Source: Metallococcus carri (GTDB lineage: Bacteria > Actinomycetota > Actinomycetes > Actinomycetales > Dermatophilaceae). Taken from it: 64,000 nt of DNA. The stretch covers positions 124,001-188,000 of the forward strand of contig NZ_JAAOIV010000001.1 of assembly GCF_011440275.1 (NCBI RefSeq), given 5' to 3'. Numbering within the stretch: position 1 is the stretch's first letter; each line of letters starts with the position of its first letter. Shown here in pieces: positions 1-64,000 of this stretch. Under the pieces are notes generated by a model. The model was not told the origin of the DNA and made no database searches. It saw only the letters and a list, made by a program, of their open reading frames with translations. The position numbers were made by a program, and so were the translations under genes.

Positions 1-1
1 C

Positions 2-805
2 GCGCCGCGGATCCCCGGCATACCGACCCAAGGGCCTCCGCCGGATGGCGAACTGCTGCTCGCGACGATCGACCGGCTGAACCGCGCGGCGACCACCGTG
101 GGCGCGGCCGCCTCGCCGTGGGGCACCCGGCTGGCGTCGGTGCACCTCACCCAGAGTCGCAAGGTCATCGAGGTCGCCGCGTCGCAGGGGGTGCGGGTGC
201 CGACCTCCGCGCCGACCTTGCCGTCCACCGACGGCGCGACCCCACTCGCGGTCGAGAGCGAGGGCGCCACGCCCGCGGTGGTGCGCGCCATCGCGGGCGC
301 CGAACCGGCGATCATGCCGATGCTGCTGGTGATCGCCGCGACCCAGGCTGCGGGCAGCAGCCTGCTCGGCGCCCCGCCGGCCGCCGACCCGGCGCCCGTG
401 TCCGGCTCCGTCGCGAACGCGTTGCTCACCCCCGTGCGCCGGGCCACCTATGCCGTCGAGGTCGCCATCGCCAAGACCCCGCTCGCCCAGCGCACGACCC
501 TGCGCGCCCTGCTCACCATGCTGTATGCCGAGCGCTCGCGCATCGAGGTCGCGGCCGGGGCGAAGGCGCCTGCTCCGCCCACGGCCTTCTCGCTGCCCGT
601 CGCGGCCGACACGCCACAACGCCGCACCCAGCTGGTGCAGCGCGTCCTCGCCGATGTCGTGCAGGCCTGCGGGCACGCGACCGGCACCCGCGACGGGCTG
701 GGTGGTGCCGACGGAGCGGTCGGGCTGGTGCGCACTTGGGGTGTCTTCCTGAGTGCGGCGTGGACTGCGGGTGTCGCCCCGGCCGCCTTCCCGGGGTTGC
801 GGTGA
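2..805 (+). CDS. DUF4439-like protein, C-terminal part (cut by window edge)
   Basis: The frame is open from base 2, so the N-terminus lies outside the window; 267 residues are visible. The protein is Ala-rich with amphipathic helices and two clusters (about residues 20-60 and 140-180 of the visible part) that could form a ferritin-like bundle. In mycobacteria an alanine-rich DUF4439 protein (Rv2844) lies beside proS, and proS is 3 kb away here. The assignment leans on that synteny and general composition, not on a decisive motif. Its TGA overlaps the GTG of the next gene, so the two are probably translationally coupled. Confidence 0.55.
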   Translation, partial: APRIPGIPTQGPPPDGELLLATIDRLNRAATTVGAAASPWGTRLASVHLTQSRKVIEVAASQGVRVPTSAPTLPSTDGATPLAVESEGATPAVVRAIAGAEPAIMPMLLVIAATQAAGSSLLGAPPAADPAPVSGSVANALLTPVRRATYAVEVAIAKTPLAQRTTLRALLTMLYAERSRIEVAAGAKAPAPPTAFSLPVAADTPQRRTQLVQRVLADVVQACGHATGTRDGLGGADGAVGLVRTWGVFLSAAWTAGVAPAAFPGLR

Positions 806-1707
806 GCGTGACCATTCCGGCGTCCTTCGTCGACCTGGTCGCCGGACGCCCGCCCGAGCCCGCGATCAGCGGTGACGACTGGCTGGCCGGACTGCCGGCG
901 CTGATCGAGCGGTCGCTGGATCGGTTCGAACTCGCCGTCGACGAGGGGCCGGTGCGGCATGGCGTCGCGGCCATCGTCGTGCCGGTCCGGCGCGGTGACA
1001 CGCCCGCGGTGCTCAAGCTCTCCTGGCCGCACACCGAGGCCTCGCTCGAACACCTCGCCCTGCGCACCTGGGATGGCCGCGGAGCGGTCCGGCTGCTGGC
1101 CGCGGACCCGGCGACCTACGCCCTGGTGCTCGAACGCCTCGACGGCGCCCGTGACCTCACGTCCGTGGACCTGCTCGAGGCCTGCGAGCAACTCGGCCGC
1201 CTGTTCACCCGGCTGGACCGGCCCGCGATCCCCCAGCTCCAGCGTCTGTCGTCGGAGGCGCAGCGCTGGATCGCGTTGTGCCACAAGGGTTCTGACGCGG
1301 TGCCGCGCAGGCTGACCGATCAGGCTGCCGTCCAGATGACCGAGTTGATCACCGACCCGGACGTCGATGCCCACCTGATCCACCAGGACCTGCACTACGA
1401 AAACGCCCTCGCCGCCGACCGGGAGCCCTGGCTGGCGATCGACCCCAAACCCCTCGCGGGTGAGTGGGCCTTCGGCGTCGCGCCCGCGGTGTGGAACCGC
1501 TGGGAGGAGGCGCAATCGGCATACAACCTGCGCGCGCACCTGCGGCTGCGCCTCGGAATCATCTGTGAGACAGCGGGATTGGCTGAAGAACGCGCCCTCG
1601 CGTGGACCTTCTGCCGCCTGGTCCTCAACGCCCTGTGGTCAGCCGAAGACGACGACGCGGCGGCGATCACGCAATGGATCGCCGCCGCGAAGGCGATGAC
1701 GGGTTAG
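802..1707 (+). CDS. APH(6)/hydroxyurea-type small-molecule phosphotransferase
   Basis: This 301-residue protein has a kinase-like fold of the aminoglycoside phosphotransferase family. The catalytic segment HQDLHYENAL and the following metal-binding stretch LAIDPKPLAGE match the streptomycin 6-kinase/hydroxyurea kinase branch. The N-terminal lobe has the usual beta-rich segment with VLKLSWP. Start GTG 802 overlaps the upstream stop by 4 bases (GTGA); GTG 808 is an alternative. Its substrate cannot be read from sequence, and actinobacterial members are often not proven resistance genes. The reverse-strand reading across this gene is a shadow. Confidence 0.85.
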   Translation: MSVTIPASFVDLVAGRPPEPAISGDDWLAGLPALIERSLDRFELAVDEGPVRHGVAAIVVPVRRGDTPAVLKLSWPHTEASLEHLALRTWDGRGAVRLLAADPATYALVLERLDGARDLTSVDLLEACEQLGRLFTRLDRPAIPQLQRLSSEAQRWIALCHKGSDAVPRRLTDQAAVQMTELITDPDVDAHLIHQDLHYENALAADREPWLAIDPKPLAGEWAFGVAPAVWNRWEEAQSAYNLRAHLRLRLGIICETAGLAEERALAWTFCRLVLNALWSAEDDDAAAITQWIAAAKAMTG

Positions 1708-1711
1708 GCGC

Positions 1712-2470
1712 TCACTTGGCGTACTGCGCCAGGATGCCGTCGAAGCTGCCGGGGTCGTTCAGCAGGCCGCCCATCTGGTTCTGGTCGAGCGCCTGACCGT
1801 TGATCTTCAGGGTCGGGGTGCCGTTGACGCCGTCCTTGCTGGACTGGGTTTGGGTGGCGGTGACGTACTTGCTGTACTTGTCGCTCGACACGCACTGCTG
1901 GTAGGTCGTCAGCGCCGAGCCGCTCAGGCCCATCTTGCTGGCATATCCCTTCACCTCGTTGACGCTGAAGGTGTCGCCCTGTTGCGCCTGCTCCTCCGGC
2001 CGCTGGGCCGCGAAGGCCGCCTTGTGGAACTGCGGGAACTTGCCGGCGTCCGAGGCGCAGAACGAGGCGTTGGCCGCGATCTTGGACCCGTCGTTGCGCA
2101 GGTTGTCGTCCAGGAAGGACATCATGTGGTAGACGAGCTTGATCTTGCCGGCCTTGGCCGCAGCGTCGATCGCCGAGCCATTGGTCGTCTCCAGTTGCTT
2201 GCAGATCGGGCACTGGAAGTCCTCGTAGAGGTCGACCACCGGTGCGCCCTCGGCCGCCTTGCCCGGATAGGCGACGACGCCCTTGCCACCGGGGTTGGAA
2301 CCCTTCGGCCCGTCCGCGGCCGTGTTGCCTGAGCCGCGGGTGGCGAAGATCGCCACCACGATGCCGACCACGGCGATCACGGCGATGGCCGCGATGATGG
2401 CGTTGCGCAGACCGGAGCGGTCCTTGGGTTTGGCCTGGGCGAGCTTGGCGGAAGCGTCGGGGCGGGGCAT
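1712..2470 (-). CDS. membrane-anchored DsbA-like thiol-disulfide oxidoreductase
   Basis: The 252-residue protein has a charged N-terminus, one membrane segment at about residues 22-42 and an extracytoplasmic thioredoxin-like domain. The active-site motif CPIC is at residues 87-90, preceded by DLYEDFQ, and a cis-proline loop (NGTPTL) lies near the C-terminus. Two further cysteines (ASFCAS and QQCVSS) may form a structural pair. It probably catalyses disulfide formation or exchange outside the membrane. The MauE/DoxX-like gene just upstream on the same strand, 43 bases away, is the likely electron partner, an arrangement seen in many actinobacteria. Confidence 0.9.
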   Translation of the reverse strand: MPRPDASAKLAQAKPKDRSGLRNAIIAAIAVIAVVGIVVAIFATRGSGNTAADGPKGSNPGGKGVVAYPGKAAEGAPVVDLYEDFQCPICKQLETTNGSAIDAAAKAGKIKLVYHMMSFLDDNLRNDGSKIAANASFCASDAGKFPQFHKAAFAAQRPEEQAQQGDTFSVNEVKGYASKMGLSGSALTTYQQCVSSDKYSKYVTATQTQSSKDGVNGTPTLKINGQALDQNQMGGLLNDPGSFDGILAQYAK

Positions 2471-2513
2471 CAGGTGTCCTTGTCGTCTCGATCGAATCGG
2501 TGATATCCGGGGG

Positions 2514-3023
2514 TCAGCCCCAGAGCTTGGAGTCCAGGTCGAACTTGGTGCGGGGCTTGAGGATCAGCCAGGCGCAGCAGGCGAAGAGCGCGATATCGCG
2601 CGCGAGTTCCATCGGGTATGCCGGCTCCTTGGTCGTCCCGCCGCCACCGAAGCAGCCGCAGTCGATGCTGATCCCGCGCACCCAGACCGAGATGATCCCG
2701 ATGATGAACGCGACCATCAGCAGTCCGGCGACGATCGCCGCCGGCCGCACGAACAAGCCCACCACGAGCAGCGCCCCGACGAGGATCTCGACGAAGGGCA
2801 TCACCAGACCCCAGGCTCCGGCGAGCTCGTAGGGCAGGATTTGGAAGGCCCGGGTCGCCATCTGGGTCTCGGAGAGGTTCATGGCCTTGGTGATGCCGGC
2901 CCAGAGCATCACGGCTCCGACGATCAGCCGGAGCACCAGGCCGATCCAAGCCGTGATGTCGCGCCGCGGGGCGGTGGTGGCGTCGGTCACCAAATCGTCC
3001 TTCGTCGTGGTCATGGCGGTCAT
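2514..3023 (-). CDS. MauE/DoxX-family integral membrane redox protein
   Basis: From ATG 3023 the protein has 169 residues with four hydrophobic helices. A conserved start of the first helix (LRLIVGAVMLWAGITKAMNL) is followed by a DCGCFGGGG loop whose CxC cysteines fit a MauE-type thiol relay. The frame extends upstream to 3086, but that extension is charged and unlike the family; ATG 3014 is another possible start. Its position directly before the DsbA-like gene suggests the two form a disulfide-generating pair. No quinone-binding residues can be assigned from sequence alone. Confidence 0.85.
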   Translation of the reverse strand: MTAMTTTKDDLVTDATTAPRRDITAWIGLVLRLIVGAVMLWAGITKAMNLSETQMATRAFQILPYELAGAWGLVMPFVEILVGALLVVGLFVRPAAIVAGLLMVAFIIGIISVWVRGISIDCGCFGGGGTTKEPAYPMELARDIALFACCAWLILKPRTKFDLDSKLWG

Positions 3024-3064
3024 GATCGCATGCCCCCCTATGGGTGGCCGCCTGGTCCAACGGC

Positions 3065-3778
3065 TCACTGCCCGCTGGCGTTCCACTCCCGCACGATCCG
3101 CACCACATCGCTGATTTCCTGGGCCACCGCATCGGGTGTCGCGCCGGTCTCGACCCGCTGCGCGACGGGAATGTCGCTATGCGGCACCCAGATCGCGCGC
3201 ATGCCGGCGCCCTGGGCGCCGTGGACATCCTCGAAGAGCCGGTCGCCGACATACACGCTCTCGGCGACCGCGACACCCACCGCATCGGCGGCCGCACGGA
3301 AGGCCTGCGGGTGCGGCTTGGTCCACGGGATCTCGCTGGAGTAGACCTCGCCGTCGATCAACTCGGCGACACCGTCGCGCTCGAAGATCGCGCGGTGGTA
3401 GCCGCCTGTCCACAAGGTGTTGGACAGCACGCCGATGCGAATTCCCATGTCGCGCAAGGCTTCCCAGGTCGGACGCACGAGCGGATCGGTGAAGGTGTGC
3501 TCCTTCCAGAACTCCTGATGACCTATCAACCCGGCCGTATGCCGTTCGTCGGCCGGGTCGAGCCCGGCCGCCTCGGCGATGCTCTCGATCGAGGCGCTGG
3601 TGTGGTCTTCCCTGGAGCGCTGCCAGGCGGCCTCGCACTGGTGCAGCAGTGACTCCACGAGCAGGTCGTCGCCCTGCCAGGCGGCGGCATACGCCTGCCA
3701 TTCGGCGCGGACGTCGATGTCTCCGTGCCACGGCGTGAGCGTGCCGCCCCAGTCGAACAGCACCGCCCGCACGGTCAC
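3065..3778 (-). CDS. HAD-superfamily hydrolase
   Basis: This 237-residue protein carries the HAD motifs in order: nucleophile Asp9 in [14 protein letters not shown] as motif II, and [17 protein letters not shown] as motif IV. The usual second aspartate two residues after the nucleophile is glycine (DWGGT), common in the HAD-IA subgroup. It is probably a phosphatase acting on a small phosphorylated metabolite; the substrate is not predictable. Start GTG 3778 overlaps the proS stop by 4 bases, so it is translationally coupled to proS. Confidence 0.88.
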
Positions 3779-5535
3779 GAGCCGCGCACCTCGCGCAGCA
3801 CCTCGGCCACCGCGTCGTCGACCGGCACGTCGCGGCGGTCGCCGGAGCGGCGGTCCTTGATCTCGATGGTGCCGTCGGCCAGGCCCTTGCCGAGCACGAC
3901 GATCGTCGGGACGCCGATCAGCTCGGCGTCCTTGAACTTCACGCCGGGGCTGACCTTCTGCCGGTCGTCGTAGAGCACCTCCAGGCCCTCGTCCTCCAGC
4001 CCGCGCACCAGCTCCTCGGCGCGCACGAAGACCGCCTGGTCCTTGCCGGTGGCCACGACGTGCACGTCCGCGGGAGCGATTTCGCGCGGCCAGATCAGGC
4101 CGAGCTCGTCGAGGTTGTCCTCGGCGATCATCCCCACCGCGCGGGTGACGCCCACGCCATACGACCCCATCGTGACCGTGACGAGCTTGCCGTGCTCGTC
4201 AAGGACCTTCAGGCCGAGCGCCTCGGCATATTTCGTGCCGAGCTGGAAGATGTGGCCCATCTCGACGCCCCGAGCCAGGCGCAGCGGCAGCCCGCCAGGA
4301 CCGATATCGCCCTCGCGGATCTGCGCGGCCTGGATCGTGCCGTCGGCGGTGAAATCGCGGCCGTAGACCAGGTCGATGACGTGGCGGCCGTGGCTGTCCG
4401 CGCCGGTCACCCAGGCGCTGCCCTCGGCGATGCTCGGGTCGAGCAGATAGCGGATGCCGCTCGCCTTGTCGGTGCCCAGCACACCAGGACCGATATAGCC
4501 CTTGGCCAGGGTCGGGTGAGCGGCAAAGTCCTTGTCCTCGAAGGGTTCCACGTCGGCCGGGGCCACCTTGACCTCGAGCCGTTTGGGGTCGACCTCGCGG
4601 TCGCCCGGCACGCCGATCGCCAGCGGCTCGCGGGTGCCGTCGGGGTGGACGAGCATGACCAGCACGTTCTTGAGAGTGTCGGCCGCGGTCCACTCGCGGC
4701 CGTCGTCGCGCGGGTGGTCCTTGTTGAGCGCGGCGACCAGGGTCTCGATGGTCGGGGTGTCCGGAGTGTCCTCGACGTGGGCGGGGCCGGCGGTCACCTC
4801 GACCGGTGCGGCCTGCGGCACCTCGACGGCCTCGACATTCGCGGCATACCCGCTCTCGTCGCGCACAAAGGTGTCCTCGCCGTGCTCGCTCACCGCGAGG
4901 AACTCCTCGCTGGCCGAGCCGCCCATGGCGCCGGAGTCGGCGTGCACGATGACGTATTCGAAACCGAGCCGCTCGAAGATCTTGATGTAGGCATCGCGGT
5001 GCGCGTCATACGCCTTCTGCAGGCCGGCCTGATCGACGTCGAAGGAATAGGAGTCCTTCATCACGAACTCGCGGGCGCGCAGGATGCCCGCGCGCGGACG
5101 CGCCTCGTCGCGATACTTCGTCTGGATCTGGAAGAGCGCGAGCGGCAGGTCCTTGTAGGAGTTGTACATGTCCTTCACCGCGAGGCAGAACATCTCCTCG
5201 TGGGTCGGGCCGAGCAGCATGTCGGTGTCGCGACGGTCCTTCAACCGGAACAGGTTGGGGCCGTATTCGGTCCACCGGTTGGTCGCCTCGTAGGGCTCGC
5301 GCGGCAGCAGGGCCGGGAAGAGCACCTCCTGCGAGCCGATCGCCTCCATCTCCTCGCGGATGATGCCCTCGACCTTGGCGCGCACCTTCATGCCGAGCGG
5401 CAACCAGCTGTAGATGCCCGGCGCCACCCGGCGCACGTAGCCCGCCCGGACCAGCAGCTTGTGCCCCGGCAGCTCCGCGTCGGCCGGGTCCTCGCGCAAG
5501 GTTCGCAGGAACAGGGACGACATACGCATGGCCAC
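3775..5535 (-). CDS. proS: prolyl-tRNA synthetase (bacterial type with editing insertion)
   Basis: The enzyme charges tRNA-Pro. From GTG 5535 it has 586 residues, normal for the bacterial type with an INS editing domain. Class II motifs are visible: GIYSWLPLG near the N-terminus, RTEYGPNLF-type motif 1 context, [14 protein letters not shown] (motif 2) and [18 protein letters not shown] (motif 3). The middle holds the long insertion, followed by the anticodon-binding domain ending near [22 protein letters not shown] 5535 is chosen because GAAGGAG at 5543-5549 sits seven bases before it; in-frame ATGs at 5529 and 5523 are alternatives. Confidence 0.97.
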
Positions 5536-5542
5536 GGGGGCT

Positions 5543-5549
5543 CTCCTTC
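5543..5549 (-). promoter_or_regulatory. ribosome binding site of proS
   Basis: GAAGGAG on the minus strand lies seven bases upstream of GTG 5535. Its spacing to ATG 5529 would be 13 bases, so it favours the GTG start. Confidence 0.6.
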
Positions 5550-5608
5550 GGGCGTGGGCTGGACGCCGGTCAGGATATCCGCCGCCCTCCCCCGGATTCG
5601 CGTGGGTT

Positions 5609-6040
5609 TCAGGCGGGCAAGGGGTCGGCGCGGCGGACGATGGCGGCCGTGTCGAGTCCATGGGGCGGCGCCCCGAAGACGCCGGCAGGTGCGTCGAGGC
5701 GACTGGCGACGAAGGCGTCCCCCACCTCGGGCGTGCTGTGCCGCACCAGCAGCGAGGCTTGCAAGACGGTCGCCATCCGGGCGGCGATGCTGCGGGCCTG
5801 TCTATGAGCAGACCGCCGAAGGCCGACCGGTGCGCGGCATACCAATGTGCTTCTGCCACAGCACGTCTCATCAGCGACGCGGAGCCGAGCTCGCAATCCA
5901 GCCGGGTCGCCGCGACCATCTCGATGATGGTGCGCATGCCGCGTTCCTCGCCACCCAGCCGCACCGGCATACACGTCGTGGAACTCGAGTTCGGAGGACG
6001 CGTTGGAGCGATTGCCGAGCTTGTCCTTCAGGCGGAGCGC
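5609..6040 (-). pseudogene. aidB-type acyl-CoA dehydrogenase, 3' fragment
   Basis: The minus strand encodes the C-terminal half of an AidB-like acyl-CoA dehydrogenase. [24 protein letters not shown] begins at 6034, followed after a frameshift near 5985 by [20 protein letters not shown] and then, after a further frame change near 5815, by [19 protein letters not shown] and the terminal ...[14 protein letters not shown]. The 5' half lies at 8491-8946, separated by inserted DNA. Joining the two across AGCGC restores RNAL-RLKDK in frame. AidB-type enzymes are flavoproteins linked to alkylation response; this copy must be inactive. Confidence 0.85.
6036..6040. repeat. left 5-bp target-site duplication (AGCGC)
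   Basis: AGCGC here and at 8491-8495 flanks the insertion in aidB. Deleting one copy plus the intervening DNA rejoins the codons for N-A-L-R-L-K in frame. Confidence 0.6.
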
Positions 6041-6404
6041 ACCAGGTCGCCCGCGGTGCGCTGCTCATGAGGATGCGTCTGGCGCGCGGCGCGCGGCCCG
6101 CCGTGATACGCCTACTTAACCTTGATCGGGACAAAAACAGCAGTTCGCTCTTGCGAGTCGCACCCGTGCGCTGAAGGCGTCGGCCAGGTTGCTGCACCCC
6201 GCGACACGCAGATGACAACCGAGCTTCTGCGGACCGGGCTGAGAACAGGGCTCGTCGATCGGAGCGCCCCTTTCAGGGTCCGAGGGACCCGCGAGCAGCC
6301 CGGGGAAAAGGCTCCGGCTGGCCTATTGCGCGCCGAGCGACCCTGGGTCTACTGTCCGAGCTGTCTCGCAACGGAGCGGGCACTTCACCTCGGGGGTTAC
6401 TGTC

Positions 6405-7730
6405 ATGAAAGAAAAAGCAGTCGGCCGGCGTGCGCGTCGAGCTGTTCCGTTGATCACAGTCGGAGTTATCGCCGCGACATGGGCCGGGAGCGGTGTGCCG
6501 GCGCCCGCAAAAGCAGAGGCGGTCGCTAGTTCGACCATATCTGGGTCGGTGACCAATGCTACTGGCCAGGCGATCTCCGGAGAGTCGGTGACGGTCTATG
6601 CGATGCCACCTATCACAGCTTCCACGCTCCCGGCGCTCAACTCCGAGTTTCAGTTGCGACCTCTCGGCACGGCGACGACAGGCGCTGACGGGACCTACTC
6701 GACCACGCTAGATGCGGCGGCGGTGTCGGCTACCGCTACGAGCACGGGGCGCAATCAGATCGATGGCATCGTGGTTGCTGGCGCCAGCGGCACCGAGCAG
6801 CGCGCTTACGTGGTGAACATCGAGGTCACGAACCCCAGCTCCGGCGCCAACACGCTCGCAAGCGAGCCACTTCGGGACACGAGTGCAAGTGAGTCGGCAC
6901 CACCAACAACGGATAGCGCCGACGACAACGTGCCACCACCCGGCGGTGCCGCTCTCAGCAATCTCCGTACATCACAGCTTGGGACGAAGTCCACCTCCGC
7001 AACAGGAGGAGCTACCAGCTCGGCCGCCGGCAAGATCGACTTCGTGATGGCCGCCGCCGCTAGTGGATCAAAGGCAGCGGCGGTCACCCCGTCCAGCACG
7101 AGTCCGTACTGTGGTGTCCGCGTTCGAGACGTGGGCAACCAGCCGGTCACCGTCGTTCAGGGATGGTCCACCACCGGTGCTCCCTACACCGGTCAATTGA
7201 GTTACACCCAAGGGGCATCATCGACTCTGGGGACCGGGATCAGCTACGGCGGGTCGTACGGCTCTTTCGAACACTCCGGCACCGTGGGACGTTCGTCGTC
7301 GGTGACCATCAACTACGCGCAGTTCTCCCGCTATGTCGGAGTGCGGCTATCGCGGACATACTTCCACTACGGGGTGTACCAAGTGCGTGCTTGTGGGACA
7401 CCTGACCCGTGGCGGAATTATTGGTACGTTCTGTGGCCTGAATACCACGCTGGAGGGTCCAGCACACGCCTCGGAGCGGCATCCGCGTTCCAATACTGTG
7501 TGCCCCAGGGGTATAAGGACGATTACATCACGCAAAACCAACGAGCGATCAACTGGACCGATGGGGCTTCCATCTCCGGAAACGGGGTGACTGCATCATT
7601 GTCCGCGCAGACCGGATATAACAGCACTACGAGAGTCCGTCTCACCCCTGGCGGATATCACATGCAAATCTGCGGCAAGTACAGCTGGCCGGCAGGGTCT
7701 GGCCTGATTGAGATCCGTGGAAGCTACTAG
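6405..7730 (+). CDS. secreted surface protein of unknown function
   Basis: The 441-residue protein begins MKEKAVGRRARRAVP, followed by a hydrophobic stretch and an AKAEA cleavage region near residue 38, so it is probably Sec-exported. Residues about 40-130 (STISGSVTNATGQAISGESV) look like a carboxypeptidase-regulatory or Cna-B-like beta sandwich. Next comes a Ser/Thr/Ala-rich linker, then a C-terminal domain of about 210 residues rich in Tyr, Gly and Ser with paired cysteines (YCGVRV, RACGTP, QYCVPQ, MQICGK). There is no sortase signal or membrane anchor. I do not recognise the family. Codon use is visibly less GC-biased than in neighbours. Confidence 0.85.
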   Translation: MKEKAVGRRARRAVPLITVGVIAATWAGSGVPAPAKAEAVASSTISGSVTNATGQAISGESVTVYAMPPITASTLPALNSEFQLRPLGTATTGADGTYSTTLDAAAVSATATSTGRNQIDGIVVAGASGTEQRAYVVNIEVTNPSSGANTLASEPLRDTSASESAPPTTDSADDNVPPPGGAALSNLRTSQLGTKSTSATGGATSSAAGKIDFVMAAAASGSKAAAVTPSSTSPYCGVRVRDVGNQPVTVVQGWSTTGAPYTGQLSYTQGASSTLGTGISYGGSYGSFEHSGTVGRSSSVTINYAQFSRYVGVRLSRTYFHYGVYQVRACGTPDPWRNYWYVLWPEYHAGGSSTRLGAASAFQYCVPQGYKDDYITQNQRAINWTDGASISGNGVTASLSAQTGYNSTTRVRLTPGGYHMQICGKYSWPAGSGLIEIRGSY

Positions 7731-8253
7731 GTCACTGGCCCGGTGGGCGGTCCGTATGGGACTACCCACCGGGCTTGTCATCACAGTCGCATCCTGCAGT
7801 TTTTTGAGTGGCGATTCCGCATCGAATCTGCGGACCGTTGATCAAAATGCCAGCTACTGCGCCTCCTACGTGCGCCAGGACTCGACCTACACGATCTCCA
7901 TGGTTGAAAACACGACGGCACAGAAAGTCACCGTGCTTTCCGTCGAGTCTCGCGACAAGGCCAAGGCATCAGTATCCGCCTGGACGATGATCCCCGCCCC
8001 GTACACACCACGAGACCCGCAGCCGGCAAACGGCACGGGCAAGCACGTCTCGCCCCAGAAAGTGACGGCCATCCGTGCTCACGGCCTGGTGTTCGTCAGT
8101 GTCTCGCTCCGATGGGTCAAACCCCTGACCAGCAAGACGTTCATCCCAGGAGTGACAGTGCGCTACCGGTCACCAGATGGTGAAGGAACCGTCAACACCA
8201 GGATTGAGCTTGGGGCTGCCCCGCAGATGTGCACCCCGACGGCCGCTTCGTAG
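7717..8253 (+). CDS. putative lipoprotein of unknown function
   Basis: From GTG 7717 the protein has 178 residues; a TTG three codons upstream (7708) is an alternative start. Both overlap the end of the preceding gene, so the two are probably co-translated. The N-terminus is a signal peptide ending in ITVASC, a plausible lipobox with Cys as the mature first residue. The rest is beta-rich with two further cysteines (ASYCASY and PQMCTP) that may pair. No family is recognised. A partner role with the secreted protein encoded just upstream is an inference from the overlap. Confidence 0.75.
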   Translation: MEATRSLARWAVRMGLPTGLVITVASCSFLSGDSASNLRTVDQNASYCASYVRQDSTYTISMVENTTAQKVTVLSVESRDKAKASVSAWTMIPAPYTPRDPQPANGTGKHVSPQKVTAIRAHGLVFVSVSLRWVKPLTSKTFIPGVTVRYRSPDGEGTVNTRIELGAAPQMCTPTAAS

Positions 8254-8286
8254 AGCTGAGCCCTTTTTGAACACCCTTAGCTCTGA
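8252..8286 (+). terminator. possible hairpin terminator of the insertion operon
   Basis: AGAGCTGAG and CTTAGCTCT form an imperfect inverted repeat right after the lipoprotein stop, with a T-rich loop. There is no T-tract after the stem, so it is a weak candidate. Confidence 0.35.
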
Positions 8287-8490
8287 GGATTTCTAAGTAC
8301 CAAGAACCAACGGCAACGCCAGCGTCCGGAGCGAGTCGATGCTCAGGTCGGCGACAGCCAAAGATGCGGGCCGGGCTCTCGCGCCACCCGGCCCCCACTG
8401 GCGCCGCGGGTGACGCCGGTGGGGCGCGGCCGTGGATGCGATTCACTCGCTGATGGCCGCGGCAGAGGCGCGCCCGTTGGGACGATCTGC

Positions 8491-8946
8491 AGCGCGTTGC
8501 GTGTGCCGTCCGGCCGCACCCGCGGCACGACGAATCACGTCACGCCGCCCGGTGCCTGCGCGAGCACCAGGAAGATGTCGTTGGCCGGCGCCGAGGTGAA
8601 CGACTTGTGCCCGCGCAGCAGGTAGCTGTTGTCGTCCTGCCGCGCTGCCTCGGTGATATTGGTGCGCACATCCGAGCCGCCCTGCTTCTCGGTCATGCCC
8701 ATGCCGGCGAGGATCGCGGCCTCGTTGCCCGCCGCGTCGACCGGCTGCAGCCGCCGGGTGGCCGAGCTCACGGGTGGCCGGGTCCCCGGCAACCCGGCCG
8801 AGTTCGTTGAGCGAGTCCACGACCGTGCCGTATGCCGAACCCGCTTGTGCCGCAAGCGCATCCAGCAGGGCACGGTCACCGCGGACGGTGTGGTGACCGA
8901 CGAGTGGACCGGGCTGGTTGGTGGGTGTGCGCGCGAACAGGTCCAT
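8491..8946 (-). pseudogene. aidB-type acyl-CoA dehydrogenase, 5' fragment
   Basis: From ATG 8946 the minus strand encodes an AidB-like N-terminus (NQPGPLVGHHTVRGDRALLD). It jumps to another frame with an internal loss of about 110 residues, continues as AAILAGMGMTEKQGGSDVRT and LLRGHKSFTSAPANDIFLV, then shifts frame again into VPRVRPDGTRNAL. GMTEKQGGSDVR is the flavin/substrate-binding signature of acyl-CoA dehydrogenases. The gene is broken by at least two frame changes, one internal deletion and the 2.45-kb insertion at 8490. Confidence 0.85.
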
Positions 8947-8987
8947 ACCGCTGAACCTAGTCGCGGGCGCCGCGTACCGTGTCCCGT

Positions 8988-9746
8988 ATGCCGACGACGA
9001 TGGCCTTCGAGGACCACCTGGACGGGCTGGCCCGGGCAAGTGCCCGACTGCGCACCGAGGCCGAGGAGGCCGGTGTGGACCTGCCGGTGCCGACCTGTCC
9101 CGGCTGGACGGTGCGCGATCTGCTCGCCCACCAGGGCATGGTGCACCGCTGGGCCGACAGCAAGCTGCGCGGCGAACGGGTCGACCCGCGCGAGTTCGAG
9201 CGCGAGGGCGCGGCCTCCGACGATCTGCTCGGCTGGTTCGACGCGGGCGCCGAGCAACTCGCCACGACCTTGCGGGCGACGCCTGCGGATGCCAATGTCC
9301 GGTTCTTCCTGCCCGACAGCGGATCCGGCCGCGACGCTTGGGCCCGCCGCCAGTGCCACGAGACGACGATCCACGCGGTCGACGCGCTGAGCGCCCGGCT
9401 GGGTGCTGCACCCGACACCACCGTCGCCGATCTGGACGCCGCGCTCGCGACCGATGGCATCGACGAGTTGCTGTGCGGCTTCCTGCCCCGCCCGGACGGA
9501 CTCACGGTGGACCGCCCGCACGTCGTGGCGATCCAGGCGACCGACTCCGGTGCGGCCTGGCAGGTGCACCTCGGGCCGCACGAACCGGTGGCCGGCCCGG
9601 GCCTGCCCGCTGACGCGGAGACGACGTGGACCGGGAGCGCTGCCGACCTCTACCTCGGGCTGTGGAACCGCGGCGACGCGGTGCGGGAGACCGGCACACC
9701 TTTGCTCGAGGCGTGGCGCACCGGCATGCAGGTCAACTGGGACTGA
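8988..9746 (+). CDS. maleylpyruvate isomerase-family mycothiol-dependent enzyme
   Basis: From ATG 8988 the protein has 252 residues; GTG 8979 is a possible earlier start. The N-terminal half is a DinB/MDMPI four-helix bundle with VPTCPGWTVRDLLAHQGMVH and RRQCHETTIHAVDA, which carry the metal-ligand histidines and glutamate of the family. The C-terminal half is the MDMPI_C domain ending in LGLWNRG. Such enzymes use mycothiol as cofactor or act as thiol S-transferases in actinobacteria. The natural substrate is unknown. The folP2-like gene starts five bases downstream, so the two probably share a transcript. Confidence 0.88.
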   Translation: MPTTMAFEDHLDGLARASARLRTEAEEAGVDLPVPTCPGWTVRDLLAHQGMVHRWADSKLRGERVDPREFEREGAASDDLLGWFDAGAEQLATTLRATPADANVRFFLPDSGSGRDAWARRQCHETTIHAVDALSARLGAAPDTTVADLDAALATDGIDELLCGFLPRPDGLTVDRPHVVAIQATDSGAAWQVHLGPHEPVAGPGLPADAETTWTGSAADLYLGLWNRGDAVRETGTPLLEAWRTGMQVNWD

Positions 9747-9751
9747 CCCAC

Positions 9752-10654
9752 GTGCATCCGGCTCCCCTCGTGCTGCGCGGGCAGTGCTTCGACGCCTCCC
9801 GGCCGGCGGTCATGGCGATCATCAACCGCACGACAGATTCGTTCTGGACGGGCAACCGGCACGCCTCGATGGACTCCGCGCTCGATGCGCTGGCCGCGGC
9901 CGTCGAGGCAGGTGCCGACATCGTCGACGTCGGTGGCGTGCGGGCGGGGCAGGAGGGTGAGCAGGTCGACGCGGCCGAGGAGATCCGGCGCGTGGTGCCC
10001 TTTCTCGAGGCCGCTCGCACCGCTTATCCGCGGTTGGTGCTGAGCCTGGACACCTGGCGCTCTGAGGTCGCCCGCGCGGCCGCACCGGTCGTCGACCTGA
10101 TCAACGACACCTGGGCGGGGCATGACCGTTCGCTCGTCGAGGTCGCCGCCGAGACAGGGGCGGGGTATGTCGTCTCGCACACCGGCGGCCTGCCCCCTCG
10201 CACCGACCCGGTGAACATCCGGTATGCCGACGAGCAGGGTGACGACGACCGTGCCGTGGTCAGGGACGTCCTGCGGACACTCTCCGCCGGTGCGGCGCGT
10301 GCCGTGGAGGCTGGCGTCCCGCGCGAGCGGGTGCTGATCGACCCGACCCTCGACTTCGGCAAGACCACCCGCCACTCGTTGTCGGTGCTGCGTGCCACCG
10401 GCGAGGTTGCCGGCTTGGGTTTCCCTGTGCTGCAAGCGATCTCGCGCAAGGACTTCGTCGGCGAGACGCTCGACCTGCCGCCCGACGACCGGCTGGAGGG
10501 CACCCTCGCCGCCACTGCCGTCGCCGCCTGGCTGGGCGCGACCGTCTTCCGGGCGCACGACGTGCTCGCGACCCGCCGGGTGCTGGACATGGTGGCCTCG
10601 ATCCGCGGCGACCGGCCGCCGGCGCTCAGCGTGCGCGGCGAACCGACCGGCTGA
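9752..10654 (+). CDS. dihydropteroate synthase-like protein (FolP2 type)
   Basis: The 300-residue protein starts at GTG 9752 and shows the DHPS barrel motifs: MAIINRTTDSFW, DVGGVRAG, SLDTWR, INDTW, IDPTLDFGKTT and ISRKDFVGE. The usual TPDSF is TTDSF here. The sequence resembles mycobacterial FolP2, the paralogue that does not supply folate activity in M. leprae, more than FolP1. Its function here is therefore uncertain: a pterin-related reaction or a non-canonical role. It directly follows the MDMPI-type gene. Just downstream lies the first 19-bp-unit array. Confidence 0.88.
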   Translation: MHPAPLVLRGQCFDASRPAVMAIINRTTDSFWTGNRHASMDSALDALAAAVEAGADIVDVGGVRAGQEGEQVDAAEEIRRVVPFLEAARTAYPRLVLSLDTWRSEVARAAAPVVDLINDTWAGHDRSLVEVAAETGAGYVVSHTGGLPPRTDPVNIRYADEQGDDDRAVVRDVLRTLSAGAARAVEAGVPRERVLIDPTLDFGKTTRHSLSVLRATGEVAGLGFPVLQAISRKDFVGETLDLPPDDRLEGTLAATAVAAWLGATVFRAHDVLATRRVLDMVASIRGDRPPALSVRGEPTG

Positions 10655-10655
10655 C

Positions 10656-10746
10656 TCCACTTGCATGCGGCCGTCCCACCTGCATGCCGCCATCCCACCT
10701 GCGTGCCGTGATCACGGCATGCGAGTGCGGCGGACGCATGCGAGTG
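10656..10746. repeat. array of 19-bp units, three direct then two inverted
   Basis: Three tandem 19-bp units start at 10656, 10675 and 10694 (unit 2: CCCACCTGCATGCCGCCAT). They are followed by inverted units with GCATGCGAGTG at 10717 and 10736, again 19 bases apart. The centre is the perfect palindrome TGCCGTGATCACGGCA at 10704-10719. The array begins two bases after the folP2-like stop and can fold into a long hairpin. It may act as a terminator or a protein-binding array. Confidence 0.8.
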
Positions 10747-10865
10747 AGGTGAGCGTTTGCGGGTGGGGTGCGGCGCTTCAGCACGTAGGGGCACCACCCC
10801 CACGACCGCGACGCCCACCCGAATTTCGCGAGCACCTCCACCGCGGGTTTGCCAGAGTGGCAGGC

Positions 10866-11687
10866 ATGCGACCCGACCTCCACGCCATCGCGGCGGACCT
10901 GGTCACCGTCGACGGCGTGCTGGGCGTGACCCTGGGCGGCAGCCGAGCCCGCGGCGACGCCCTGCCCGAGTCCGACGCCGACCTGGGCGTCTACTACCGC
11001 GGCCCGCTCGACCTGGTCGGCCTGCAGCAGCGGGCCGACGCCTGGTCGAGTGCGCCGGCGTCGATCGCCGGCCCCGGTGAGTGGGGTCCGTGGGTCGACG
11101 GCGGAGCGTGGCTGACCGTGGACGGGGTCGCGGTCGACTGGATCCTGCGTGACGTGGATCGCGTTGCAGCACAGTGTGATCGGGCACTGCGCGGCGAGTT
11201 CGCCTTCCACGCCCAGGCCGGTCATCCGCTCGGCTTCCTCGACATCGCGTATGCCGGTGAGCTGGCCTCCAGCGTCCTTCTCGCCGATCCGTCCAGACAG
11301 TTGGCGGCGCTGCGAGCCAGACTGACCAGCTATCCGGCCGCCCTACGCACCGTCCTGATCGAGGCGACCTGGGAGGCGGACTTCCTGGTCGGGGCCGCTC
11401 GCAAGGGTGTGCCACGCGGTGACCGCACCTATGTCCTGACCTGCCTCACCCGAGCAATTCTGTTGTGCGCGCACGGGATTCAGGCAGCAGCCGGTCAGTG
11501 GGTGACCAACGAGAAGGGCCTGGTCGCGGCCGCCGCCACCGCAGCAGAGGCACCACCAGAGTTCGCACGGCGAGCAGACCTGATGCTTGCCGATCCCGAC
11601 CTCGGCACGGCCATCGGCCAGGCCGAAGCTCTGGTGCACGAGACGCGCACACGAATCAGCACGGCGTCGTCGCCGCGCGGGGTGTGA
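10866..11687 (+). CDS. MNT-type nucleotidyltransferase domain protein
   Basis: From ATG 10866 the protein has 273 residues. The N-terminus holds the DNA polymerase beta-like signature GGSRARGD (residues 24-31) followed by SDADLGVY, whose Asp37 and Asp39 would bind the catalytic metals. The rest is helical and resembles the C-terminal domain of minimal nucleotidyltransferases such as kanamycin nucleotidyltransferase-like proteins. It could transfer a nucleotide to a small molecule, RNA or protein. No HEPN partner gene is adjacent. The gene is bracketed on both sides by arrays of 19-bp units. Confidence 0.85.
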   Translation: MRPDLHAIAADLVTVDGVLGVTLGGSRARGDALPESDADLGVYYRGPLDLVGLQQRADAWSSAPASIAGPGEWGPWVDGGAWLTVDGVAVDWILRDVDRVAAQCDRALRGEFAFHAQAGHPLGFLDIAYAGELASSVLLADPSRQLAALRARLTSYPAALRTVLIEATWEADFLVGAARKGVPRGDRTYVLTCLTRAILLCAHGIQAAAGQWVTNEKGLVAAAATAAEAPPEFARRADLMLADPDLGTAIGQAEALVHETRTRISTASSPRGV

Positions 11688-11790
11688 CATCTGGCACGAG
11701 GCGTGACATCTGGCACGAGGCGTGACATCTGGCGGCGTATGCCGTGCCAGTTGCGACCTACGGTGCCAGTTGTAGCGCGCTGTGCCAGAT
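11684..11790. repeat. array of 19-bp units, three direct then three inverted
   Basis: GTGACATCTGGCACGAGGC is repeated at 11684 and 11703, with a variant third copy at 11722. Inverted copies beginning GTGCCAG follow at 11744, 11763 and 11782, each 19 bases apart. The stop codon of the nucleotidyltransferase gene lies inside the first unit. The centre is the short palindrome GGCGTATGCC. It sits between convergent genes, so a bidirectional terminator role is plausible, but the architecture copies the array at 10656-10746 with a different sequence. Confidence 0.85.
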
Positions 11791-11801
11791 CGGCGCCCAG
11801 A

Positions 11802-12185
11802 TCAGCGGCGGGCCTGCCAGGCCCAGCGCATGAGCGGCAGTTGCAGCGGCATCCGCGCCCAGGTGCCGACGCGCATCACCTGGTTGCGAGCGGTCGGCCG
11901 ACGCCGGGCGGCGCGGTCGACGTCGAGCGCCATCTGCAGATTGGCCGGCCAGACCGCAGCGAGCAGCGCGACGGTGGCGGGGGCGGCATACGGACGGAGT
12001 CGGGGCACGAAAAGCCCTGCGCCACAAGCGATTTCGGCCACGCCAGAGGCGAGCACCAGCTCGCGGCGGCGCGGCAGGACCCGCGGCACGATCGGCTCGA
12101 AGATCTGCGGCCGCACCAGGTGAAGGGTGCCGGATCCGAGGAACGCGAGCGCGACGCCGCGCGCCCCCAGGGACAACCCACTCAC
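11802..12185 (-). CDS. DoxX-like small membrane protein
   Basis: The 127-residue protein from GTG 12185 has four predicted hydrophobic helices, with the family-like FLGSGTLHLVRPQIFEPIVPR at the start and a WPANLQMALD segment in the third helix. Its function is not known; DoxX-like proteins are often linked to redox or membrane stress. The start overlaps the stop of the GNAT gene by 4 bases (GTGA), so they are translationally coupled. Confidence 0.8.
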   Translation of the reverse strand: MSGLSLGARGVALAFLGSGTLHLVRPQIFEPIVPRVLPRRRELVLASGVAEIACGAGLFVPRLRPYAAPATVALLAAVWPANLQMALDVDRAARRRPTARNQVMRVGTWARMPLQLPLMRWAWQARR

Positions 12186-13027
12186 AAGATCACCGTAGCG
12201 AACTCGGCGCGCTGCTCGAATCCGCACGCGCGATAGGTGCGCACCGCCGGCTCGTTGAAGTCGTTGACATAGAGCGAGACCGTGGGCGCGAAGGTCGCCA
12301 GCACCTGCTCGACGACGGCGTTCATCGCCGGCACCGCGATGCCGTGCCCGCGCAGCTCCGGCGCCACCCAGACCCCCTGGATTTGCGCGACGCCCAGCCC
12401 GAGCGACCCGACATCTGCCTTGAAGATCACCCGCCCGCGCTCGACGATCACATAGGTGTGACCGGCCCGGATCAGCGCCGCGATCATCCGGCGGTACTCC
12501 CGATCGGAGCCGACATAGGGCGGATAGCCGATCTCCCCGGTGAACATATGCGCCGCCGCCGGGAGCACCAGGTCGACCTCGTCCAGGTGAGCCGGCCGCA
12601 CCCGGGGGTCGGTCGGGCCGGGCGTCCAGTCCCGGTCGTCCAGCGCCATCATCGGCTGGTGCCGGCGGATCGCCCGCGGGCGCGTCCAGGTGCGCTCCAT
12701 CCGCTCCCAGAGCGTCAGCACCTGCTCGGCCGTGCCGAAGATCGAGCTGCATCGCCGGCGGTGACGCCGCAGCCGGCCGACGAAGTGGTCGGCATTGCGC
12801 GGGGTCACCCCCACCGGCACCAGATTCGCCGACGCCCAGCACATCGCGGTGATCATGCCTTCCTCCCGCAGCCCGATGAGCGAGGAGGTGTGTGCGGGCC
12901 CGCCGTCGAGCAACCGGGCCGCGACGAAGACGTTGGTCAGCGGATCCTCGGCGCACAGCTCGAGCGCCTCGTCATAGTCCGCGGCACTCAGCGGAGCGGC
13001 AGCGGTGCTGCCGAACGTCCTCAACAC
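12182..13027 (-). CDS. GNAT acetyltransferase with DUF4081 domain
   Basis: This 281-residue protein combines an N-terminal DUF4081 domain (about residues 1-120) with a C-terminal GNAT fold. The acetyl-CoA-binding motif A is seen in QIQGVWVAPELRGHGIAVPA, and SLYVNDFNEPAVRTYRACGF is the typical end. It corresponds to Rv2867c of M. tuberculosis, which sits next to ispG-rip1-dxr in the same order. The acceptor substrate is unknown. It lies on the same strand as ispG but is separated from it by the opposite-strand DUF402 gene. Confidence 0.9.
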   Translation of the reverse strand: MLRTFGSTAAAPLSAADYDEALELCAEDPLTNVFVAARLLDGGPAHTSSLIGLREEGMITAMCWASANLVPVGVTPRNADHFVGRLRRHRRRCSSIFGTAEQVLTLWERMERTWTRPRAIRRHQPMMALDDRDWTPGPTDPRVRPAHLDEVDLVLPAAAHMFTGEIGYPPYVGSDREYRRMIAALIRAGHTYVIVERGRVIFKADVGSLGLGVAQIQGVWVAPELRGHGIAVPAMNAVVEQVLATFAPTVSLYVNDFNEPAVRTYRACGFEQRAEFATVIL

Positions 13028-13084
13028 ACCCCTAGCCTGCCAAGGTCGCGGCGTCCGTGCGAGTCATCCCCCTAGGCTGCCACC

Positions 13085-13627
13085 GTGCGACCAACCAGCG
13101 AGACTCCCGCGGGCACCCCTGTGCATTGTGACTTCCGGAAGTTCGATGGCACCGAGCACTGGCAGGAGGACTACCAGTTGCTGGGGGTCGACGCGGACGG
13201 CGTCTGGCTGGGTATGCCGGCGGGCACACCCTTCGCGCGGCCGGACTTCGCGACGACGGCAAAGACCGACACCGTGCGGCTGATCACCGACGCGGGTTAT
13301 GCCGCCTGCTTCAACGGCCCGGGCAACGGGCAGCGCACGCATGTCTACGTCGACATCACCGACCAGCCGGTATGGCGGCGCGACGGCGACCGCTTCGTCG
13401 TCACCCTGGTCGATCTCGACCTCGATGTGATCGAGCGGTTCGACGGCACGACCTTCGTGGACGACGAAGACGAATTCGCCGAGCATCAGGCGTCCTTCGG
13501 CTATCCGGCGCAGGTGGTGACCCACGCGCAGCGGACATGTGACGCGGTGTTCGCGGCGGTGCGTGCCAAGGACGCACCCTTCGACGGCCGCGGCGACGCG
13601 CGGCTGGGGCAGATCAGCCGACGGTGA
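13085..13627 (+). CDS. DUF402 family protein
   Basis: The 180-residue protein starts at GTG 13085. It shows the DUF402 beta-barrel pattern, with a central VDITDQPVW segment, a [11 protein letters not shown] strand and the acidic region [10 protein letters not shown] preceding the C-terminal helix. Some DUF402 members hydrolyse nucleoside di- and triphosphates or RNA 5' ends, using acidic metal ligands like those here. It is oriented against its neighbours, and its 3' end overlaps that of ispG by 14 bases. Confidence 0.85.
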
Positions 13628-14789
13628 CCGACGGAGCTGCTGTCTCGCCGTCGACCGGCTCGCCCATCTCCTCGGCGATCCGCATCGCTTCCTCGATGAG
13701 CGTCTCCACGATCTGCGATTCCGGCACGGTCTTGATGACCTCGCCCTTGACGAAGATCTGGCCCTTGCCGTTGCCGGAGGCGACGCCGAGGTCGGCCTCG
13801 CGCGCCTCGCCCGGGCCGTTGACGACGCAACCCATGACGGCCACGCGCAGCGGCACCGTCATACCCTCCAGGCCAGCGGTGACCTGGTCGGCGAGGGTGT
13901 AGACATCGACCTGCGCGCGACCACACGAGGGGCAGGAGACGATCTCCAGCTTGCGCGGCTTGAGGTTGAGGCTCTGCAGGATCTGGTTGCCGACCTTGAC
14001 CTCCTCCACCGGCGGGGCGGACAGGGACACCCGGATGGTGTCGCCGATGCCGCGCGACAGCAGCGCACCGAAGGCGGTCGCGGACTTGATCGTGCCCTGG
14101 AAGGCCGGCCCCGCCTCGGTCACCCCGAGGTGCAGCGGCCAGTCACCACGCTCGGCGAGCAGCTCGTAGGCGCGCACCATGACGACCGGGTCGTTGTGCT
14201 TGACCGAGATCTTGAAGTCGTGGAAGTCGTGCTCCTCGAAGAGCGAGGCTTCCCACACCGCCGACTCGACCAGCGCCTCGGCGGTCGGCTTGCCGTATTT
14301 GTCGAGCAGCCGCTTGTCCAGCGAGCCGGCGTTGACGCCGATGCGGATCGAGACACCGGCGGCCTTGGCGGCGTCGGCGATCTCCTTGACCTTGTCGTCG
14401 AACTGGCGGATGTTGCCCGGGTTGACGCGCACCCCGGCGCACCCGGCGTCGATCGCCGCGAAGACATATTTGGGCTGGAAGTGGATGTCGGCGATCACCG
14501 GGATCTGCGACTTCTGGGCGATCGCCGGCAAGGCGTCGGCGTCGTCCTGGGACGGGCAGGCCACCCGCACGATGTCGCAGCCGGAGGCGGTCAGCTCGGC
14601 GATCTGCTGCAGCGTCGCGTTGATGTCCGTGGTCGGCGTCGTGGTCATCGACTGCACCGAGATCGGGAAGTCGCTGCCGACGCCGACCTTGCCCACCTGG
14701 ATCTGGCGGGTCTTGCGCCGCGGCGCGAGCGTGGGCGGCGGTGCGGACGGCATACCGAGCGAAACGGACATGCTGCCAGTATCGCTCAC
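13614..14789 (-). CDS. ispG: 4-hydroxy-3-methylbut-2-enyl-diphosphate synthase
   Basis: IspG makes HMBPP, the penultimate step of the MEP isoprenoid pathway, with a 4Fe-4S cluster. The 391-residue protein has the conserved start [20 protein letters not shown], a TIM-barrel body, and cluster cysteines in [11 protein letters not shown] and [11 protein letters not shown]. Start GTG 14789 is the longest; ATG 14771 is an alternative. It is followed in the minus direction by GNAT and preceded by rip1 and dxr. Having dxr and ispG in the same run fits pathway clustering. Confidence 0.96.
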
Positions 14790-14798
14790 CGCGAGAGG

Positions 14799-16136
14799 TC
14801 AGAGTTTGACCGGGTTGACGATGTCGGCATACATCAGCAGGCCGAACATCACCACGAGCAGCAGCGACACGCCATACGCCACGGGCAGCGCCTTGGCCAC
14901 GTCGACATAGACCGGCCCCTTGACCCCGCGGGCACGCATGATCGGGCGCTTGATCGCCTCGACGATCGCGCCGGCGATATGGCCGCCGTCCAGCGGCAGC
15001 AGCGGCACCAGGTTGAAGACGAAGAGCGCAAGGTTCAGCGAGGCGAGGATCGACAACAGGATGACGAACCGGTCGGCGAGCGAGATCTGGCGCGCCTGGG
15101 CGACATCGCCGGCGATCCGCCCGACGCCGACGACCGACATGGGTCCGTTGGCGTCGCGCTGACCGGAGCCGAAGGCGGCGTGCGCGACGCCGACCATCTT
15201 GCGCGGTATGTCGAGCACCACCGAGGCGGTCTTCCAGGTGGCACCACCCACCATGCCGGGAACGGCCGTGATCGACTGGCGCTCGGTCACGGTGTCGGCG
15301 CCGATGCCCGCACCGATGACGCCGACCCGCACAGTCTCGGGCGTGCCGTCCCAGGCCGTCACCGGGATGCCGCTGGAGTCGAGCTTGGGCATGGTGCGCA
15401 GCACCGGGGTCAGCGTGAGCGTGCGGCGCTGCCCGCCCCGCTCGATGACCATCGGCACCGCCTGATTGGCGTGCGCGCGGATCTGGGTGGTGGCATCCGA
15501 GGAGGACCGCACCGGCACGCCCGCTACCGACACGATCACATCACCGGCGGCCAGGCCGGCGCGGGCCGCGGGCGTCTGGGCCTGGCCCGCGCAACTCTTC
15601 GGCGAGCTGCCGTCCGCCGCGGGCAGGCAGGCGACCACGGAGGCGACCTTGGCGTTGACCTCCTTGGGCAGGCCGAACCCGCAGGCGATGACGGTGAGCA
15701 GCACCGTGGCGATGACGAGGTTCATGAACGGGCCGCCGAACATCACGACGACCTTCTGCCAGCTTTTCAGCTTGTAAAAGACCCGGCCCGAGTCCTGCGG
15801 ACCGATCTCCTCGTAGGACTCATCGCGCACCTGGTCGGCCATCTGGCTGAAGCGACCGGTCGAGGAGGCCCGCACCCGGATCGTGCCGTCGGCGCGCTCC
15901 TCCCCCGCCCGCGGCGGGAACATGCCGATCATCCGGATGTACCCGCCGAGCGGGATGGCCTTGAGCCCATATTCGGTCTCGCCGCGTCGCCGGGACCACA
16001 GCGTCGGGCCGAAGCCGATCATGTACTGGGTCACCTTGACCCCGAATTTCTTGGCCGGGACCAGGTGGCCGATCTCGTGCAGTGCGATCGACAGCGCGAC
16101 GCCGATGGCGATCAGCAGCACCCCCAGGAGGAACAT
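14799..16136 (-). CDS. rip1: site-2 intramembrane metalloprotease (RseP/Rip1)
   Basis: The 445-residue protein cuts membrane-embedded anti-sigma factors and similar substrates. It has the zinc motif HEIGH at residues 20-24 in the first membrane helix, a PDZ domain (around AARAGLAAGDVIVSVAGVPV), and the third-ligand motif NLVPLLPLDGGH near the C-terminus. The start is ATG 16136, with GTG 16139 directly before it. It sits 16 bases downstream of dxr, as in mycobacteria (Rv2869c). Confidence 0.95.
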   Translation of the reverse strand: MFLLGVLLIAIGVALSIALHEIGHLVPAKKFGVKVTQYMIGFGPTLWSRRRGETEYGLKAIPLGGYIRMIGMFPPRAGEERADGTIRVRASSTGRFSQMADQVRDESYEEIGPQDSGRVFYKLKSWQKVVVMFGGPFMNLVIATVLLTVIACGFGLPKEVNAKVASVVACLPAADGSSPKSCAGQAQTPAARAGLAAGDVIVSVAGVPVRSSSDATTQIRAHANQAVPMVIERGGQRRTLTLTPVLRTMPKLDSSGIPVTAWDGTPETVRVGVIGAGIGADTVTERQSITAVPGMVGGATWKTASVVLDIPRKMVGVAHAAFGSGQRDANGPMSVVGVGRIAGDVAQARQISLADRFVILLSILASLNLALFVFNLVPLLPLDGGHIAGAIVEAIKRPIMRARGVKGPVYVDVAKALPVAYGVSLLLVVMFGLLMYADIVNPVKL

Positions 16137-16152
16137 CACATCCGACAGGGTC

Positions 16153-17337
16153 TCACGTCCGGGCGAGTATGGCGTGCGCCTCCTGCCGCGCCCAGGTCTC
16201 GGCGGCCAGCACCTGCTCGACCGACAGCTCGCCACCCTCGGCCCGATGCGCGTCGACGACCCGCTGCACGGTCTGGACGATGTCGGGGAAGGCGATCGCC
16301 TCGTCGTGGAAGGCGGCGACGCATTCCTCGTTGGCGGCGTTGTAGACCGCGGGGAAGGTCGACCCGGCCGCACCGACCTGACGGGCGAGCCGGACCGCGG
16401 GGAAGGCATCGTCGTCGAGCGGCTCGAACCGCCAGTCCATCGCCCTGCTCCAGTCGATCGGTGTCTCGACGTCGGGCACCCGATCGGGCCAGCCGAGACC
16501 AAGGGCGATCGGCACCATCATCGTCGGCAGCCCCAGCTGGGCGACGACCGCACCGTCGACGAACTCGACCATCGAGTGGATGTATTGCTGCGGGTGCACC
16601 ACCACGTCGATGTCGTCCATCGGGATGTCGAACAGCAGGTGCGCCTCGATCACCTCCAGCCCCTTGTTGACCAAGGTGGCGGAGTTGGTGGTGATCACCG
16701 TGCCCATCGCGAAATTCGGATGCTTCAGCGCCTGCTGCGGGGTGACCTGTTTGAGCTCATCCGGGCTCAGGCCGCGGAATGGCCCGCCGCTCGCGGTCAC
16801 GACCAACCGTCGCACCTCGCGCGGCTGCCCGGCGAGCAGCGACTGGGCGATCGCGGAGTGCTCGGAGTCGACCGGGACGATCTGCCCGGGCCTCGCGGCC
16901 GCCTTGACCACCGGGCCGCCGACGATGAGGGACTCCTTGTTGGCGAGCGCCAGCGTCGAGCCGGCGGCCAGCGCGGCGAGGGTCGGCTTCAGCCCGATCG
17001 AACCGGTGATGCCGTTGAGCACCACGTCCGCGCCGCACCCGGCGACCTGCTCGGCGGCTGCCGCTCCGGTCACGATCTGCGGGAGGTATGCCGCCCGCCC
17101 CGCCTCCCGCGCCACCGCACCGATGCGGTCGCGCAGGTCGTCGGCGCGCTCGCTGGCCACCCCGACCAGCTCGACGTCCAACGCCACCGCCTGGCGCGCC
17201 ACCTGGTCCAGATCACGCCCCCCGGCCGAGATCGCGGTGACCCGGAAGCGGTCGGGGTGGTCCGAGACGATGCGCTCGGCCTGGGTGCCGATGGATCCGG
17301 TGGACCCGAGCAGGGCGACGGTGCGGGGTGCGGTCAC
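16153..17337 (-). CDS. dxr: 1-deoxy-D-xylulose-5-phosphate reductoisomerase
   Basis: Dxr converts DXP to MEP with NADPH, the first committed MEP-pathway step. The 394-residue protein opens with the NADPH-binding GSTGSIGTQ, contains LANKESLIVGG and DSEHSAI for metal and substrate binding, the loop PFRGLSPDEL, and the family motif WPDRVPDVETPIDW. GTG 17337 overlaps the stop of the gene upstream by 4 bases, so dxr translation is coupled to a cassette resembling type VII secretion substrates, an unusual arrangement. Confidence 0.96.
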   Translation of the reverse strand: MTAPRTVALLGSTGSIGTQAERIVSDHPDRFRVTAISAGGRDLDQVARQAVALDVELVGVASERADDLRDRIGAVAREAGRAAYLPQIVTGAAAAEQVAGCGADVVLNGITGSIGLKPTLAALAAGSTLALANKESLIVGGPVVKAAARPGQIVPVDSEHSAIAQSLLAGQPREVRRLVVTASGGPFRGLSPDELKQVTPQQALKHPNFAMGTVITTNSATLVNKGLEVIEAHLLFDIPMDDIDVVVHPQQYIHSMVEFVDGAVVAQLGLPTMMVPIALGLGWPDRVPDVETPIDWSRAMDWRFEPLDDDAFPAVRLARQVGAAGSTFPAVYNAANEECVAAFHDEAIAFPDIVQTVQRVVDAHRAEGGELSVEQVLAAETWARQEAHAILART

Positions 17338-18038
17338 ACCCCCATTCTGTCCATCGCCCGGTCGGCCGCGCCGAGCAGTGCGGCGATCCGGTGCGGCACC
17401 TCCACCACGGCGACCGGTTCGGCCGACAGGGTGCGGCCGTCCGCGGGCGTGGTCGTCACCCAGGTGCCCCGATCCCCCGCGAGCACACCGAGCAGCACCT
17501 CGCGCTCCTGCCCGGCTCGCCGCACGGTGGCCTCCAGCCGCACCGTCGCCTCTCCCCACGGCGAACGCGGCGGCAGATCTTGTCCGCGCACCAGGTCGAC
17601 GGTGAAGGGCCGCCCGCTGCCGTCGACGGACCCCGCCAGAGCTGCGAACCGCTCGATCGACGCCGGCAACTCCTCCGGCGTGGCCAGGGCGGCGAAGGCG
17701 TGCAGCCCGGAGCTGTCGACCTCCTCGGCGATCACCACCTCGCCGAGGTCGTGCAGATAGAGCGAGGCGACCGCCTCGTCGCTGATCCGGTCCACCGCGA
17801 GGAGGCGAGGCGCCGACCGCCGCAACCGCAACAGGGCGACGAGCGCCTCGGGCACCTGCAGCGCCCCGGACGACGAGACCGGTGTGCCATGGGCGATCAG
17901 CGCCCGGTGTGCCGCGAGCACAGCCACGCGCCGGTCAGCGGCAGGCAGCGCGTCGAGGAAGGGCAGGACCACCCCCGGATGCTCGGCGTTGAGCAGCACG
18001 AGCTCCTCGTCGGTGAGCCGCACCGGCGCCCCGGTCAT
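17334..18038 (-). CDS. unknown protein, possibly EspG-like chaperone of a type VII-type cassette
   Basis: The 234-residue protein has no signal peptide or membrane segment. It opens with VRLTDEELVLLNAEHP; its middle (VDRISDEAVASLYLHDLGEV) and the following ATPEELPASIERFAAL are the parts that recall EspG-type chaperones of ESX systems. The similarity is pattern-level only. Context supports it: ATG 18038 overlaps the stop of an LXG/WXG-like gene, itself overlapping a small EspC/WXG100-like gene. Its own end overlaps the dxr start. I rate an EspG-like role as plausible, not shown. Confidence 0.6.
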   Translation of the reverse strand: MTGAPVRLTDEELVLLNAEHPGVVLPFLDALPAADRRVAVLAAHRALIAHGTPVSSSGALQVPEALVALLRLRRSAPRLLAVDRISDEAVASLYLHDLGEVVIAEEVDSSGLHAFAALATPEELPASIERFAALAGSVDGSGRPFTVDLVRGQDLPPRSPWGEATVRLEATVRRAGQEREVLLGVLAGDRGTWVTTTPADGRTLSAEPVAVVEVPHRIAALLGAADRAMDRMGV

Positions 18039-19330
18039 CGCAGCACCGGGGCGACCGGGCCGCAGCGCATCGGGCCGCCATAGACCGGGAATCCGGGGAT
18101 CGGTCCGATCGGCAGGGCCGGGAGGACCGGCCGCACCGGACCGCAGCGCAGTCGCAGATCGGGCAGCGGGTTGACCGGGAAGGGCGGCTTGGGCCAGGAC
18201 AGCTTGGGCAGCGCTGGCGGCCACGGGTTGACCCGCTTGCGCGCCAGCTCGCGCAGCGCGATCGCGCCCACCCCGAGCTGGCCGCTCTCGTCCAGATCGT
18301 CGAGCGTCTTGCCCACCAACGTGCCGACCCCGCCGACCGAGGTCAGCAAGGACGGGTCGTCGATGGTCCGGTTGACCGCCTTGGTGACCGCCCACGCGGT
18401 CACGAAGAGCCCGCCGGCACCGATCGCCCAGGGATTCTTGGTGCGGGTCAGGATCACGCCAGCGACCTCGGCAACGCCGGCCTGGCCGGTGATATACCCC
18501 CGGACGCCGCCATACCCGCCGCCGGTCTGCATGTCCTTCCAGCCCGGCCGCGCCGCCGCGATGGCTCCGGCGATGCCAGTGGCGCGGCCGAGCTTGCCCA
18601 GCGCGGGATTGGCTGCCAGGCGACTGAAGGGTGCCATCCACGGTGGCGTGCTCTGCAAGGTCTTCACCGAGGCCTGGTAGGCGGCCAGCAGCTTGGTGAC
18701 ATCAGCACCTCGGGGCGCCTTCGCCAGCGCGCGTGAAGTGGTCCACAACTTCACCGTGGCGGCGCCCTTCTTCAGCAAGGACCAATAGGTCTTGCCGATC
18801 CCGGCATACCGTAATCCCTTGTCCCACACCATCATTGGTGGTTTGGACGCCGACAGCTCGGACTGGTAGTGGCGCCGCGCGAGGGTCACCTGCCGCTGCA
18901 GGTCCTCGAGTTCGCGTTGCACCACGCGCAGGTCGGCGAAGACCCGGTGCAGCTCGCGCTCGTCGTCGGCCCGGGTCACCGGATCGGTGGGCAACCGCAG
19001 GTCGCGTTGCACGGTGCGCAGCTGCGTGGTCAGCGACTCGTGGCGCAGGGTCAAGGTGGTTTCCTGGGTCTGCGCCGTCTCCAGGGCGTCGGCATACGCC
19101 TTGGTCGCCCGCGTCGCGCGGGTGAGTTGCCCGATCGCGGCCGTCGCATCGCTGCGGTGACCGGCGGCCGCCTGCGCGAAGACGATCGACGACGCGCCGC
19201 TCCACCTCGCGAGCGCGGTGCTCACGCCGCTCAGCACGCAGCGCTGATGTCGGCGCAAGTCCTCGATCAGATCGTCCAGCCGGCCGGCCGCCTCCCAGAG
19301 CCCCTGCGGGTCTCCGGCCGCGATTCTCAT
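18035..19330 (-). CDS. LXG/WXG-like protein, probable type VII secretion substrate
   Basis: From ATG 19330 the protein has 431 residues. The first 190 residues are helical, starting GDPQGLWEAAGRLDDLIEDL with WSGAS at about residue 50, the turn position of WXG100 folds, followed by long coiled-coil-like helices (residues 75-150). The middle has Gly/Ala-rich hydrophobic stretches; the C-terminus is Pro-rich with repeated RCGPV motifs (LRLRCGPVRPVLP and GPMRCGPVAPVLR). No toxin domain is recognisable. Both ends overlap neighbouring genes by 4 bases. Confidence 0.65.
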   Translation of the reverse strand: MRIAAGDPQGLWEAAGRLDDLIEDLRRHQRCVLSGVSTALARWSGASSIVFAQAAAGHRSDATAAIGQLTRATRATKAYADALETAQTQETTLTLRHESLTTQLRTVQRDLRLPTDPVTRADDERELHRVFADLRVVQRELEDLQRQVTLARRHYQSELSASKPPMMVWDKGLRYAGIGKTYWSLLKKGAATVKLWTTSRALAKAPRGADVTKLLAAYQASVKTLQSTPPWMAPFSRLAANPALGKLGRATGIAGAIAAARPGWKDMQTGGGYGGVRGYITGQAGVAEVAGVILTRTKNPWAIGAGGLFVTAWAVTKAVNRTIDDPSLLTSVGGVGTLVGKTLDDLDESGQLGVGAIALRELARKRVNPWPPALPKLSWPKPPFPVNPLPDLRLRCGPVRPVLPALPIGPIPGFPVYGGPMRCGPVAPVLR

Positions 19331-19623
19331 GACGCGGTCCCGACCGCCGTGGCGACCACCCCGTCGGCCCCGGCATACGCCGTGCCCGCCGCGAAGGTCG
19401 CGCCGCCGAGACCGAGCGCGGTGTCGCTCAGCGCGGCGAGCGCATCGGCCCACGAGCCGGCCAAGGCCGCGGCGACACCGGCACAGGCCGGATCACCGCA
19501 CGCCACCTCGATCTTCCCGAATGCCCAACGCGCCTGTCCGGGCGTGCTGACCACCCGAGTTGCACTGCGCCGCAACGCTTTTGAGCTGCGCTGCAGATCG
19601 TCGGGTGTGACTGAATACCCCAT
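19327..19623 (-). CDS. EspC/WXG100-like small protein
   Basis: The 98-residue protein begins MGYSVTPDDLQRSSKALRR, a helical opening typical of EspC-type excreted proteins, and continues with a second helix (AGVAAALAGSWADALAALSD) carrying W near the middle. Two cysteines occur in VACGDPACAG. A GGAGGGG ribosome site on the minus strand (about 19632-19638) precedes ATG 19623. It is the first gene of a chain of 4-base overlaps running into dxr. Secretion would need ESX core genes, which are not in this window. Confidence 0.65.
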   Translation of the reverse strand: MGYSVTPDDLQRSSKALRRSATRVVSTPGQARWAFGKIEVACGDPACAGVAAALAGSWADALAALSDTALGLGGATFAAGTAYAGADGVVATAVGTAS

Positions 19624-19694
19624 AACGCATCCCCTCCGGTTCGACTCCTGCGAGCGTATGCCGACCGCCGCGGAGCCTGCCGAAGTTATCCACA

Positions 19695-19713
19695 GGGCCG
19701 CTGTGCGCGGCCC
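19695..19713 (-). terminator. hairpin after gabD
   Basis: GGGCCGC-TGTGC-GCGGCCC forms a perfect 7-bp stem with a 5-base loop, 13 bases past the gabD stop on the minus strand. It lacks a clear U-tract. Confidence 0.45.
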
Positions 19714-19725
19714 GGTGGCGATGCC

Positions 19726-21171
19726 TCAGAGGGCGAAACCGACGTACTTCGTCTCGAGATATTCCTCGATGCCCTCGAAGCCTCCCTCGCGGCCGAAGCC
19801 GCTGGCCTTGACCCCACCGAAGGGCGCGGCGGGGTTGGAGACGATGCCTTGGTTGACGCCGACCATGCCGTACTCCAAGGCCTCGCTGACCCGGATGGAG
19901 CGCGACAGATCGCGGGTGAAGAAATAGGCGACCAGGCCGAATTCGGTGTCATTGGCCCGGCGCACCACGTCGTCCTCGTCGGTGAAGGTCTGCAGGCCGG
20001 CGACCGGCCCGAAGATCTCCTCGCGCACCATGTCGGCGTCGCCCGGCACCTCGTTGAGCACGGTCGGGGCGTAGAAATAGCCCTTGTCGCCGGTGGTCGA
20101 TCCGCCGGTGACGACCTTGGCTCCGCGGCCGATCGCGTCCTGCACCAGCGCGTCGACCTTCTGCACCGCCTTGGCGGTGATCAGGGGACCTACGGTGACG
20201 CCGTCGTCCATCCCGTTGCCGACGGTCATCGCGCCCATCTTGTCCGCGAGCCGGCGGCCGAACTCCTCGGCGACCGACTCGTGCACATAGAACCGGTTGG
20301 CCGCGGTGCACGCCTCGCCGATATTGCGCATCTTGGCGAGCATCGCGCCCTCGACCGCCTTGTCCAGGTCGGCGTCCTCGAAGACGATGAACGGCGCATT
20401 GCCGCCAAGCTCCATCGACACCCGCAGCAGTTGCTCGGCCGACTGCTCGACGAGCTTGCGGCCCACGGGGGTCGAGCCGGTGAAGGTCAGCTTGCGCGAG
20501 CGCGGGTCACGAATCAACGGCTCCATCACGCCACCGGAGTCGCTCGTCGTCACGACATTGAGCACGCCCTTCGGCAGGCCAACTTCCTCGAGCAGTTGCG
20601 CCAGCGCGAGCATCGTCAACGGGGTCTCGGCCGCGGGCTTGACCACCATCGTGCAGCCGGCGGCGATCGCCGGCCCGATCTTGCGGGTGCCCATCGCCAG
20701 CGGGAAGTTCCACGGCGTGATCATCAGGCACGGACCGACCGGCTGCTTCATCGTGGACAGCCGGGTGGCGCCATTGGGCGCGACCGCCCAGCGACCGGAG
20801 ATGCGCACCGCCTCCTCGGCGAACCACCGGAAGAACTCGGCGCCATAGGTGACCTCGCCCTTGGCCTCCGCGAGCGGCTTGCCCATCTCGAGCGTCATCA
20901 GCTCGGCGAAGAAGTCGGCCCGCTCGGTGATCAGGTCGTATGCCGCCCGCAGGATCTCGCTTCTGTCACGCGGCGGCGTCTTGGCCCAATCCGCTTGTGC
21001 CGCAACGGCTGCGTCCAACGCGGCCAGGCCGTCGGCGGGGGTCGCATCCGCGACCGTGGCCAGCACTTCCTCGGTCGCCGGGTTGTGCACCTCCAGCGTG
21101 CGGCCACCCTCCGCGGGGCGCCACTGTCCGGCGATGAACAGTCCGGTCTGCACCTTCTCGACAGCACTCAT
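19726..21171 (-). CDS. gabD: succinate-semialdehyde dehydrogenase (NAD(P)+)
   Basis: The 481-residue aldehyde dehydrogenase has the catalytic cysteine in GEACTAANR, the general-base glutamate in MELGGNAP, and the oxyanion asparagine in ITPWNFPLAM. The pattern RKLTFTGSTPVGRKL and the C-terminal YGMVGVNQGIVSNPAAPFGG are typical of GabD. It would oxidise succinate semialdehyde to succinate, the last step of GABA degradation. ATG 21171 is preceded by GGAAGGA. It is the last gene of a four-gene minus-strand operon with permease, aminobutyraldehyde dehydrogenase and sdaA. Confidence 0.9.
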   Translation of the reverse strand: MSAVEKVQTGLFIAGQWRPAEGGRTLEVHNPATEEVLATVADATPADGLAALDAAVAAQADWAKTPPRDRSEILRAAYDLITERADFFAELMTLEMGKPLAEAKGEVTYGAEFFRWFAEEAVRISGRWAVAPNGATRLSTMKQPVGPCLMITPWNFPLAMGTRKIGPAIAAGCTMVVKPAAETPLTMLALAQLLEEVGLPKGVLNVVTTSDSGGVMEPLIRDPRSRKLTFTGSTPVGRKLVEQSAEQLLRVSMELGGNAPFIVFEDADLDKAVEGAMLAKMRNIGEACTAANRFYVHESVAEEFGRRLADKMGAMTVGNGMDDGVTVGPLITAKAVQKVDALVQDAIGRGAKVVTGGSTTGDKGYFYAPTVLNEVPGDADMVREEIFGPVAGLQTFTDEDDVVRRANDTEFGLVAYFFTRDLSRSIRVSEALEYGMVGVNQGIVSNPAAPFGGVKASGFGREGGFEGIEEYLETKYVGFAL

Positions 21172-21205
21172 AGCTGGTCCTTCCGTCGTTCGGCTGATCG
21201 CGACA

Positions 21206-22909
21206 TTACGCGTCGTCGTGAGTGGTGGGCCGCGCGGTTCGGCCGGTGGACCGGTCGACCGCGGTCGCTCCATCGGGCAGATTCGACAGGTCCGGAGCGA
21301 TCACCGTGTACTCCGTCGAATCGGGCAGGCGCACCTGCCCGGCCACGTCGCGCTGGTGGTCGAGCAACACCAGGTCGGCGTGCGAGGCGCGCGGCAGGGT
21401 GCGGCCCCGGAAGAAGCCGGGCGCGGCGAGCCACTGCGCGGCCATCAGCACCAGACCGAAGAGCAGCGAGACGACGCCGACCACGGCGACCGCGCCCATC
21501 CCGAAGATCGTGACATTGCGGCCCTGCTCGTCCTGCAGATAGTCCGGCGCGATGTAGGTGACGAAGGCGTAGCCGAACATCACGAACAAGAAGACGCCGC
21601 CGACCAGCGGGATCACCCCGCGCACGAACAGATGCCGGATGCTGCCGAGCAGGCTGTGCCGGTAGAACCACGCGCAGGCCACGCCGGTGAGGCCGTAATA
21701 GAAGGCGATCTGCAGGCCGATCGCGCCGATGAGCGCCAGCAGGATGGTCGGGCTGATCCAGGTCATCAGCAGGTAGAACGCCGCCGAGATGACGCCCATC
21801 CCGATCGTTGACCAGGTCGGTGTCAGGTAGCGCGGGTGGATGGTGGCGAACCGGCCGGGGATGGCCTTGAACACTGCCATCGACAACGCGGTGCGCGCGG
21901 TCGGCAGGATCGTGGTCTGGGTGGACGCCGAGGCCGAGGTGAGGATCGAGATCGCGAGCAGCGCCAGCCCGATGTGCCCGAGCGTGCTCGAGCCGTAGAG
22001 CGTCGGGCCGATCGCGCTGAACACATCCGCAGCGTTCTGCTCATTACCCAGGCCCACCCCGGCGGTGCCGGTGCCCGCGAAGGCCACCGTCGCCACCGAC
22101 ACCAGCACGTAGATCAGCAGCAGCAAGACCGTGGAGATCACGGCCGCGCGACCGGGCGTGCGGCCCGGGTCGTCGCTCTCCTCGTTGGTCGCGACCGCGG
22201 TGTCCCAGCCCCAGTAGATGAACACCGCCAGCAGCACCGTCGACGACAGCACCGACATCGACAGCCCGCCCGGCCACAGCCACGACAGCGAGGGATGCAC
22301 CGAACCCTGCGGGGCGCGACCGGCATACACCTTCCACAAGGCGACGCCCGCAAAGAGCACGAGGGTGACGACCTCGATCGACAGCAGCGCGTACTGCAAC
22401 CGGGCCGACACCTCGATGCCGCGATAGCAGATGTAGGTCATCAGGCCGATCCAGATCAGCCCCGCGACCGTCGACCACAGCGTGCTGGAGGCCAGGTCGT
22501 TCTGCAGCCCGAACTCGTCGGCGAGGGTGAACGAATACGAGCCCGCGATCGAGGCGAGATTGGCCATCACGATGATGTCGGCGACGATGATGCCCCAGCC
22601 GCCCATCCAGCCGACGACCGGGCCGAAGGCCCGGCTCGCCCAGGTGAAGGTCGTCCCACAGTCGGGCACCGCCTCGTTGAGCTCCTTGTAGGCCACCGCG
22701 ATGAAATACATCGGCACGAACGCGAGCAGCATGATCGCCGGCGCCTTGAAGCCCGCGCCCGTCACGACGACGAACCCGAGGGTCGCCGCCAGCGAATAGG
22801 CGGGCGCAGTCGAGGCGATGCCGACGACGACACTGCCGACGAGGCTGAGCGCCCCAGATTTCAGGCCCTTGTCCTGCCCGAGGGCAGGCTGCAGCGAGGT
22901 ATCGGTCAT
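21206..22909 (-). CDS. APC-family amino acid/amine permease
   Basis: The 567-residue protein has about 12 hydrophobic segments and the APC hallmark near the N-terminus (LSLVGSVVVGIASTAPAYSLA), with the conserved turn ALNEAVPDCGTTFTW-type segment (LNEAVPDCGTTFTWASRAFG). A hydrophilic C-terminal tail of about 60 residues is cytoplasmic. Its position between gabD and the aminobutyraldehyde dehydrogenase gene suggests import of GABA, putrescine or a related amine. Substrate specificity is an inference from context. Confidence 0.88.
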   Translation of the reverse strand: MTDTSLQPALGQDKGLKSGALSLVGSVVVGIASTAPAYSLAATLGFVVVTGAGFKAPAIMLLAFVPMYFIAVAYKELNEAVPDCGTTFTWASRAFGPVVGWMGGWGIIVADIIVMANLASIAGSYSFTLADEFGLQNDLASSTLWSTVAGLIWIGLMTYICYRGIEVSARLQYALLSIEVVTLVLFAGVALWKVYAGRAPQGSVHPSLSWLWPGGLSMSVLSSTVLLAVFIYWGWDTAVATNEESDDPGRTPGRAAVISTVLLLLIYVLVSVATVAFAGTGTAGVGLGNEQNAADVFSAIGPTLYGSSTLGHIGLALLAISILTSASASTQTTILPTARTALSMAVFKAIPGRFATIHPRYLTPTWSTIGMGVISAAFYLLMTWISPTILLALIGAIGLQIAFYYGLTGVACAWFYRHSLLGSIRHLFVRGVIPLVGGVFLFVMFGYAFVTYIAPDYLQDEQGRNVTIFGMGAVAVVGVVSLLFGLVLMAAQWLAAPGFFRGRTLPRASHADLVLLDHQRDVAGQVRLPDSTEYTVIAPDLSNLPDGATAVDRSTGRTARPTTHDDA

Positions 22910-22942
22910 ACCGATCCTTTCGAACGGGGGTTGGCGGCCGGT

Positions 22943-24385
22943 TCAGCCCTCGATATTGGCCATCACGTGCTTGATGCGCGTGTAGTCCTCGAAGCCGTAC
23001 ATCGACAGGTCCTTGCCGTAACCCGAATGCTTGAAACCGCCATGCGGCATCTCGGCGACGAGCGGAATATGGGTGTTGATCCACACGCAACCGAAGTCGA
23101 GCGCCTTGCTCATGCGCATCGCCCGACCGAAGTCCTTGGTCCACACCGAGGAGGCCAGGCCGTACTCCACGCCATTGGCGAAGCGCACCGCCTCAGCCTC
23201 ATCGGACACTTGCTGCACCGTGATGACCGGGCCGAAGATCTCGGTCTGCACCGCCTCGTCGTCCTGCTTGAGGCCGGACACCACGGTGGGTTCGATGAAG
23301 TAGCCGTCGCCAAGGCCCTCGACCCGGTGACCGCCCGCGGCGATCGAGGCGTGGTCGGGCAGGCGGCCGAGCATGCCGGTGACATGCGCCAGCTGGTTGG
23401 TGTTGTTGACCGGCCCGAGGAGTGCGTCCTCGTCGTCCGGCATACCGACCTTGGCTTCCTTCTTCGCATACTCCGCCAAGGCGGCCACGAAGTCGTCGTG
23501 GATGCCCGGCGTCGCGAGCACGCGGGTCGCGGCAGTGCAGTCCTGGCCCGCGTTGAAATAGCCCGCGACCGCGATGCCCTCCACCGCCGCCTCGATGTCG
23601 GCGTCGTCGAAGACGACGACCGGCGCCTTGCCGCCGAGCTCCAGGTGGACCCGCTTGAGCTTCTTGGCCGCGGCCTCGGCGACCTGCATGCCCGCGCGCA
23701 CCGAGCCGGTGATCGCGACCATCTGCGGGATGTCGTGGTCGATGACCATCGAACCGGTGGTGCGGTCACCGGTGACCACATTGAAGGTGCCGGCCGGCAG
23801 GAACTGCGAGGCGATCTCGGCCATCAGCAGCGTCGTCTCCGGCGTGGTGTCACTCGGCTTGAGCACGATCGTGTTGCCCGCGGCGAGCGCCGGGGCGATC
23901 TTCCACATCGCCATCATCATCGGGTAGTTCCACGGCGTCACCTGACCGATGACCCCGATCGGCTCGCGCCGGATCCAGCTGGTGTGCCCCTTCAGGTACT
24001 CCGCGGACGCCCGCCCCTCCAGCACCCGCGCCGCGCCCGCGAAGAACCGCAGCTGGTCCAGCATCGGCGGAATCTCCTCGGAGGTCGTCAGCGCGAACGG
24101 CTTGCCGGTGTTCTGCGCCTCGAGCTTGACGAAATCCTCCGCCCGCGCGTCGAGCGCGTCCGCGAACTTCAGCAGCGCCTCCTGCCGCTCCCCCGGCGTC
24201 GTCTGCCCCCACTCGCCAAACGCCTGGTCCGCCGCGGCGTATGCCGCATCGACGTCCGCCTGGCCGGACACCGGCGCCTTCGCGACCACCTGGGCGGTCG
24301 AGGGGTCGATGATGTCGGTCGTCGCATCGGACTCGGCGGCGACATATTCGCCCCCGATGAAGTTCTTCAGTTCGCGTGCGGTCAC
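22943..24385 (-). CDS. gamma-aminobutyraldehyde dehydrogenase-like
   Basis: The 480-residue enzyme has Asn in QVTPWNYPMM, Glu in HLELGGKAP, and catalytic Cys in NAGQDCTAATR. The segment LKGHTSWIRREPIGVIGQ is typical of the PatD/Prr branch that oxidises 4-aminobutyraldehyde to GABA; betaine aldehyde dehydrogenases are close relatives and not excluded. It lies 16 bases downstream of sdaA and 33 bases before the permease gene. With the class III aminotransferase and GabD it would complete putrescine to succinate. Confidence 0.82.
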   Translation of the reverse strand: MTARELKNFIGGEYVAAESDATTDIIDPSTAQVVAKAPVSGQADVDAAYAAADQAFGEWGQTTPGERQEALLKFADALDARAEDFVKLEAQNTGKPFALTTSEEIPPMLDQLRFFAGAARVLEGRASAEYLKGHTSWIRREPIGVIGQVTPWNYPMMMAMWKIAPALAAGNTIVLKPSDTTPETTLLMAEIASQFLPAGTFNVVTGDRTTGSMVIDHDIPQMVAITGSVRAGMQVAEAAAKKLKRVHLELGGKAPVVVFDDADIEAAVEGIAVAGYFNAGQDCTAATRVLATPGIHDDFVAALAEYAKKEAKVGMPDDEDALLGPVNNTNQLAHVTGMLGRLPDHASIAAGGHRVEGLGDGYFIEPTVVSGLKQDDEAVQTEIFGPVITVQQVSDEAEAVRFANGVEYGLASSVWTKDFGRAMRMSKALDFGCVWINTHIPLVAEMPHGGFKHSGYGKDLSMYGFEDYTRIKHVMANIEG

Positions 24386-24401
24386 TGACAGCTCCTTTGG
24401 T

Positions 24402-25775
24402 TTAACACTCGATCACATTCACAGCGAGGCCGCCCCTCGCCGTCTCCTTGTATTTGATGGACATATCGCGCCCGGTGTCGCGCATGGTCTTGATCGCCTT
24501 GTCCAGGCTCACGGTGTGGATGCCGGTGCCGCCGAGCGACAGCCGGGCGGCATTGATCGCCTTGACGCTGGCGATGGCGTTGCGCTCGATGCACGGGATC
24601 TGCACCAGGCCACCCACCGGATCACAGGTCAGCCCGAGGTTGTGCTCGATGCCGATCTCGGCGGCATTCTCCACCTGCTGCGGCGAGCCACCCATCACCT
24701 CGCACAGCGCACCGGACGCCATCGCGCAGGCCGACCCCACCTCACCCTGGCAGCCGACCTCGGCGCCGGAGATCGAGGCGTTCTGCTTGAAAAGTATGCC
24801 GATCGCGGCGGCGGTCAGCAGGAAGCGCACGACACCGTCCTCGTCCGCCCCGTCGACGAACCGCCAGTAGTAATGCAGCACCGCGGGGATGATGCCGGCC
24901 GCGCCATTCGTCGGCGCCGTGACGACCCGGCCGCCGGAAGCGTTCTGCTCGTTGACACTCAACGCGAAGAGGTTGACCCAGTCCATGACGTGCAGCGGAT
25001 CGGGGGTGCCGGTGTCGGCGGTCAGATCGGCATACATCGCCGGGGCCCGACGCGGCACTTTCAGTCCGCCCGGCAGGCAGCCCTCGGCGTGGAAGCCGGC
25101 CTCGACGCATTCCTGCATCACCGCCCAGATGCGCAACAGCCCCTCGCGGATCTGCTCATCGGACCGCCACGCGCGCTCGTTGCGCCACATGACCTCCGAG
25201 ACCGAGATGCCCTCCTGCTCGCAGATCGCGAGGAGTTCGGCACCGGTGTTGAAGGGATGCGGCACGACGGTCGGGTCCTGCACCACCCGGTCGGCACCGG
25301 TGGCGTGTTCGTCGACCACGAAACCGCCGCCGACGGAGTAGTAGATCCTGCTCACGATGAGCTCGCCGTCCTCGCCGAACGCGTCGAACTGCATGCCGTT
25401 GGGGTGGGTCGGCAGCGATTTGCGCCGGTGCAGCACCAGATCGGTGTCCGCATCGAAGGCGACGGTATGCCGGCCGGCGAGCCGGATCAGCCGCCGCGCC
25501 CTCATCGCCGCGACCCTGGCGTCGGCGGTCTCGGTGTCCACCGTCTCGGGGTCCTCGCCCTCCAGGCCGAGCAGCACCGCCTTGTCCGAGCCGTGGCCGT
25601 GTCCGGTCGCGCCGAGCGAGCCGAACAGTTGCGCCTTGAGCCGCGCGACCTCCTCCAGCCGCCCCTGCTCGGCGATGCCGTCGGCGAACAACCTGGCCGC
25701 TCGCATCGGCCCGACCGTGTGCGATGACGACGGTCCGATGCCGATCGAGTACAGCTCGAAAGCGCTCAAAGCCAC
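24402..25775 (-). CDS. sdaA: L-serine ammonia-lyase, iron-sulfur type
   Basis: This 457-residue single-chain enzyme converts L-serine to pyruvate and ammonia. It has the alpha and beta parts fused: [18 protein letters not shown] at the start, then [15 protein letters not shown] and [16 protein letters not shown], which supply the cluster cysteines. The start is GTG 25775, with GAGGAGG 11 bases upstream. It heads the catabolic operon and is divergent from an Lrp-type regulator. Pyruvate made here could serve as amino acceptor for the neighbouring aminotransferase. Confidence 0.93.
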
Positions 25776-25854
25776 GGGGCTATCGACCTCCTCGTCGTGC
25801 ACTGCTCGGGTGGGGGCACAGGTGTGACCTGCGCCATCTTCTCGTAGCCTAACC

Positions 25855-25896
25855 ACGAATTTCGCCGATGAAAAGGTTGTTGAGGTACGAATTTCG
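25855..25896. promoter_or_regulatory. paired operator-like repeats between sdaA and the Lrp gene
   Basis: ACGAATTTCG occurs at 25855-25864 and again at 25887-25896, 32 bases apart, about three helical turns and on the same DNA face. The second copy extends to the near-palindrome ACGAATTTCGT. The pair stands out as A/T-rich in a GC-rich gap between divergent genes and is a natural target for the Lrp-type regulator encoded next to it. Confidence 0.6.
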
Positions 25897-25911
25897 TGCC
25901 AACATGCCGGT

Positions 25912-26388
25912 ATGACTGAGGGAATCCGCAATGGCGGACGCGATGTCCTCGACGAACCGTCGAAGGCCATCGTGGCGCACCTGCAGCGCGACGGCCGGGC
26001 GTCCTATTCGGCCATCGCCCGCGACGTGGGCCTGTCCGAGGCGGCCGTCCGGCAGCGCGTGCAGCGGCTGATCGACGCCGAGATCGTGCAGATCGTCGCC
26101 GTCACCGACCCCGCCCAAGTCGGCTTCCACCGCCAGGCGATGGTCGGCGTCGTGACCGACGGCGACGCGCTGACCGTCGCCGACGCCCTCGCCGAACTGC
26201 CCGAGGTGGCGTATGTCGTGGTCACCGCCGGCCGCTTCGACCTGCTGGTCGAGGTGGTCTGCGAGGACGACGACCACCTGCTCGACCTGCTCGTCAACCG
26301 GTTGCGCGGCGTCGACGGGGTGAGCCACACCGAAACCTTCAACTACCTCAAACTCACCAAACAACGCTACGACTGGGGAGCGCGATGA
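25912..26388 (+). CDS. Lrp/AsnC-family transcriptional regulator
   Basis: The 158-residue protein has an N-terminal winged helix-turn-helix ([20 protein letters not shown] then [21 protein letters not shown]) and a C-terminal RAM ligand-binding domain ([20 protein letters not shown]). It would sense an amino acid or amine and control both its own operon and the divergent sdaA operon. Its TGA overlaps the ATG of the aminotransferase gene by 4 bases. Confidence 0.93.
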
Positions 26389-27827
26389 CCGCCACCGACC
26401 ACCAGATCACCACCCACGACCCGCAGGCAGCGGTGACCCCGCAGGGCACGCCCCGCTGGGAGGCCGCCCGCGACCACCTGTGGGGCCACTTCACCCGGCA
26501 CTCGGTCTACGAGCCCAAGGAAGCCGGCGGACTCGGCATACATATGCCGACGATCGTCCGCGGCGAGGGCGCCTACATCGAGGACTCCGAGGGCAAGCGC
26601 TATCTCGACGGGCTCTCCGGCCTGTTCGTCGTGCAGGTCGGCCACGGCCGCGAGGAGCTCGCGCGGGCCGCGGCCGACCAGGCCCAGCGGCTGGCGTTCT
26701 TCCCGCTCTGGTCCTACGCGACACCTGCGGCGATCGACCTGGCCGAGCGGCTCGCGGCATACGCTCCGGGCGACCTCAACCGGGTGTTCTTCACCACCGG
26801 TGGCGGCGAGGCCGTCGAGTCGGCCTGGAAGCTTGCCAAGCAGTACTTCAAGCTGGTCGGAAAACCGTTGAAGCACAAGGTGATCAGCCGTTCGATCGCC
26901 TACCACGGCACGCCCCAGGGTGCGCTGTCGATCACCGGTCTGCCGCCACTGAAGGAGATGTTCGAGCCGCTGGTGCCGGGCGGCTTCAAGGTGCCCAACA
27001 CCAACATCTACCGCGCGGCGCCGGAACTGCGCGAGGACCCGAAGGCCTTCGGGCGCTGGGCCGCCGACCGCATCGCCGAGGCGATCGAGTTCGAGGGGCC
27101 GGACACCGTCGCGGCCGTCTTCCTCGAGCCGGTGCAGAACGCCGGTGGCTGCTTCCCGCCGCCGCCCGGCTACTTCGAGCGGGTGCGCGAGATCTGCGAC
27201 GAATACGACGTGCTGCTGGTGTCGGACGAGACCATCTGCGCGTTCGGGCGGATCGGGTCGATGTTCGCCTGCGAGGACTTCGGTTATGTGCCCGACATCA
27301 TCACCTGCGCCAAGGGCATGACCTCGGGCTACTCCCCGATCGGCGCGATGATCGCGAGCGACCGGCTGTTCGAGCCGTTCAAGCACGGCACGACGTCGTT
27401 CCCGCACGGCTACACCTTCGGTGGCCACCCGGTCTCCTCGGCGGTCGCGCTGGCCAATCTCGACATCTTCGAGCGCGAGGGCTTGAACCAGCACGTGAAG
27501 GAACAGGGCCCGGCCTTCCGGCGCACGCTAGAGAAGCTGCACGACCTGCCGATCGTCGGTGACGTGCGCGGCGAGGGGTTCTTCTACGGCATCGAGCTGG
27601 TGAAGGACAAGGAGACCCGCGAGACCTTCAACGAGGACGAGGCCGAGCGGATGCTGCGCGGCTTCCTGTCCAAGGCGCTCTTCGACGCCGGCCTCTACTG
27701 CCGCGCCGACGACCGTGGCGACCCGGTCGTCCAGCTCGCGCCGCCGCTGATCTGCGGCCAGGCGGAATTCGACGAGATGGAACAGAAGCTGCGCGATGTG
27801 CTGACCCGCGCCTGGGACATCCTCTGA
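26385..27827 (+). CDS. class III aminotransferase (putrescine/GABA/omega-amine:pyruvate type)
   Basis: The 480-residue PLP enzyme has GLSGLFVVQVGHGREEL, the cofactor Asp in LVSDETICAFGR, and the Schiff-base lysine in IITCAKGMTSGY. The overall pattern matches omega-amino acid:pyruvate transaminases. The neighbouring aldehyde dehydrogenases imply that its product is 4-aminobutyraldehyde or succinate semialdehyde. Donor choice between putrescine, GABA and beta-alanine cannot be settled from sequence. It is translationally coupled to the Lrp gene. Confidence 0.9.
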   Translation: MTATDHQITTHDPQAAVTPQGTPRWEAARDHLWGHFTRHSVYEPKEAGGLGIHMPTIVRGEGAYIEDSEGKRYLDGLSGLFVVQVGHGREELARAAADQAQRLAFFPLWSYATPAAIDLAERLAAYAPGDLNRVFFTTGGGEAVESAWKLAKQYFKLVGKPLKHKVISRSIAYHGTPQGALSITGLPPLKEMFEPLVPGGFKVPNTNIYRAAPELREDPKAFGRWAADRIAEAIEFEGPDTVAAVFLEPVQNAGGCFPPPPGYFERVREICDEYDVLLVSDETICAFGRIGSMFACEDFGYVPDIITCAKGMTSGYSPIGAMIASDRLFEPFKHGTTSFPHGYTFGGHPVSSAVALANLDIFEREGLNQHVKEQGPAFRRTLEKLHDLPIVGDVRGEGFFYGIELVKDKETRETFNEDEAERMLRGFLSKALFDAGLYCRADDRGDPVVQLAPPLICGQAEFDEMEQKLRDVLTRAWDIL

Positions 27828-27830
27828 CCC

Positions 27831-28628
27831 ATGCAGGAGCCGCCGCGCTATTGGGAGTCGGCCTCCTCCCCCACGCCTGCCGTGCAGGTGTGGGGGTGGT
27901 CCGACACCTCGCCCGATGATGCTCGATCCGTTGCAGCACAGCGCCTTTCGCGCATGCGCGAGCTGATCCTGTCGGGCAAACGGCCGGCTGAGCGCTACTA
28001 CGACCGGGCGCCTCTGCGCGAGCCGGTGCTGCACCGGTTGGTCGTCGAAGGAGAACTGGTCGGCCTGGTGACTCGCAATCGGTATGGCGCGCACGTGCTC
28101 GCCACCGAGCGCGTCGTGGTCGCCGATGTCGACCTGTCCCCGCAGCACCGCGGCCTGTTCCGCAAGACCAAGGAGCCCGACCCGGGTCCGGCGATCGAAC
28201 GCATCCGCCGCTTCGCTAACACCAACCCGGGCTGGGGCGTGCGCACCTATCGCACCGCCGCCGGCTTGCGGGTGCTCATCACCGGGTCGGGTCTGACACC
28301 GTCCTCACCGGCGACCACCTCGGTTCTCACCAGCCTGCAGACCGACCCGGTCTACCTGCGGCTGTGCGGCGCGTATGACTGCTTCCGGGCCCGGCTGACG
28401 CCCAAGCCGTGGCGACTCACGCGGTCCTTCCCGCGCTATCCCGGGTGGCCGGCGCGTGACGAACGGGCGCTCGCCGCGTGGATCGATCGCTACGAACGCG
28501 AGCGGCAGGAGTTCGCCGGTTGTCACCTGCTGGCCGTGCAGGGGCCGCCGCCCGACGCGGTGTCGGGTGCTGTCCTCGAGCTGCACGATCTCGCCACCCG
28601 GGCGGATTCTCAGGCGCCGCTCGCCTGA
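27831..28628 (+). CDS. conserved protein of unknown function
   Basis: The 265-residue soluble protein starts three bases after the aminotransferase stop. It has a strongly patterned core: VVVADVDLSP, IERIRRFANTNPGWGVRTYRT, AGLRVLITGS, and YDCFRARLTPKPWR. The Asp-rich VADVDL strand and the conserved Arg/Lys pattern suggest a nucleic-acid- or nucleotide-related fold reminiscent of primase/polymerase-like proteins, but I cannot assign a family. It has no signal peptide or membrane segment. The saccharopine-dehydrogenase-like gene follows 27 bases later. Confidence 0.75.
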   Translation: MQEPPRYWESASSPTPAVQVWGWSDTSPDDARSVAAQRLSRMRELILSGKRPAERYYDRAPLREPVLHRLVVEGELVGLVTRNRYGAHVLATERVVVADVDLSPQHRGLFRKTKEPDPGPAIERIRRFANTNPGWGVRTYRTAAGLRVLITGSGLTPSSPATTSVLTSLQTDPVYLRLCGAYDCFRARLTPKPWRLTRSFPRYPGWPARDERALAAWIDRYERERQEFAGCHLLAVQGPPPDAVSGAVLELHDLATRADSQAPLA

Positions 28629-28655
28629 CACGTGGCGGCTGCGAGGATGGCCCGC

Positions 28656-29894
28656 ATGACCTCTCGCGAGTTCGACATCGTCCTGTTCGGCGCCACCGGT
28701 TTCGTGGGCGCCCTCACCGCCGCCCATCTGGCCGAACACGCTCCGGCGACCGTCCGGATCGCCCTGGCCGGCCGGTCCGAGTCGAAGCTGCGCCAGGTGC
28801 TGGCCGATCTGCCGGGCGCGCCGGATTGGCCTGTCGTCATTGCGGATTCGTCCGATCCGGCGAGTCTGCGGGCGATGGCCGAGCGCACCCGAGTGGTGAT
28901 CACGACGGTCGGGCCTTATGCGAAATACGGTCTCCCGCTGGTCGAGGCGTGCGCCACCACCGGCACCGATTACGTCGACCTCACCGGTGAGGTGCTCTTC
29001 CACCGCGAGGCCGTCGACCGGTTCGACGCCGCCGCCGAGGCGAGCGGGGCGCGCATCGTGCCGTCCTGCGGCTTCGACTCGGTGCCGTCCGATCTGGCCG
29101 TGCTCTTCCTGGCCGATGCCGCCTCGCACGCCGGCGACGGCGAACTCACCGAGACCACGCTCTACGCGACGATCAAGGGTGGTGCCAGCGGTGGCACCGT
29201 CGCGTCGGCGATCGGCCAGGCCGACGAGATGCGTGGGTCCAAGGACAAGCGCCGGATCGTGCTGGACAAATTCGCCCTCAGCCCGGACCGGGGTGCCGAG
29301 CCCAGCGGGGAGTATCGCGACGGTGCGACGGCGGCATACAGTGACGAAATCCGTTCGTGGACAGCGCCTTTCGTGATGGCGTCATACAACACGCGGGTCG
29401 TGCGCCGCAGCAATGCGCTGCTCGGCCACCGCTACGGACGCGGGTTCCGCTATCGCGAGCTGATGCGCACCGGCGACGGCCTCAAGGGTCGCGCCACGGC
29501 GTATGCCGTGCTCGGCGGGCTCGGCGCGATGATGGGCGCGATCGCCGTGCCCTTCCTGCGGCCGGTCGTCGACCGCGTCGCGCCGTCGCCGGGTGAAGGG
29601 CCGTCGGCGCAGGCCCGGGCGAAGGGATACTTCCGCATGGACGCCCGGTCGACGACGACCTCCGGCGCGCGGTATCAGTCGGTGGTCGCGGCTCAGGGTG
29701 ACCCGGGTTATGCCGCCACCGCGGTCATGCTCGGCGAGGCGGGCCTCGCACTCGCTCTGCAGCGCGACGAGCTGCCGCTGCCCGCCGGGCGTCGTGGTGG
29801 GCTGTTCACGCCGGCCACCGCGTTGGGCCGGCCGTATGCCGATCGCCTTGTCGCACAAGGCTTTACGATCGAGGCCGGCAAAACCTCGGCATAA
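28656..29894 (+). CDS. saccharopine dehydrogenase-like (trans-acting enoyl reductase family) protein
   Basis: From ATG 28656 the protein has 412 residues; GTG 28632 and ATG 28647 are other possible starts. A Rossmann motif FGATGFVGALTAAHL opens it, followed by VITTVGPYAKYGLPLVEACA and YVDLTGE typical of the family, and IVPSCGFDSVPSDLA. A hydrophobic helix near residues 285-300 may associate with membrane. Mycobacterial relatives act in lipid biosynthesis, but the role here is unknown. The ATP-grasp gene follows after 10 bases. Confidence 0.85.
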   Translation: MTSREFDIVLFGATGFVGALTAAHLAEHAPATVRIALAGRSESKLRQVLADLPGAPDWPVVIADSSDPASLRAMAERTRVVITTVGPYAKYGLPLVEACATTGTDYVDLTGEVLFHREAVDRFDAAAEASGARIVPSCGFDSVPSDLAVLFLADAASHAGDGELTETTLYATIKGGASGGTVASAIGQADEMRGSKDKRRIVLDKFALSPDRGAEPSGEYRDGATAAYSDEIRSWTAPFVMASYNTRVVRRSNALLGHRYGRGFRYRELMRTGDGLKGRATAYAVLGGLGAMMGAIAVPFLRPVVDRVAPSPGEGPSAQARAKGYFRMDARSTTTSGARYQSVVAAQGDPGYAATAVMLGEAGLALALQRDELPLPAGRRGGLFTPATALGRPYADRLVAQGFTIEAGKTSA

Positions 29895-29904
29895 GCTGCC
29901 GCAC

Positions 29905-31317
29905 GTGAACGGCAACCTTGCAGCGGACCTCAGGACGCTCAGCGAGTGGGCCCGAGACCAGCGGCGCGACCTGGTGCACGCCCGTCCGGTCATCATCGTC
30001 GCGCCCGTGCTGGCCGCGACCACCCGCCTGCTGCCCGGGCTGCAGGACGACGGCGCCGGCCCGATCCTGGTCGTGACCTGGGGTGACGGCACCGGCGAGC
30101 TGCCAGCCGAGGGGTCCGTCACGGTGGTGCGGGCCGGCTCGCTCGAAGCGCGGGATGTCGTGGACGAACTACAGGCGTGGTCCGCGCTGCTGACCGAGCC
30201 GCCGGCACGGGTGCGCACGGCTGTGGAGGCCCACGATCCCGAGCGCTCGGCGATCGTCCTGCTGTCAGTCCCGGCGCCTGCTGCGAGCTTCTGTGGGCGG
30301 CCGACCGTCGGCAACCGGTCGGCCGAGCAGGAGAAGCTCGAGGACAAGACGCTGAGCCGGCAGATCTGGTCGGGCGCCGGCATTGCACACGCGCCGGAGG
30401 AGGTCGTCGATGTCGACCGAAAAGCGTTGTGCGACAGCGCTGCTCGACTCGACCACGGCGCCGGGACAGTCTGGTCGGCGGACGCGTCACGTGGCGTCAA
30501 TGGCGGCGCGGCCCGGGTGCGCTGGGTCCGCGATGTGACCGATGCCGCGCAGGTCGACGCGGCGATGGTGGTGCTGGACGGCAGTGACCGGGCCCGGGTG
30601 ATGCCCTTCCTGGAGGGCGTCACCTGCAGCATCCACGGCATCGTCACCGACGACGGCGTCATTGTGCTGCGGCCGGTGGAGTTGGTGATGCTGCGCCCGG
30701 TCGGGTCCGGCACCTTCCGCCAGGCCGGCATCTCCTCGTGGTGGGATCCGTCGGTGGCTGAGCGCAATGAGATGCGCGCTGCCGCGCGCCACGTGGGTGA
30801 CTATCTGTCCCGAGAGCACGGTTATCGCGGCGCCTTCGGCATCGACGGCATCCTCACCGCTGACGGCTTCCGCCCGCACGAACTCAACCCGAGGTTCTCC
30901 GGCGGCTTGTCCACCCTCGGCAGAGGTATGCCGGAGGTCCCGCTGGTCGACCTCGACCGGCAGGCCCGGCTGGGCGGCGGGTTGCCGTTGCCGGTGCAGC
31001 GCGTCGAGGCCGCGCTGGTGGCGGCGGCCGACGAGGCGCGGTTGGGCTCGGCATACCTGGCCACCTCGACGATCCGCCCGACAGAGACGCAGACGGTCTG
31101 CGTGACCGGCTCGGCCGACGAACTCACGCTCCAGCAGGACGGCGAGACGAGCGTCGGTGTGCTTGAGCTCGGCCCCGCGTCCCAGGGCGCGCTGGTGCGG
31201 TTCACCCCGCTGGCGCTCGCCCCCGGCGAACGCCTCGCGCCGTGGGCTCTGGCGGCCTACCGCCTGGCAGATCGCCTGTGGGACACCGGTTTTGGCGCGA
31301 TGCACGCTCCCGCTTAG
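29905..31317 (+). CDS. ATP-grasp family protein
   Basis: From GTG 29905 the protein has 470 residues. The ATP-grasp core includes MPFLEGVTCSIHGIVTDDG, GYRGAFGIDGIL and the metal-binding HELNPRFSGGLSTL. The N-terminal third resembles a pre-ATP-grasp domain, with SFCGRPTVGNRSAEQEKLEDK as a likely phosphate loop. It would ligate a carboxylate to an amine or thiol. Substrates are unknown; the two genes immediately upstream may belong to the same pathway. Confidence 0.85.
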   Translation: MNGNLAADLRTLSEWARDQRRDLVHARPVIIVAPVLAATTRLLPGLQDDGAGPILVVTWGDGTGELPAEGSVTVVRAGSLEARDVVDELQAWSALLTEPPARVRTAVEAHDPERSAIVLLSVPAPAASFCGRPTVGNRSAEQEKLEDKTLSRQIWSGAGIAHAPEEVVDVDRKALCDSAARLDHGAGTVWSADASRGVNGGAARVRWVRDVTDAAQVDAAMVVLDGSDRARVMPFLEGVTCSIHGIVTDDGVIVLRPVELVMLRPVGSGTFRQAGISSWWDPSVAERNEMRAAARHVGDYLSREHGYRGAFGIDGILTADGFRPHELNPRFSGGLSTLGRGMPEVPLVDLDRQARLGGGLPLPVQRVEAALVAAADEARLGSAYLATSTIRPTETQTVCVTGSADELTLQQDGETSVGVLELGPASQGALVRFTPLALAPGERLAPWALAAYRLADRLWDTGFGAMHAPA

Positions 31318-31350
31318 CGCGGCACGCTGGTCGCACTAACCGCGGAAGCG

Positions 31351-33252
31351 CTACGGGTGCAGGACGGGGCGGAGGTCGTTGAGCACCGAGGCGTCCTCGA
31401 TCGTGCTGGGCACCAGCGCCTCGTCACCGTCGGCCAGCTGCCGCATCGTCTTGCGCAGGATCTTGCCCGAGCGCGTCTTGGGCAGAGCGGGCACGATGTC
31501 GACCTGCTGCAGCGTGGCGATCGCCCCGACCTGCTCGCGCACGACCGCGCCGAGCTCACTGCGCAGGGTGTCGAGCTGATCGTCGGTGAGGGTCGACCAC
31601 TGCTCACCGGCCTTGAGCACCACCAATGCCCGCGGCACCTGCCCCTTGAGCTGGTCCCGGACGCCGATCACCGCGCACTCGGCCACGGCCGGGTGCGACG
31701 ACAGCGCCGCCTCGATGCCACCGGTCGACAGCCGGTGGCCCGCGACATTGAGCACGTCGTCGGTGCGACCCAGCACGAAGACATAACCGTCGTCGTCGAT
31801 GTAGCCGCCGTCCCCGGTCAGGTAGTAACCGTCGTAGGCCGACAGATATGACGAGACATACCGCTCGTCATCGCCCCACAAGGTGGGCAACGTCCCCGGT
31901 GGCAGCGGCAGCTTGATGCACACCGCGCCCTCGGTCCCGGGTGGACACTGCTCACCACGCTCGTCGAGCACGCGCACGTCATACCCGGGCGACGGCACGG
32001 TCGCCGAGCCGGGTTTGATCGGAAGTCGTTGCAGCCCAACGGGATTGATGGCGATCGGCCACCCGGTCTCGGTCTGCCACCAGTTGTCGACCACCGGCAC
32101 GCCGAGCATGTCGGTGGCCCACTGCCAGGTGTCCGGGTCGAGCCGCTCGCCGGCCATGAAGAGCGTCTGCAGCGAGGAGGTGTCGTGCGCCTTGAGCAGC
32201 TCGCCGGACGGGTCCTCCTTCTTGATCGCCCGCAACGCGGTCGGCGCGGTGAACATGCCCCGCACCCGGTGCTGCTGCACGATCCGCCAGAAGGTCGACG
32301 CATCCGGTGTGCCGACCGGCTTGCCCTCGAAGAGCACCGTCGTGCAGCCGACGATGAGCGGTGCGTAGACGATATAGGAGTGGCCGACCACCCACCCGAC
32401 GTCGGAGGCGGTGAACCACACATCGCCCGGCTGCATGCCGTAGAGGTGGGTCATCGAATACTGCAGCGCCACGGCATAGCCGCCGCTGTCGCGCACGATG
32501 CCCTTCGGCTTGCCCGTCGTGCCCGAGGTGTAGAGCACATAGAGGGGGTCGGTCGCGGCGACCGGCACGCAACCGGCCGGTTCGACGGCGCCGGGCCGCA
32601 TCGCGGTCGCCCAGTCGACATCCCGCTCCCCCATCTCGGCCTCGACTTGCGGACGCTGCACGACCAGGACTCGGTCCGGCTTGTGTCGCGCCCGCTCGAT
32701 CGCCTCGTCGACCATCGGCTTGTAGGGGATGACGCGCGTGCGCTCCACGCCCCCGGACGCCGTCACCACGACCGTCGGTCGCGCGTCGTCGATCCGGGCG
32801 GCGAGCTCAGCCGGCGCGAACCCGCCGAAGACGACCGAGTGCACCGCACCGATGCGCGCGCAGGCCAGCATGGTGATGACGGCCTCGGGGATCATCGGCA
32901 GGTAGACGACGACCCGATCCCCTTGTCGCACACCAAGATCGCGCAGCACTCCCGCCGCGCGACCGACCAACTCGAGCAGCTCGGCATACGTGAAGGTCGT
33001 GACGGTGTCGGTGACCGGGCTGTCGTAGATCAGCGCCGGCTGATCGGCCCGCCCAGCGATCACATGCCGGTCGAGCGCGTTGAAACAGACGTTGAGGCGC
33101 GCATCGGGGAACCAGCGGTAGAACGGCGGCCGGCTGTCGTCGAGCGCCCGCTTGGGCGGGTTGATCCAGTTGATCGCCTTCGCCGCATCCAGCCAGAACC
33201 GCTCGGGGTCGGATCTGCTCAGGTCGTATGCCGCCCGGTACGCGTTCGTCAT
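31351..33252 (-). CDS. prpE: propionyl-CoA/acetyl-CoA synthetase
   Basis: The 633-residue AMP-forming acyl-CoA synthetase has the P-loop motif YTSGTTGKPKG, DNWWQTETGWPI, YLTGDGGYIDDDGYVFVLGR and the C-terminal TRSGKILRK, whose lysine is the usual acylation-regulated residue. The start MTNAYRAAYDLSRSDPERFW and overall length fit PrpE better than Acs. ATG 33252 is chosen because upstream codons are unrelated to the family. The MFS gene diverges from it with a 43-base gap. Confidence 0.9.
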   Translation of the reverse strand: MTNAYRAAYDLSRSDPERFWLDAAKAINWINPPKRALDDSRPPFYRWFPDARLNVCFNALDRHVIAGRADQPALIYDSPVTDTVTTFTYAELLELVGRAAGVLRDLGVRQGDRVVVYLPMIPEAVITMLACARIGAVHSVVFGGFAPAELAARIDDARPTVVVTASGGVERTRVIPYKPMVDEAIERARHKPDRVLVVQRPQVEAEMGERDVDWATAMRPGAVEPAGCVPVAATDPLYVLYTSGTTGKPKGIVRDSGGYAVALQYSMTHLYGMQPGDVWFTASDVGWVVGHSYIVYAPLIVGCTTVLFEGKPVGTPDASTFWRIVQQHRVRGMFTAPTALRAIKKEDPSGELLKAHDTSSLQTLFMAGERLDPDTWQWATDMLGVPVVDNWWQTETGWPIAINPVGLQRLPIKPGSATVPSPGYDVRVLDERGEQCPPGTEGAVCIKLPLPPGTLPTLWGDDERYVSSYLSAYDGYYLTGDGGYIDDDGYVFVLGRTDDVLNVAGHRLSTGGIEAALSSHPAVAECAVIGVRDQLKGQVPRALVVLKAGEQWSTLTDDQLDTLRSELGAVVREQVGAIATLQQVDIVPALPKTRSGKILRKTMRQLADGDEALVPSTIEDASVLNDLRPVLHP

Positions 33253-33295
33253 ACCTCCCCATCCAAGCACCGCGAGCATGCGGTAGGCAGTTGCC

Positions 33296-34546
33296 ATGAC
33301 GATCGACCGCGAGCAGTTGCAGCGCCGCACCGTGCGCACCCTCGTCGCCTCCCAGGTCTGCGGTGGGGTGGGCGTCGCCAGCGGCATCGCCGTGATGGCG
33401 TTGCTGGCGCTGCGGCTGTCCGGCTCGGAAACCCTCTCCGGCCTCGGCACGACGGCGCAGGTGCTCGGCGGCGCGCTCATCACCGTGCCGGTCGCCGCTC
33501 TGTCGGCCCGCCGGGGCCGCCGCGCCGGGCTCAGCCTCGGGTATGCGCTCGCCGTCCTGGGAGCGATCGTCATCGTGCTCGCGGCCGCCGCGAGGTCGTT
33601 CCCGCTGATGCTGCTCGGCGCCCTGCTCTTCGGCGGCGCGACGACTGCCAACAGCCAGGCGAGGTATGCCGGAGCCGACCTGGCCAGCGCGCAGCATCGC
33701 GGCCGCGACCTGTCGTTGGTGGTGTGGGCGGCCACTATCGGCTCGGTGCTCGGGCCCAATCTGGTCGGCCCGGGCGAATCGGTGGGCCGGGCGCTGCACC
33801 TGCCGCGCCTCACCGGCTCGTTCGTGCTCGCCACGCTCGGCTTCGTGCTGGCGCTCGTCGTGCTGACCCTGCTGCTGCGCCCCGACCCGCTGCTCGCCGC
33901 GCGCGAGCTCGACCGCGACCCGGCCGGCACGACCGCTCCCGCGGCCGACGGCTCGTTGCGCACCGGCATCCGGGCGGTGCTGTCCGACCGGCGAGCGCTG
34001 TGCGGGATGCTCACCACCGCCCTCGGGCACGCGGTAATGATCTCGGTGATGGTCATGACGCCGCTGCACATGGACCACGGCGGCGCCAGCCTGCGGCTCA
34101 TCGGCCTGGTGATCAGCGGGCACATCCTCGGCATGTACGCCTTCTCCCCGGTCACCGGCTGGCTGGTCGACCGCTTCGGTGGCCCGGTCGTCGCCCTCGG
34201 TGCAGCGGCGATCCTGCTCAGCGGCGGCTTGCTCGCGGCCACCACCCAGGAGGGGATGTCCGCCCGACTCGCGGTCGCGCTCTTCCTCGTTGGCGTCGGC
34301 TGGTCCGGCACGCTTGTGTCCGGGTCGACGATGCTCACCAACGCCATACCGCTCGCGAAACGGCCTGCGGCACAAGGGTTTGCCGATCTCGCGATGGGTT
34401 TGGCGGGTGCCGCCGCGGGAGCAGGTGCAGGGGCGATCCTGCAGCACTCGGGCTTCGCGATGCTCGGCTACCTCGGAGCGGTCATCGCGATCTGCATCGC
34501 CGTCGCCGTGCTCGTGCTCGGTCGCACTCCCCGACCGAGCACCTAA
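33296..34546 (+). CDS. MFS transporter
   Basis: The 416-residue protein has about 12 membrane helices with a central loop near residues 200-220. The cytoplasmic loop ALSARRGRRAGLSLGYALAV corresponds to the MFS motif A position, and WLVDRFGGPVVAL to its C-half counterpart. It is likely a drug or metabolite exporter; the substrate is unknown. It ends one base before the stop of the convergent AAA ATPase gene. Confidence 0.88.
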   Translation: MTIDREQLQRRTVRTLVASQVCGGVGVASGIAVMALLALRLSGSETLSGLGTTAQVLGGALITVPVAALSARRGRRAGLSLGYALAVLGAIVIVLAAAARSFPLMLLGALLFGGATTANSQARYAGADLASAQHRGRDLSLVVWAATIGSVLGPNLVGPGESVGRALHLPRLTGSFVLATLGFVLALVVLTLLLRPDPLLAARELDRDPAGTTAPAADGSLRTGIRAVLSDRRALCGMLTTALGHAVMISVMVMTPLHMDHGGASLRLIGLVISGHILGMYAFSPVTGWLVDRFGGPVVALGAAAILLSGGLLAATTQEGMSARLAVALFLVGVGWSGTLVSGSTMLTNAIPLAKRPAAQGFADLAMGLAGAAAGAGAGAILQHSGFAMLGYLGAVIAICIAVAVLVLGRTPRPST

Positions 34547-34547
34547 A

Positions 34548-35720
<1,173 letters not shown>

Positions 35721-35771
35721 GTCGGCGACGTTATCGGGCCGGGCCGACAGCCCGCATGATGAACTGACCCC

Positions 35772-36884
35772 ATGCCACCGATCGAGGTCGAGACCGCCGA
35801 CCAGTTGCGCACCGTGCTCGCGTCCGGACGCAGCCTGCACGGCCTGCGCTTCCAGGATCTCGACCTGACCGTCTGTGAGAGCCAGTTGCTGGCCCGCGGC
35901 GACTTGCGTGGTCTGGTCGTCCTCGGCGGCCAGTGCTCGCAGCGGCTGGAGGTCCACCTGCGCAGCCACGGTGCGTTCGTCTTCGCCGAAGACCCGTCGC
36001 TGCCGATCGACACCTACCGGGCCCACCTTTACACCTACCGCGACCTGTATGCCGGGCTCCCCGACCGCGGCTATCCCACCACTCCGGACGCGCGCGCCTA
36101 TGCGTGGTTCAAGGACCCCTCGGTGGCGCAGGACGCCTACATCACCCTGCAGCGTGCGATCCATGACGACGGCATCAGCGACGCCTTGCGCGAGTTCGCC
36201 GACGGACGACTGATCGTCGGCATCATGGGCGGTCACGCCGTCGCCCGCGGGACGACGGAGTATGCCGACACCGCTCGGCTCGCGCGCGACCTCGCCAACC
36301 GTGGCTTGGGGATCGCTACCGGTGGTGGGCCGGGGGCGATGGAAGCCGCCAATCTCGGTGCGCTGCAACGCGATTCGGCCCAGCTCGACCTTGCCCTCAC
36401 CGAGCTGGCAAAGGTTCCGGACTTCCGGCCGAGCATCGACGCCTGGGCCAAGGTCGCCTGGCAGCTGCGCGATCGATGGGGCGACGCGGTCGACGAGGCC
36501 GCCTCACTCGGCATACCGACCTGGTTCTACGGGCACGAGCCGCCCAACCTGTTCGCCGGAATGATCGCGAAGTTCTTCAGCAACGCCCTGCGCGAGGATC
36601 TGCTGCTGCAGGTGTGCACCGGCGGCATCATCGTGATGCCCGGCGCGGCCGGCACGGTGCAGGAGATCTTCCAGGCGGTGACCCCGCGCTATTACGCATC
36701 GCCCGATGTCCCGCTGTCGCCGCTGGTGCTGGTCGGCCGGCGCCAGTGGACGACCGACGTGCCGGTCTGGCCGGCGCTGCAGGCCCTCGGTCAAGGCTCC
36801 CCGCTCGGCCCGGTGGTGCACCTCGTCGACTCACCGGCCGAAGCAATCGCGGTGATCGCTCAGGCGGTTGAGGCCGCCAGCTGA
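35772..36884 (+). CDS. LOG/TIGR00730-like Rossmann-fold protein
   Basis: The 370-residue protein has an N-terminal extension of about 150 residues and a C-terminal Rossmann domain of the LOG type, with IVGIMGGHAVARGT and LGIATGGGPGAMEAANLGA. The family PGGxGTxxE motif appears as MPGAAGTVQEIFQ, with alanine replacing the second glycine. Canonical LOG proteins are cytokinin-activating phosphoribohydrolases; this longer form is of unknown function. Its last eight codons lie inside a 25-bp repeat that recurs at the end of rlmN. Confidence 0.82.
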   Translation: MPPIEVETADQLRTVLASGRSLHGLRFQDLDLTVCESQLLARGDLRGLVVLGGQCSQRLEVHLRSHGAFVFAEDPSLPIDTYRAHLYTYRDLYAGLPDRGYPTTPDARAYAWFKDPSVAQDAYITLQRAIHDDGISDALREFADGRLIVGIMGGHAVARGTTEYADTARLARDLANRGLGIATGGGPGAMEAANLGALQRDSAQLDLALTELAKVPDFRPSIDAWAKVAWQLRDRWGDAVDEAASLGIPTWFYGHEPPNLFAGMIAKFFSNALREDLLLQVCTGGIIVMPGAAGTVQEIFQAVTPRYYASPDVPLSPLVLVGRRQWTTDVPVWPALQALGQGSPLGPVVHLVDSPAEAIAVIAQAVEAAS

Positions 36885-37134
36885 TGTCTCCAGGCGATGC
36901 CGCCAATCCGGACACCTAGCCCAGCACCAAGCAATGACATCAGGGAACGCTAGGAGCGGCTCTTCATGGCGATCATGGTGGACATAGGTCGGCCGCGCAT
37001 GAGGCGGCAGCGATGACAACAGCCGACGGTCGTATCGCTCCATCGTGACGTCGCGATCGAACACCAAATGCGCGTCGGTGGCGTCGATCCGTGCAAGAAG
37101 CGACTTGAGCTCACGCCGACGGACGACGTAAGGA
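36831..37134 (-). pseudogene. C-terminal remnant of an unknown gene
   Basis: Between the convergent LOG and rlmN genes, the minus strand encodes about 80 residues with strong coding character (YVVRRRELKSLLARIDATDA, RPTYVHHDRHEEPLLAFPDV and IAWCWARCPDWRHRL) but no start codon or upstream part. The frame continues from the rlmN shadow frame and stops at 36831 inside the LOG gene. The piece lies between two near-identical 25-bp repeats. I do not recognise the parent family. Confidence 0.5.
36860..36884. repeat. 25-bp direct repeat, left copy
   Basis: This sequence matches 37135-37159 in 24 of 25 positions (T at 36869, C at 37144). It contains the LOG-gene stop codon. Internally it has a GGCGG/CCGCC dyad. 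Confidence 0.8.
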
Positions 37135-37159
37135 TCAGGCGGTCGAGGCCGCCAGCTGA
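37135..37159. repeat. 25-bp direct repeat, right copy
   Basis: This second copy contains the rlmN stop codon on the minus strand. Removing one copy and the 250 bases between would leave LOG and rlmN as convergent genes overlapping by exactly this repeat, which suggests an insertion that duplicated a target or attachment core. Confidence 0.8.
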
Positions 37160-38298
37160 CCGCAGGCCCCGTCGATGTCCGAGCCGCGGGTGTCGCGGAT
37201 CGTCGTCGGTATGCCGTGCGCCCGCAGCCGCTCCACGAACTGCTGCTCGACCCCGGTGCGGGAGGCGGTCCACTTCGACCCTGGGGTCGGGTTGAGCGGG
37301 ATCGGGTTGACGTGCACCCAACCCTTGCCACGCTGAACCAGCTTGTCCCCCAACAGGTCCGCTCGCCACGCCTGGTCGTTGATGTCGCGGATCAGGGCGT
37401 ATTCGATCGACACCCGGCGACCGGTCGCGTCGAAATAGCGGCGGGCGGCATCGAGCGCCTCGTCGACCTTCCAGCGGGTGTTGATCGGCACCAGCTCGTC
37501 GCGCAATTCGTCGTCCGGGGCGTGCAGGCTGAGCGCCAGGGTCACCGGGATGCCCTCGGCTGCGAGCTTGTCGATCGCCGGCACCAGCCCGACCGTCGAC
37601 ATCGTCAGGCCGCGAGCGCTCATGCCCAGGCCGGAGGGCACCGGGTCGACCATCCGGCGGATCGCATTGACCGCCTGCCGGTAGTTCGCGAGCGCCTCGC
37701 CCATGCCCATGAACACGACATTGGACACGCGCAAGGCCTGGTCGCCGTCCTCGCCGCCGCCACCGGCGAGGGCACCATCACGCAGCATCCGTCCGCCGGC
37801 GACGACCTGCGCCACGATCTCGGCAGTCGTCAGATTGCGGGTCAGACCCTCCTGCCCGGTGGCGCAGAACGGGCAGTTCATCCCACAACCCGCCTGACTG
37901 GAGATGCACATCGTCACCCGGCCGGGGTAGCGCATCAGCACCGACTCCACGAGAACTCCGTCGAACAACCGCCAGACCTGCTTGATCGTGCGTCCGTCGT
38001 CGGCCTGCACCGAGCGCACCGGCGTGAGCAACTGCGGCAGCAGCGCACCGACCAGTTCCTCGCGGCCGTCCTTGGGCAGGTCGGTCATCGCCGCGGGCTC
38101 GTCGACCAGATGCTGGAAGTAATGGGTCGAGAGTTGCTTGGCCCGAAAACCCTTGTGCCCCAAGGCTTCCACTGCTGCCTTGCGGCCCGCGTCGTCCAGA
38201 TCGGCGAGATGCTGCGGGGGCTTCCCGCGCCGCGGCGCGGCGAAGGTCAGCTGCCCCGGGGCGGGACGTAGCGCGGGTTCGGGCAGATCAGTCGGCAT
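37135..38298 (-). CDS. rlmN: dual-specificity 23S rRNA/tRNA adenine C2-methyltransferase
   Basis: RlmN is a radical-SAM enzyme that methylates A2503 of 23S rRNA and A37 of some tRNAs. The 387-residue protein has the cluster motif CxxxCxxC in [45 protein letters not shown], and the catalytic C-terminal cysteine near [14 protein letters not shown] 38298 lies seven bases after the cdsA stop. It is the last gene of pyrH-frr-cdsA-rlmN. Confidence 0.97.
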
Positions 38299-38305
38299 GC
38301 AGCAC

Positions 38306-39193
38306 CTAAGACACGGGAACGAACGGAGTGAGCACGGCCCACACCACCGGCACCGCGATGACGAGTGAGTCGAGCCGGTCCATGATCCCACCGTGGCCGG
38401 GGATGAGGTTGGACATGTCCTTGATCCCCAGGTCGCGCTTGAGCATCGACTCACACAGGTCGCCGATCGTCGCGGCCACGACAACCAGCACACCGAGGAT
38501 CGCACCGACCCACCACCGGCCCTGCAGCAGGTAGTGCACCGTGAGCGCGCCGCCGACGACGGTGAACAGCACCGAGCCGGCGAAACCCTCCCAGGACTTC
38601 TTGGGCGACACCGTCGGAGCCATCGGATGGCGGCCAGCGACGACGCCCACGGCATACCCGCCGATGTCCGAACAGACCGTGACGACCACGAAGGTGACCA
38701 CCCGCCAGGGCCCGTCGTCGGCCTGCAACAACAGCATCGCGAAGGACACCAGCGCGGGCACATAGAGCGTGATGAACGCGCCGCCGGCGACATCCGCGGC
38801 GGCATCGCGCGGATCACCGAGCGAACGCCACGCGAGGATCGCCAGCACGACCAGCAGGACCGCCGGTGCCAGCGCCTCTGCACCGAAGAAATAGGCGACG
38901 GGCGGCACCACGGCGGCACCGGCCAGGGTCGGCACCGCGGGCGGGGTGATATCGCGTTCGCCCAGGGCGCGCAGGAACTCCCAGGCGCCGATCACCGAGG
39001 CGATCGTCGCGACGACGACGAACAACTCTTTGCGCCAGAACAGCGAGCCGACGATGATCAGCCCGAGCAGCGCGCCGGTGCCGATCGCGGCATACAGATT
39101 GCGTCCCGCCCGCGGCGTGGGGTTGATCGCCACCGGACGGGCCGCCCGCTGCGCCCGGCGCTCGCCGCGGGTGGGGGTGCCCTCGGAGGTCAT
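38306..39193 (-). CDS. cdsA: phosphatidate cytidylyltransferase
   Basis: The enzyme makes CDP-diacylglycerol for phospholipid synthesis. The 295-residue protein has about eight membrane helices and the family signature near the C-terminus: [20 protein letters not shown] followed by GIMDRLDS. A charged 28-residue N-terminal tail precedes the first helix. It starts six bases after the frr stop and belongs to the conserved translation/lipid operon. Confidence 0.96.
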
Positions 39194-39199
39194 CGAGCC

Positions 39200-39766
39200 T
39201 CAGACCTCGAGGAGTTCGGCTTCCTTGTGCTTGAGCAGCACGTCCACGGCGTCGACATACTTCTTGGTCGTCGACTCCAGGTCCTTCTCCGCGCGGCTGC
39301 CCTCGTCCTCGCCGACGTCGCCGTCCTTGACGGCCTTGTCGATGTCTTCCTTGGCCTTGCGGCGGATGTTGCGGACCGAGACGCGGGCCTCCTCGGCCTT
39401 GCTGCGGGCCATCTTGATGTAGTCCTTGCGGCGCTCCTCGGTGAGCTGCGGCAGGACGACCCGGATGACATTGCCGTCGTTGCTCGGGTTGACCCCGAGA
39501 TCGGACTCGCGCAGCGACTTCTCGATCGCCGACATGGACGACTTGTCGAAGGGCGCGATCAGGATCATCCGCGCCTCGGGCGTCTGGAAGGACGCGAGCT
39601 GCTGCAGCGGGGTCGGCGCACCGTAGTAGTCGACCAGCAGCTTGTTGAACATGGCGGCATTGGCCCGGCCGGTGCGGATCGCCCCGAAGTCCTCCTTGGC
39701 GACCTCGACGGCCTTCTCCATCTTCTCCTCGGCCTCGAGCAGGCTCTCTTCGATGCTGCCGTCCAT
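39200..39766 (-). CDS. frr: ribosome recycling factor
   Basis: RRF releases ribosomes after termination together with EF-G. The 188-residue protein has the family landmarks [53 protein letters not shown] and a C-terminal helical bundle. ATG 39766 gives the usual length; longer readings of the frame are unrelated to the family. Confidence 0.97.
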
Positions 39767-39815
39767 GGGGTGTCGACTCCTCGTTCGTGACGTGACGATG
39801 TGGTCAGTGGCGCCG

Positions 39816-40547
39816 TCAGGGCGCGGTGACCAATGTGCCGATCCTCTCACCCCGCAGGGCCCGGGTGATATTCCCCTCGCCCTCCATGCCGAAGACCAGC
39901 ATGTCGAGCTTGTTCTCCTGGCACAGGCTGAAGGCCGCGGCATCGACGATGCGGATGTTGTTGGCGAGCGCCTCGGCGAAGGTGAGTTCGTCGTATTTGG
40001 TCGCCGAGGGGTCCTGCTTCGGATCGGCCGAGTAGACCCCGTCGACGCCGCTCTTGGCGATGAGCAGCCGGTCGCATTTGGTCTCCAGGGCGCGCTGGGC
40101 GCTGACGGTGTCGGTGGAGAAGAACGGCATACCGGCTCCGGCACCGAAGATGACCACGCGCCCCTTCTCCAGGTGACGTATGGCGCGGCGCGGGATATAC
40201 GGCTCGGCGACCTGGCCCATCGTGATCGCGGTCTGCACGCGGGTGTCAATGCCGTCCTTCTCCAGGAAGTCCTGCAGCGCAAGGCAATTCATCACCGTGC
40301 CGAGCATGCCCATGTAGTCGGCGCGGGTGCGGTCCATGCCGCGCTGCTGCAGCTCGGCGCCGCGGAAGAAGTTGCCACCGCCGATCACGACGCCGACCTG
40401 CACTCCGTCGCGCACGGCATCGGCGATCTGCCCCGCGATGGCGCGCACCGTGTCCGGTGATACGCCGATGCTGCCGCCACCGAAGACTTCGCCGGAGAGC
40501 TTCAACAGGACTCGGGTCTGATGGCCGCGGCTGGGCTGCTCGGTCAT
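39816..40547 (-). CDS. pyrH: UMP kinase
   Basis: The enzyme phosphorylates UMP to UDP. The 243-residue amino-acid-kinase-fold protein has [14 protein letters not shown] at the N-terminus, [27 protein letters not shown], and [13 protein letters not shown] near the ATP site. ATG 40547 is chosen by family length. It is the first gene of the pyrH-frr-cdsA-rlmN run and is separated from tsf-rpsB by a plus-strand gene and an aminotransferase gene, unlike the usual contiguous order. Confidence 0.97.
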
Positions 40548-40729
40548 GGGGGCTCCTCGCGTCGGGGTCGGGCGCATCCTTCCACACCCAGCCCGGACTT
40601 CCCTGACGAGGTTGCCTGCTGGGCCCAACGCTGGCACAGTGGTCGCGCCTCAACTACCACATCTGCATCACCCGTCAAGTCTCGCCGCGGCGTGTCGCCG
40701 CCTGAGGTCCCCCGTCTCCAGGAGTTGCC

Positions 40730-41788
40730 GTGCGCCGAACCGGTCTGCTCACCGCCACCGTCGTTGCTCTCACCGCCGCTGGCAGCTCGCCGGCCTTCGC
40801 CGATCCCGGCCACGCCAGTGCCTACAACGCCAACGGCATCCGCACCGCCGGAGCCAGCGTGCTTGCCTGCTACACCTACCCGACCACCCGCGACATCAAC
40901 GTCACCCGGCGCATGTACGCGATCGCCGACGCCCGCAATGTGTCCCAGAAGGTCATGCTCGGCATGTTCGAGGCCGGCTGGGTGGAGTCCTGGCTGAACA
41001 ACCTCGACTGCGGCGACGCCGACTCGATCGGCATCTTCCAGATGCGCCCGTCGATGGGCTGGGGCACCTACGAGCAATTGCGCAATGTCGACTACCAGGT
41101 CAACAAGTGGATCGACGTCGCGCTGCCCCTGGAAAGCAAGGCGTCCACCCCTGGCACCCTCGCCCAGATGGTGGAGCGGTCGGCATACCCCTATCGCTAC
41201 GACCAGGCGCAGGCGACCGCGCAGAAGTACATCAACGAGGCGATCCTGCCCTACGGCACGATCGGTGACCTGTGGACCCGCAGCGGCGGGGCGAGCGGCA
41301 GCTACGGCAGCCCGCTGGCGGTGCAGGCGGCCTACACCGCGACCTCGCAGTGGGTGCCCTTCGCCAAGGGCGCGATCATCAGCAGCAGCCGCGGCACCTA
41401 CGGCATCGCCGGCCAGATGTACTCGGTCTACAACACCGCAGGTGGAAAGTCCCGGTTCGGCTATCCGGTCTGGGAGACCCGGACCGGTATGACGAGCCCG
41501 TTCGGCACGACCGGTCTCAAGCAGGGCTTCGTCCCCGGCCGATTGTTCTGGTCGAGCAAGACCGGCGCCCATGTCATCAAGTGGGCGATGACCCCGACCT
41601 TCGACTCCCTGGGTGGCGAGGCCAAACTCGGCTACCCGACGACCGAGACCAATGTCAGCGTGGACGGCACGGTCGTGCAGCGGTTCGAGAAGTCGATCGT
41701 GACGCGCTACAAGGACGGCCGCGTCGTCGTGACGGCCAATCGGGTCATGTCGGCCGGGCCGGTGAGCGCGTCGCCCAACCTGCGGTAG
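40730..41788 (+). CDS. secreted LGFP-repeat protein with lytic-transglycosylase-like domain
   Basis: The 352-residue protein from GTG 40730 has a signal peptide (hydrophobic to about residue 22, PAFADP cleavage site). Residues 40-180 resemble a lysozyme-like domain, with GMFEAGWVESWLNNL containing a candidate catalytic Glu and ADSIGIFQMRPSMGWG after it. The C-terminal half has LGFP-type repeats (YGSPLAVQ, RFGYPVWETRTG, KLGYPTTETN) that bind the mycolyl/arabinogalactan-type wall in relatives. Its last 27 codons overlap the opposite-strand aminotransferase gene. Confidence 0.85.
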   Translation: MRRTGLLTATVVALTAAGSSPAFADPGHASAYNANGIRTAGASVLACYTYPTTRDINVTRRMYAIADARNVSQKVMLGMFEAGWVESWLNNLDCGDADSIGIFQMRPSMGWGTYEQLRNVDYQVNKWIDVALPLESKASTPGTLAQMVERSAYPYRYDQAQATAQKYINEAILPYGTIGDLWTRSGGASGSYGSPLAVQAAYTATSQWVPFAKGAIISSSRGTYGIAGQMYSVYNTAGGKSRFGYPVWETRTGMTSPFGTTGLKQGFVPGRLFWSSKTGAHVIKWAMTPTFDSLGGEAKLGYPTTETNVSVDGTVVQRFEKSIVTRYKDGRVVVTANRVMSAGPVSASPNLR

Positions 41789-42879
41789 TCCTCGGGCTCG
41801 GTGTAGAGCTGACCGGCGAACCGGATCAGCGACCGCTCGCCGAAGAACATCGGCGGGCACTCGATGCCCTGGTCGCTCAACTGCTCGTAGCGCTGCTGCC
41901 GGTTGTCCTGGGTGACCCAGCCCGGCGGCAGTTCGACCACGCGCATCGTGGGCGCCGTGCGACGTGGCCAGTCCGCTGGGTGCTCGGGCGCACCAAGATC
42001 CCGCAGGCGCGCCGAGAGCTCGATCGCCGCGTCGGCGAGCATCCGCCGGGACCGTTCGGCGATCGCCAGGCCACCGTGCTCGGCCCAGAAGTCCAGCCCG
42101 GCCGGGATCGCGAGGAAGGGTGTGAAGTCGACCGTGCCGGGGAACTCGAAGCTCGCCGGAAAGCCCTCCTCGGCAGTCCAGCTGGTGACCGCCGGGCGCA
42201 CCCGATCGCGCCAATCCGCGGCAACCCAGAAGGCTCCGGTGCCGCGCGGGGTGTAACACCACTTGTGCAGATTCGTCGCCCAGAAGGTCGCGCCGGACCC
42301 CTCGATGTCGACCTGCGTGGTGCCGGCCGCGTGCGCCGCATCGACGTAGACCGGCACGGGAGCGACCGCCTCGGCGACGGCTCGGGTCGGCAGCCGGATC
42401 GCCGTGGGCGAGGTGATGTCGTCGATGCACACGAGCCTGGTCCGCTCGCCGACCGCGGCGGAGAACGCCGCCACGATTTCCTCGTCGGTCGCGTCCAGAT
42501 CGAAGCTCACCGTGCGCACGGTCGCACCGCGCGCTCGCACCGCCCAGGCGACCGTCGGGTAACCGTGCTCGCTCACCACCACCTCGTCCCCTTCGCGTAT
42601 GCCGACCGCCTCGACGACCGCTCCGAACGCCTCGGAAACGTTGCGCACCAACGCAATTGCGCCATCGGGCACACCGACGAAATCGGCCACGCGGGCGCGG
42701 ACGGCGACGAGTTCGGCATACACCGGTCCGCGCATGAAGCGCAGCGGGTTGCGTTCGATCCGGTCCGACCAAGTTCGCTGAACCGCACGCACCGACCGGG
42801 GCACCGCACCGAAGGCGCCGTGGTTGAGGTGGACGCGGTCAGGGTCGACGTCAAACAGCTCGACATACTCGCGGCGCAT
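41707..42879 (-). CDS. class V aminotransferase (isopenicillin N epimerase-like)
   Basis: From ATG 42879 the 390-residue PLP protein has LNHGAFGAVPRSVR at the start, the cofactor Asp/His pair in VYVDAAHAAGTTQVD, and the Schiff-base lysine in WATNLHKWCYTPRGTG. The pattern matches the isopenicillin N epimerase/cysteine desulfurase-like branch; the actual reaction is unknown. The longer frame to 42954 is not family-like and runs into the tsf terminator. Its 3' end overlaps the LGFP gene by 82 bases. Confidence 0.88.
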   Translation of the reverse strand: MRREYVELFDVDPDRVHLNHGAFGAVPRSVRAVQRTWSDRIERNPLRFMRGPVYAELVAVRARVADFVGVPDGAIALVRNVSEAFGAVVEAVGIREGDEVVVSEHGYPTVAWAVRARGATVRTVSFDLDATDEEIVAAFSAAVGERTRLVCIDDITSPTAIRLPTRAVAEAVAPVPVYVDAAHAAGTTQVDIEGSGATFWATNLHKWCYTPRGTGAFWVAADWRDRVRPAVTSWTAEEGFPASFEFPGTVDFTPFLAIPAGLDFWAEHGGLAIAERSRRMLADAAIELSARLRDLGAPEHPADWPRRTAPTMRVVELPPGWVTQDNRQQRYEQLSDQGIECPPMFFGERSLIRFAGQLYTEPEDYRRLGDALTGPADMTRLAVTTTRPSL

Positions 42880-42916
42880 GCGCCCATCCTGCCGAAACCA
42901 ACCCCGCAGGTATGAC

Positions 42917-42952
42917 GAAGGGCCGGTCACCGCGAACGATGACCGGCCCTTC
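42917..42952 (-). terminator. strong hairpin terminator downstream of tsf
   Basis: A perfect 13-bp inverted repeat (GAAGGGCCGGTCA and its complement) encloses a 10-base loop at 42930-42939. It lies between the rpsB-tsf operon end and the aminotransferase start on the same strand. T-richness after the stem is modest. Confidence 0.8.
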
Positions 42953-42975
42953 AACAGAGGTGTTACACGCCGTGT

Positions 42976-43242
42976 CTTCTGGCGTCTTCCTCACACTCCG
43001 CTCCGGCCGCCGACTCGCTCCGCTCGCCGACAACCTTCGCTGCGTGTTTCGTCAGACGCCACACCTTCTGACGTCTTCCTCACACTCCGCTCCGGCCGCC
43101 GACTCGCTCCGCTCGCCGACAACCTCCGCTGCGTGTTTCGTCAGACGCCACACCTTCTGGCGTCTTCCTCACACTCCGCTCCGGCCGCCGACTCGCTCCG
43201 CTCGCCGACAACCTTCGCTGCGTGTTTCGTCAGACGCCGACC
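42976..43242. repeat. three tandem copies of an 89-bp unit after tsf
   Basis: Units start at 42976, 43065 and 43154, with only a few differences. Each holds GAGCGGAGCGAGTC on the minus strand and a hairpin AGACGCC-N9-GGCGTCT across unit junctions (perfect at 43143-43165). The tsf stop codon and last codons (43230-43242) form the edge of the third unit, so the unit appears to derive from the tsf 3' end and its trailer. No spacer structure is present, so this is not a CRISPR array. Confidence 0.9.
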
Positions 43243-44057
43243 TTGAAGCGCGCGAAACCCGTCACCGTCAAACCCGCCTCTTCGGCGACCTTGGCGACGG
43301 TCTTCTTGGCGTCCTTGGCGAACGGCTGCTCCAGCAGCACGTTCTCCTTGAAGTAACCGTTGACGCGACCCTCGATGATCTTGGGCAGCGCCTGCTCGGG
43401 CTTGCCCTCCTCGCGAGCGGTCGCCTCGGCGACGCGGCGCTCGTTGGCCACGGTGTCCTCGTCGATGTCCTCGCGGTTCAGCACCGAGGGGCTGAACGCG
43501 GCGATGTGCATCGCGATGTCACGCGCGGTCTGGGCGTCGTCACCGGTCACGGCCACCAGCACGCCGATCTGCGCGGGCAGGTCGGGGCTGGTCTTGTGCA
43601 GATAGGACACGACGGTGTCGCCCTCGAGCCGTGCGACGCGGTTGACGACGATCTTCTCGCCGATCGTCGCGTTGGCGTCGTCGAGCATCGCCTGCACCGT
43701 CTGGCCGTCCAGGTCGGACTCCAGCAGCGCCGGGGCGTCGGCCGCCTTGGTGGCCACCGCCTGCTCCAGCACCCGGTCGGCCAGCGCGATGAACTTCTCG
43801 CCCTTGGCGACGAAGTCGGTCTCGCACAAGACCTCGACCAGCGTGCCCACGCCACCATCGGCCTTGGCCGCGACCAGGCCGTTCTCGGTGGTGCGGCCCT
43901 CGCGCTTGGTGACGCCCTTCAGGCCCTTGACCCGCAGGATCTCGGTGGCCTTGGCCTGGTCGCCGTCGGCCTCATCGAGCGCCTTCTTGACGTCGAGCAT
44001 GCCGGCGCCGGTGGACTCCCGCAGCGCCTTGATGTCAGCGGCGGTGTAGTTCGCCAT
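43230..44057 (-). CDS. tsf: elongation factor Ts
   Basis: EF-Ts recycles GDP from EF-Tu. The 275-residue protein has KALRESTGAGMLDVKKAL-type start (ALRESTGAGMLDVKKALDEA), ETDFVAKGEKFIALAD as the EF-Tu-contact motif, and a normal two-part core domain for actinobacteria. It follows rpsB by 39 bases on the minus strand. Its stop codon lies inside the 89-bp repeat array, which forms its 3' trailer. Confidence 0.97.
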   Translation of the reverse strand: MANYTAADIKALRESTGAGMLDVKKALDEADGDQAKATEILRVKGLKGVTKREGRTTENGLVAAKADGGVGTLVEVLCETDFVAKGEKFIALADRVLEQAVATKAADAPALLESDLDGQTVQAMLDDANATIGEKIVVNRVARLEGDTVVSYLHKTSPDLPAQIGVLVAVTGDDAQTARDIAMHIAAFSPSVLNREDIDEDTVANERRVAEATAREEGKPEQALPKIIEGRVNGYFKENVLLEQPFAKDAKKTVAKVAEEAGLTVTGFARFKVGV

Positions 44058-44096
44058 ACGGTATTTCGCTCCTTCGCGAAGTGGTTCTGCGGTGGG

Positions 44097-45005
44097 TCAG
44101 GACAGCTCTTCGGCGGCCTTCTCGGTCGCCTCGGCGACCGCGGTCTGCTCGGCCGGGTCGACGACATCCGCGGCGGCGGTCGCGTCGGCGGCCTCCTTGG
44201 TGGAGGTCGGGCCGGTCACGACATCGGTCTGGTCCGCGGCGTCCTGCGAGGCGAGCAGCTCGCGCTCCCACTCGGCCATCGGCTCGGCGGTCTCGGCCGC
44301 ACCGGAGCCGCCACCGGAGCGGGCGATGAGGCCCTCGGCGACCGCGTCGGCGACCACGCGGGTGAGCAACGTGACCGAGCGGATCGCGTCGTCATTGCCC
44401 GGGATCTTGTAGTCGACCTCGTCCGGGTCGCAGTTGGTGTCCAGGATCGCGATGACCGGGATGTTGAGCTTGCGCGCCTCGGTGACCGCGAGGTGCTCCT
44501 TCTTGGTGTCGACGACCCACACGGCCGACGGCACCTTGTTCATGTCGCGGACGCCACCCAGGGTGCGCTCCAGCTTGTCCTTCTCGCGCTGCAGGATGAG
44601 CAGTTCCTTCTTGGTGTGACCCGAACCGGCCACGTCCTCGAAGTCGATCTCCTCGAGCTCCTTCAGGCGCGCGAGACGCTTGTGGATGGTGTTGAAGTTG
44701 GTCAGCATGCCGCCGAGCCAGCGGTAGTTGACGTACGGCATACCGACCCGGGTCGCCTGCTCGGCGATCGACTCCTGGGCCTGCTTCTTGGTGCCGACGA
44801 ACAGGATCGTGCCGCCGTGCGACACGGTCTGCTTGATGAACTCGAAGGCGTCGTTCAGGTAGGTGAGCGACTGCTGCAGGTCGATGATGTAGATGCCATT
44901 GCGCTCGGTCATGATGAAGCGCTTCATCTTGGGGTTCCAGCGACGGGTCTGGTGCCCGAAGTGGACGCCGCTCTCGAGGAGCTGGCGCATCGTGACGACG
45001 GCCAT
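44097..45005 (-). CDS. rpsB: 30S ribosomal protein S2
   Basis: The 302-residue protein starts [20 protein letters not shown] and contains [32 protein letters not shown] and [20 protein letters not shown], all S2 signatures. A variable acidic Ala/Glu/Thr-rich tail of about 60 residues follows, common in actinobacteria. AAAGGA precedes ATG 45005. The 215-base gap upstream must hold the rpsB promoter and contains a GC-rich hairpin-prone leader near 45055-45085. Confidence 0.97.
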
Positions 45006-45226
45006 GCCGAAGTCCTTTCGTGTGAAGGTTTCCAGTTGTTTCCTGGTGCCCCAGCAGGCCCCACCCGGCCGGGGCCGGGACCAGGAGCTCGCTCCGCACG
45101 AAACGGGACGGGACACGCGAATTCGACCCAGACATGCTGGGCCGTGGCTTCATCGTACGGGATCCGCGTCGTTTCGCGGAAATCCGTTCGCCACGGCCGC
45201 TGCGCGCCCGGTAGGTTCTCGTGCTC

Positions 45227-46459
45227 GTGAGCCTGCTCGAAGCCGTCCTGCCCGCGCGCATGGGAGCAGGCTTTCGCTGGCTGGTCGCCTCCTCCTGGAC
45301 CGCCAATATCGGCGACGGGATCGTGCTGGCCGCCGGACCGCTGCTGGTCGCCTCCCAGACCCGCAATGCCGTGCTTGTCGCACTGGCCGCGATCCTCGAA
45401 CGCCTCCCCTATCTCCTCTTCGGCCTGCACGCCGGCGCGTTCGCCGACCGCTGGGACCGCCGCCGCACCGTCATCGCGGCTGATCTGGCGCGCGCGTGCG
45501 TCGTGCTCGGCCTGTGCGTGGTGATCGCCACCGGGACCGTGTCGATCGGGTGGGTGTATGCCGCCCTCTTCCTGGCCGGCACCGCCGAAGTGTTCAGCGA
45601 CTCGGCCTCGCGCACCTTGCTGCCGATGCTGGTGGACAAGGCCGACCTCGGCATCGGCAACGCCCGCCTGCAGGCGGGTTTCCTCACCGCCAACCAGCTG
45701 GTCGGCCCGCCGATCGGGGCGTTCCTGTTCGCCGTCGGCCACGTCGTGCCCTTCTCGGTGCAGGCGCTCGCCGTAGCGCTCGGCGTGGTGCTGATCTCCC
45801 GGATCCGGCTGCCGTCCGCCCGCGGCCGCGAGCAGGTCGACACCCACGTGCGGCAGGACATCGTCGACGGCATCCGCTGGCTGTGGTCCAACGCGGCAGT
45901 GCGCACGCTCGCGCTGATCATCTTCGTCTTCAACATCACCTGGGGCGCGGCCTGGTCGGTGCTGGTGTTGTGGGCGCTCGACCGGTTGCACATCGGGACG
46001 GTCGGCTATGGCCTGCTCACGACGATGGTTGCCATCGGTGGCCTGCTCGGCACGGTGAGTTACGACTGGCTCGAGCGTCGGGTGCCGCTCGCCACCCTGA
46101 TGCGGATCTGCCTGACCCTGGAAGTGCTGACCCACCTGGCGCTCGCGCTCACGACGATCCCCTGGGTGGCGATGGTGATCATGGTGATCTTCGGCGCCTA
46201 CGCCTTCGTCTGGGGCACGCTCGGGCAGACCGTGCGGCAGCGGGCGGTGCCGACCGAATTCCAGGGCCGGGTCGGCAGCGTCTATGTCACCGGGCTGGTC
46301 GCCGGCCTGCTCGTCGGGCAGGGTCTCGGCGGCTGGATCGCGCAGGTCTGGGGCCTCGCGGCGCCCTTCTGGTTTGCCTTCGTCGGATCGGGCCTCACGC
46401 TGGTGCTGGTCTGGCGCCAGCTGGCCCATATCGCGCACGCCGACGCGCACGCGACCTGA
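45227..46459 (+). CDS. MFS transporter
   Basis: From GTG 45227 the protein has 410 residues (GTG 45221 is two codons earlier). It has 10-12 hydrophobic helices, motif A as HAGAFADRWDRRRTVIAADL, and a short central loop near RGREQVDTHVRQDIVDGIRW, typical of the MFS_3/enterobactin-exporter-like group. It is probably an exporter of unknown substrate. It diverges from rpsB and is followed 21 bases later by an aminotransferase gene. Confidence 0.88.
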   Translation: MSLLEAVLPARMGAGFRWLVASSWTANIGDGIVLAAGPLLVASQTRNAVLVALAAILERLPYLLFGLHAGAFADRWDRRRTVIAADLARACVVLGLCVVIATGTVSIGWVYAALFLAGTAEVFSDSASRTLLPMLVDKADLGIGNARLQAGFLTANQLVGPPIGAFLFAVGHVVPFSVQALAVALGVVLISRIRLPSARGREQVDTHVRQDIVDGIRWLWSNAAVRTLALIIFVFNITWGAAWSVLVLWALDRLHIGTVGYGLLTTMVAIGGLLGTVSYDWLERRVPLATLMRICLTLEVLTHLALALTTIPWVAMVIMVIFGAYAFVWGTLGQTVRQRAVPTEFQGRVGSVYVTGLVAGLLVGQGLGGWIAQVWGLAAPFWFAFVGSGLTLVLVWRQLAHIAHADAHAT

Positions 46460-46480
46460 AGCCGTCCTACCGTGGCGTCC

Positions 46481-47659
46481 ATGGATTCCCCACTGGTGGC
46501 CCGCATGCAAGGCTTCGGCGAGACGGTCTTCGCCGAGATGACCCAGCGCGCCGCCGCAGCCGCAGCCGTCAACCTCGGCCAGGGTTTCCCCGACACCGAC
46601 GGGCCACCCGAGGTGCTGTCAGCCGCCGTTCACGCGATCGAGGCGGGAGAGAACCAATACCCGCCCGGCATCGGCATACCTGCGCTGCGGGAGGCGATCG
46701 CCGAACACCAGGCGAGATTCTGGGGGCTGTCGGTCGACCCGGCGACCGAGGTGCTGGTCACGGTCGGGGCGACCGAGGCGATCGCCGCCACGATCCTCGC
46801 GCTGTGCGAGGTGGGCGACGAAGTGGTCACCTTCGAGCCCTATTACGACTCGTATGCCGCCTCGATCGCGCTCGCCGGTGCCGTTCGCCGCACCTCGGTG
46901 CTGCGGTTCCCCGACTTTGCGGTCGACGAGGACTCGCTGCGTGCCGCCTTCTCGCCGCGGACGAAGCTGGTGTTGCTCAACACTCCGCACAATCCGACCG
47001 GCAAGGTCTTCACCCGCGCCGAACTCGACCTCATCGCGGCGCTGGCCCGCGAACACGACGCCTGGGTGGTGACCGACGAGGTCTACGAGCACCTGGTCTA
47101 CGACGGGGCTCACCTGCCGATCGCGAGCCTGCCCGGTATGCCGGAGCGCACCCTCACCATCTCCTCCGGCGGCAAAACCTTCGCCACGACCGGCTGGAAG
47201 GTCGGGTGGGTGCACGGCCCGGTGGAGGCGATTTCGGCGGTGCGGACGGTCAAGCAGTTCCTGACCTTCGTGGGCAGCGGTCCGTTCCAGCCGGCGATCG
47301 CGGCGGGGTTGCGGTTGCCGAACTCCTATTTCACCGGCTTCGCCGAATCGATGCGGTCTCGCCGCGACCTGTTGGTCGGGGGCTTGCGCGACCTCGGGCT
47401 GTCGGTGGCGGTGCCGGCGGGTGGTTATTTCGTCATCGCGGATTGTTCGCCGTGGGGCGCCGACGCGCTGGCGCTGTGTCGTGAGCTGCCCACCCGGGTC
47501 GGCGTGGCGGCGGTGCCCGTCTCGGCTTTCCATGATTCCCCCTCTGCCGCAACGGGATTGGTGCGTTTCGCGTTTTGCAAGCAACGCTCCGTCCTGGAGG
47601 AAGGGTTGCGCCGGCTGAGCGCGATGGCGACCTTGTCCACAGGCTCTGCTCGCCCCTGA
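46481..47659 (+). CDS. class I/II pyridoxal-phosphate aminotransferase
   Basis: From ATG 46481 the protein has 392 residues (GTG 46472 possible). It shows NLGQGFPDTDGP, VTVGATEAIAATI, LLNTPHNPTGKVF, the Asp/Tyr region VVTDEVYEHLVYDG, and the PLP lysine in SSGGKTFATTGWKVGW. This pattern fits the kynurenine aminotransferase/YbdL or DapC-like group (compare Rv0858c of M. tuberculosis). Which amino acid it uses in vivo is open. Confidence 0.9.
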   Translation: MDSPLVARMQGFGETVFAEMTQRAAAAAAVNLGQGFPDTDGPPEVLSAAVHAIEAGENQYPPGIGIPALREAIAEHQARFWGLSVDPATEVLVTVGATEAIAATILALCEVGDEVVTFEPYYDSYAASIALAGAVRRTSVLRFPDFAVDEDSLRAAFSPRTKLVLLNTPHNPTGKVFTRAELDLIAALAREHDAWVVTDEVYEHLVYDGAHLPIASLPGMPERTLTISSGGKTFATTGWKVGWVHGPVEAISAVRTVKQFLTFVGSGPFQPAIAAGLRLPNSYFTGFAESMRSRRDLLVGGLRDLGLSVAVPAGGYFVIADCSPWGADALALCRELPTRVGVAAVPVSAFHDSPSAATGLVRFAFCKQRSVLEEGLRRLSAMATLSTGSARP

Positions 47660-47726
47660 TCGGCGTTCTCCACAGCCTGCCGTTGCGCCCCTGGCGCCGG
47701 CCGCGGCTGCCGTCGACGCTGGCGGT

Positions 47727-48215
47727 ATGTCGATCGCGCTCCTGGCCGCCTGGCTCGGCCTGCTCGTCGGGTTGGGCCCGGTGGCCACCCCGGCACCGGC
47801 GCACGGCTACGTGTGGCCGCTCGACCCGCAGCCGCAGGTCGTGCGTCGCTTCGAACAGCCGCCCGCACGGTGGGCGGCCGGTCACCGCGGAGTGGACCTG
47901 CTCGGCTCCCCCGGCCAGCAGGTCCGCTCCGCGGGTGGCGGCGTGGTGGTGTGGTCGGGAATGCTCGCCGGGCGGGGCGTGGTGTCGGTGCGCCACCCGA
48001 ACGGCTGGCGCACGACCTACGAGCCGGTCGACCGGCGGGCACCGCCCGGCACGGTGGTGACGCCGGGCGCGGCGATCGGGTCGTTGGCGACGACCGGTGG
48101 CCACTGCCTGCCGCGGGCCTGCCTGCACTGGGGGCTGCTCGTCGGCAAGGACAGCTACCGCGATCCGCTCACTCTGCTCGGCGACCAACGGGTGGTGCTG
48201 CTGCCGCTGGGTTGA
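47727..48215 (+). CDS. exported M23 (LytM)-like peptidase, probably degenerate
   Basis: The 162-residue protein has a signal peptide ending near APAHG and a single M23 domain: HRGVDLLGSPGQQV supplies the first zinc His and Asp. The usual HxH near the C-terminus appears as CLHWGL, so the first His of that pair is Cys. This change is frequent in short actinobacterial homologues and suggests weak or no hydrolase activity, perhaps a regulator or wall binder. Its stop is directly followed by the end of the convergent DUF3152 gene. Confidence 0.85.
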   Translation: MSIALLAAWLGLLVGLGPVATPAPAHGYVWPLDPQPQVVRRFEQPPARWAAGHRGVDLLGSPGQQVRSAGGGVVVWSGMLAGRGVVSVRHPNGWRTTYEPVDRRAPPGTVVTPGAAIGSLATTGGHCLPRACLHWGLLVGKDSYRDPLTLLGDQRVVLLPLG

Positions 48216-49067
48216 TCAGGTGCGCACCGGCCAGGGCCAGGCGGTGCAGCCCTGCAGGCCCTTGGTCTGCTGCACCATCACCGGGGCGCGCTGCCCCTTG
48301 GCCGGGCAGACCTGGTGGCCGTGGCCGAGCACATGCCCGACCTCGTGGTTGATCAGGTACTCGCGGTAGCCGGTGAGGTCGCCGTGGTAGTAGGGCACGC
48401 CGAGTTGCCAGCGAACAGCGTTGAGGACGGCTCGACCCGTTGTGGCACAAGACAATTCACCCTCGGTGGTGAGCGGCGCGCATTGCTTGTCGACGGTGTC
48501 CGGGCTGGCGATCTCGATGGTGACGGTCGGCTTCACGCCCTGGCTGACCTGGGCGTCGGTGAGCTGCACGAAGCGCACCTTGTCGGCGGTCTGCCAGCCG
48601 CGCGGGTTGGCGAGGGTGCCCCGCACGAGGGACGCCGCGGCCGCGTTGTCGATCCGCAGGCCGTTCTCGATCTGCAGCACGAAGGTGACGACGCGGCCCG
48701 GCCCCCGGGAGTCGATACCGGGCACCTTGACACGCGTGAACGTGCCCGGCCCGTGCTGGACCACCGTGGGCTGCGAGGCAGATGTGGTGCTCGCGCCACT
48801 CGACACCCCGGCACCCGTCGGCGCTGGTTCATGCGCCGCGGACGCCGGGCTGGTGCCGAGCGTCGATGTCGTGACGCCGCTCGCGGAGAGGCTGCCGGTC
48901 GGCGCCGGACCGGAACCCTCGGCGAGCGCACGCACACCACCGGCGGCCAGGGCCACGACACTGACCGCCACCAGGCCGGCGGCGATGCGGCGGCGGCGAT
49001 AGATCGCGGCATCGCGCGGCGGCTGGGTCGGGAGGGCGCGGTGCGCACCGCGGGTCGGTTCAGGCAC
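48216..49067 (-). CDS. DUF3152 membrane-anchored zincin-like protein
   Basis: The 283-residue protein has a basic N-terminus and one membrane segment at about residues 28-48. A Ser/Thr/Pro/Ala-rich linker leads to a C-terminal domain with the metallopeptidase motif NHEVGHVLGHGH (HExxHxxGxxH). Cysteines KQCAPL, LSCATT, QVCPAK and QGCTAW may form two disulfides. It is likely an extracytoplasmic zinc peptidase of unknown substrate. Its start overlaps xerC by 8 bases. Confidence 0.88.
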   Translation of the reverse strand: MPEPTRGAHRALPTQPPRDAAIYRRRRIAAGLVAVSVVALAAGGVRALAEGSGPAPTGSLSASGVTTSTLGTSPASAAHEPAPTGAGVSSGASTTSASQPTVVQHGPGTFTRVKVPGIDSRGPGRVVTFVLQIENGLRIDNAAAASLVRGTLANPRGWQTADKVRFVQLTDAQVSQGVKPTVTIEIASPDTVDKQCAPLTTEGELSCATTGRAVLNAVRWQLGVPYYHGDLTGYREYLINHEVGHVLGHGHQVCPAKGQRAPVMVQQTKGLQGCTAWPWPVRT

Positions 49068-49986
49068 GCGGGTGCGCCTGCCGGTAAGACCGCCGGAGTC
49101 GTTCGACGGACACGTGCGTGTAGATCTGGGTCGTCGCCAGGCTGGAGTGGCCGAGCAGTTCCTGCACCATGCGCAGGTCGGCGCCGCCCTCCAGCAGGTG
49201 GGTTGCCGCGGTATGCCGCAAGCCGTGCGGGCTCAGTCGTTCTCCGGTGCTCGTCTGCCGTTGGGCCGCGTCCAGGCTGCGCCGCACGGTGCGGGGGTCC
49301 AGGCGTCCCCCGCGAGCGCCGAGGAAGAGCGCCGGGCCGGAGGTGGGCGTGGCCAGCGCGGGGCGCCCCTGCTGCAGCCAGGCGTCGAGCGCGTCGGCCG
49401 CGGGCACGCCATACGGCACGGTGCGCTCCTTGTTGCCCTTGCCGAGCACCCGCACGGTGCGCGTGCCACGGTCGCAGTCGTCGATGTCGAGCCCGACGAG
49501 TTCGCCGACGCGCAGGCCGCTGGAGTAGAGCAGTTCCAGCACCGCTCGGTCGCGCAGGTGCACCGGATCGGCATCGTCGGCGCTGACCTCCGCCACGTGC
49601 ATGAGTTCGGCGGCCTCGTCCTGGCGGAGCACGGCCGGCAGATGGCGCGACCGCTTGGGGCTGGCGAGCCGGAGCGACGGATCGCTCGCAACCACCCCAG
49701 TGCGCACCGCCCACCCGAAGAAGCTGCGGATGGCTGCCGAGCGGCGCGCGATGGTCGACCGCGCCGCGCCGGCCCGGTCGAGGTCACCGAGATAGCTGCG
49801 CAGGTCGGCCAGCCGCACCTGCGACCACTCGTCGATCCCGACCTCGGCGAGCTGCTGGTCGAGCGCGCGCAGGTCGGCTCGGTAGGCGGCGACCGTGTGC
49901 TCGGACCGGTTGCGCTCGATCGCAAGATGATCGGCGAACCGCTCGATCACCGGCAGCGTCGCGCGCGTCTCGGTGGTCACGTGCAC
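49060..49986 (-). CDS. xerC: tyrosine recombinase XerC
   Basis: XerC resolves chromosome dimers at dif with XerD. The 308-residue protein has an N-terminal SAM-like core-binding domain and the catalytic set: Arg in SSGLRVGELVGLD, Lys in GKGNKERTVP, HGLRHTAATHLL, the LGHSSLATTQIYTHV segment with nucleophile Tyr. GTG 49986 is used; GTG 49980 is an alternative. The location next to dprA and near rpsB is the standard actinobacterial place for xerC, so this is a host gene and not part of the island. Confidence 0.94.
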   Translation of the reverse strand: MHVTTETRATLPVIERFADHLAIERNRSEHTVAAYRADLRALDQQLAEVGIDEWSQVRLADLRSYLGDLDRAGAARSTIARRSAAIRSFFGWAVRTGVVASDPSLRLASPKRSRHLPAVLRQDEAAELMHVAEVSADDADPVHLRDRAVLELLYSSGLRVGELVGLDIDDCDRGTRTVRVLGKGNKERTVPYGVPAADALDAWLQQGRPALATPTSGPALFLGARGGRLDPRTVRRSLDAAQRQTSTGERLSPHGLRHTAATHLLEGGADLRMVQELLGHSSLATTQIYTHVSVERLRRSYRQAHPRA

Positions 49987-50045
49987 ACGGTAGATCCTTC
50001 AACCAGCACCCTGGGCGACCGGCCGCGGCGCGTCCGACGCCGGGG

Positions 50046-50591
50046 TTACGCCGGCGGCCCTTCCGCGCGCAGTTTCTCCACCTCGGTCATCGCGTCGCGC
50101 AGCTTGTCCAGCCACTCCTGCAGGTGCTCACCGCTGAGCCGGACGCACCAGGCGAGGGCGTCCGAGCGCGAACGGGCGACGCCCGCATCCACCAGGGTGT
50201 CGAGCACCTGACGCTCGGGCTGGCGCAGCCTGGTCATGACCGGTGCGGCGACGTGGGTGAACAGGTAGCGGGACTCCCCCAGCCGCACCCCCCAGGACAC
50301 CTTGCGCTGGAATCGCTGCTCAGCTTCTTGAGCGATGCCGATCCGCTCTGCCTTGGTGTCTGCCCGCCACCGAGCCACCGCGCCTTCTGCCTCGGCGCCG
50401 GAGGCGACCTGCTCGGTGAGCGTCCCGACCACGGTGATCTCCTCCCGGTCCGCGGTCACCTCGACATCGGAGAACCAGTCCTTCGGCAACCGGCCGGTGA
50501 ACCAGTCACCCGCGTCGCCGACGTCCGGTTGTCCCGCGCCCGCGCGGCCACGACGTCCGCGGTCGGTTCCTTGTCCCGTCGATGGAGTCAT
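50046..50591 (-). CDS. conserved actinobacterial protein with RHH-like C-terminus
   Basis: The 181-residue protein has a disordered 25-residue start, then WFTGRLPKDWFSDVEVTADR and EEITVVGTL forming a small beta domain, a helical middle, and a C-terminal QVLDTLVDAGVARSRSDALAW that looks like a ribbon-helix-helix or dimerisation helix pair. A strong AAGGAGGAGG ribosome site precedes ATG 50591. It may be a DNA-binding regulator; no family function is known to me. Confidence 0.8.
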   Translation of the reverse strand: MTPSTGQGTDRGRRGRAGAGQPDVGDAGDWFTGRLPKDWFSDVEVTADREEITVVGTLTEQVASGAEAEGAVARWRADTKAERIGIAQEAEQRFQRKVSWGVRLGESRYLFTHVAAPVMTRLRQPERQVLDTLVDAGVARSRSDALAWCVRLSGEHLQEWLDKLRDAMTEVEKLRAEGPPA

Positions 50592-50606
50592 CTACCGCCT
50601 CCTCCT

Positions 50607-50630
50607 TGATTACGTGATTACATCATTACA
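50607..50630. promoter_or_regulatory. three tandem 8-bp A/T-rich repeats upstream of the RHH-like gene
   Basis: TGATTACG, TGATTACA and TCATTACA follow each other directly, just upstream of the ribosome site on the minus strand. They stand out in GC-rich DNA and could be an operator, perhaps autoregulatory. Confidence 0.45.
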
Positions 50631-50662
50631 CCTCTTCGATCGGCGTTCGGCAAGAGCCGGGT

Positions 50663-51766
50663 TCACGGCAGTCGCCACCCGTCGTCGCTGCGCTGCACCT
50701 CGCCCGCCCCTTCCAGGCAGGCCAGCGAGCGCAGCACCTCCGGCACGGTGAGGCCGGCGGATCGGGTGAGACGATCGACCGTGGTGCTGCCACGCGCGGG
50801 CATCGCGAACAGCACGCGTTGCGCCTCCTCCCCCAGGCGGTCGGCCGCGACGATCTGGCCACGACGAGGCGGTGCCAGGTCGCCGCCGATCGCACCGGCC
50901 AGCTCGATGACATCCCGCGCGTCGGACACCAGCACGGCCTTGCCTTCCCGCACGAGCTCGTGACACCCGGCGGACATCGCCGAGGTCACCGGTCCAGGCA
51001 CGGCACCCACCGGCCTGGCCAGGGCCTCGGCGTGGGTCGCGGTGTTGAGCGATCCCGATCTCAGGCCGGCCTCGACGACGACCGTGCCGCGGGTCAAGGC
51101 GGCGATCAATCGATTGCGCGCCAGGAAGCGATGTTTCTGGGGTGCCGCACCCGGTGGCATCTCCGAGACGAGCGCGCCATCGCCGCGGATCACCTCAAGT
51201 AGCTCGGCGTGCGCCGCCGGGTAGGACCGGTCCACCCCGCACGCGAGGGCAGCGATCGTTGGCCGACGCGCACTGAGCGCGCCGCGATGGGCTGCCGCGT
51301 CGATGCCATAGGCGGCGCCAGACACCACCGTCCAGCCTCGTTCACTCAGGTCATGCCCGAGCTCCCCGGCCACGTGATCGCCATACGAGGTGGACATCCG
51401 CGACCCGACGACCGCGATCGACAGGCCGAGCAGATCGGTGAGCCGCCCGCCGCCGCGCACCCACAGACACCATGGCGGCACCTGCAGGTCGTCCAGCCCG
51501 GGCGGCCACTCCTCATCACCCGGCACCACGACCCGCACCCGCAGCTTCTCGGCGATCTGCCACAAGCGTTCGGGGTGGCGTTCGCGCACGCGCGCCGCGC
51601 ACCGGGCGAACTGGCCACCGGCGTCGGTGACGATGCGGTCCCAGGCTTCCACGCCGGATAGTCCGAGCAGCTTGGGCACGATGACGCGATCCAGGGGCTC
51701 GACGACCTGTGACAGCGCGACCCGCGCGGCGCGCTCGGCGGGGTCGACCCGCTCAAGGGCGCTCAT
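50663..51766 (-). CDS. dprA: DNA processing protein DprA
   Basis: DprA loads RecA on incoming single-stranded DNA in transformation. The 367-residue protein has a SAM-like N-terminus, the Rossmann-like DprA core with VVGSRMSTSYGDHVA, SGAAYGIDAAAHRGAL, ALACGVDRSYPAAHAELL, SEMPPGAAPQKHRFLARNRL and VVVEAGLRSGSLNTA, plus a C-terminal winged-helix part. ATG 51766 overlaps the comM stop by 4 bases. It appears intact although comM is broken. Confidence 0.95.
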   Translation of the reverse strand: MSALERVDPAERAARVALSQVVEPLDRVIVPKLLGLSGVEAWDRIVTDAGGQFARCAARVRERHPERLWQIAEKLRVRVVVPGDEEWPPGLDDLQVPPWCLWVRGGGRLTDLLGLSIAVVGSRMSTSYGDHVAGELGHDLSERGWTVVSGAAYGIDAAAHRGALSARRPTIAALACGVDRSYPAAHAELLEVIRGDGALVSEMPPGAAPQKHRFLARNRLIAALTRGTVVVEAGLRSGSLNTATHAEALARPVGAVPGPVTSAMSAGCHELVREGKAVLVSDARDVIELAGAIGGDLAPPRRGQIVAADRLGEEAQRVLFAMPARGSTTVDRLTRSAGLTVPEVLRSLACLEGAGEVQRSDDGWRLP

Positions 51767-52404
51767 GCTGCCTGCGCCGTTCGCAGACCGAGTGCCTCGA
51801 GCACATGCGGCGGACCGGGACGGGTCTCGCCGCGCAGATCGGCAAGGGTCCAGGCAAGCCGCAGACACCGGTCATAACCGCGCAGCGTGAGTTGCCCGCG
51901 GTCCAGCTGGATCTCCAGCGGCTTGGTCGCCTCGCTCGGCAGCCGGAGCTCAATGCCACGCAGCACCGCGCCCGGCGCCTGGGCGTTCAGCCGCCATGGC
52001 CGGCCGTGCCACCGGCGCCGTTGCCGTTCGCGCGCCTCGAGCACTCTGGTCGCCACTGCCGCGCTGCCTTCGCCGGGCGGCCCGGCCAGCGCCGCCTTGG
52101 TGACCGCGCGCACCTGCAGTTGCACGTCGATGCGGTCCATCAACGGACCCGACAGCCGGGCGAGATAGGAGCGGCGGGCGACGACCGAGCACCGGCACCG
52201 CTCGCCCTTGCCGACCAGCAGACCACACGGGCACGGATTCGCCGCGAGGACGAGCTGGAACCGTGCCGGGAAACGCACCGCGCCGTGCGCCCGGGCGACC
52301 TGCACCGACCCGCTCTCCAACGGTTGACGCAGGGCGTCCAGGACGTCGCGACGGAACTCCGGTGACTCGTCGAGGAATGGAAAGTACACCTCGGTGTGTG
52401 ACAA
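51763..52404 (-). pseudogene. comM: comM (Mg-chelatase-like competence ATPase), 5'-truncated
   Basis: Only the C-terminal 210 residues of the normal roughly 500-residue ATPase remain. FLDESPEFRRDVLDALRQPLES is the Walker B region, followed by ANPCPCG, the cysteine cluster, RLSGPLMDRIDVQL and the C-terminal lid ending in QAA. The first 15 or so codons (to about 52385) are unrelated DNA, so Walker A and the N-terminal fold are lost. The break marks the left end of the accessory island. The missing 5' part is not elsewhere in this window. Confidence 0.9.
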
Positions 52405-52596
52405 CCATCGTACCGCGATCTGCGCCGATACCCGTGGTCAGAGCCCCGGGTCGCATCGGTCTCGTCGGCCAGCGGGCCAGGTCCGCCGCAGCTCAGATCG
52501 ACCGAGGTCCATCCATCCTGGTGGGCTTTTCGCAGGCGCGCAGCTCGCCCATCGAACCTGGAGGACACCACCGAACCGTGCCAATCGAACTCACTC
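52405..52596. other. island left junction, no gene seen
   Basis: No reading frame here has coding character on either strand. The DNA adjoins the comM break at about 52385 and probably held the 3' part of the recombinase gene or an attachment half-site. Confidence 0.4.
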
Positions 52597-52950
52597 TTGC
52601 CCGTCGCGGTCTTCGAGTCGGAACTCACCGCGGATGTGGTCGAGGCGGTTCGGACGCTAGTGGAGATGGCCGCCACGACCGAGTCCCCGTTGCGGCGCTT
52701 GCGAATCAGCCTGGGTTGTGGCCACGTCGTGGAGGTCCCGACAGCAGCACGCCAGCTTGCACGCCCCGGAGATGCTTCGTCTGGTGTGCAGCCAATGCGG
52801 GACGCGACAGATGGCGCTGACCGTGTGCCCGGTCGATCCGGCGAGTGAGCGAGCTGCTCTGGTCCTGCGGACGCGTCTTGAGTTGCGCCGGGCGTTGGAG
52901 GAGGTCTCACGAGCCCAGCGCCGGCTCGGGGGAGCACGCCGGCGAGCCGA
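52597..52950 (+). pseudogene. possible decayed zinc-ribbon gene
   Basis: A plus-strand frame gives VAVFESELTADVVEAVRTLV and RLRISLGCGHVVEV, then continues in another frame as APEMLRLVCSQCGTRQMALT and a coiled-coil-like LRTRLELRRALEEVSRAQRR. The CGH and CSQCG pieces suggest a small zinc-binding protein interrupted by a frameshift near 52745. I cannot name it. Confidence 0.35.
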
Positions 52951-52954
52951 GCAG

Positions 52955-53384
52955 GCCAGAAGAGCTCCTCAGTCGAGTCCTGGTGGGAGAGCAGATGCAC
53001 TCCGCGGGCCTGGCAGGTCGCCACCCACTCCAGACACCGGGCTGCCACCCGCAACGTGCGATCCAGTTTCCAGAACGCCACCGCCCGCACCCGACCCGAA
53101 CCGATGCCGGCGCTCAGCGCACGCCGCCCCGGCCGCTCAGCCCGGGCATAGGCACTGGCCGAGTCACGGTCGACGTACTCCCCCATCACCGTCCAGCCGC
53201 CCTCGGCGGCCAGCATCCGCGTCAAGTCGACCCGCTGCCGCTCGATCGCGTCACGCCCATCCCCATACACACCCGAGACAACCGCAGGTACAAGAAGACC
53301 GCCCGCGTGCCCGGCAACGGCTCTTCCGGCCCTGTCCACCGAAACGACCCGAGAGCGCGGGTCCTTCGCGATGCTCGCGTTCAC
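52955..53384 (-). pseudogene. serine recombinase, N-terminal catalytic-domain remnant
   Basis: From ATG 53384 the minus strand reads AIERQRVDLTRML, GWTVMGEYVDRDSASAYARA, SGRVRAVAFWKLDRTLR and GVHLLSHQDSTEELFWPARL. These follow the catalytic domain of large serine recombinases (ERQ, DxxxSA, WKLDRLxR, LQDSxDT). After PARL the frame degenerates, and the DNA-binding domains are missing. It probably integrated the island into comM and then decayed. Confidence 0.75.
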
Positions 53385-53403
53385 AGGTCGGCCGTGCCAC
53401 TAC

Positions 53404-53616
53404 CTAGCGCCTCTTGCCGCGGGTGCCGTAAGGACTCTGGTTGGTCGGCTTCAGCGAGACACCCAGCTCGCCGGCCCGGCTGCGCACGGCGTCTTCGGTC
53501 CGGCCGAGGTGTAGGCCCAAGACTCTGGTTGGGGTGTTCTGCGCAGCTTCACGGCGAAGCTGAGCGTCATGGGCGGCTGTCCACGAGTTGCCGGCATTGG
53601 CAGGCTTCTTGGCCAT
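53404..53616 (-). CDS. small Myb/SANT-like DNA-binding protein
   Basis: The 70-residue protein opens MAKKPANAGNSWTAAHDAQL, continues NTPTRVLGLHLGRTEDAVRS and ends LKPTNQSPYGTRGKRR. This is the widespread short bacterial protein with a single Myb/SANT-like helix-turn-helix (conserved W, GRT, LKPTNQSPY). It is often on mobile or plasmid DNA. Its role is unknown, and it is the first apparently intact gene of the island. Confidence 0.8.
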   Translation of the reverse strand: MAKKPANAGNSWTAAHDAQLRREAAQNTPTRVLGLHLGRTEDAVRSRAGELGVSLKPTNQSPYGTRGKRR

Positions 53617-53801
53617 GCTGGGACCTCATCTCTCGGAGGGGCGGGTACGACATCCGCCGCTAGCACCAGCGTGCCATCAAGGTCGATACAACTCAAGCAG
53701 CAACGCGCGCGCTTTGCTTGATTTCCTTACACCGTTTCGGCGGTTCTACTCATCGGCGTGTCGCAACTACGCCTACCGGGCGGTTCTGCTTAACTGGTGT
53801 C

Positions 53802-54551
53802 ATGACGTCATGGGACCCACATGGGCAAGTCCACCTGGACTCGCTCCGCACCAGCTTCGCCGAGGCGGGGTTGATCGACTTTGTCCAAGCCGCGACCGCC
53901 GAGGTGTGGCGGATCAACCGAGAACGCCACGAACCGGTGGAAGCGCACGACGACGCCTTCACCTTGAGCGTGCTCTCCTCGCGGAACCTGGCCAACAGGC
54001 TGCTCGCCGAGGTGCCGGACAGTGCCATGCTCCGAGCTTCGGGCGTGGTTGCCAGCAAGGAGTTCGGCTCGACGGTGCTGCACACCCCACGAGCTGACGT
54101 GCGCTTGGTGAAGGCACCCTTCGGGTCGGGGCGTCACCCGAGTTTCGAGGCGGACTTCGATTGGGCCGACTCCGAGGGCCGACAGGCCGCAGCGCTGCGC
54201 AACCATGCCGCGTACGACCCACCGTCGCGAGACCCGAAGGCTGAGCCGTTGTTCGAGTTTCCGTTGCCGAACGCTGCTGAAGCGGTCACCCACTGTCGTG
54301 AGGTGTTCCTGGTGTGGGGTGCGGAGCTGCGGACGGGCCTGACTGCCGGGTGGCTGGGACTGCCCACAGCGAACGCTCAGCGCTGGATCGCAGTGACCCC
54401 CGTCTGGTGGGACGAGCCACCCGCCCGAGGCAGCTCGACCAGTGGTGAGGGACCTGGTTCCGACGACGGATCGACCTTCGGGGATAAGCCCGCCCCAGTG
54501 CCCTCTCTGGCGCTCAAGCCGCGCCGGCAAGAAGGAGGCAACAGACTGTGA
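53802..54551 (+). CDS. unknown protein, first gene of an XRE-ImmA/nuclease cassette
   Basis: From ATG 53802 the protein has 249 residues; the frame extends to 53718 without family-like sequence. It has no signal peptide or membrane segment. Visible features are VRLVKAPFGSGRHPSFEADF, the aromatic/acidic FDWADSEGRQAAALRNHAAY, LVWGAELRTGLTAGWLGLP, and a disordered Ser/Gly/Pro-rich tail. Proteins of this pattern often precede XRE-ImmA/IrrE genes, as here, where its TGA overlaps the next GTG by 4 bases. Function is unknown. Confidence 0.78.
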   Translation: MTSWDPHGQVHLDSLRTSFAEAGLIDFVQAATAEVWRINRERHEPVEAHDDAFTLSVLSSRNLANRLLAEVPDSAMLRASGVVASKEFGSTVLHTPRADVRLVKAPFGSGRHPSFEADFDWADSEGRQAAALRNHAAYDPPSRDPKAEPLFEFPLPNAAEAVTHCREVFLVWGAELRTGLTAGWLGLPTANAQRWIAVTPVWWDEPPARGSSTSGEGPGSDDGSTFGDKPAPVPSLALKPRRQEGGNRL

Positions 54552-55687
54552 CGTTCGAGTCCGAGTCACGTCAACGGGCACGTCGTCGCCGCGCGAGCGG
54601 AGCCTTGGTCGACTTGGATGGCAAGCGCCTGTCGGTTGCGCGGCGCCTACGCAGGATGCAGCGGACCGCTCTGGCAGCGCAGACCAGTGTGACGGCAGCG
54701 GCCATCACCCAGTACGAGCGCGGTGGCCGGCCCACGAACACCGTCGCAGCGGAGCTGGCGTTGGCACTGGGCGTGCCGATCGAGTTCTTTCGGCAAGGCC
54801 GCCCTTTGACGGCGGTTTCCACTGGCGACGCTCACTTCCGGTCGCTCCGAGCCACACCGGCCATCTCCCGTGATCAGGCCCTGGCCTTCGCCGAGATCGC
54901 ACTGGCCGTCATCGAGGTCATCGAGCAGTACGTCGACCTCCCTCAGGTCACCGACATCATCGAGCCAGTCGACGACGAGCCCTCCCCGGCCCTGATCGCC
55001 TCCATCGCCACCGACACCCGTTCCCGACTCGGCGTGGAACCGGGGCCGGTCCCACACGTCGTCCGTCTCCTTGAGGCTCACGGCATCATCAGCCTGCGCT
55101 TGCCACCGGAGATCGATCCCCGCGTCGACGCGTTCTCCACCGAAGCCGGCCACCGACCCCTGGTGCTGCTCTCTCCGCTCAAGGACGACCGAGCACGAAG
55201 CCGCTTCGACGCCGCCCACGAACTCGGCCACCTCGTGATGCACCAAGACGTCGAGCCCGGGTCCAAGATCATCGAGACTCACGCACATCAGTTCGCTGCG
55301 GAGTTCCTGGCACCGACGCCAGAGCTTGAGCCGGACCTGCCACGCAAGGTCGACTGGGATGCGCTACTGCAAGCGAAGACCAAGTGGGGCATCAGTCTGG
55401 CTGCTCTCGTCTACCGATGCCACGCCATCGGACTATGGCGCGAACACAGCTACCGTCGCGCGAACCAGCACCTACGTAGCCAGGGCTACCCCGAACCCGG
55501 TCCGCTCGGTCCTCCTGAGTCCCCGTATCTGCTCGGCGCTGCCATCGATCTGCTCAACCAAGCAGGAACCACAACCGATGACTTGGCAAGAGCAAGCCGC
55601 TTCACCATCGAGCAGATCAACGACATCGTCGCGGCCGGTAGCGAGTCCAAGCCCCGGCTGCGCCTCGCCGTCGACCCCACACCCTGA
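54548..55687 (+). CDS. XRE helix-turn-helix regulator with ImmA/IrrE metallopeptidase domain
   Basis: The 379-residue protein starts at GTG 54548. An XRE-type HTH lies at about residues 25-80 (KRLSVARRLRRMQRTALAAQ, then SVTAAAITQYERGGRP), followed by a helical linker and an ImmA/IrrE domain with zinc motif AAHELGHLVMH at about residues 220-230 and a downstream glutamate in HAHQFAAEFLAPTPEL. Such proteins cleave or sense partners and relieve repression after DNA damage or phage attack. A regulator or antitoxin-like role for this cassette is inferred from position. Confidence 0.92.
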   Translation: MTFESESRQRARRRRASGALVDLDGKRLSVARRLRRMQRTALAAQTSVTAAAITQYERGGRPTNTVAAELALALGVPIEFFRQGRPLTAVSTGDAHFRSLRATPAISRDQALAFAEIALAVIEVIEQYVDLPQVTDIIEPVDDEPSPALIASIATDTRSRLGVEPGPVPHVVRLLEAHGIISLRLPPEIDPRVDAFSTEAGHRPLVLLSPLKDDRARSRFDAAHELGHLVMHQDVEPGSKIIETHAHQFAAEFLAPTPELEPDLPRKVDWDALLQAKTKWGISLAALVYRCHAIGLWREHSYRRANQHLRSQGYPEPGPLGPPESPYLLGAAIDLLNQAGTTTDDLARASRFTIEQINDIVAAGSESKPRLRLAVDPTP

Positions 55688-55714
55688 GCCGACCCTCTAG
55701 CCCTGGGAGAACCA

Positions 55715-55876
55715 ATGCGACTCCTTCCCGCTACAACTGAGCGCGCGGGTTCAGTCCTGATGGAGGAACCCACGCTGGGCATGTGCGCTCAAGACGGGCA
55801 CGGTGTGCGGCAGCGCACTCCCATGGCGCAGCCGGCCAGCGGAGCAAAGGCCCTCGCCGAAGGGGGCACGAGATGA
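55715..55876 (+). CDS. small ORF translationally coupled to the nuclease gene
   Basis: A 53-codon frame (MRLLPATTERAGSVLMEEPT...) has GGGAGA four bases before its ATG and ends in TGA overlapping the ATG of the following gene by 4 bases, like the other junctions of the cassette. It contains one cysteine and no recognisable fold. It could be a real small protein or a leader that couples translation; sequence alone cannot decide. Confidence 0.4.
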   Translation: MRLLPATTERAGSVLMEEPTLGMCAQDGHGVRQRTPMAQPASGAKALAEGGTR

Positions 55877-57327
55877 GGTTCAGCAGCGCCTTCGGTGTCA
55901 CCCACGGCAAGAAGAGTCCGTGGTTCAATCCCCTGCTTGACCAGGATACGCCGCTGTACGTCGACCCATTCCTGGTGTTCGACGACAACAAGCCCCTGTG
56001 GGCGGGAGCCAAGCAGGAAGTCACGGACTTCTTCGACGCCGCAGCACGTCTCATCGAGCAATCCAAGGGCAACCAGAACTCGCTCGCATACAAGAAGGCG
56101 CTCGAACTGCTGAGGTTCCCCGAACCCAACGAGTTCTGCCTCGGCCTGAGCATGGGCACCCCGCACGGCTCCGGGACGGGGCCCAAGTTCGCCCGCGAGG
56201 TGGCAGGCGTTCTCGACCTCGCACGTCAGTACGGGCACATCGAAGACCTCGCGTTCATCGCGGGCTTCAACCTCTTCACCGGGGGAATCGGCCTAGATCG
56301 GATCAGCGACATCCTCTGCAACATCCTCAAGCATCGATTCATCCGATACACCCAGAAGGTGTCCAAGAAACTCGGCGTCACGATGGAGCCCGTGACCGTC
56401 AAGCACCCCGGCTGGGACCGGCAGCGATCCAGGTGGCTTCCCGACGCCAAGATCGAACTACCGAAATCCCCTATCGGTGACGGTGGAGTTCTGCTCGCAC
56501 CCGAGCGGTTCTTGAAGGAAATCCCGACGGTAACTCCGGACGAGTTCTGGAGGTGGGCCGAGGTCCACGAAGGTCATCTTCTGCGACAAGACTTCAGCTA
56601 CGAGATCGCACAGGGCCTCAACCAGGCAGACCGCCGCGTCCTGGCACGGAGATTCGCCCGCAAGTATCCAGACAAGGCAGCCGACTACCTGCGACTGGTA
56701 GCACAGATGCCCCACCTGCCCTACGACGTCGAGATGGACCCGAAAGGCCTGGTGTTCTGGCGGGAGACCGGAGAGGCCGTGGGTAAGGCCTCGCCCATCA
56801 CCTCAGCCGACCTTCCTTCCCGGCAGCAGGAGTTCCCGGCGTTCGTCGAACTCCTCGCGGCACGCTTCCAGCATGCGGTCGAGAACACTGATCTGTGGCG
56901 CGCGCTGTGGGCCGCCGGAAGCCCGCAGAAAGAAGAGGTCATCCAGGCGATCGCCGGCGCGATGTGGACCGAAGCCTGCCGCGCCGCACAGGTTGACATC
57001 AGCCAGGAAGTCAACCGCGGCCGCAGCCCCGTCGACTTCAAATTCTCCAAGGGCTGGGAAGATCGCGCCCTTCTCGAAGTCAAAGTGATCCGCAGCAGTG
57101 GCTTCTTTAAGGGCGCCGCAACCCAGCTGCCCCAATACATGAAGACGGAGCAGATCAGCCATGGGGCGTACCTGTGCATCGGACACTACGACGAGGACTT
57201 CGCGCCAACGCGCATCAAGCGCGTCGAGGACACGATCGCCACTCTCGCGAAGGAAAAGGGCATCCAGATCAAACTCGTCCTAGTCGACGCCAGGCGAGAC
57301 AACAAAACCTCTGCGTCAAAGCAATAG
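55873..57327 (+). CDS. large protein with C-terminal PD-(D/E)XK-like nuclease domain
   Basis: From ATG 55873 the protein has 484 residues. The N-terminal part has SPWFNPLLDQDTPLYVDPFL, then a helical region of about 300 residues. The C-terminal domain shows a nuclease-like order: GRSPVDFKF (about residue 385), LLEVKV (about 400) and QLPQYMKTE (about 418), matching D...ExK...Q of restriction-endonuclease folds. I see no helicase or methylase motif. Together with the XRE-ImmA gene upstream it looks like the effector of a compact, possibly defensive cassette. Confidence 0.82.
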   Translation: MRFSSAFGVTHGKKSPWFNPLLDQDTPLYVDPFLVFDDNKPLWAGAKQEVTDFFDAAARLIEQSKGNQNSLAYKKALELLRFPEPNEFCLGLSMGTPHGSGTGPKFAREVAGVLDLARQYGHIEDLAFIAGFNLFTGGIGLDRISDILCNILKHRFIRYTQKVSKKLGVTMEPVTVKHPGWDRQRSRWLPDAKIELPKSPIGDGGVLLAPERFLKEIPTVTPDEFWRWAEVHEGHLLRQDFSYEIAQGLNQADRRVLARRFARKYPDKAADYLRLVAQMPHLPYDVEMDPKGLVFWRETGEAVGKASPITSADLPSRQQEFPAFVELLAARFQHAVENTDLWRALWAAGSPQKEEVIQAIAGAMWTEACRAAQVDISQEVNRGRSPVDFKFSKGWEDRALLEVKVIRSSGFFKGAATQLPQYMKTEQISHGAYLCIGHYDEDFAPTRIKRVEDTIATLAKEKGIQIKLVLVDARRDNKTSASKQ

Positions 57328-57909
57328 ACGACGCCGGTCTCAGAACTATTCTTCGAGACACGTAATAAGGCGCACCGCCTCCTGGTCAGGAGCCAGCCAA
57401 CCAAGAATGCGGTTGCAGACGTCGCCAACCTCAACTCCGGCAGCCGACTCTTCGGTGCCTCATCTGCAATCGGCTGGAGCCAGCATCACCGCGCTGCCCG
57501 GTCTCTACGTCATCGGGCCGCCGGGGTAGATCCTGGTGATGATCTCGACCACGAGGTTCAGGAGAGCTTCGCCTCGTCCGCCGTCACTGGCGGGTGGGAG
57601 GGCACCACCGCGAGCGAGCGGCTGGCAGCCGCGCGTCTGGCGAGATCGATCCACGAACGCCTCACCGACGACCCCGTGGCTGCGAAGGGCGAGTAGTCAT
57701 CGGCCCGAGAATGCATGTCAGTGATGATGGAGACGCAGTAGAACCTGTCACGGCTCGGCCACAGGATCGTGCGACGGCCTATGCCAGCGCGCTCGATCAG
57801 GCCGTCCCGATCGCTACCGGGCGACGTCGACATCGTCCAGAAGGAGCGTGGCCGCGCTGACACTGCGACGTGGCACGATCGGAACCAGTTGCCAACCGGG
57901 CGGGGGCTC
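57328..57909. other. gene-poor stretch with possible coding remnants
   Basis: No intact gene is supported. A plus-strand frame ending at TAG 57694-57696 reads EVQESFASSAVTGGWEG and TTASERLAAARLARSIHERL with coding-like composition but no start codon, and an adjoining frame upstream gives SAGASITALPGLYVIGPPG. These look like pieces of one decayed gene. The rest, including 57700-57909, shows nothing. Confidence 0.4.
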
Positions 57910-58277
57910 ATGGTGGACACAGAGAAGTGGCTTAATCGGCGCGAGGTACCGGCCGATGCCGGGCCGCTTGCGGCCCGACTGGAACAGCTGTGCTCGGGCT
58001 GTGACGGTACCGGTGTGCTGGTCAGCGAGGCGTGGGAGGAATGGGACCGCCGGCAGACGCGCCTACAGCTGCGACGCTCCGGGGCGGAAGGAAGCACCGT
58101 GCTGGCCGCAATGCTCGATCAGAGCCTGACCGAGCACGAACAACGTCGGCCGATGCACCGGCGAGAGGTGCCTGTGAGGACTGCGGCGGGGCCGGGACGG
58201 TACCGACTGCCGAGGGTGAGGAGCTTCTGGCGTACCTCCGTCGACATTTGCACAGCGAGAAGAAGCGACGACCATAG
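57910..58277 (+). pseudogene. frameshifted small zinc-ribbon-like protein
   Basis: From ATG 57910 the frame gives MVDTEKWLNRREVPADAGPL and LCSGCDGTGVLVSEAWEEWD, then near 58170 the coding signal moves to another frame with CEDCGGAGTVPTAEGEELLA and YLRRHLHSEKKRRP. Each half carries one CxxCxGxG motif, so the intact product would have a DnaJ-like or tRNA-type zinc ribbon. A single frameshift separates them: mutation, sequencing error or, less likely, programmed shift. Confidence 0.6.
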
Positions 58278-58319
58278 AAGGCGCATCCCAAAGCGGCCGG
58301 GGCACGGCAACTCGTGTCG

Positions 58320-59330
58320 CTAGAGACTGCGGTCGGGAAAGGTCGCAATATGCTCATAGCGGTAGGAGAACTCCGAACTCAGCGACGTGCGATCAAGCCG
58401 CTGGTTCGGCGCTGCTCCTTGTTTAAGCATCCGTGTCACGTCGGCGGACTCGGTCACGATCTGTGCCTTGCCCTCGCGCAGGAGACGGTGCGGCCCGGCA
58501 CTTGTAACGCTGGTGATCGGCCCGGGCACCGCGCCCACCCGGCGTCCCAGCGCCCGTGCCTCGGCGGCGAGGTTCAGGGAACCTGATCGAGCGGCGGCTT
58601 CGACGATGACGCTGGCCCCCGACAGGGCAGCCATGATCCGGCCGCGGGCAAGGAACCGGTGCCGTGTTGGGGTCGCTCCTGGTGGCAGCTCGCTGAGTAG
58701 GAGACCGACATCGCCAACGCGGTCTAGCAGCTCACGGTGCCCGGCCGGGTAGGGACGGTCGACACCGCCTGCGAGCACGGCGATCGTCTCTCCACCTACC
58801 GCGATGGCTGCTCGGTGCGCGGCACCTTCGATTCCGTACGCGCCACCGGCGACGATTATGCGCCCGTGCGAGGCGAGGTCGGAGGAGATCGAGCCGGCAA
58901 CGTGCTCGCCGTACGCGGTGGCCGCGCGAGCGCCGGCAAGCGTCACCCGATCGGTGAACGGACGGGCCAGCAACGGGGCCGTGCCCCGCGTCCACAGCGC
59001 GTACGGCGCTCTGTCGCCGAGGTCGTTCACGGATGCGAGCCAGTCGGTGTCTCCAGGGGCAAGGACCCCGAGCCCGGTTTGCTCAGCGGTCTTGAGGCGT
59101 GTAGCGACGGCGGCGGTGTGTCGTGTCGGTATGAGGCGGTCGCGCCAGGTGCGTGCGTCTTCCCGGTTCATGCCTGGCACTGGACTGTCACCGTCGATGA
59201 GGCTCAGTGTTGCGACCGCGCCGACGCGGGAGAGGACGCGTCCAGTGATCGGGTCGTTGGGCTCGACGATCATCGTGAGCACCATGCGCGCGGTGAGTTC
59301 ATCTCGGGTCAGGTCGGCGGTGGGCGCCAT
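58320..59330 (-). CDS. DprA-like DNA processing protein (island paralogue)
   Basis: The 336-residue protein is a second DprA, clearly diverged from the host copy at 50.7-51.8 kb. The core has AATAYGEHVAGSISSDLASH, GGAYGIEGAAHRAAI, LAGGVDRPYPAGHRELLDRV, SELPPGATPTRHRFLARGRI and VIVEAAARSGSLNLA. The C-terminal winged helix of host DprA is missing, replaced by a short tail. ATG 59330 has GAGGAG six bases upstream; GTG 59360 is possible. On a relaxase-bearing island it may protect or process incoming single-stranded DNA. Confidence 0.9.
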   Translation of the reverse strand: MAPTADLTRDELTARMVLTMIVEPNDPITGRVLSRVGAVATLSLIDGDSPVPGMNREDARTWRDRLIPTRHTAAVATRLKTAEQTGLGVLAPGDTDWLASVNDLGDRAPYALWTRGTAPLLARPFTDRVTLAGARAATAYGEHVAGSISSDLASHGRIIVAGGAYGIEGAAHRAAIAVGGETIAVLAGGVDRPYPAGHRELLDRVGDVGLLLSELPPGATPTRHRFLARGRIMAALSGASVIVEAAARSGSLNLAAEARALGRRVGAVPGPITSVTSAGPHRLLREGKAQIVTESADVTRMLKQGAAPNQRLDRTSLSSEFSYRYEHIATFPDRSL

Positions 59331-59414
59331 GATGGGCTCCTCTTCTCGGTCGGATGTCACCGAGAAGGTGCGCCAGGCTCGCTGCTGGATTGACGCCGGT
59401 CGGGTTTCGACAGA

Positions 59415-59759
59415 TCAGACGAGGGCTTCGGCGGGGCGGCTTGCCGCCCGTCGCGCGCGCCGTTCAGCCGCGCGGGCGCGGATCAGGAGGGCGACACTGA
59501 CTGGTCCCATGATGGCGAACTTCAATGCGTTCCAAATGAACAAGAAGACGAGCACGTACAGCCAGTCTGGTGCCCCGTCGTCGATGAGCACGGTCAGAAC
59601 GCTCGCGGCGTACAGGTAGGGGATGGCTAGCAGCATGGCCGGGACACCCCACTTCAGGCCGCGCCGGGTACGGATCGCATCGAGTGCGATATTCGTGGGC
59701 ATGTATCGGCGCAGGAAGTAGCGGGTGTTGGCGCTTGCGGTCCAGATCAGACGGATCAT
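59415..59759 (-). CDS. small membrane protein of conjugative elements
   Basis: The 114-residue protein from ATG 59759 (AGGAGAGGA upstream) has two to three hydrophobic segments (AMLLAIPYLYAASVLTVLI, LYVLVFLFIWNALKFAIMG) and a basic Arg/Ala-rich C-terminus. The pattern YMPTNIALDAIRTRRGLKWG recurs in small proteins I associate with actinobacterial conjugative elements near traA-type relaxases. Function unknown; it may be part of the transfer apparatus or an entry-exclusion factor. Confidence 0.75.
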   Translation of the reverse strand: MIRLIWTASANTRYFLRRYMPTNIALDAIRTRRGLKWGVPAMLLAIPYLYAASVLTVLIDDGAPDWLYVLVFLFIWNALKFAIMGPVSVALLIRARAAERRARRAASRPAEALV

Positions 59760-59937
59760 CGCGGACAGTCCTCTCCTGTGGGGTTCGGTAGCGAACAAAC
59801 TCCTTGAGAGGGCCTTCGCCGAAGCATAGCCATGCCGTTGAGCTCTTCAACGGCGCGTGACTACTGCGCTACGTACATCTGATCTTAATGGGAAATCCCG
59901 GACAAGTGGAAGGGGACGGGGAGCGCGTGCCTCGTAC

Positions 59938-62900
59938 CTACAATGTCGGTGATTGCCGTTCGGGCGTGCGGCGAGGCATCTGGCGCGGTGTCACGTTCCC
60001 GTCGGCCGTGATCTGAGCGGCGAGATTGAGGGAGCGACGGGCTCGCGCGGCGTCGACCTTCTGTGCTGTCGACTCCGGTGGTGCGCCGAGGGTTGCATCG
60101 TCGGTGACGTTGTACCTGTCGCGATAGGCGGCGATCACGCGGGCCTGCTCCCGCCATGCGGAGGCCTTACGTGCCTCGCGGGGTGGGGTCCCGAGCGGTT
60201 GCGTCCAGGGGGCTTGTACATCCAGGGCAGCGTCAAGTACGGCGTCGGCGCGGGCTTCGATCAGCTCCCGCCGGTCGTTGAGTGCCTGGCGCATGTCCTC
60301 GGACATCGGCCCGTCTGCGTACGGGATAAGCCCGGTGATCAGTCGCGGGGCCTGGCGCGTGCGACCGGAACCGGCGGGGCGGGCAGTGGCGCGGACGACA
60401 CGATGGTGGAGAACGGCAGCGATGTCGTCGGCGTCGTCGAACCCGCGCGCTTGGACCAGGCGCGGGAGCAACTGGTCCATGTCGTGGTGGTTCGCCTCCG
60501 CGCGCCGTAGCTCGGCGGTGAGCGCCCCGAAAGCCTCCGACTCGATGACCGTCTCGGACTGTTCCTCGGTGAGGCCGGAGGCGCGGATGAGCGTGGCCCA
60601 GCGGTCGTGCTGGGCGACGGCTGCGATGGTCTCGTACTCGGCGGCGAGCTGGGCGATGGAACCCCAGGTGTCTTGCTCGGCGGTGATGGTCTCGTGGGCG
60701 GACAGTTCGGCGCCGGTGTGTTGGAGCACCCCGTGGAGCACGGTCCGAGCGGTGGCGTCGGGGTTGTCACCGGGGTGCGGGTGGGCATGGTCGTCGGGCC
60801 GGTCGAGGATCACATACGCCTGGTTGGATTGTCGGCCGCGGGTCATGGCGACGTAGAGGTTCTCCCGCGTCGTGGTCGACTCCACCAGCACATGCGCGCT
60901 GTCGGTGGTGAGACCTTGGGCGCGGTGCCCGGTGACCGCGTATCCCAGGTCGACCTGCTCGGCCACATACGACGCAGGAAGAACGATCGAGCCGCCGAAA
61001 TGGCGTCCGGTCGGGCGGATGGTGATCGAGCCGTCGTCGCGGACGTTCGTGATGGTCCAGGTGTCGCCGTTACGCACCCACGTCTTGTGGTTGCGGAGGC
61101 GGCGGTCGTTGCGGCGGGTGATGATCGTGTCCCCGACTCCGGCGGTGGTGCCGTCGTTCAGCTCAACCTCGCGGCCCGGTGTCAGCGTGCCGTCGAGGAT
61201 GAGGTCGGCACGCGCCCGCTGGTTCAGGGTCGTGACGTCGTCGCGGGTCTCGGCGATGAGCACCGAGACGAGGCCGTGGTCGCGGTCGGCGCACCAGGCG
61301 GCGTAGGCGGCGTCGCTCATAAGTTCGGCGTCGCCGTCGTGGATGCGGTCGTGTTCGAGGTAGGTGTCAATGACTTCGGTGTGACCGTGGCGGAGTGCCA
61401 GGGAGGCGGTCTTTTCCCAGGCGTGGGTGAATCGGTGGACGTCGACCAGCTCGGGAGCATCGTCCCGGTCGTTGACGAGCAGGGAGAAGGCGCCGCCGGC
61501 GTCGACGGACTGAAGTTGGGCGTAGTCCCCGACGAGCAGAACCTTCGCACCCGCATCTTCGGCGAGGGCGGTGATCCGGTCCAGGGACAAGGTGCCGGCC
61601 AGGGATGCCTCGTCGAGGATGACGAGTTGCCCCGCCTGGAACGTGGTGCCGTGGGCGAGGTGGTTGGTCCACCACTTTGCGGTGTTCTCCGTGGCGATAC
61701 CGAGGTCGTCGGCCAGCACTTGTGCGGCCACGGCCGAGGGGGCCAGGCCGACCACCGAGCCCGGGCCGTGGTGCTTCTCCCAGGCGCGCCGCAGGGCGGA
61801 CATGGCGGTGGTCTTTCCTGCCCCAGCTGGACCGACCAGCACGTCGATCACGCGACCCGAAACTGCAACCTTCGTCAGCGCCTGGGCCTGATCCTCGCTG
61901 AGCATCCGCCTCTCGCTGTCGGGGCGGGCGACGATCCGCTCCATCGTCTCCACCGGGACTGTCGGTGCGGTGAGGGTGCGGGAGCGGTCGAGCAGCCGGT
62001 CCTCGGCAGCGAGGAGGTCTTCGGCGGAGAACGCCGTGGAGTGCTTGGGCCGGAACACGCTCGTCCCGTCGACGCGACGGAAGACAGCAGGGCTGGCGGC
62101 CAACTCGGGCGGGGTGAGCCGAAGCGAGGCCTTTTCGGCGGCATCGACGACCATCCCGACGATCGCCTCGCGATCCCGTGTGCTGGCGAACCTCCATCCC
62201 ATGGTCTGTCTTGAGGCTTCGGCGTGCAGGTTCCACCGCCGCCACGTCGACCGTTTCTCACCGACCACGGCCACCACCGCGGCCCCGAGTGCCGCAACTG
62301 TCTCCAGCGGTACATCATCAGCCCGCAACACCGCCGGGGTATCGGTGCCGGTCACGCCGCGCGCCCACGCCGTGGCATCGTGCCCGAGGAGGACGCTGGC
62401 ACGGGTGCGCCACTGCTCGGTGAGGTCGGCCAGTGACCGGACCTGCTTGTCGGGTCGGGTGGCGAGGGTGGCTTGGGCGCGCAGCTTCACGATCGTCGCC
62501 GCCGAGGGCCGCCGGCCATGCTCGGTGACGTACTCGGCGATGAGCCGATCGGCCTCGACCTCGATGTCGTGCGAGCGGGTCGAGAAGGCTGCAATCAGTG
62601 TCTCCGGGACTGCGGTGATTTCCCAGGAGGGGTTGCGGTCCCGTCCTCGCTCCCGTGCCTCCCAGCCGAGGCCGAAGGTGCGGGTGAGCCGGTCGGCCAG
62701 CACCGCGTTGTAATGCTCGGACAGGGAAACCACGGCGGCGTGCATCGGCCGTCCGTCCAGCGACCGCCACCGCCCGTCCATCGCTGTCTGGACCTTGTTG
62801 CTGACCACGACGTGAGTGTGGAGCTGCGGGTCGCCGGCGCGGGAGTCGTAGTGGTCGAACCCGGTGGCGATCAGCCCGGTCACATCGACCTGGGCGACCG

Positions 62901-63495
62901 CACCATCGCCGGCCGCCGTGATACCGGTGCGGGTGGCCGCGACCTCGCGTTCCATGAAGTCCACCACCTCCGCGACCGCCTCATGGTGGGCCTGGGCGAT
63001 CAACGCCTGCGCCCCCGCGTCGGCCACTCCCCAGAGCACCGAGACCGACTTCGGCACCGAGAAGGTGTAGTCGAACCCGGCCACCGCCCGCCGACTCCCC
63101 CGCGCGGTCTCCTCGGCTTCAATTTGCGCGATCGCTTCGGCCCGGCCTGCTGGCCCTAACTCAACCGGCAGTTGGTCGACGCGCTGCTTGATGCGCTCGG
63201 TGACTGGGGCGTAGTCCGGGAAGGCCCTTCCGAGCGGTTCACCGGTGACGGGGTCGCGGCCCATCCCGACCAAGAGCTGGAGCTGCGGCTCCGAAACCTG
63301 GTCCCCGGTCGCGAGCTGACCACCACCCAAGCCGGCGAGGCCGGAGCCGAGCCACCGTCCCGGCGGGGTACCTTCCTCCGCGTAGTATCGCGTCAACGGC
63401 GTCGACAGCGACCGGTCACCATCCGCGGCGGCTACGCTGCGAAGCAGGTACTTGTAGCCGTCACCGGCACTCATCACGCGCATCGAAACCGTCAT
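59938..63495 (-). CDS. MobF-family relaxase/helicase (TraA-like)
   Basis: The 1185-residue protein nicks and unwinds DNA for conjugation. The N-terminal relaxase domain has Tyr14/Tyr16 (GYKYLLR) and Tyr37/38 (RYYAEEGT) as candidate nucleophiles and the metal-binding His set HYDSR (His215) and LHTHVV (His226, His228). The C-terminal SF1 helicase has Walker A GPAGAGKTT, DEAS-type Walker B (ILDEASLAG), VGDYAQLQSV and GYAVTGHRAQGLTTDSAHV. ATG 63495 is the longest family-like start; ATG 63483 follows. No stop or frameshift is seen, so it appears functional. Confidence 0.95.
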   Translation of the reverse strand: MTVSMRVMSAGDGYKYLLRSVAAADGDRSLSTPLTRYYAEEGTPPGRWLGSGLAGLGGGQLATGDQVSEPQLQLLVGMGRDPVTGEPLGRAFPDYAPVTERIKQRVDQLPVELGPAGRAEAIAQIEAEETARGSRRAVAGFDYTFSVPKSVSVLWGVADAGAQALIAQAHHEAVAEVVDFMEREVAATRTGITAAGDGAVAQVDVTGLIATGFDHYDSRAGDPQLHTHVVVSNKVQTAMDGRWRSLDGRPMHAAVVSLSEHYNAVLADRLTRTFGLGWEARERGRDRNPSWEITAVPETLIAAFSTRSHDIEVEADRLIAEYVTEHGRRPSAATIVKLRAQATLATRPDKQVRSLADLTEQWRTRASVLLGHDATAWARGVTGTDTPAVLRADDVPLETVAALGAAVVAVVGEKRSTWRRWNLHAEASRQTMGWRFASTRDREAIVGMVVDAAEKASLRLTPPELAASPAVFRRVDGTSVFRPKHSTAFSAEDLLAAEDRLLDRSRTLTAPTVPVETMERIVARPDSERRMLSEDQAQALTKVAVSGRVIDVLVGPAGAGKTTAMSALRRAWEKHHGPGSVVGLAPSAVAAQVLADDLGIATENTAKWWTNHLAHGTTFQAGQLVILDEASLAGTLSLDRITALAEDAGAKVLLVGDYAQLQSVDAGGAFSLLVNDRDDAPELVDVHRFTHAWEKTASLALRHGHTEVIDTYLEHDRIHDGDAELMSDAAYAAWCADRDHGLVSVLIAETRDDVTTLNQRARADLILDGTLTPGREVELNDGTTAGVGDTIITRRNDRRLRNHKTWVRNGDTWTITNVRDDGSITIRPTGRHFGGSIVLPASYVAEQVDLGYAVTGHRAQGLTTDSAHVLVESTTTRENLYVAMTRGRQSNQAYVILDRPDDHAHPHPGDNPDATARTVLHGVLQHTGAELSAHETITAEQDTWGSIAQLAAEYETIAAVAQHDRWATLIRASGLTEEQSETVIESEAFGALTAELRRAEANHHDMDQLLPRLVQARGFDDADDIAAVLHHRVVRATARPAGSGRTRQAPRLITGLIPYADGPMSEDMRQALNDRRELIEARADAVLDAALDVQAPWTQPLGTPPREARKASAWREQARVIAAYRDRYNVTDDATLGAPPESTAQKVDAARARRSLNLAAQITADGNVTPRQMPRRTPERQSPTL

Positions 63496-63902
63496 GCAAA
63501 ATAGGTGTGTCCCAACCTGATCCATGAGCTGCGCGGGGTCCCTCAGCCCAAACAAGTGTTCACGCGACCGTCCGCCAGGAGACACGGCTGAGCTGTCGGT
63601 AGCACCGACGTCGGGACGCCGGCTAGCGGCACAGGTCGAGGGCGGGTGTGCGGACAGAATGGGGCGAAGCACGGACCGCCAGTGGTGCGCGTTGCCGAGT
63701 TCGGAGGATGCGTGCGAGCGCGTAGCGGAACTGCCTTCAAGAGGATGTTCGATGGCGGAGGTTCGGCGAGTGAGGGTGCCAGCGCGCCCGCTGGGCTCGC
63801 CCGGCAGGCGCCGTTTAAGTGAGCGCACCTAGCTGCGGGTCCACCAAAGACACACCATCAGACCATATCGGTCTGATGCCGGGTGTCGTCTAAACTGGCT
63901 GC
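63496..63902. other. intergenic stretch between relaxase and restriction gene
   Basis: About 400 bases between divergent genes show no coding frame I can support. Origins of transfer commonly lie just upstream of MobF relaxase genes, so oriT may be here, but I see no convincing nic consensus. Its right end holds the operator and promoter of the next gene. Confidence 0.45.
63857..63896 (+). promoter_or_regulatory. palindromic operator and -10-like box before the restriction gene
   Basis: ATCAGACC-N5-GGTCTGAT is a perfect 8-bp inverted repeat at 63857-63877. TAAACT at 63891-63896 resembles a -10 box and lies only six bases before the ATG, which would give a leaderless transcript, with the palindrome covering the -35 zone. 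Confidence 0.5.
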
Positions 63903-64000
63903 ATGAACCGGGATGAACGCCAGACGCGCGCCACCCTCATCGATCCGTTATTGCGGTCGTCCGGCTGGGCAGAGGATCAGGTGGAGCGTGAGTACGCATA
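63903..64000 (+). CDS. probable type I restriction enzyme R subunit, N-terminus (cut by window edge)
   Basis: Only 32 codons are visible: MNRDERQTRATLIDPLLRSS followed by GWAEDQVEREYA. The opening (ET/QTR..LIDPLLR.SGW....V.REY) matches HsdR subunits of the EcoEI-like group. The rest, and any hsdM/hsdS, lie beyond the window. A relaxase next to a restriction operon would be consistent with a defence-carrying conjugative island. Confidence 0.65.
   Translation, partial: MNRDERQTRATLIDPLLRSSGWAEDQVEREYA

Follow-up and report, generated by a model that had tools for sequence, protein, structure and literature searches.

A 250-bp fragment of a DUF3800-like gene between 25-bp direct repeats at a convergent LOG–rlmN junction in Metallococcus carri

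The repeat pair and the convergent gene ends

The window analysed here is a 64-kb stretch of the draft assembly of Metallococcus carri (contig NZ_JAAOIV010000001.1, positions 124,001 to 188,000), in which two genes converge on a short piece of unrelated DNA. On the forward strand, the LOG-like gene (35772..36884; 370 aa) is assigned to SLOG cluster 4 by its match to PF18306 (32.4 bits; cut-off 26.3). On the opposite strand, rlmN (37135..38298), encoding a 23S rRNA methyltransferase, consists of 387 codons (37138-38298) followed by the stop codon and matches PF04055 and PF21016 above their cut-offs. Two direct 25-nt repeats, at 36860-36884 and 37135-37159, agree at 24 of 25 positions (96%), are spaced 275 bp apart and enclose a 250-bp spacer (36885..37134). 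Copy 1 encodes the end of the LOG-like gene in the sense of the forward strand (AQAVEAAS*), and its last base is also the last base of that gene, whose TGA stop codon occupies 36882-36884. Copy 2 encodes the end of rlmN on the minus strand (QLAASTA*), and with its stop codon at 37135-37137 rlmN ends on the first base of this copy. A T/C difference at 36869/37144 is the only one between the copies and, as read from the sequence, leaves the encoded amino acid unchanged in either frame. An earlier note on this DNA had claimed that near-identical 25-bp repeats hold the stop codons of both convergent genes, and this is confirmed. With up to three mismatches allowed, the 25-mer has two matches in the window and none in 100 shuffles; with up to two allowed, it has two in the whole 3.49-Mb assembly. 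There is accordingly no third copy in the window (up to three mismatches) or in the genome (up to two).

The junction was compared with 91 loci containing an rlmN end, drawn mainly from the same family with a few from other families of the order, in a search from which genomes very near the window's own may have been left out. At 60 of these loci rlmN ends in QLAASTA*, QLAAATA* or QLAATTA*, and copy 2 is therefore taken to be the native rlmN end. The LOG genes of the relatives finish in different short tails, so that copy 1 is taken to be duplicated from the 3′ end of rlmN. A convergent LOG gene is present in the same stretch at 84 of the 91 loci. The gap between the two stop codons is at most 30 bp at 12 of them and 31–300 bp at another 10; the remaining 62 of the 84 junctions have more than 300 bp between the stops, so other DNA is common at this position. 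The best example of an uninterrupted junction is locus L092 of genome G009, one of the 12, where the matching rlmN end is present once, agrees with copy 2 at 22 of 25 bases and is located 17 bases past the LOG stop codon. Beyond that stop, the LOG frame of G009 reads AQAVEAAN*, in phase with the AQAVEAAS* of the window; the computed LOG–rlmN gap of −25 at this locus is an artefact of reading through the LOG stop. Comparison of these sequences, all from genomes outside the genus, supports an ancestor with a single copy at the convergent junction. The uninterrupted single-copy junction that the earlier note had suggested looking for in relatives therefore exists, and its proposal that both genes once ended convergently within one ancestral copy is borne out by G009 and by the 12 of 84 junctions of at most 30 bp. 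At one further locus (L264:11813-11884, genome G140), the 3′ end of rlmN is tandemly duplicated between the LOG gene and rlmN, with a spacing of 36 bp and 22 of 25 bases shared and no insert.

The spacer and its intact relatives

The 250-bp spacer forms 83 stop-free codons on the minus strand. The open reading frame that contains it matched no family in Pfam, NCBIfam or PHROGs, and the fragment itself does not match the DUF3800 profile (PF12686); its link to DUF3800 runs through its relatives. A protein search across the family recovered relatives in 7 of 186 genomes, and wider samples gave 34 of 396 from the order and 31 of 394 from the class, each count including the match of the own genome to itself; a weak match among them, in G168 (L099), looks spurious. 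Relatives were also found in 39 plasmid records and in two phage records, both of the phage Gaia, and none was found in the viral contigs searched with the fragment. On an Arthrobacter plasmid, one full-length relative carries the annotation DUF3800 and matches PF12686 (23.1 bits; cut-off 21). Three other relatives have no Pfam match, the proteins of phage Gaia and of L195 do not match PF12686, and PADLOC gave no match for the full-length relatives L094 and L097.

The relatives are approximately 170–200 residues long, and in the alignment the fragment corresponds to about residues 85–165. The nearest relatives, in G871 and G757, are 49% identical and align to residues 4–82 and 6–82, respectively, of the 83-residue fragment. 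Homology to the interior of the gene therefore comes within 3–5 codons of one repeat and about two codons of the other, and because it runs nearly to both repeats, both junctions truncate inside the gene. By the alignment, counted by eye, about 80–90 N-terminal residues and roughly the last 7–12 are missing. The earlier note had described the spacer as the C-terminal end of an unrelated gene. The gene is indeed unrelated to its neighbours, but the piece is internal and in frame, has both ends cut and belongs to the latter half of a DUF3800-like gene. The search for a donor returned only the spacer itself in its own genome and nothing closer elsewhere than the 49% relatives. The GC fraction is 0.62 in the 250-bp interval that best covers the spacer versus approximately 0.66–0.72 in the other intervals of 35500-38500. 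We regard the source family as unusual and the gene as foreign and probably mobile.

Several genomic neighbours of the intact genes were recorded. In three genomes of one genus, the DUF3800-like gene has a tyrosine integrase encoded upstream on the opposite strand (L200:132-1127, L202:3-1016 and L205:132-1202); that of L200 matches PF00589 (88.5 bits), and those of L202 and L205 were found by tblastn at 88–90% identity. These three, all of one genus, are the only ones among 40 loci searched with six query proteins, two of which (L236 and L239) were selected for a motif and are perhaps not genuine integrases, and distant integrases may be missed by such a search. A general association of the gene with integrases was accordingly dropped. 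A recombinase is annotated near a relative on one plasmid. In two genomes of one genus, the gene and the structured element described below are located just upstream of cas3 (L094:1222-3220 and L095:1232-3220; cas3_HD, 87.4 and 78.0 bits, cut-off 43.45).

A structured element downstream of the DUF3800-like genes

By reading, a conserved element was recognized about 10–90 nt past the stop codon in all 16 relatives with an extracted gene end (of 29 loci). The model built from 13 sequences contains 14 pairs, nine of which show pairing-preserving changes on both sides. Pairing is possible in 89.6% of the cells of the alignment compared with 75.0% in shuffles and no more than 55.5% on sliding the alignment, figures that are to be read with the fact that the structure was derived from the tested alignment itself, which favours structure. 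Compared with 500 shuffles, four of five measures were reached by none and the number of further pair types was reached by 26, on an alignment typed from stretches chosen by eye, with L198, L201 and L207 omitted. The model finds the element behind the gene at 27 of the 29 loci with E below 1e-4, the loci used to build it included; the exceptions are L188, where the match is weak (E 0.09), and L099, which has no element. Outside the model it was found behind the gene at 2 of 2 and 9 of 9 loci, which brings the overall figure to 38 of 40. Order-wide, 86 of 396 genomes match at E<=0.01, the weak matches probably arising by chance, and the match in the window's own genome (23.8 bits, E 0.002) is counted among these.

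The covarying two-hairpin element (e.g. L195:1809-1878, with 37 other loci, none of them in the window) occurs on chromosomes, on a plasmid and in phage Gaia. At the spacer it is absent, the only match in the window being elsewhere (50165, E 0.62). Since the element normally stands just after the gene, its absence here indicates that the end of the gene is really missing from the spacer.

No Rfam family matched the element, whether in the 11 loci searched at gathering scores or in the eight searched at E<=1. RNA motifs associated with DUF3800 are known: the accessible part of one report names the Rfam motifs DUF3800-I and -IX, with RF02968 and RF02969 (PMC11701678), and that of another notes links to noncoding RNA together with an RNase H fold (PMC10910872), a fold also noted in the accessible part of a third (PMC12669027). 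The intact relatives of the spacer resemble these systems in being DUF3800-like with a structured element adjoining the gene, and differ from the known cases in that the element is unmatched by Rfam in the loci tested and has its place immediately 3′ of a short gene of actinobacteria. In the literature on DUF3800, judged mostly from titles and abstracts, we found no description of the element. It would be at most a further member of the DUF3800-associated kind of RNA motif, and the gene and its 3′ element are a candidate RNA–protein pair that can be tested. What may prove of lasting value is the source family, whose short DUF3800-like genes in actinobacteria turn up on plasmids, in a phage and next to cas3. 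The G206 locus (L097:790-907) also matches Ms_IGR-7, an sRNA family of actinobacteria (47.4 bits; gathering score 45).

Origin of the insertion

The feature in the window resembles a scar left by an insertion or by the repair of a break, and events of this kind are ordinary. The reading that we tentatively favour, at close to an even chance, is that a foreign fragment was captured at a staggered break, with fill-in copying the 25 bp and Ku/LigD doing the joining. In the ancestor, the LOG-like gene and rlmN would have stood face to face, with 25 bp common to both ends. A double-strand break with staggered ends may have opened this 25-bp overlap, and fill-in of the single-stranded ends would have copied it onto both sides. 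A stray 250-bp middle of a DUF3800-like gene, presumably brought by a plasmid, a phage or another visitor, would have been joined in, and the likeliest agent is a Ku/LigD end-joining system, which this genome seems to encode; repair by template switching could have left the same scar by another route. The scar would have been tolerated because both genes kept their stop codons.

A staggered break with fill-in explains the duplication and both gene-internal junctions in a single event. As expected of an end-joining scar, the empty single-copy site is found in relatives (L092 of G009, and the 12 of 84 short junctions), the insert is an arbitrary internal fragment, and the genome contains genes for non-homologous end joining (NHEJ): Ku was identified by profile (PF02735, 177.6 bits), and the open reading frames beside it were read by eye, with no profile, as LigD ligase and polymerase domains. 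Because both junctions sit inside the gene of the fragment, no possible element end is left in the spacer. That neither the spacer nor the 25-mer has further copies in the genome also speaks for capture.

Comparable events have been induced experimentally. In Streptomyces ambofaciens, the accessible part of the report on I-SceI breaks describes five insertions at the healed sites, ranging from 30 bp to 18.8 kb and including 30 bp of a transposase gene; the authors link such integration to NHEJ (PMC5869714). The likeness is that an actinomycete equipped with end-joining genes took distant DNA, part of a gene included, into a break; the difference is that the inserts there came from the strain's own DNA, whereas the donor here is not in the genome (PMC5869714). 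The fill-ins described are of 1–4 nt, and the accessible part of the report does not mention a 25-bp duplication; beside these a stagger of 25 nt is long, which argues against capture (PMC5869714). The tandem rlmN-end duplication of G140 fits fill-in without a captured piece, and simple slippage is also possible. That each stop codon coincides exactly with an end of the duplication would be explained under capture only as chance plus selection, and the exact fit is explained neither by capture nor by the integration of an element. The scar is one more natural case of bacteria gaining pieces of foreign genes without homology and, if it did arise by break repair, it would be the field counterpart of the events induced in Streptomyces.

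The earlier note had instead read the locus as an integrated element that duplicated its core and was then mostly lost. The foreign insertion and the 25-bp duplication are supported; an integrating element with a core site is not, as neither an integrase nor a terminus was found. Spelled out, an actinomycete element would have used the rlmN 3′ end as its attB, duplicated a 25-bp core, restored rlmN and decayed to a scrap of a cargo gene. We consider this unlikely but a serious contender. Gene-restoring att cores often end at the stop codon of the target gene. Here, too, the rlmN stop codon bounds the repeat, as would suit such a core, direct repeats stand at both ends with one completing the target gene, and the DUF3800-like relatives keep company with plasmids, phage Gaia, tyrosine integrases (3 of 40 loci) and the recombinase on one plasmid. 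Actinomycete integrative elements (AICEs) are reported to insert into conserved genes and to decay to scraps between direct repeats, and AICE03 is inserted in rlmN of Streptomyces RLB3-6 (PMC9513070). The present locus shares with these the rlmN target and the end state of direct repeats around gene scraps; it differs in the length of the repeats, 11 nt in AICE03 against 25 here, and in that the decayed AICEs keep partial integrases and cargo, while here there is neither an integrase nor an element end (PMC9513070).

Against this history, no terminus, integrase or excisionase sequence was found between the repeats, an interval that the DUF3800-like fragment occupies nearly throughout, and element ends (arm sites, xis, terminal genes) are lacking beside the repeats. 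A deletion would further need to have stopped a few codons short of each repeat. Inserts with a copy of the rlmN end on either side were seen at none of 67 relatives' loci (80 fetched minus 13 without rlmN) and at none of the 91, sets that overlap in genomes and whose stretches, of about 12 kb at most, would miss longer elements. The full element with an integrase that the earlier note had thought might stand at the junction in relatives was likewise absent from both sets, and its other suggestion, that the 25-mer might recur in integrated elements, fared no better, the exact 25-mer in both variants occurring in no viral contig. The best ungapped second matches to the rlmN end were 22/25 in L264 (the tandem duplication), 21/25 in L252 and 20/25 in L255, L261 and L137. 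That of L252, 10.8 kb from rlmN at the edge of another long open reading frame, and the three 20/25 matches were judged to be chance by reading and not by a test. A 60-bp rlmN-end query matched 39 phage and 81 plasmid records; the best 20 of each were short and mostly weak, and the rlmN end as an att site of phages or plasmids was set aside. In the accessible part of PMC11983580, an rlmN-like gene figures as a resistance gene and not as an insertion site. We therefore hold, with modest confidence, that capture at a break is more likely than a decayed integrated element.

Improbable, in our estimate, is a target-site duplication left by an unrecognized transposable unit, the 250 bp being an internally deleted copy. 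An AT-richer insert flanked by 25-bp direct repeats would suit it, as would the DUF3800-like gene and element of L195, which are 83–91% identical to those of three genomes of the same genus while the flanks, short repeats apart, are unmatched. Yet no inverted repeat joining the two ends of the spacer was found, both ends are gene-internal, and flanking repeats around 26 DUF3800-like units show no general excess over 650 mismatched-flank controls. The single case with 21-bp repeats, around the L195 unit, was rejected as a mark of duplication, since these form a dispersed repeat with further copies in that genus. Still more doubtful is the bolder version, in which the DUF3800-like gene and its 3′ element would be a mobile RNA–protein unit that makes a duplication of about 25 bp at gene ends, with the window holding a decayed copy.

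A misjoin mediated by the repeats, by which a foreign 250-bp piece was misplaced during assembly, is very improbable. The assembly is a draft of 23 contigs, but the locus is well within a 518-kb contig, the repeat copies differ at one base, the spacer is found nowhere else in the assembly and both genes are intact. That the repeats are ancestral paired terminators of the convergent genes, the outcome that the earlier note had named as fatal to its own reading, was rejected as barely credible: a GGCGG/CCGCC hairpin is possible within either copy, with a stability slightly above that of shuffles (z −1.8 and −1.3), but no terminator-like site is present in 36700-37300, the folding z-scores of 46-nt stretches are near zero, single-copy junctions exist, and copy 2 is coding sequence that is also conserved in relatives, where the only second copy found was the tandem one of L264.

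Direct repeats were also scanned in 464 kb, comprising 20 genome stretches of 20 kb and the window. The scan gave 68 pairs at the threshold, most of them in tandem arrays as judged by reading, without formal classification. In the window, a 99-nt unit occurs three times in tandem at 42962-43238, with a spacing of 89 nt and 92–94% likeness. The genome contains several such short arrays with periods of about 40–130 nt (L216:2711-2997, L217:18226-18600, L228:1-290 and others), one unit of which is GAAACCCGACACAATGTCAACTTTCC, and by reading some units come back in more than one stretch of the genome.
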